A stretch of 21,076 nt of DNA. Source: a virus. The notes under the pieces were generated by a model that saw only the letters and a program-made list of their open reading frames with translations, was not told the DNA's origin and searched no databases. Location: IMG/VR virus record IMGVR_UViG_3300047550_005354, positions 1 to 21,076 of that record. The stretch is one strand, 5' to 3'. Below, piece by piece: positions 1-21,076 of the stretch (within the stretch, counting starts at the first letter, position 1; every line of letters begins with the position of its first letter). A program made the translations under genes and the position numbers.

Positions 1-1520
1 TCTTTGTCTTCCTTCGTGATTTTTTCCTCTGATTTAGTTTTTTGTAATCTTTTTTCTTTGTTTTCTAAAATGTTCATTAAGTTAATTGAATCGATGTTTG
101 CTCGGTATAGACTTGCTGCCTCAAGAGCTTTGTAAATATCTCCAATTTTGTTTGTCATCACATCAAATTTTTTGTCAAAAGTTCCTTTATAGTCTTTTTC
201 AAAATCTGTTATGTATCCTTTATCTGCAAATAATTTCAATATGTCGGTCGTTAAAATTCCGCCTTTAATTTTTCTTTCTGCTTCAGCCGCTATTTGTCCT
301 GTAGACTCTATTAGAGCTTTCCAATCGTCCCACATTTCTTGATTGACTCCAAGAGGATTTCCAGGCAAGTTTCCAACAAAATTTTTAACTGCTTGTACAG
401 TTTTAAATCTATTTAATGTATTAAGCCTTGGGTCGTTTTCTTCGGTAATGTTGTGCTTTATATAAAAATCGTCTATTTTTTTTCTAGCATCAAGCATTAG
501 TTTATAACCATCTGCAACTTTATTTTTATTGTCATTAATTTTTGTAACTCCTGCTGGGGAGGCTCTAGAAACATTTACTCCCTCAATACCCAGATATGAA
601 CCATGGTCTTCAATTTCAAAATCAGATGGATTATTTTTTGAAAAATCTGGGTGATCTATTTCGTGTTTAGCTTTTGCTAAATCTAGTGTTTCTTTTTTTG
701 TATTGGAGTTTCGTAACATTGATTCCGCTCTCATCCTTGCTAAATCGCTATTATATCTTTGTTTTTCTACGTCTAATTTTTCTTTATCGTATTCTCTTTT
801 ATAGCGTTTATCTTCTTTATCTATTTCTCTACTGTATAATTCTTTTTCAATTGCTCTAGCTATAGCTGCCTCTTGTGTTTCTAATGCTTTTCTAAGCTTC
901 TCTCTCTCTAAGTTCTCTTTTTGTAATTGTTGTCTTGATTCATCATAACCACCAAGTCCTTGCATCATCATGCCACTTAAATCATTTATAAAGCCTCTAG
1001 CTCCACTCGATCTCCAAGGTTTTGCTGCGTCTGCTTGATATGCTGCATTCATTCCACGTCTTAGGGCTATTCCCCTTTGTTCGTCATTTAAAGCAGTGTT
1101 TATCTCTTTGCTATCACTTTTTAGTTGATTTTGTATACCCTTTATTTTGCTTAAGGCTTTTTCCATACCTCCCTCAAATGAGTATTCCTGAGGTTTTTTA
1201 TTTTGATTTAATAAATCAATTATTGAGTGTTCATCATTTTCATTAGGTTTTTCGTATTCACTTATTTCTTCGTTTAATCCTGAATTCTCGTTATAGTCTT
1301 CATTTCCTAAACCTGGAATGTTGTTATAGTCTTCACTTGCTAGCATTTCTCGTACCTCTTGCATTAATGAAGGGTCGGTATAAACTGAGGGGGTGTTATA
1401 TCTAGGGTCTTTAGGTATACTCATATTCATTGGTAAGCCCATGTTTTTAGCGTTAGGCATACTCATATTTTTGGGGTTGTTAATTAAACCTAGTGCTTGT
1501 AATATGTCGTTATTTTTCAT
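1..1520 (-). CDS. Large internal virion (ejection) protein, partial at 3' end
   Basis: An open frame starts at ATG 1520 and runs without a stop for 506 codons to the left window edge, so the C-terminus is missing. I translated it by hand. The N-terminus is Met/Asn/Pro-rich with NMSMP, NMGLP and NMSIP repeats (residues 18-36). An acidic, disordered-looking stretch follows (about 50-110). Next comes a long, highly charged helix with coiled-coil character (about 191-270, rich in E, K, R, Q), then a more globular region (about 290-480). No signal peptide is visible. It starts 8 bases after the stop of the 899-residue coiled-coil protein and is third in a run of three large proteins at the end of a podovirus-like operon. 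P22- and T7-like phages encode their ejected internal proteins there. The family assignment rests on position and composition, not on a recognised domain. It could also be a tail-associated structural protein. Confidence 0.72.
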   Translation of the reverse strand, partial: MKNNDILQALGLINNPKNMSMPNAKNMGLPMNMSIPKDPRYNTPSVYTDPSLMQEVREMLASEDYNNIPGLGNEDYNENSGLNEEISEYEKPNENDEHSIIDLLNQNKKPQEYSFEGGMEKALSKIKGIQNQLKSDSKEINTALNDEQRGIALRRGMNAAYQADAAKPWRSSGARGFINDLSGMMMQGLGGYDESRQQLQKENLEREKLRKALETQEAAIARAIEKELYSREIDKEDKRYKREYDKEKLDVEKQRYNSDLARMRAESMLRNSNTKKETLDLAKAKHEIDHPDFSKNNPSDFEIEDHGSYLGIEGVNVSRASPAGVTKINDNKNKVADGYKLMLDARKKIDDFYIKHNITEENDPRLNTLNRFKTVQAVKNFVGNLPGNPLGVNQEMWDDWKALIESTGQIAAEAERKIKGGILTTDILKLFADKGYITDFEKDYKGTFDKKFDVMTNKIGDIYKALEAASLYRANIDSINLMNILENKEKRLQKTKSEEKITKEDK

Positions 1521-1528
1521 AGTTTTTG

Positions 1529-4228
1529 TTAGTTATAATAATTGAAATCTAACCCCAAAGCGCTTAAAATATCTCTAAGCTGATTTTTGTTAGCAGTTTT
1601 TTGGGGTTCTATGCCACCTATTAATTGTTCTAATGGTTTTTCTTTTATATTAAAATTTTTGTTGTATTTAATTGCGTATTTTAAATCTTGCGGCAAGTAT
1701 GATATTTCTACATTCCCAGTTGGAGTAATTTTGGTTGGGCCAAAAAATTGGCTACTCAATTGGTAGATTCCTCCATCAGGCGTTGGCGAAAGATACAAAT
1801 TACTTCCTTGGTAAGCACGACCTATATTTATAATCTGATTAAATTGTTCTTTGACTTGTTGGTCTGTAAGATTGTTAATTGCTGAATTGACATTGTTCTT
1901 CAGTTCAGAATCGCTTGGTATTCCCCAAGAAATAATACTGCTCTGATATGCTCTGTGATTCATATCTTCTTTGTATTTTTTGCCTCTAAGTGCATCACGC
2001 ATTATTTCAATAGGATATTCTGCTCCTTGTTGTTCGATTTCTGGTATTATGTCAACCAAAGTACTAAGAGGCATTTTATCAAGAATTCCTATGCTCATAT
2101 TTTTAGCCAAGTATGGTGTATAATTTTCCACGGGGACTGAGTAAACGGGGCCTCCATATTGTCTTCTTTTGTTGATGTATGCTTCTCTTATGTTTGGATT
2201 TCTATCAAGCATCATTTGTTCTACATTGCCTATATGTATTCCTGGGTTGTTTCTGATTAAGTTACGGTCGATAAAATTAACTAGCGATCCACTTTGTTGC
2301 AATGCTCTTAATATTACATCTATATAATGTCTATAACCATCAACAAACGCTTCACCTCCTCTGTGTTGAATATCTAAATACTTTTCCCATAATTTTTTAT
2401 AAATATCGTTAGACCTTTGTTCTCTGATTTGGACTTGTCTCTCATACTCTATTTGGGCCCTTCTAGCTTCTGCTTCTTGTTGTGCTCTTATTCTATTTGC
2501 TTCTTGCTGTCTTGCTGCTTCTTGTGCTCTTCTAGCTTCTTCTTCGGCCGCTCTTTGTCTTACTAATTCTGCCTCCCTTTGTGCTAATTCTTCTCTGCTT
2601 TGCCTTTCCCTAGCTGCTTCAGCTATTCTTCTCATTTCTTCTTCATCATTAAATAGCTGTGATGTTCTTTGTATTCTAGGGTCTGTCGTTGGTGCAGCTA
2701 CTTTTGACTCTTCAAATGGAATATTTGCTGGTAAATTATTAAATTGTAATGCAGATGGTAAAACTAAAGGTGATTGTGAACCAGCCCTTTCGATGCCACC
2801 AGCGATTGCTAATCCTCTATTTTGCGGATTACTTCCTAAATTCCCTCTATTGTTATTTTCCCAATCTGCTTCATCTGAGAACTGTTGAAACGCTTGATTT
2901 AGTCTATTTTGCTCATTACCCCAATCAGTTACTCCTCTCTGATTAATATTTCTGATTTGATTAAATGCATCGCTTATTTCTCTACTACCAGTTCTATCAA
3001 GTTCTCTTACTCTTTCATTATTTACATCATTTTCTCTAGACAAATCAGTTAAGCTTCTGTTTAGTGTATCTGTTGTTATATTTGCTCTGCTGCCGTATTT
3101 ACCGCTTACTATATCTCTAATTGCTGCATCTAATTCAGACTGATGACTCTTTGAGCCAAAAGTTCCATTCATTACTCTAGATGCATTTATTTTAGCTGTA
3201 ACTTGCTTAATAGCTCTTTGTACATCTTTATCTAAGTTTTGCTCTAGGGGTGATGCTTTATCGTTAAGAGTAGCTAGTGCTTTTTGTGAAGTTATATCTC
3301 CATCGGTTAAGCCTTTTCTTAAACGTCTTCTTTCTTCATATGAATTATCTTGAATATTTGGCTCTAATCTCTCGGCTAAGTTGTATGATAGTTTCATATC
3401 AGGCGTTAAATCAGCTACAAGTTTGCCTGGATAAACTGGATAATTTGTATTTAAACCAGCCATACCTCTTCTCAGTCTACTTTCAGCGTATCTTTCTTCT
3501 GAGGGAGTCGGTGTTAGGGGGTTGAATTCACCGCCTTGTTCAGCATTAAGTCTATCTCTTCTAACGGCATCAGCAATAGTAAGTCCACCAGATATTGCAT
3601 CCCCAAGACCTTGAATTTTTGTATATGGATAATTTACCTGTCTATTAAACATTGCTCTATCGGCATTAAACTTACTTTGATCGTAAGCGTGCTTTTGATT
3701 GCCGAGTTGTTCTAACAAACCTAAAACACCTTCTTTTGTAGCGTTTTTACTTAAAGATAATGCATTTAGAGTTTGTAATGTTTTGCTGTTATCTCTGGTA
3801 TCAATATTTCTAGCTTCGTTAGCTAAATTATCAAAACCTACTTTAGATTGAGCGTTTTTTGCTAATGTGTCTTTGTTGATTTTACCTTCTAAATTACCGC
3901 TATAAGTATCACCAAAGGTATTTTTTATTCTTTGAGTTCCGAATCTTCCCAAGTTTTGCTGTTGAGTTGATATTCTATCGAGCAAACCTTGTACATCTCC
4001 ATCTTTAAAACCTAGGCCTCTGTGAGTAGTATGCTGTATGGCTCTAGTATAACTTGGTCTTTTTAGTCTATATTGGTCTTCAATCTGTCTTTTTCTTGCT
4101 GTTAATGCGGACATCTCAGGTCTTGTTTGACCTGGATAAACTGGATACCTATTGTTAAGTAATGAGCTATTTGTATTAGCTAAACCGCTTCTAGCTTGTT
4201 GCAATAATGCTTCTAATTGTGATGGCAT
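1529..4228 (-). CDS. Internal virion / DNA ejection-type protein, 899 residues, coiled coil
   Basis: Long protein without signal peptide or obvious enzyme motif. The first 450 residues are polar and Gln/Asn/Arg-rich and hold an internal duplication: a NYPVYPG/RYPVYPG segment occurs near residues 27-33 and 262-268. Residues about 527-610 form a long E/R/A/Q-rich coiled coil (REAELVRQRAAEEEARR region). Residues 611-899 look globular and end in DILSALGLDFNYYN. A segment near 355-360 (GTFGSK) resembles a motif I recall from internal proteins of marine podophages. It follows the 491-residue ejection-type protein by 9 bases and precedes a third large coiled-coil protein. Together they match the position of ejection proteins such as P22 gp7/gp20/gp16 or T7 gp14-16. 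An AGG lies about 8 bases before the ATG, one of the few weak ribosome-site candidates here. The upstream TAG stop is in the same frame as this gene. Confidence 0.75.
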   Translation of the reverse strand: MPSQLEALLQQARSGLANTNSSLLNNRYPVYPGQTRPEMSALTARKRQIEDQYRLKRPSYTRAIQHTTHRGLGFKDGDVQGLLDRISTQQQNLGRFGTQRIKNTFGDTYSGNLEGKINKDTLAKNAQSKVGFDNLANEARNIDTRDNSKTLQTLNALSLSKNATKEGVLGLLEQLGNQKHAYDQSKFNADRAMFNRQVNYPYTKIQGLGDAISGGLTIADAVRRDRLNAEQGGEFNPLTPTPSEERYAESRLRRGMAGLNTNYPVYPGKLVADLTPDMKLSYNLAERLEPNIQDNSYEERRRLRKGLTDGDITSQKALATLNDKASPLEQNLDKDVQRAIKQVTAKINASRVMNGTFGSKSHQSELDAAIRDIVSGKYGSRANITTDTLNRSLTDLSRENDVNNERVRELDRTGSREISDAFNQIRNINQRGVTDWGNEQNRLNQAFQQFSDEADWENNNRGNLGSNPQNRGLAIAGGIERAGSQSPLVLPSALQFNNLPANIPFEESKVAAPTTDPRIQRTSQLFNDEEEMRRIAEAARERQSREELAQREAELVRQRAAEEEARRAQEAARQQEANRIRAQQEAEARRAQIEYERQVQIREQRSNDIYKKLWEKYLDIQHRGGEAFVDGYRHYIDVILRALQQSGSLVNFIDRNLIRNNPGIHIGNVEQMMLDRNPNIREAYINKRRQYGGPVYSVPVENYTPYLAKNMSIGILDKMPLSTLVDIIPEIEQQGAEYPIEIMRDALRGKKYKEDMNHRAYQSSIISWGIPSDSELKNNVNSAINNLTDQQVKEQFNQIINIGRAYQGSNLYLSPTPDGGIYQLSSQFFGPTKITPTGNVEISYLPQDLKYAIKYNKNFNIKEKPLEQLIGGIEPQKTANKNQLRDILSALGLDFNYYN

Positions 4229-4237
4229 ATATTTAAC

Positions 4238-5713
4238 CTAATTTACAAAGTATGAGATTTTTTTATTGAGCAGGCTTGGTGGTATTTTTTTCTTAGGATT
4301 TTTGGCTTTGTACTCAGCAATATTTTTTAAAAAACTATCTAAAAATTTTGCACCGGCTCTATTGTTACCATCTCCTAAATCCGCAACTCTACTAGCATTT
4401 ACAACATATTCACCATCACTGAGTAAGGCCTCAATTTTATCAGCTTGCCCATGAGTATCACCATTCAAAAACTTACCAGTAGCAAACTTTTTATGTTTAT
4501 CAGAATCTTTATTACTATCTTCAAAATCCTCAAAACCATTAAAGCCATTAAAGCCATTAAGCGGTATTAATATTCTAGTAATAGTTTGTTTAATAATAGG
4601 TTCTTTTTTTTTTAATACAGACTCAACGATGCCACCTTTAGCAAACTTTTGAGGTTCATATTCCATCCATCTACCAGTTCTTGCGTACGTTTCAGGTGAG
4701 TTAATAGTTCTATTGAATCCCCCTTGAGCAATTAGAGGATTTATAGCATTTCTATAGCTATCCAAGTCTTCTCGGTTTTTCTTTCTTTCTTCTCTTTCTT
4801 TTTGCTTTTTCATTTCGTAGTATTGAAGTTCTCGCTCTAATTTTGCTTTTTCTTCGGCTGGCGTTAATTGCATAGCTTGTTGATATCTTTTTTGCTCTCT
4901 GCCCATTTGTTCAGGACTTTGTTTACTTAAGAAATTCGCAGCTAAAGTACCAGCCGTCATTAAACTCATTGGATCTGATGTTAATTTATCTAAAAAGCCT
5001 TTTTCAGCAACTCCTTTTGCTACTTCTGCTGCTCCTAAATCTGATGCACCTTTTGCCGCCCCAACACCAACGGCACTACTTTTACCAGCATTAGTTAAGA
5101 AGTCAATCGGCCCTGTGTAGCCTTTTCCTCCATTTAATCCTAATGCTGCTGTTATAGAATTTGCATTACCATAATTTGATAATGCAGCTCCAGCATTTTT
5201 AAAACCTAATGCACTTGCTCCACTTCCAGCCAAAGATGCTGCACTAGGTAAAGTTGCGCCTATTGCTGCACCACTTGCCGCACTACTTAAATAATTTGGT
5301 TTACCTGGCGTTATTTTAAATCCTTTGTCTAATGCCGTACCACCCATGCTGCCCAAAGAACCGCCTATTACGCCTCCTACTCCAGGCAAAATAGTGTTTC
5401 CAATAATTGTACCAACAACTGCTAATGCATTTCTTAAGTTGAAAACCTTTCTATTAAAAATGCCTGGTAAAAATGCAAATTCAGGTAATCCAGTGTTAGG
5501 ATTAATTGTTCCGCTTCCTCCCATCTGTTTTAATATTTCAGCTTCCTCAGGATTAATGTGAGCTAACATAGTATCTCCATATCTTCCTTGGCTTCTAAGC
5601 ATTTCAGTAATACTTGGTAAATCTAGTGCGGCTGTATTTTGTTGAGAGTTATAACTTCTATTGTTTAGTATATTTTCTAGGGGGTTATATCCCATTGATT
5701 GGTTTGCTAACAT
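4238..5713 (-). CDS. Ejection/internal virion protein with Gly/Ala-rich segment and conserved C-terminal motif, 491 residues
   Basis: The N-terminal part has HINPEEAEILKQMGGSGTIN (residues 52-71), which I recognise from a family common in environmental podophages. Residues about 94-260 are rich in Gly, Ala and hydrophobic residues (NALAVVGTIIGN, GVGGVIGGSLGSMGG) and could form membrane-active helices. Residues 276-320 are a charged coiled coil. The C-terminus has GQADKIEALLSDGEYVVNAS followed by LGDGNNRAGAKFLD (about 422-458), another hallmark of the same family. Role by family and position: packaged in the virion and released with the DNA. It is the first gene after an intergenic gap holding an extended -10 box. 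Oddities are an A10 run on the coding strand (plus T10 at 4604-4613), a 9-base triplicated repeat encoding FNGFNG, and an amber stop in frame with the next gene. Confidence 0.8.
   Translation of the reverse strand: MLANQSMGYNPLENILNNRSYNSQQNTAALDLPSITEMLRSQGRYGDTMLAHINPEEAEILKQMGGSGTINPNTGLPEFAFLPGIFNRKVFNLRNALAVVGTIIGNTILPGVGGVIGGSLGSMGGTALDKGFKITPGKPNYLSSAASGAAIGATLPSAASLAGSGASALGFKNAGAALSNYGNANSITAALGLNGGKGYTGPIDFLTNAGKSSAVGVGAAKGASDLGAAEVAKGVAEKGFLDKLTSDPMSLMTAGTLAANFLSKQSPEQMGREQKRYQQAMQLTPAEEKAKLERELQYYEMKKQKEREERKKNREDLDSYRNAINPLIAQGGFNRTINSPETYARTGRWMEYEPQKFAKGGIVESVLKKKEPIIKQTITRILIPLNGFNGFNGFEDFEDSNKDSDKHKKFATGKFLNGDTHGQADKIEALLSDGEYVVNASRVADLGDGNNRAGAKFLDSFLKNIAEYKAKNPKKKIPPSLLNKKISYFVN
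4536..4560. repeat. Short tandem repeat, 9-base unit, about 3 copies, in coding sequence
   Basis: The unit CCATTAAAG repeats about three times in the plus strand and encodes FNG repeats (residues about 387-394) in the 491-residue ejection-type protein. The unit is a whole number of codons, so copy changes would keep the frame. It lies just before a FEDFED acidic stretch, in what looks like a flexible linker ahead of the conserved C-terminal motif. Confidence 0.7.
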
Positions 5714-5742
5714 GTTAAAATATTAATAATTTTATTAGAAAT

Positions 5743-5751
5743 ATTATAACA
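5743..5751 (-). promoter_or_regulatory. Candidate extended -10 promoter before ejection genes
   Basis: The minus strand reads TGTTATAAT here: a perfect TATAAT preceded by TG and one base, the extended -10 form. It lies in the 58-base gap between the 101-residue gene (stop at 5772) and the 491-residue gene (ATG at 5713), ending 29 bases before the ATG. No convincing -35 box is seen, which is acceptable for extended -10 promoters in sigma70-type systems. The same nine bases occur at 14300-14308 at almost the same distance from a start codon. A+T-rich DNA gives chance TATAAT matches, so this is a candidate only. Confidence 0.38.
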
Positions 5752-5771
5752 TTTTAATAACTTAAGGTTGA

Positions 5772-6077
5772 TTATTTTTGTATTTTTGTTATCTCTAATC
5801 TTGAGTTTACTATGTTGAAAAATATATCAGCCCATTCAACCCAATCCTTATATTTCGATTCCTTTTTTTCTATATCGTCTTTAGAATTAGGGTTTTTCTG
5901 AGGGTTGGGTATTTCTAAAGTGTTGAATGGCTCTAATTTGATAATTGTAGCTGCCCAAGAAACCCAGCTATCGTTGTCTTTCATTTTAGGTAATACAAAA
6001 TCTTCGTAGTCTTCAACTACGCTATCTCCCCATCTCTTAGGAGTAATGTGCTTATTTGGAGTAACACTAACAGGCAT
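5772..6077 (-). CDS. Small Trp-rich hypothetical protein, 101 residues
   Basis: I do not recognise a named domain. The protein is soluble-looking and charged. It contains two similar segments, DSWVSWAATI (about residues 36-45) and KDWVEWADIF (about 76-85), so it may consist of two related helical units separated by a Pro/Asn/Lys linker. Its ATG shares one base with the stop of the nozzle-like gene (TAATG), a sign of translational coupling. It precedes the ejection genes across the first larger gap after a long run of close genes. Small proteins with a W..WA motif sit at this position in other environmental podophages as I recall, but their role is not known to me. A small tail or ejection-associated structural protein is a reasonable guess. 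Confidence 0.7.
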   Translation of the reverse strand: MPVSVTPNKHITPKRWGDSVVEDYEDFVLPKMKDNDSWVSWAATIIKLEPFNTLEIPNPQKNPNSKDDIEKKESKYKDWVEWADIFFNIVNSRLEITKIQK

Positions 6078-7864
6078 TAAACTTGACTATCTCCCTCATC
6101 AGCCTCAAAAAAACTAACACCAGCTTTAAAAGCTACGTCTATATCTTCTCTTCCAAACTTAAACGCTATATTCCTTGCCTGAAAGTTTGATATAGTTATA
6201 TATTCGGTTTGTTTATTGAATGTAATTTTGTCTGATGTTATCGTTTGAGAGCTTGCAAAATTTTTGCCTAATATTTGTACATACATTTTGCTATTATTTA
6301 TATTGTTTCTAGTCTGACTTATAGCAAAATTAGGCTCTATTTGCTTTACTTGCATGAATTTTTTAGCTCCAACGGGCTGCTTGAAATTGTTAAAAGTTGC
6401 ATATGAAACCCAAGGGGTTACAAAATATGAGCTAATTAATCTAGGTGTATCCGCAGTTTGCACGCTTCTAGTATCCAACTCTCCAATTCCTGTTTCTAGC
6501 TTCCAAAAGCCTCTTATGTTATAAACTCCATTAAACGCTAAGCCATAAGTTAAAAAATCACCATCAGAATCAAATACGCTACTCTGTGCATCAATTTTAG
6601 TGCTATACCAGATATCGTCTTGAACATTATATATAATTGCATTTTTACATTCTCCTGCGGAGCCTTTTGTCGGATAAAACCACCAAATCTCATTTTTGGT
6701 AGGATACTTTACTGCAAAGACTCTTGATGCATGAGCATAATCTATATTTTCATGAAAGAACTGTTGGCTCATTGTATTTTTAAGTATATCAACAACGCCA
6801 CTGTAAGTATAAAAAACACCTTGCCCAACCCAATAGAAAACTCCGTTGAAATTCACTACACATTTGTTTGAAAGTATTGAAATCTCAGTAGTTATAACTT
6901 GAACATTGAACTTTATAGAATAGCCTTTCGTAGCATCCGTTAGCTCTCCTGAATTTGAAAACTTAATAACGCTGTTAGTCGTCCAAAAAATAATCGTTGG
7001 CGTTGTTGCTCCGCCTCTCGTTAGAGCTCCGTAGATGATTTTTTCATTAGATATTGCAATCGGTTTTTCTAAAATTTTACCTGGAATTAATAATACTTTT
7101 GGGTTTACATTTTCGATAAAAGTGTTTGCATAAGCCTCGCCTCTTGTACAAAATATGTGGCCGTCACTTCCGTAAAAAAATAAGTAAGGTGCACTAAAAA
7201 TAACACCGCCATCACCAGCAAATCCTTGGTCTTGAAATATTGGTGGTTGGTTTGGTTCTAATTGCAATTCTTCGTTTTCGGGTACGGGTTGATTTTTTAT
7301 TTTGCCTGCTTTTAGAACAAATGGGCCTTTTAAATTTGCTTGAGTTAATTGTTTTCCTTCTTCTAATAAATACATATAGCTTGGAATTCTACCTCTTTGA
7401 TTGGCTCCTAGCGTATCGTTTGAACTTACATAAAAAGCTATAAATTTTTTTTCATCAGTAGTAAAAAAAGGAAATATTTGAGTTACTGAAAAATATCCTC
7501 CGCCAAGTTCACCTCCGAGCTCAAGAGATTCGATGCGGGTTATTTGACTTCCAAAGTCAGGCCCTACAAAAATTTTTGGTATTTTATATAATTTAAATCT
7601 ACCATTTCTATCATTGATAGAAACAGAAAAATATACACAATTATTAATCGAAGCAAAAGTTCTAACATTACCAAAGTTAATTGGTTCTCCTTGATTGGGT
7701 ACGTTTCCATTTTCCATAGTAGGTATACTTTCAGTACCCCCCATGCTTTGTGGCATTTTGTTAACAAACCTTAACCACTGACTATCCGTACAATATTCTC
7801 CTTGAAAGCTTGAGCCATCTTTTAGAATGCCGGGTTTGTAAAGTATCGGTACAATAGTTCCCAT
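6077..7864 (-). CDS. Tail nozzle / packaged-DNA stabilisation protein (P22 gp10-like), 595 residues
   Basis: The N-terminus (residues 1-45) has PGILKDGSSFQGEYC, WLRF and then a GG-containing turn. This is the typical start of P22 gp10-type stabilisation or nozzle proteins in environmental podophages, where PG..KNG, W.D...RF and GGW are shared. The remainder is rich in beta-strand sequence with alternating hydrophobic/polar residues, as expected for a beta-propeller-like tail tube component. Role from the family: it attaches below the adaptor ring, plugs the portal channel after packaging and forms the distal tail tube. It follows the adaptor-like gene with a one-base gap (TGA-T-ATG), which supports joint expression. 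The length is somewhat above P22 gp10 (about 470 residues), but similar to marine relatives as I recall. The assignment rests on N-terminal motifs and position, not on a full alignment. Confidence 0.68.
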   Translation of the reverse strand: MGTIVPILYKPGILKDGSSFQGEYCTDSQWLRFVNKMPQSMGGTESIPTMENGNVPNQGEPINFGNVRTFASINNCVYFSVSINDRNGRFKLYKIPKIFVGPDFGSQITRIESLELGGELGGGYFSVTQIFPFFTTDEKKFIAFYVSSNDTLGANQRGRIPSYMYLLEEGKQLTQANLKGPFVLKAGKIKNQPVPENEELQLEPNQPPIFQDQGFAGDGGVIFSAPYLFFYGSDGHIFCTRGEAYANTFIENVNPKVLLIPGKILEKPIAISNEKIIYGALTRGGATTPTIIFWTTNSVIKFSNSGELTDATKGYSIKFNVQVITTEISILSNKCVVNFNGVFYWVGQGVFYTYSGVVDILKNTMSQQFFHENIDYAHASRVFAVKYPTKNEIWWFYPTKGSAGECKNAIIYNVQDDIWYSTKIDAQSSVFDSDGDFLTYGLAFNGVYNIRGFWKLETGIGELDTRSVQTADTPRLISSYFVTPWVSYATFNNFKQPVGAKKFMQVKQIEPNFAISQTRNNINNSKMYVQILGKNFASSQTITSDKITFNKQTEYITISNFQARNIAFKFGREDIDVAFKAGVSFFEADEGDSQV

Positions 7865-7865
7865 A

Positions 7866-8549
7866 TCAATTATTGCTGTCTATATTTCTGTCTGTTTTTC
7901 TTGATTCTTTTTGTTTTAATGCTGTGTCTAATAAGCCTTGATAAGCTTGTAAATAAGACATTTTTGTATCTTGGCTAGCCTTCACAAAAGTTGATGCTTC
8001 AACTAAGCACGCATAAAGTAGTAAATTATAAAATCTTTCAGTGTATATGTTTGTATTTGCGATAATTACGCTAGCAGGTATTGCATCGTAAGTTATCTGA
8101 TAATAATATTGCTGATTAGGTGTTGGTGAAACAAATATAAAATTATAAGCTTGATTTAATGCATCTGCAGCCCTTGGTTTATCGCAGTAATATTTGGGTT
8201 TTGGGGATATGTTGTTAGCTTCACTTGAATTTTTATTAAACGTTATACAAAATTCAAAATCTCTTTTAAGAAGTATTGTTGAGTCTTGGTATATATTAGC
8301 ATCATTGCCAACAACGATATTTTTTGTTTGATACCAATTTGCAGGCTTTTCAACGAAAGGGTCTCTAATTCTAAATTGAGCTGTTGCTACAACTTGCTCT
8401 AAAGCCATATCTTTAAGCGCTTGCCAAAGTCTTTGCTCACCCAAGGTAATAATAGTATCTAGATTACTATCTGTAAACCCTGGATCGTTTTGACTTCTAG
8501 CTAAAAAACTTCTAATATCAGCTCTTAGAGCAGCAACGTTTTTTGCCAT
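7866..8549 (-). CDS. Head-tail adaptor-like protein, 227 residues
   Basis: The first 45 residues (ALRADIRSFL, FTDSNLDTIITLGEQRLWQAL) match the helical start of short phage adaptor/neck proteins: an amphipathic helix, then F-D-LD--I--GE-RL. The middle is beta-rich and contains PKYYCDKPRAADA and FIFVSPTPNQQYYYQITYDA, a pattern in which strands lead to P.P...Y.Y.I.Y, typical of the same group. The C-terminus is helical with LLLYACLVEA, resembling the last helix of gp4-type adaptors. ATG 8549 directly abuts the TAA stop of the 464-residue fibre gene, with no ribosome site. A longer gp4-like adaptor is also present at 17335-18378, so the two may occupy successive rings of the neck or tail. An alternative is a fibre-connecting ring protein. 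Confidence 0.62.
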   Translation of the reverse strand: MAKNVAALRADIRSFLARSQNDPGFTDSNLDTIITLGEQRLWQALKDMALEQVVATAQFRIRDPFVEKPANWYQTKNIVVGNDANIYQDSTILLKRDFEFCITFNKNSSEANNISPKPKYYCDKPRAADALNQAYNFIFVSPTPNQQYYYQITYDAIPASVIIANTNIYTERFYNLLLYACLVEASTFVKASQDTKMSYLQAYQGLLDTALKQKESRKTDRNIDSNN

Positions 8550-9944
8550 TTAGATAATCAGCCATTGATTATTTTGATTGTTAATAACCTCAATAAAGCC
8601 GTAATTTGTATTAATTGAAATTTGAGTATTGCCCTCAATCAAATCTGTGCCTGTAGTCTTTATCGTTATGTTATTAATGCCAGCAAAGCCTTTAGCATCT
8701 TTAATCAAATATCTAACTCCATTTTCTAAGCTTGAAGATACAGGTAATAATATTTCTTGAGATGAAATACTAGTATCAACAGCTATGAAATGCTCGTTAT
8801 TCTGTAAAGTATATGAGTTAGAACTTGACGTTAAATTTGATATGAATGTTGAGTTTTTGGCTGCCCAAGTTGTATTTCCATTGCTATCAGTTGTTAGTAT
8901 ATATCCGTCTTGAGGTTGATTTGATGGAAAAACAAAATTCAAAACGTTAGGTACTGCCAATGTTGGTGCTGTAATAGTATAAGTAGTACCATTGTGTTCA
9001 TAGATATTACCATTTCCACCAATATTATTATAATAATTAGATGCACTTATAGTTATACCACCTAAATTATTTATCGTAGTGGTTGAACTTCTAAGCAAAG
9101 TTCCAGATGCATCATTCCAAACAGCTATGCCATCTTTTGTAATAATTCCTGTTGGATTAATTGTGCTACTTCCTGCAAAGTCTATATTTACGCCATTTTG
9201 ATTTGCTCTGAATTTATTAGTTTCAGAATTGTACCAAATTGAACCTGATTTAACTGTATCAAGTGCGTTTTCTTCTGCGTTATTGAGTCTAGATAATAAT
9301 AATACTCCCTCATTAGTATTTAGCTCTAAAACAGCCGAAGGCGAACTAGAGCCCGCTGGTAAATCACCAGAAAATACAGTACAAACTCTTGCTGCCGCAC
9401 CAGCGCCTTGTTCGTGGATGGTGCATGCTGATAAGCTATTTAAAAGAACAGAGGCATCACTTCCAGTAAACTGTATAGCGCCTAAATTAGATATCAAATA
9501 TCTATCTTCGTTTGCTTGGTTTTGATTAAATAATAATTCTTGTTGTACTTTACCTATTGCTACATTGCTATCTTTTATTATTTTTCCGTTTACATCGCCA
9601 AAAACAACTATATTGTTTGCTATAGAACTATCTGGCCCAACAACATTGCCACCATCGCTACCTAAGTTAATAAAAGTAGATTTTCCGTCTTTTCCCTTAA
9701 TAGCTCCCTCGATCTTGTTTGACGTAATATTATAAGCTAAAGTTCCGAATAAAATTGGGTTTTTAGAATCATCAGAATTTACTATTTTATCTCTTTGGGC
9801 ATCACTTAAAACCTGAGGCAACGCTAAGCCATTTGTTTGACTTGATGAGTCAGCATTATCTATTTTGTTGCCAGATACACTTACACCATTTTGACTATTG
9901 AATCTTAGACTAGTTAAGCCAGTTATATTTTTATCTTTTGACAT
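8550..9944 (-). CDS. Tail fibre-like protein, 464 residues
   Basis: This is a composite of short modules common in phage tail fibres. Residues 40-75 hold an anchor-like motif (LALPQVLSDAQRDKI, then GTLAYN). Residues 110-130 and 270-292 carry the N-IVVFGDVNGKIIKDSNVAI type motif. Residues 234-256 hold GSIWYNSETNKFRANQNG, and 339-361 hold PSNQPQDGYILTTDSNGN-TTW. The C-terminal 95 residues (ISNLTSSSNSYTLQNNEHFI onward, ending NNQWLII) form a beta-rich domain often found at phage fibre ends. The role is probably a secondary fibre or a connector between tail and receptor-binding tip. The N-terminus (MSK...) parallels the MAK starts of the two preceding genes. The ATG follows a poly-A leader with no SD. 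No chaperone or lyase motif is visible. Confidence 0.72.
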   Translation of the reverse strand: MSKDKNITGLTSLRFNSQNGVSVSGNKIDNADSSSQTNGLALPQVLSDAQRDKIVNSDDSKNPILFGTLAYNITSNKIEGAIKGKDGKSTFINLGSDGGNVVGPDSSIANNIVVFGDVNGKIIKDSNVAIGKVQQELLFNQNQANEDRYLISNLGAIQFTGSDASVLLNSLSACTIHEQGAGAAARVCTVFSGDLPAGSSSPSAVLELNTNEGVLLLSRLNNAEENALDTVKSGSIWYNSETNKFRANQNGVNIDFAGSSTINPTGIITKDGIAVWNDASGTLLRSSTTTINNLGGITISASNYYNNIGGNGNIYEHNGTTYTITAPTLAVPNVLNFVFPSNQPQDGYILTTDSNGNTTWAAKNSTFISNLTSSSNSYTLQNNEHFIAVDTSISSQEILLPVSSSLENGVRYLIKDAKGFAGINNITIKTTGTDLIEGNTQISINTNYGFIEVINNQNNQWLII

Positions 9945-9960
9945 TTATTTTTTTTTTTTG
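9945..9960 (-). promoter_or_regulatory. Poly-A translation leader of the 464-residue fibre gene
   Basis: The transcript strand carries twelve consecutive A (plus T at 9948-9959), then TAA and the ATG at 9944. No Shine-Dalgarno is present. A-rich leaders of the same kind precede the genes at 10501 (A7 touching the ATG) and 15457 (A8 two bases before the ATG). Confidence 0.5.
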
Positions 9961-10021
9961 TTTATATTGGTTAAAAGCTTTTAAAAAATATTGTTGAAAA
10001 AGTTGTTTAATAAGTTGAAAA

Positions 10022-10501
10022 TTATGCTACTGTTACTGTTTTCCATCCACCATTTAAATATGTTCTTATTACGTTGTTTGTAGTATCACGATATACATAA
10101 CCTTCTATTTGGTTTTCTGGTACTTCGACACTTGCCGTTGTTCCTGATGGTAAAATAAAAGGAACTCCATTTAAACCAACTCCAGCGGTATTTGTAGGAA
10201 TAGTATAAAAATCTACTACTTTTTTTGTACCATTTGCATTTGCTCCTCTAATACCTTGGTATCTATCATTTGTATTGTTATAAAATGTTGTGCCATCAAC
10301 GTTATTTCTTTTAATACCATTTTTATCTATATATGGCTTATTTGTAGCAAATTGTTTGTCGATTTGGTCTTCAGTAGCAATTGGATGATATATACCAAAG
10401 CTTTTACTTTTAGCTCCAAGTAATGGATCGCAATCACTAGCTATTGCTTCATATACAGTTGTTTCGTTTCTTATTTCATTAAAATTATTATTTTTTGCCA
10501 T
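10022..10501 (-). CDS. Short fibre-related protein, 159 residues
   Basis: It begins MAKNNNFNE and shares a loose anchor pattern with the genes on either side: (I/L)..P(I/V).(T/S)..Q..K near residues 55-70, then G-T-F/V-YN (near 90-96). The C-terminus, GYVYRDTTNNVIRTYLNGGW, is a widespread fibre-type ending in which a predicted strand pair leads to NG-W. No long beta-helix or receptor-binding tip is present, so it could be a reduced paralogue, a baseplate/fibre adaptor or the remnant of a longer fibre. The leader resembles that of the 1246-residue fibre gene. Spacing to the preceding stop is 30 bases. Confidence 0.65.
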   Translation of the reverse strand: MAKNNNFNEIRNETTVYEAIASDCDPLLGAKSKSFGIYHPIATEDQIDKQFATNKPYIDKNGIKRNNVDGTTFYNNTNDRYQGIRGANANGTKKVVDFYTIPTNTAGVGLNGVPFILPSGTTASVEVPENQIEGYVYRDTTNNVIRTYLNGGWKTVTVA

Positions 10502-10531
10502 TTTTTTATTTACAAATAATTGGTTAATTTT

Positions 10532-13500
10532 TTAATATTCAAGAATTATTGCTCCAGCTGCTCCAGTGCCCCCAACTGTTCCTGCTGATGCTGTTGTTGC
10601 TGAAACACAAGCTCCACTTCCACCCGCACCATAGGAGTTTGTATCAGCGTTTTGTCCAGATAAACTACCTCCTGAGCCATTTGTCGAAGGTCTTGCTACC
10701 CCTTTTGCACCTTTTCCCCCGTATTCACTAGCGCCGTCCCCACCATCACCAGAAGCAGGATAAGCATTGTTGGTATTTTGAGTTATAAAGTTTGAACAAC
10801 CCCCCCTGCCCCCTCTTAAATTTATGTCTCCACCACTACCAACGCCACCGATTACTCCTGTTAAAGAAGGGTTTGTACCACCTGGATATATTGCTCCACC
10901 AGTTCCACCAGTTGCGGAAATTGTTGAAAATGTTGTAGTGCCACCAGTTCCACCAGCCGCTCCTAATGCCCCAGCTGTACCCCCAGCTCCGATTGTATAG
11001 CTGATAACTTGTCCTGGTGTTACAGATAAAACGCCGATTGATGCACCACCACCAGCTCCACCACCAGAAGCACTATTTAAAACTCCACCAGCTCCACCTC
11101 CTCCACCACCAATTGCGGTTACCTTGATTTTTGTAATGCCTGCTGGAACTGTAAAAGAGCCAGTTGTCGTTAATAAAGCCAAAGTTGGAATAAATCTTAA
11201 TGAATCAGCATAAGTTTTATTTACTGCTTGATTAGCTGTAGTCGGAAGTGCTAAATTATCAATATTAGTACTATTCATATCAATACCAGCTTTTGCAGTA
11301 AGCAAAGCATTAGCAAGTATTGTATTAAATACACCAGAAATACCTTGCGAAGCCGTACCAGAGCCAATGCTTGGTGCTACTAACAAAATATGTAAATATC
11401 CATTTTGCGGAACTGATCCTGTTTCTTCAAGATATATTTCTGCCGTAGTATTTGAAACTGTCCTATAAACTAAAGTATAAATATCGTTTGCAACACTACT
11501 TTGAGTTGCGTCAAACCACTGAACAATAACTAAAGGAGCATAACCAGCATCGCTATAAGTAATATTGACGGCAGATTGACCGTTAGTACCAGAAATATTT
11601 GTTTTAAATGCAGTAAGTATTGCTCCTGTAACTGTCAAATTTCCAATGGGATTTCCACCAACATCACCTGCGTATACAGTACCACTTCTAAGATTAGAAG
11701 ATATAGTATTGTTAGCTATAACGTTTACAGCACTAAAAAAATCACTTATCTGAGAGGATGTAATGTTAGTTAGCGTAGTAGTTATATTTCCACTAGATAA
11801 ATTCCCACTCCCAGTTATCGCTCCAGTTAGAGCAATGTTTCTAGTATCAACATAGTTTTTAGTTGATGCATCTTGAGCCGAAGTGGGGTCTAGTACATTA
11901 ATTAACTTTTGAGTATTTAAATTTAGGCTAGAAGTCGGTATTGACATCTGATCGAGTCTACTTGTTCTAACTTGAGTATCAAAGCCAGTTACCTGAGAGG
12001 GTATGATGTTAGTTAGCGTAGTAGTTATATTTCCACTAGATAAATTCCCACTCCCAGTTATCGCTCCAGTTAGAGCAATGTTTCTAGTATCAACATAGTT
12101 TTTAGTTGATGCATCTTGAGCTAGGGTAGGGTCTGCTAAAGATACTATTTTATGTGAATTTAATTTTAAGTCTAAATTGTTATCAATAGTTATATCGGTG
12201 CTATTTAAAATAGTCCCAACATTATTTCCCCACAATGCTAATGCATTTGTTGTAGTATTAGCGTTTCCAGTAACATTTCCACCAGAGGTTGGATTTGTAT
12301 AATACCAAGTCGGATTTGCTCCTCCTGTGGTTGCTAAAAGCTGTCCTGTCGTTGGCGTAGAGTTCGGTAATGTTATTGATATGTCCTGAAGTGGCGTTGC
12401 CGCTTGAAGCGTTGTAGAAAAATTAGAATTATTATTTTTAAAAACTAGATTTGGATTATTTGTTGTATTAAACGTTAATTGACTAGTTTTTGCTGTATTT
12501 ATTATATTAACGTTATTATAAATATTATTAATAGTTGCGTTGCTTAGTGTCGTATCTCCAGCAACATTTAATTTGCCTTGAATTTCAGTGTTGCTTGTAA
12601 CGCTTAAAGTACCAGCCAAAGAAGTTGAACCAGTAACGCTTAATGTATTATTTGATATGAGTGCACCGCTTGCAGTAATGCTGCTAGCTGTAATATTTTT
12701 ATTTGTAGTTAAGTCATTAACTAATACTGGATTTTTATTTAATGTGATATCTTGAACAGATGTACTTCCCGCAACTGTTAGTGTATTTAAATTACTACCA
12801 TTACTTACAGTTAAATCTTTTAGTGTAGAGCCATTATTTACAGTCAAATTATTTAATGTTGTACTACCAGTGGTGATTAGATTATTCAAATTTGAATCAC
12901 TTGTAATAGTTAGGTTTTTAGATGACGTAGTATTTAGAACGTTTAAGTTGTTATTAGCTGTAACATCTCCCTTTAAAGTAGAGTCATTATTTACAGTTAA
13001 ATCTTTTAGTGTAGAGCCATTATTTACAGTCAAATTATTTAAAGTAGTATTTCCAGTAGTAGTAAGATTATTTAGATTTGAGTCGCTTGAAATAGTTAGA
13101 CTTTTAGATGATGTAGTATTTAGAACGTTTAAGTTGTTATTAGCTGTAACATCTCCCTTTAAAGTTGAGCCATTATTTACAGTCAAAGTGTTTAAAGTAG
13201 AGTTATTGTTTACAGTCAAATTATTTAATGTTGTACTACCAGTGGTGGTTAGATTATTCAGATTTGAATCACTTGTAATAGTTAGGTTTTTAGATGACGT
13301 AGTATTTAGAACGTTTAAGTTGTTATTAGCTGTAACATCTCCCTTTAAAGTAGAGTCATTATTTACAGTTAAATTATTTAATGTTGTGTTTAAATTTACG
13401 CTTAAATTGTTGGCTTCTAAATCATTAAGCTGAGCAAATCCTGTTGAAGAAATGTTATTTATAATTAAACCACTAGTTACGTTTAAAGTGTTTAAATTGG

Positions 13501-14272
13501 CAGTACCTAACGCTGTAAAGTCACTAAAAGTAGAGCTATTATTTACAATCAAAGTATTTAATGTAGTACTACCAGTGGTGGTTAGATTATTCAAATCACT
13601 ATTACCCAAAATAGTTAATGTTTGTTTGCCTATTATATTACCTTCGACTGTAACGTTTTCGGTTACATCAATATCTCCGTTTACATCTAAACATACATTT
13701 ACAGTAGCCTGATTGAATGTTGGTGCATTTTCTAGTTCTAGGGATATTGCCTTAAGTTGATTTCCTTTTATATCTCCTGTCGTTGTAATATTTCCATCAA
13801 CTTTAAGGCTTCCCGCTATTTTGTCTACAACTGTTAATTCCTCAATAGTCGCATCATTACAAGCAAATGCTCCAAATACCTCAACATCGTTAAATTTTGC
13901 TAGCGTTTCTGATGTTATTTTTCCTTGTATCGTTGCTTCTTTTTCGACTATTAAATTTCCAGTGAGCTTACAATCGTTAAATTCAACATCGCCACCAGGC
14001 GCAATTCCGCCTCCTACACTTACCCAATTATTTGTCGCTGGGCTATAATACTCAAGTGCATTATCAACGTTATATACAATAGTTCCTGGTCTAATACTTA
14101 TTAGTTCACCTTTGCTATTGTATTTATGAATATTCTGTATTTTATTTCTTTGTTCCTGAGTAACAACAGGAGGGCAAAGTCCCGTTGCTGTGTCTGTCGT
14201 CCCTTTTATGGGGTCGGATTCTATTGCGAGTCCATCAAATTTTGTGATGCTATTTGGGTCGTCTTTAGCCAT
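10532..14272 (-). CDS. Long repeat-built tail fibre with glycine-rich tip, 1246 residues
   Basis: Residues 1-90 are an anchor-like module (LCPPVVTQEQRNKIQ, GTIVYNVDNALEYY, NNWVSVGG). Residues about 120-600 are built of short beta repeats of the type NLTVNN-STL, including three near-identical 62-residue units at about 291-476. A PTTGQLLATTGGANPTWYY motif is followed by N-LALWGNNVGTIL-STDITI, both shared in type with the 464-residue fibre. DPT-AQDASTKNYVD, a common fibre module, occurs twice (about 715 and 796), with a weaker third version (NQAVNKTYAD). Residues about 1027-1246 are a glycine-rich domain opening SFTVPAGITKIKVTAIGGGG and ending GAIILEY. This type is found at receptor-binding ends of phage fibres, and T4-like gp38 adhesins also use polyglycine folds. 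It is probably the main receptor-binding fibre. It is the first gene after an extended -10 box and follows the patatin gene. Confidence 0.82.
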   Translation of the reverse strand: MAKDDPNSITKFDGLAIESDPIKGTTDTATGLCPPVVTQEQRNKIQNIHKYNSKGELISIRPGTIVYNVDNALEYYSPATNNWVSVGGGIAPGGDVEFNDCKLTGNLIVEKEATIQGKITSETLAKFNDVEVFGAFACNDATIEELTVVDKIAGSLKVDGNITTTGDIKGNQLKAISLELENAPTFNQATVNVCLDVNGDIDVTENVTVEGNIIGKQTLTILGNSDLNNLTTTGSTTLNTLIVNNSSTFSDFTALGTANLNTLNVTSGLIINNISSTGFAQLNDLEANNLSVNLNTTLNNLTVNNDSTLKGDVTANNNLNVLNTTSSKNLTITSDSNLNNLTTTGSTTLNNLTVNNNSTLNTLTVNNGSTLKGDVTANNNLNVLNTTSSKSLTISSDSNLNNLTTTGNTTLNNLTVNNGSTLKDLTVNNDSTLKGDVTANNNLNVLNTTSSKNLTITSDSNLNNLITTGSTTLNNLTVNNGSTLKDLTVSNGSNLNTLTVAGSTSVQDITLNKNPVLVNDLTTNKNITASSITASGALISNNTLSVTGSTSLAGTLSVTSNTEIQGKLNVAGDTTLSNATINNIYNNVNIINTAKTSQLTFNTTNNPNLVFKNNNSNFSTTLQAATPLQDISITLPNSTPTTGQLLATTGGANPTWYYTNPTSGGNVTGNANTTTNALALWGNNVGTILNSTDITIDNNLDLKLNSHKIVSLADPTLAQDASTKNYVDTRNIALTGAITGSGNLSSGNITTTLTNIIPSQVTGFDTQVRTSRLDQMSIPTSSLNLNTQKLINVLDPTSAQDASTKNYVDTRNIALTGAITGSGNLSSGNITTTLTNITSSQISDFFSAVNVIANNTISSNLRSGTVYAGDVGGNPIGNLTVTGAILTAFKTNISGTNGQSAVNITYSDAGYAPLVIVQWFDATQSSVANDIYTLVYRTVSNTTAEIYLEETGSVPQNGYLHILLVAPSIGSGTASQGISGVFNTILANALLTAKAGIDMNSTNIDNLALPTTANQAVNKTYADSLRFIPTLALLTTTGSFTVPAGITKIKVTAIGGGGGGAGGVLNSASGGGAGGGASIGVLSVTPGQVISYTIGAGGTAGALGAAGGTGGTTTFSTISATGGTGGAIYPGGTNPSLTGVIGGVGSGGDINLRGGRGGCSNFITQNTNNAYPASGDGGDGASEYGGKGAKGVARPSTNGSGGSLSGQNADTNSYGAGGSGACVSATTASAGTVGGTGAAGAIILEY
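11763..11878. repeat. 116-base direct repeat, copy 1 (inside the long fibre gene)
   Basis: By reading base for base, this segment is identical to 12006-12121. The spacing is 243 bases, an exact number of codons (81). It encodes AQDASTKNYVD followed by RNIALTGAITGSGNLSSGN and TTTLTNI. Perfect identity, including third codon positions, points to a recent duplication or conversion. Confidence 0.9.
12006..12121. repeat. 116-base direct repeat, copy 2 (inside the long fibre gene)
   Basis: Partner of 11763-11878 with the same 116 bases. Between the copies lies a different 127-base spacer encoding the SQVTGFDTQVRTSRLDQ region and the next DPTSAQD junction, so only part of the 81-residue unit is conserved. 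Confidence 0.9.
12845..13402. repeat. Three tandem 186-base repeats inside the long fibre gene
   Basis: Units begin at 12845, 13031 and 13217 (plus strand), an exact 186-base period, or 62 codons. The first 158 bases of the first and third units differ at only two sites by my reading. The middle unit is clearly diverged in its first half but shares a stretch of about 53 identical bases with both. A shorter, more diverged part-copy lies near 13552-13615. Each unit encodes NLNNL-TTG-TTLNNLTV, STLKGDVTANNNLNVLN and TSSK-LTI-SDS blocks. It is a coding array, not a CRISPR. Confidence 0.9.
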
Positions 14273-14299
14273 GTATTTTTTAAATAATTAACTAAATTA

Positions 14300-14308
14300 A
14301 TTATAACA
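14300..14308 (-). promoter_or_regulatory. Candidate extended -10 promoter before the long fibre gene
   Basis: TGTTATAAT on the minus strand lies in the 54-base gap between the patatin stop (14327) and the fibre ATG (14272), ending 27 bases before the ATG. It is identical to the box at 5743-5751. A small inverted repeat, GTTAA-AAAA-TTAAC (14310-14323), lies directly upstream. It is too weak to be a terminator but could be an operator-like site. No good -35 is seen. Confidence 0.38.
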
Positions 14309-14326
14309 TAGTTAATTTTTTAACAT

Positions 14327-15457
14327 TTAAATTTTGAATGTATCAATAAAAGCTGATATTTTGAATTTGTCGATTGTAAATTGTTGTTCTGAAACGCTTT
14401 GCATGTAAGCCAAAAATTCTGGTGTTGTAGTATCTAAATCAGTGTCTTTAGTTGTGTCTAATATTGAATTAAAACGATAATAATAAAAATCTTTATTGGC
14501 TATTTTTGTGCCGTAGTATGACAAAACTTGTAATGCTTGATGTACATGTTCTTGAGAACCTGTCAGTGATGCACTAAAAGAGTCAAGTAGTAAATATATA
14601 TTTTCAAAATTAGGTATTATTGAGCTTACGTGAGCTTCGGCTTGAGATTCTGTAAGTCCTTTTTTTTCAATTAAAAATTGTTTAATCTCAGGTGGAGTAA
14701 TCGGTTGAGGATCGAATAATCCAATCGTTCCAAGTCCTGTTCCAACCGAACACAAAGAAATCTTAGAAATAGATGGAAATAATGCGTTAATCAAGCTAAA
14801 CGAAGCTAGAGATGGATTGTTGCAAAATAAACCACCATCAATCATCCATTTTTTTAAAGGGTCTGGATTTACTATACTAGAACTAGGAATAGGAATTGGT
14901 GGCAAATAAAGGGGTGCTGCTGATGTTGAAAGTGCAACATCGACTATTTTTTTGCTATGTCCTTCTAGTCCTGGAAATTTTATGTTTGAATAATAAACTG
15001 GTCTTATTGAGCGTATGTCGGCTCCAACATTTGCAACATCTCCAGTTGTAATCTCAAGAGATGGTATTAATACATTAGCTTTTAAATCGCTCATTAATGC
15101 ATTGCCAAACACTGATTCTAGTTTTTGTCTTAATGCTGTGTTTTGATAATATGTCTCATCGCCATAGAGTAGCGTTAATATTTTTTGAGTAGTTGAGACG
15201 GGCGGAGAAAAAATCAAAGGCCCATCGTTAATATAAAAATCTATTAATTGTTGTGGTGTTAAGCCAAAAGCTAGACCTAGAGATATAATGCCACCTGTAG
15301 AAGTTCCTGAGAACAATGTTACAATTTTATAAAAATCTGTTTGATTTATACTAATTAAATTAGCAAAGTTTTTATAGAAAACGCTACTATATAAACCTCT
15401 CATTCCCCCACCATCGTTAGTAAAAATTAAAGCTTTATCTGAAAAGTTTGAATACAT
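14327..15457 (-). CDS. Patatin-like phospholipase, 376 residues
   Basis: All catalytic landmarks of the patatin family are present in order: DGGGMRG (residues 15-21, oxyanion loop), GTSTGG (51-56, nucleophile Ser53 in G-x-S-x-G), STSAAPLYLPP (177-187, a family-typical block) and DGG with NNP (207-214, catalytic Asp207). Known family activity is hydrolysis of acyl esters of phospho- or glycolipids by a Ser-Asp dyad. No signal peptide or membrane helix is visible. The ATG at 15457 follows ACACAAAAAAAAT without an SD. The gene lies between two fibre-type genes, on the same strand, with gaps of about 50 bases, and its base composition is like that of its neighbours. Possible roles are a virion-borne enzyme for crossing or modifying the envelope, a late lysis helper, or an accessory moron. 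Patatins are also effectors in CBASS (CapV), but no nucleotide cyclase or Cap gene is nearby. The family call is firm and the role is inferred. Confidence 0.92.
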   Translation of the reverse strand: MYSNFSDKALIFTNDGGGMRGLYSSVFYKNFANLISINQTDFYKIVTLFSGTSTGGIISLGLAFGLTPQQLIDFYINDGPLIFSPPVSTTQKILTLLYGDETYYQNTALRQKLESVFGNALMSDLKANVLIPSLEITTGDVANVGADIRSIRPVYYSNIKFPGLEGHSKKIVDVALSTSAAPLYLPPIPIPSSSIVNPDPLKKWMIDGGLFCNNPSLASFSLINALFPSISKISLCSVGTGLGTIGLFDPQPITPPEIKQFLIEKKGLTESQAEAHVSSIIPNFENIYLLLDSFSASLTGSQEHVHQALQVLSYYGTKIANKDFYYYRFNSILDTTKDTDLDTTTPEFLAYMQSVSEQQFTIDKFKISAFIDTFKI

Positions 15458-15507
15458 ATTTTTTTTGTGTTATGATATTTTTGTGTTTTTTATAATGTCT
15501 TTTGGTT

Positions 15508-17073
15508 TCAATTCATTGGCGGTATCGTGTACTCAATGCCGCCAATAACTATTTTTCTTTCATTTGTTATTTTTTGAGCTAGGGTTTGTTTGGCAACGGG
15601 CAAAGGCAATACAGTAATTGTTCTAGTCAAAATCGATATAACGCCTGCTTCATCAGTAGAAAAAAATGGCCCAACAATTATTTCTTGGATATCTGGAGCT
15701 GGTAAAGATTCAGGTATAAACTGAGTTATAAATTCCACTTCACCAGTACCCAAAATAGGGGAAGCGTAAGTAATGCTGTAAGGTATTAATACTTCTGTTG
15801 CTAAAAGTTGAGATTCCCAAAAAAGAGTTCCAGGTGAAATTTTAGAAGGCGATAAAAAATAAAAACTAGTAATAGCAGGCAAAAGAGGTGGAGCGGGCCA
15901 ATAATAAGTCCCCACAGAACCTACTTGGCTTTCAAATGTAATACCAGAAAAAGTAATACTTTTATTTCCTTTAACATTATTACTTGCAGTTAAGTTGCTT
16001 GTTATATTAATGCCGTTTGTGGCTTCTAATTCTATTGTACCTTGGGCACTATAAATATTTACATCGCTTTTAGAATTAATTGTTGATGAGCCATTTGTGT
16101 TAAGTCTAAAAGTCGAATATTGATTTTTTATTATTGTTGCTGATTTAGAATTTAATAGTATATCGCTATTTAGAGTTCCGTTGTTTGCTAATAATACAAT
16201 ACCATTGCTATCGTTAATAGTAATTGATGTATTATCTGTATTTGTTTTAAATGAAAGTGTGTTTGATGAGGAATTTATATTTTCTTCGCTCTTTATTGTT
16301 ATCGAAGAGTTTGCGTTAGTAGTCTTAATATCAATTTTATTTCTAGCGATAAAGGCAGTATTATTCTTGCTGCTAATAGTCATTTCTCCAGCGTCATCTA
16401 CGTCTCCTACGCTAATAATCACTTGTGTGTTATCTTGTATGTTGATGCCGTTAATTGACCCTAGGTTAAAAACTCCGGTGTCAAACGAAGTGCTATTTGT
16501 AGCTTTGCAAGTAAAACTGTTTGTTGGAAATAGCGTAGCGTCTGGTCTTATTGTAATGTTTCCTATAAGTTCAGCAAAACCAAAGCCTGTAAAAAATCCA
16601 GGGGCGATTGGTTTGCCAAAAACGGGCACCAAAACCCCATAATTAAGCCTTTCAAATACAGCGCTAACGCCATATTGACTGACGCTTAAAAGTTCAAAAG
16701 TATCAATTAGTGCCTTGTTATTAATTGTTGTAGAGTTTAAGATTGAGGTGTTGATAGTTTGTTTGTTGTCAATATTGTTGGAATAAACATGATCCGCATA
16801 CAAATTTGTAACGTCTACCTCATTTACTATAATTTTGCCAGCTCTGATAGTCCCCGCATAAATCTCGTTAGCTTCTAGATAATTAACATGAACTTCATAA
16901 GAGTTAATATAATAATTGTCTATTGAGCCACTTTTAATATAATTAACTTTTAATATTTGAGCATTAAGATTTTTGATAAAAGAGTAGTCAATTGGAGTTA
17001 AGCCATCTCCTTTGTTTGCTCTATCTATAAAATTTTTCTTTTTTCTATCAAAGCCAGCGTCAAAATTAATCAT
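15508..17073 (-). CDS. Beta-helix-like tail/fibre structural protein, about 521 residues
   Basis: After a charged N-terminus (FDRKKKNFIDRANKGDG) comes a run of short repeated strands (LEANEIYAGTIRAGKIIVNE, VTNLYADHVYSN), then a Ser/Thr/Asn-rich region with regular I/L/F spacing (about 225-390), as in beta-helical or triple-stranded fibre shafts. The last 130 residues are Pro-rich and beta-rich (YYWPAPPLLP, ending GGIEYTIPPMN) and may be the tip or an attachment domain. I chose ATG 17073, which overlaps the preceding stop by 8 bases. An in-frame TTG at 17082 would add three residues. The gene opens the fibre cassette directly after the neck genes. No enzyme motif is seen, so it could be a fibre, a tail spike shaft or a tail-side appendage. 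Confidence 0.7.
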   Translation of the reverse strand: MINFDAGFDRKKKNFIDRANKGDGLTPIDYSFIKNLNAQILKVNYIKSGSIDNYYINSYEVHVNYLEANEIYAGTIRAGKIIVNEVDVTNLYADHVYSNNIDNKQTINTSILNSTTINNKALIDTFELLSVSQYGVSAVFERLNYGVLVPVFGKPIAPGFFTGFGFAELIGNITIRPDATLFPTNSFTCKATNSTSFDTGVFNLGSINGINIQDNTQVIISVGDVDDAGEMTISSKNNTAFIARNKIDIKTTNANSSITIKSEENINSSSNTLSFKTNTDNTSITINDSNGIVLLANNGTLNSDILLNSKSATIIKNQYSTFRLNTNGSSTINSKSDVNIYSAQGTIELEATNGINITSNLTASNNVKGNKSITFSGITFESQVGSVGTYYWPAPPLLPAITSFYFLSPSKISPGTLFWESQLLATEVLIPYSITYASPILGTGEVEFITQFIPESLPAPDIQEIIVGPFFSTDEAGVISILTRTITVLPLPVAKQTLAQKITNERKIVIGGIEYTIPPMN

Positions 17074-17323
17074 AATTCTCAAATCTTGGTCTTGGGTTTT
17101 TCACTGGGGCTGGGTCTCTTGATGGCAATGGAGGTCTATTTTGCTCATTCGGTTCATCATAAAAAGGTCTTCCGACCATCATTCCAGTCCATATTAGCTC
17201 GTTGCCTACCCATTCCATTTTTTTTACTAAATCGGTTGTGTCAAAAACCATCATTGATAAGTCGCATCTTCCGACTGTATCGTTTCCAGACGTTCTTTTT
17301 CCGCTTGCGTTTTTAAATCTCAT
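17066..17323 (-). CDS. Small neck-region protein resembling a degenerate zinc ribbon, 85 residues
   Basis: The layout GRCDLSMMVFDTTDLVKKM, EWVGNELIWTGMMV, then a Pro-rich end (RPPLPSRDPAP) parallels small phage proteins with two CxxC pairs, an (E/Q)W-GL-VC..C core and a DPRPPQ-type tail. Here only one of the expected four cysteines remains (CDLS in place of CxxC, TGMM in place of the second pair), so metal binding is probably lost. It lies between the gp4-like adaptor and the first fibre-type gene. In relatives I recall, the homologue also sits in the head-tail region, but its function is not known to me. The match is a pattern comparison from memory, not an alignment. Confidence 0.68.
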   Translation of the reverse strand: MRFKNASGKRTSGNDTVGRCDLSMMVFDTTDLVKKMEWVGNELIWTGMMVGRPFYDEPNEQNRPPLPSRDPAPVKNPRPRFENYD

Positions 17324-17334
17324 TTATTAATTTT

Positions 17335-18378
17335 TTAACTATTTATATTTGTTAATTGATATGAAACTTTTGGAACATTTTTTGTAATAGCTTTTTGCAA
17401 TGCGTCTTCGTATCTCATTTTTAAAGCCTCTGCTCTGTCTGGTGCATATTGAGTAGCTAACATTTCAGCTACACCTAAGGTTAAAGCTAAAATAAAAGCG
17501 TAAGGAATGTTTGGAGCTTCTAGGAAAGTTTCTAATGTTTCAAATACGCTTTGCCCTAGATAAATAATTTGAGAATTATTAGTTGTGGGGAGCGGCCAGA
17601 CATACATCATTGGGGTAATCTGATAGTCTACATAATACATAGTACAGCGATAGTTTTTGTAGAATTTGATAGGTCTATCCATGTAATCACTTCTAGACTC
17701 TTCAGTCATTCTTAAATCTTGAATATTATTGTTAAAATACAATTCTTGTATATTTAGTGTTGCTCCGCCTGTTTCTCTTATACGATAATAAAGATAAGTA
17801 TTTAACGATAAATTAGTTTCAAAATAATAGCTTTGATTTTGTTTATAATTTTGTTTTGGTATTTCTAAAATTGTTGTGTAATTAACCCCATCATTTGAAC
17901 CTTCAAAAGTGATTGTATATTCTTTGTCATCTTCAGAAATAACGCCTAAAATATCAACAGAAACAGGGTTTGAGAACTGCATACCAATATTTCCGTCTGT
18001 AGCATCTTGAGTACATGCAGTATTTTTATTGCCATCAAATGCATTGGCAGCAACACCAGAGCTAGCAAAGGCAATACCTAAATTATTTCTGACATAAGTT
18101 CTAAAAAAAGCCTGTAATACATTTTGAATATTGTAAGGTAGTTCATAATAACGTTTACCTGGTATTGTATTTATTACATTTGTCTTGATAGTCCAAACGT
18201 GAATATTTCTATTAAACCAATCGGATAAGATTAAATTTACTGAGTTTCTTGAAGACTCAAGTTGCTCTCCTGTGATAGAAGACGATTTAATGCCAATTAA
18301 TTCAAATGATTTTTTGATAATAGTATCAATAGTATCAACTGAATTAAAAAAGCTATAACTATTAGAGCTATTAATCAT
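17335..18378 (-). CDS. P22 gp4-like head-tail adaptor with inserted discoidin-like domain, 347 residues
   Basis: Residues 1-95 (a helical start, ITGEQLESSRNSVNLILSDW, then the strand GKRYYELPYNIQNVLQAFFR) and 220-335 (RMTEESRSDYMDRPIKFY, MMYVWPLP, then the helix LALTLGVAEMLATQYAPDRA) match the gp4/adaptor family, which binds the portal after DNA packaging. Between them, residues about 100-217 form a separate beta domain with discoidin/F5-8C features: SSGVAANAFDGNKNTACTQ, GNIGMQFSNPV, FEGSNDGVNY and a final YYRIRETGGATLNIQELYF strand. Such domains usually bind sugars or lipids. Its start overlaps the previous stop in ATGA (18375-18378), indicating translational coupling. Gene order (capsid, unknown, adaptor) supports the call. 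Confidence 0.78.
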   Translation of the reverse strand: MINSSNSYSFFNSVDTIDTIIKKSFELIGIKSSSITGEQLESSRNSVNLILSDWFNRNIHVWTIKTNVINTIPGKRYYELPYNIQNVLQAFFRTYVRNNLGIAFASSGVAANAFDGNKNTACTQDATDGNIGMQFSNPVSVDILGVISEDDKEYTITFEGSNDGVNYTTILEIPKQNYKQNQSYYFETNLSLNTYLYYRIRETGGATLNIQELYFNNNIQDLRMTEESRSDYMDRPIKFYKNYRCTMYYVDYQITPMMYVWPLPTTNNSQIIYLGQSVFETLETFLEAPNIPYAFILALTLGVAEMLATQYAPDRAEALKMRYEDALQKAITKNVPKVSYQLTNINS

Positions 18379-19058
18379 ATTTGTAGTATTTGTGCTGTAA
18401 GTGGGCGGTTATCAGTATTTTGAGTAATTTGTATTAAAAGTAACGCCGTAGTCGAATTAAGATCAAAGCATTTTGTTCGATCCTCAGCTTCACGTATCAA
18501 ATAAAAATACTTTTTATCAATCAAATCTTGATAAAGGCCTCTTTTTCTATTTAATGAACCTAAAATATTGTATTTTACGTTTGCATCGTCAGCAGGATCG
18601 ATTACAAAATTAATAGCATACTCAAGAGTCTTTCTATAATTGTTTACGTCAAAAGTCGTCAATGTAAAAAAACCAATTTTATCTGTTCCGATGCTTACGC
18701 TTCCAACCACAACCCCAGCGTGCTCAATTTTGTAGATATAATCATAATAATTGTTTGAAGTTACTGTATCATTATTAGGCCCCCCAATATTCTCAATAAT
18801 ATCAACACCATTTTGTCTACCATATATTACAAATTCTGCAGCACTCATATTTTCAGCAGAAGTAAAATTTAGCTTTCTAACCACTGATGCGTTCAGGCTG
18901 TTGTTATAAGAAAAATCAATATTTTTATAAGTATTTTTATTTGAGAATCTACCATTCAAATTTAACGGAGTATCTGCTATTAACACTTGCGATAAAGCTA
19001 TATCATTATTATTTGATGCTGGCCAATTAAGTTCTTGATAATTTGATGTTGTGAACAT
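18375..19058 (-). CDS. Phage structural protein of unknown role, 227 residues
   Basis: Predominantly beta protein. The central block reads VRKLNFTSAENMSAAEFVIY, then a GPNNDTVTSNNYY turn, then EHAGVVVGSVSIGTDKIGFF. I recognise this pattern from small virion proteins of environmental phages, where L-SA-N-SG--F-I-G, the GPN--TV-S--Y turn and VSVGT recur. It may be a neck or capsid accessory protein, but no function is established to my knowledge. The start is ATG 19058 with an AATTAAAAAA leader and no SD. The stop overlaps the adaptor start (ATGA). The gene comes after the hairpin that follows the capsid gene, so its expression may be lower than that of the capsid protein. Confidence 0.7.
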   Translation of the reverse strand: MFTTSNYQELNWPASNNNDIALSQVLIADTPLNLNGRFSNKNTYKNIDFSYNNSLNASVVRKLNFTSAENMSAAEFVIYGRQNGVDIIENIGGPNNDTVTSNNYYDYIYKIEHAGVVVGSVSIGTDKIGFFTLTTFDVNNYRKTLEYAINFVIDPADDANVKYNILGSLNRKRGLYQDLIDKKYFYLIREAEDRTKCFDLNSTTALLLIQITQNTDNRPLTAQILQI

Positions 19059-19083
19059 TTTTTTAATTATTGATTTTTGTTAA

Positions 19084-19109
19084 TACAGACTAGGAAAATC
19101 CTAGCTGTA
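19084..19109 (-). terminator. Hairpin after the capsid gene: attenuator or RNA-processing stem
   Basis: An almost perfect inverted repeat: TACAG, one unpaired base, CTAGGA, an AAA loop, then TCCTAG and CTGTA (11 base pairs). It lies in the 55-base gap 4 bases past the capsid stop and before the next start at 19058. No U-run follows on the minus strand, so it is not a classical intrinsic terminator. It more likely limits read-through or protects the 3' end of the capsid message. Confidence 0.6.
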
Positions 19110-19113
19110 AAAT

Positions 19114-20034
19114 TTAGGCAACTGGTGCTCCTTGAGCTCCAATGATACCTCTTGGAGTTATTGAAAATGAAAATCTTGCACTAGCCGTATAATATTCTTT
19201 TCGCTCTAGTGTTGCCATTTCTTTTTCGTATTCGATATTTTGACGTTCGAAGTGTATTCTTTCGTCTTCTTTATCAGTTAAACCAAACCAGTTTGAATTG
19301 CTGGATAAATAAACAGATGTGATGTAAGGCATATTTGGAAATAAAAACTTAATAGCATTTACATCATTATTACCGACCGCTGGTCTGAATTCAGATTTTA
19401 GTAATCTAATCATCTGAAACTCAAGAGCCGCTGGTATAACAAGCTTAGTAAGTTTCATATTCATTGGATTGCCTGCTGGGTCTTTCATATACTTTGCAAG
19501 TAAAATTGCCTGCTCAAGTCCTGCTTCCGATAAATCAACATATATATTATTTCCGCCCACTCTGTTCGACCATGTGCCATTGATACAAGGATGAAGAGAT
19601 GAAGCTAATGGCTGTCCATCAGGTAACTGAGTATCGTTAAAAGCTGTATTTAGTATGTTGAAACCTAAAATTTCTTTTTGTTTTTCGATAGATTCAAACA
19701 ATGCTTTTGATGTATTATTGAATTCTTTTACATAATACAAATTGTCATCTTTTGCTTCTTTTGTGAAGCCTACAGTTTTTGCTACAGTTAAATGAGTTAC
19801 TCTGTATGTGATATCCGTTGTTAATGAAACAGGGTCTAATCTTTGGCCTTCCTGGATAATGGAAGCTGGTGTTAATGGCATAGCATCAGTCCAATATTCC
19901 ATTGCTCTTTGTGATTTTTTACTTGCTCCGTAAACTTTTGAGTACTCCCTTTCAACATTTCCCCAATTGTCTCTAATTTTGTAAAGCCCTGGTCTTAAGT
20001 AGGGCTCAATATTACTTCTAAAAGTTATTGACAT
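19114..20034 (-). CDS. Probable major capsid protein (HK97-type fold), 306 residues
   Basis: The length, the position just after a capsid-associated protein and before the neck genes, and the layout suggest the major head subunit. The N-terminal arm (residues 1-60) contains YLRPGLYKIRDNWG. A stretch of alternating strands and helices follows (TYRVTHLTVAKTVGFTKEAK; EAGLEQAILLAKYMKDPAGN). The PAALEFQMIRLLKSEFRPA region (about 205-225) and the C-terminal strand ARFSFSITPRGIIGAQGAP recall capsid subunits with the HK97 fold, including the gpT-like group. No protease or scaffold sequence is fused to it. Its leader is an almost pure A/T stretch of TTAAA units, and a hairpin follows the stop, both consistent with special expression of an abundant protein. 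No single diagnostic motif exists, so the call rests on context. Confidence 0.65.
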   Translation of the reverse strand: MSITFRSNIEPYLRPGLYKIRDNWGNVEREYSKVYGASKKSQRAMEYWTDAMPLTPASIIQEGQRLDPVSLTTDITYRVTHLTVAKTVGFTKEAKDDNLYYVKEFNNTSKALFESIEKQKEILGFNILNTAFNDTQLPDGQPLASSLHPCINGTWSNRVGGNNIYVDLSEAGLEQAILLAKYMKDPAGNPMNMKLTKLVIPAALEFQMIRLLKSEFRPAVGNNDVNAIKFLFPNMPYITSVYLSSNSNWFGLTDKEDERIHFERQNIEYEKEMATLERKEYYTASARFSFSITPRGIIGAQGAPVA

Positions 20035-20036
20035 GA

Positions 20037-20065
20037 TTTAATTTTATTTAATTTAATTTAATTTT
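20037..20065. repeat. A/T pentamer repeat in the capsid gene leader
   Basis: About four to five TTTAA-type units fill most of the 39-base gap between the capsid-associated gene and the capsid ATG at 20034. On the transcript strand they give an unstructured (TTAAA)n leader with no Shine-Dalgarno. Confidence 0.7.
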
Positions 20066-20073
20066 TTGTTATG

Positions 20074-20943
20074 CTAAGTGTACAGTATGCTTTTAAATCC
20101 TGCTTTTTTGCCGATATAATGCTTATTCCAAGTACAAATTACTCTACAAAACGGCATATCAACGCCCGGTGTTTGATTAATGTTATTTGGTACTTGATAT
20201 GGGTCTTTCCTTTGTACTAATTCATCGTTATCAAGACCTAAAATTGTTACGTCGTAACCAACATCATTGTCGTCATCGGCATTTGCAGTTAATATACTTG
20301 CACCATCTAAGTAGTAGGCTGAGCCCTTGTTTATATCGCCTTCTGTTGGATTTTTTGTATAGCCTGAAGCTAGCGTTGCTGCGTCAAATGCAGCTCCATC
20401 AATTCCTAACCGTGCGTTTTTACCAATCCACGTCCAGCCTGTAGCTCTACTTGATACTGCTAAATCTCTAAATATCACTGTATCTGCTTGTGCTTGATTT
20501 GTGATATTAAGAGCGGCTGATGTAGATATCTGAACGCTAAAAATCAAATTAGGATCATCATTAACTTGAGCGTAAATAGGAGTGTTTGGCATTATTGCGC
20601 TAATGCCTGGAAAATATTTGCTATATTGACTTTTGCCTGTTAAATCTGTGTAATTACATCCCAAAAATATTCCCATTGGTAAAGTCGCTTTTTGTGTTGC
20701 CGCTGCTCCAGCATTTAAAGTTAGAGATGGTACTATAGTGCCCATATTTTTAGAAGTCCCAATTCCGTTTCCTAAAACTGGTAATTTTACTGCGTCTCCA
20801 GCGTATATTTTTATGTTATTAGGGTCTCCATTAGCTAGAATAGGGGAAATTCTATAAAAACTTACTTTATTTCCGTCTGCGTGCCCTGATAAATTAATTT
20901 TTGGTATTAAACCCCCAAACGGATTATTGATTCCATAAGACAT
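20074..20943 (-). CDS. Capsid-associated structural protein, 289 residues
   Basis: The N-terminus NPFGGLIPKINLSGHADGNK, the segment MGIFLGCNYTDLTGKSQYSK leading to YFPG, and the following AQVNDDPNLIFSVQ match the layout of virion proteins encoded immediately before the capsid gene in many environmental phages (start with FGL-P---L-G; G-F-GC-Y-D--G; Y-PG; V-DDP---F-VQ). Proposed roles for such proteins are head decoration or stabilisation. No signal peptide or enzyme motif is visible. The stop is TAG, followed in frame by TAA six codons later. The ATG at 20943 has the leader ACATAAAAATT without an SD. Less likely alternatives are a capsid subunit or a scaffold-like protein. Confidence 0.68.
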   Translation of the reverse strand: MSYGINNPFGGLIPKINLSGHADGNKVSFYRISPILANGDPNNIKIYAGDAVKLPVLGNGIGTSKNMGTIVPSLTLNAGAAATQKATLPMGIFLGCNYTDLTGKSQYSKYFPGISAIMPNTPIYAQVNDDPNLIFSVQISTSAALNITNQAQADTVIFRDLAVSSRATGWTWIGKNARLGIDGAAFDAATLASGYTKNPTEGDINKGSAYYLDGASILTANADDDNDVGYDVTILGLDNDELVQRKDPYQVPNNINQTPGVDMPFCRVICTWNKHYIGKKAGFKSILYT

Positions 20944-21076
20944 AATTTTTATGTTTATTAATTGTTAATTTTGATTATTTTGTTTTTGCTTTCTTGAGGT
21001 ACCTGCAAATTAGTACATGCATTTTTTTGTCTTGCATTGACGGACGCTTTTGAGCCCTAGCATCAAGGTACTATAC
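20944..21076 (-). other. Upstream edge region, possible end of another gene
   Basis: The last 133 bases hold no complete gene. On the minus strand one frame stays open for 31 codons after a TAG at 21071-21073 and ends at TAA 20975-20977. A second frame is open from the window edge for 21 codons. Both use more G/C-ending codons than the genes in the window, so neither is convincingly the tail of the upstream gene. The 31 bases before ATG 20943 are almost pure A/T leader. GGTAC occurs twice on the plus strand, around 20998 and 21067. I see no clear promoter. Confidence 0.35.

Follow-up and report, generated by a model that had tools for sequence, protein, structure and literature searches.

The window analysed here—the whole 21,076-base stretch of virus record IMGVR_UViG_3300047550_005354—encodes a podophage head-tail adaptor that carries an inserted module with a predicted discoidin/CBM32-like fold. 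The adaptor gene lies on the minus strand (17335..18378; 347 aa), and the module spans residues 98-217 of its product (17728..18087, minus strand), in close agreement with the original prediction, which had placed a discoidin-like domain at 17730-18080 (residues ~100-217) and was right to within a few residues. Residues 98-217 are a true insertion, with the module present in many related viruses and absent from many others. Its predicted fold, its probably exposed site and the signs of its exchange lead us to favour, tentatively, a lectin-like role facing host or matrix.

The open reading frame at 17335-18378 encodes a gp4-like adaptor, as had been proposed. The family phrog_12985 matches the protein best over residues 16-81 (E=1.2e-15) and SU10_adaptor (PF24175) over residues 232-330 (E=1.6e-5), the latter, at 25.9 bits, a little short of its cut-off (27); the 86% identical adaptor of relative L002 scores 33.6 bits, above that cut-off, and PF24175 is matched at E<=0.01 by 24 of the 25 members of our alignment A3. 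Fold matches of an insertless relative, described below, point to the same identity. In the AlphaFold2 model, the N-terminal helices of the adaptor core (residues 16-61, 18196..18333; helices 17-27 and 37-56), recognized by phrog_12985, precede the first part of a small beta, or fibre-dock, domain (residues 62-97, 18088..18195), delimited from the model, the alignment with insertless relatives, the fold of one of these and the T7 and SU10 papers. Strand 84-97 runs into the insert and strand 208-226 leaves it; the second part of the beta domain (residues 218-278, 17545..17727) continues with strands up to residue 278, and the C-terminal core helices follow (residues 282-333, 17380..17535; helices 293-311 and 313-333), with the SU10_adaptor stretch as sequence evidence. 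All of these parts are on the minus strand.

In the ORF list, the large structural genes of the record lie on the minus strand. They open with a 289-aa protein, the major capsid protein, which is Mu gpT-like (19114-20034), a protein of 227 aa and the adaptor. Next come a small protein, a first fibre-like protein (15508-17082), a patatin-like one and more fibre-like proteins, these being long; a second adaptor and a nozzle come last. The second adaptor (7866..8549, minus strand) belongs to the same family (SU10_adaptor, E=4.6e-13 over residues 4-216), lacks an insert and adjoins the nozzle gene (6077..7864, minus strand), whose product is a P22 gp10-like 'stabilization' protein (phrog_3287, E=1e-18; 29% identity to the 'phage stabilization protein' of MW202545) that we take to be the equivalent of P22 gp10. 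This phage thus has two adaptor-family genes, of which only that at 17335-18378 bears the insert. A PF24175 search of five related records found at least two places in three of them (of the three in DSL-LC04, two belong to a single gene that spans the start of the record), one in Caulobacter phage RW, which is not its insert-bearing gene, and none in the record of L003, whose adaptor scores below the threshold there. Among the structure matches, the solved tail of GP4 likewise contains two such adaptor chains, and a paper reportedly treats the two adaptors of this phage.

Several neighbouring genes deserve mention in their own right. For the 227-aa protein (18375-19058), neither the family searches nor tblastn against 50,697 phage records gave a match; a counterpart sits at the same position in L002 and L003, with no match in the other loci compared. 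Among the fibre genes, a patatin-like phospholipase (14327-15457; PF01734, E=1.2e-20) occupies the same position in L002, and a 1246-aa fibre-like protein (10532-14272) shows near-repeats in its translation and ends in a glycine-rich domain (PF21722, E=5.7e-13). The small protein directly after the adaptor (17066..17323, minus strand) has 47% identity over 34 aa to L003. In 13 related loci read by eye, eight with and five without the insert, the adaptor is followed by a similar small ORF, in many cases with a CxxC motif; that of L003 is incomplete. As similar genes also follow insertless adaptors, this small gene was rejected as a specific partner of the module.

The classification of the module rests on its fold. 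Flanked on both sides by the adaptor-family matches, residues 106-185 match PF00754 (F5_F8_type_C; E=1.5e-4) with 22.3 bits, below the curated cut-off of 28.2, and the module is hence not counted as a member of that Pfam family. In alignment A3, PF00754 reached E<=0.01 in five of 25 members, although 19 of the 25 carry the stretch; the insert alone hits the 'tail protein' family phrog_17517 (E=5.2e-6). Searched against the PDB, the single window protein hit a CBM32 chain only at E=0.04; with a profile of 25 sequences, that chain, 4a42, came up at E=2.4e-4. The AlphaFold2 model computed from these 25 sequences (mean pLDDT 80.2, pTM 0.60; block means 77-94 over residues 101-220) contains a beta-sandwich separate from the adaptor core. 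Foldseek related this model to 156 PDB chains at E<=0.001, and the 50 of them listed are CBM32, F5/8C or other discoidin-type domains (APC10, galactose oxidase) or multidomain glycosidases. With VIA-align, residues 95-218 of the model superpose on 4a42 with Z=17.6 and an rmsd of 1.9 Å over 120 residues, and its best-ranked matches are carbohydrate modules of the CBM32, CBM62 and related kinds. The resemblance of the modelled module to a discoidin/F5-8C/CBM32 beta-sandwich is well beyond chance, and neither continuity of the fold with the adaptor core nor a lack of similarity to carbohydrate-binding jelly rolls was found.

Comparison with related adaptors delimits the insertion. In an alignment of eight proteins, the stretch is present in the window, L002 (86% identical), L003 (34%) and MW202545, shortened in Caulobacter phage RW, and missing in HTVC023P, CRP-902 and DSL-LC04. 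The larger alignment of 25 members has the stretch in 19, and the six without it share a gap at the identical place. Relatives without the insert, whose existence was one of the points to be checked, are abundant: scanning IMG/VR with the insertless DSL-LC04 adaptor yielded at least 600 relatives, and in the 80 loci kept no match spanned more than 666 bases, leaving no room for 360 more. The corresponding scans with the MW202545 and RW adaptors gave 289 and 178 matches (sets that may overlap outside the kept loci), of which 80 each were kept, and all 80 MW202545-type and all 80 RW-type loci retain a module-length protein or match. These scans start from short peptides and detect close relatives only; for the window adaptor they returned few—L002, L003 and two insertless adaptors, L172 and L173.

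Other collections extend this picture. BFVD holds a protein of the same length as the window adaptor and 42% identical to it (A0A6J5RSL2); several further viral proteins there (~280-420 aa) can be aligned to the greater part of the window model, with poor rmsd, and may be adaptors with other inserts. Within a phage collection, 12 records match the window adaptor and five cover at least 80% of the query, four of these five being isolates of one species (PMC11053796); for records H10-H12 the alignment covers the N-terminal part. Genome contigs scanned with the window adaptor gave no relative, and the MW202545 adaptor found a single 27-kb contig of a Betaproteobacteria MAG, encoding an adaptor 85% identical to that of MW202545 (L254:6001-7053)—perhaps a phage contig binned there, and a possible hint at hosts. 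On a core tree of 34 rows in which long branches meet, the insert label needs two changes, and a single clade is not rejected (p-AU 0.202). The module occurs in several environmental phage lineages, including a shortened form in phage RW, which is cultured on C. vibrioides.

The original prediction was right that the domain is inserted into an adaptor; it had placed it between the two halves of that protein, and our models place it instead at the tip of a hairpin inside the small beta domain. This assignment draws on the insertless relative L103, whose model (mean pLDDT 78.4) matches 22 PDB chains of 184-243 residues at E<=0.001, all from phage tail, neck or connector structures and among them VP1, A4, GP4, SU10, N4, phicrAss001 and T7. 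VIA-align scores include those for A4 (Z 13.3), GP4 (Z 12.1 over 199 residues), T7 gp11 (Z 11.1) and SU10 (Z about 10), to be read with the caveat that the fits are loose (about 3-7 Å) and that helical bundles reach high scores easily. P22 gp4 aligns with Z 12.0 over only 105 residues, which fits its missing dock domain: according to the structural papers, the T7 and SU10 adaptors combine a helix bundle with a beta fibre dock, and P22 lacks the dock (PMC6702177, PMC9509320), unlike the window adaptor, which shares the helix bundle with P22 gp4 and has a gp10-like nozzle encoded nearby. L103 has the fold of helix bundle and dock domain, and the window model has matching elements; L103 strands 78-88 and 95-98 are the counterparts of window strands 84-97 and 208-226, with the insert between them. 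As modelled, then, the graft sits at the tip of a beta-hairpin within the fibre-dock domain. By analogy with solved adaptors, a ring of about twelve copies would sit on the portal. The proposal that the module projects outward as a collar remains plausible by inference, since the hairpin that bears the insert is part of what the T7 and SU10 papers name the fibre dock, and since SU10 dock loops protrude radially and hold fibres; hairpin, ring and projection are read here from monomer predictions.

Known systems share parts of this architecture. The adaptors of SU10, T7 (gp11), GP4 and cyanophage A4 have the helix bundle and the small beta dock and are related to the window protein in core sequence and fold, but the 22 matching solved chains have no room for the module, whereas here ~120 residues are built into the dock hairpin. 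The adaptor of roseophage R4C, a siphophage, likewise bears an additional beta domain external to the ring; this domain is Ig-like, N-terminal and in touch with the capsid, in contrast to a discoidin fold in the dock hairpin (PMC10276861). A discoidin-like domain in a virion protein is also known from the phage LKA1 tailspike, where it is the C-terminal domain of a lyase tailspike rather than an insertion in an adaptor (PMC5701251). With the CBM32/F5-8C modules of bacterial glycosidases, such as 4a42, the window module has in common a DG..T motif, a weak sequence relation and, at Z 17.6, the fold; unlike these, it is embedded in a virion ring protein and scores below the Pfam cut-off. In the literature searched (titles and the starts of abstracts, hence weak evidence of absence), no podophage adaptor with a domain of the discoidin or CBM type was found.

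Three residues of the module, D115 (18034..18036), T120 (18019..18021) and, in its last strand, E212 (17743..17745; all minus strand), are invariant in 77 of 77 MW202545-type loci as well as in the window, L002 and L003. In CBM32/F5-8C structures such residues bind structural Ca2+, and the three putative ligands probably do so here. The shorter RW-type modules, three of which match F5/8C weakly (E=0.001 to 0.011), have a gap at D115 in 80 of 80 sequences as aligned and keep E212 in 13. Invariant in both clades (77 + 80 loci) are G145, R199 and N217, with S161 conserved in 75/77 and 80/80.

The insert changes faster than the adaptor core: among the 77 MW202545-type loci its mean pairwise identity is 0.685, versus 0.774 for the core, and among the 80 RW-type loci 0.668 versus 0.783; mean entropy is 0.82 bits in the insert and 0.67 and 0.55 bits in its flanks. 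The mean identities by themselves would suggest that the insert is inherited together with the core, a view that the correlations and departure counts speak against. Core and insert identities correlate with 0.49 over 2926 MW202545-type pairs and 0.80 over 3160 RW-type pairs, and in the former the mean insert identity is higher at a core identity of 0.6-0.7 (0.697) than at 0.7-0.8 (0.648). The N and C parts of the adaptor served as controls. The insert departed by more than 0.15 from its mean difference in 292 of 2926 MW202545-type pairs, the N part in 17 and the C part in 34; among 3160 RW-type pairs the counts are 34 for the insert and 1 and 0 for the two controls. Individual pairs illustrate both directions: L188 and L225 are 0.96, 0.67 and 0.99 identical in N part, insert and C part, and L078 and L012 are 0.65, 0.86 and 0.70, with sliding DNA identity rising over the insert; for L188 and L219 it is 0.74-0.84 over the insert and 0.9 and above in the flanking stretches. 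Compared with three MW202545-type loci, the window has 33-39% identity in the insert, 27-32% in the N flank and 19-20% in the C flank, which fits exchange or a different constraint. Taken from pairwise comparisons that share loci and are hence non-independent, these figures are a strong hint, not proof, that the module has been partly exchanged independently of the core. Among pairs with a core identity of at least 0.9, insert similarity was coupled to the downstream region no more strongly than to the upstream control, over the 450-1950 bases beyond the adaptor that the comparison reached (Spearman 0.41 downstream, 207 pairs, and 0.48 upstream, 193 pairs, for MW202545-type loci; 0.39, 299 pairs, and 0.58, 331 pairs, for RW-type loci). 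On this ground, and within that reach, the idea that insert type goes with the downstream, fibre-encoding region was rejected.

Several readings of the module were weighed. One of the two adaptor-family proteins of this podophage would carry its ~120 residues on the tip of the dock hairpin, so that in the assembled neck an insert-bearing ring near the head would hold about twelve modules outward, just below the capsid vertex and facing the surroundings. There they could attach weakly and reversibly to host or matrix polysaccharide and add avidity to the fibres, and a structural Ca2+ would keep each module rigid. That the grafted CBM32-like module gives the neck about twelve host- or matrix-facing, probably weak glycan binders is our leading interpretation, to which we give somewhat less than an even chance; it is ranked above docking because the partly independent exchange appears to resemble that of host-facing modules. 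Against it stand the RW-type modules, which as aligned lack D115 throughout, the structural look of the invariant residues and the many relatives without a module. A docking role would moreover be natural, as the site is the one where fibres dock in T7 and SU10. This position makes a docking or bracing collar a serious rival, a real possibility if on balance a doubtful one: an enlarged dock, with modules that bind no glycans but serve as holders of fibre or collar proteins or as contacts with the capsid, making the head-tail joint stiffer. It agrees with the assignment of this domain to fibre attachment in the T7 and SU10 papers, with the capsid contact described for the Ig-like attachment domain of the R4C adaptor (PMC10276861), and with RW-type modules that keep G145, S161, R199 and N217 in 80/80 loci without D115, as if the scaffold outlived the putative Ca2+ site. 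It is weakened by the lack of a partner among the genes considered, the small gene after the adaptor occurring with and without the insert, by insert similarity that tracks the nearby downstream region no better than the upstream one, and by the independent exchange, which fits a fixed structural role less well.

Two further explanations carry less weight. An insertion merely tolerated at an exposed hairpin, of no important function, would suit both the abundance of insertless relatives and the faster change of the insert, which fits relaxed constraint; we consider it improbable in view of the invariance of D115, T120 and E212 in 77/77 loci and of G145, R199 and N217 across both clades, and of the retention of a module-length protein or match in every one of the 80 + 80 kept loci. 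That the stretch is a long loop of the adaptor core resembling F5/8C domains by chance is a reading to which we give almost no credence: Pfam scores under the curated cut-offs and the 14 of 19 insert-bearing A3 members unmatched at E<=0.01 speak for it, but the separate globular domain in the model, its Z of 17.6 to CBM32 and its clean absence in relatives refute it, as far as the model is trustworthy.

Adaptors are commonly regarded as compact connectors; in this one, a module of lectin type appears to be built into the fibre dock. In its widest form, which we think rather unlikely to hold in full, our interpretation would give many aquatic podophages some twelve Ca2+-dependent lectin modules on the fibre dock of the neck, exchanged among phages and binding host or matrix glycans independently of the fibres, as an additional adsorption organ that some lineages have and others lack. 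Should the module prove to be a glycan binder, a neck component would have to enter models of podophage adsorption; should it serve docking, it would exemplify how a dock domain is enlarged by domain grafting.
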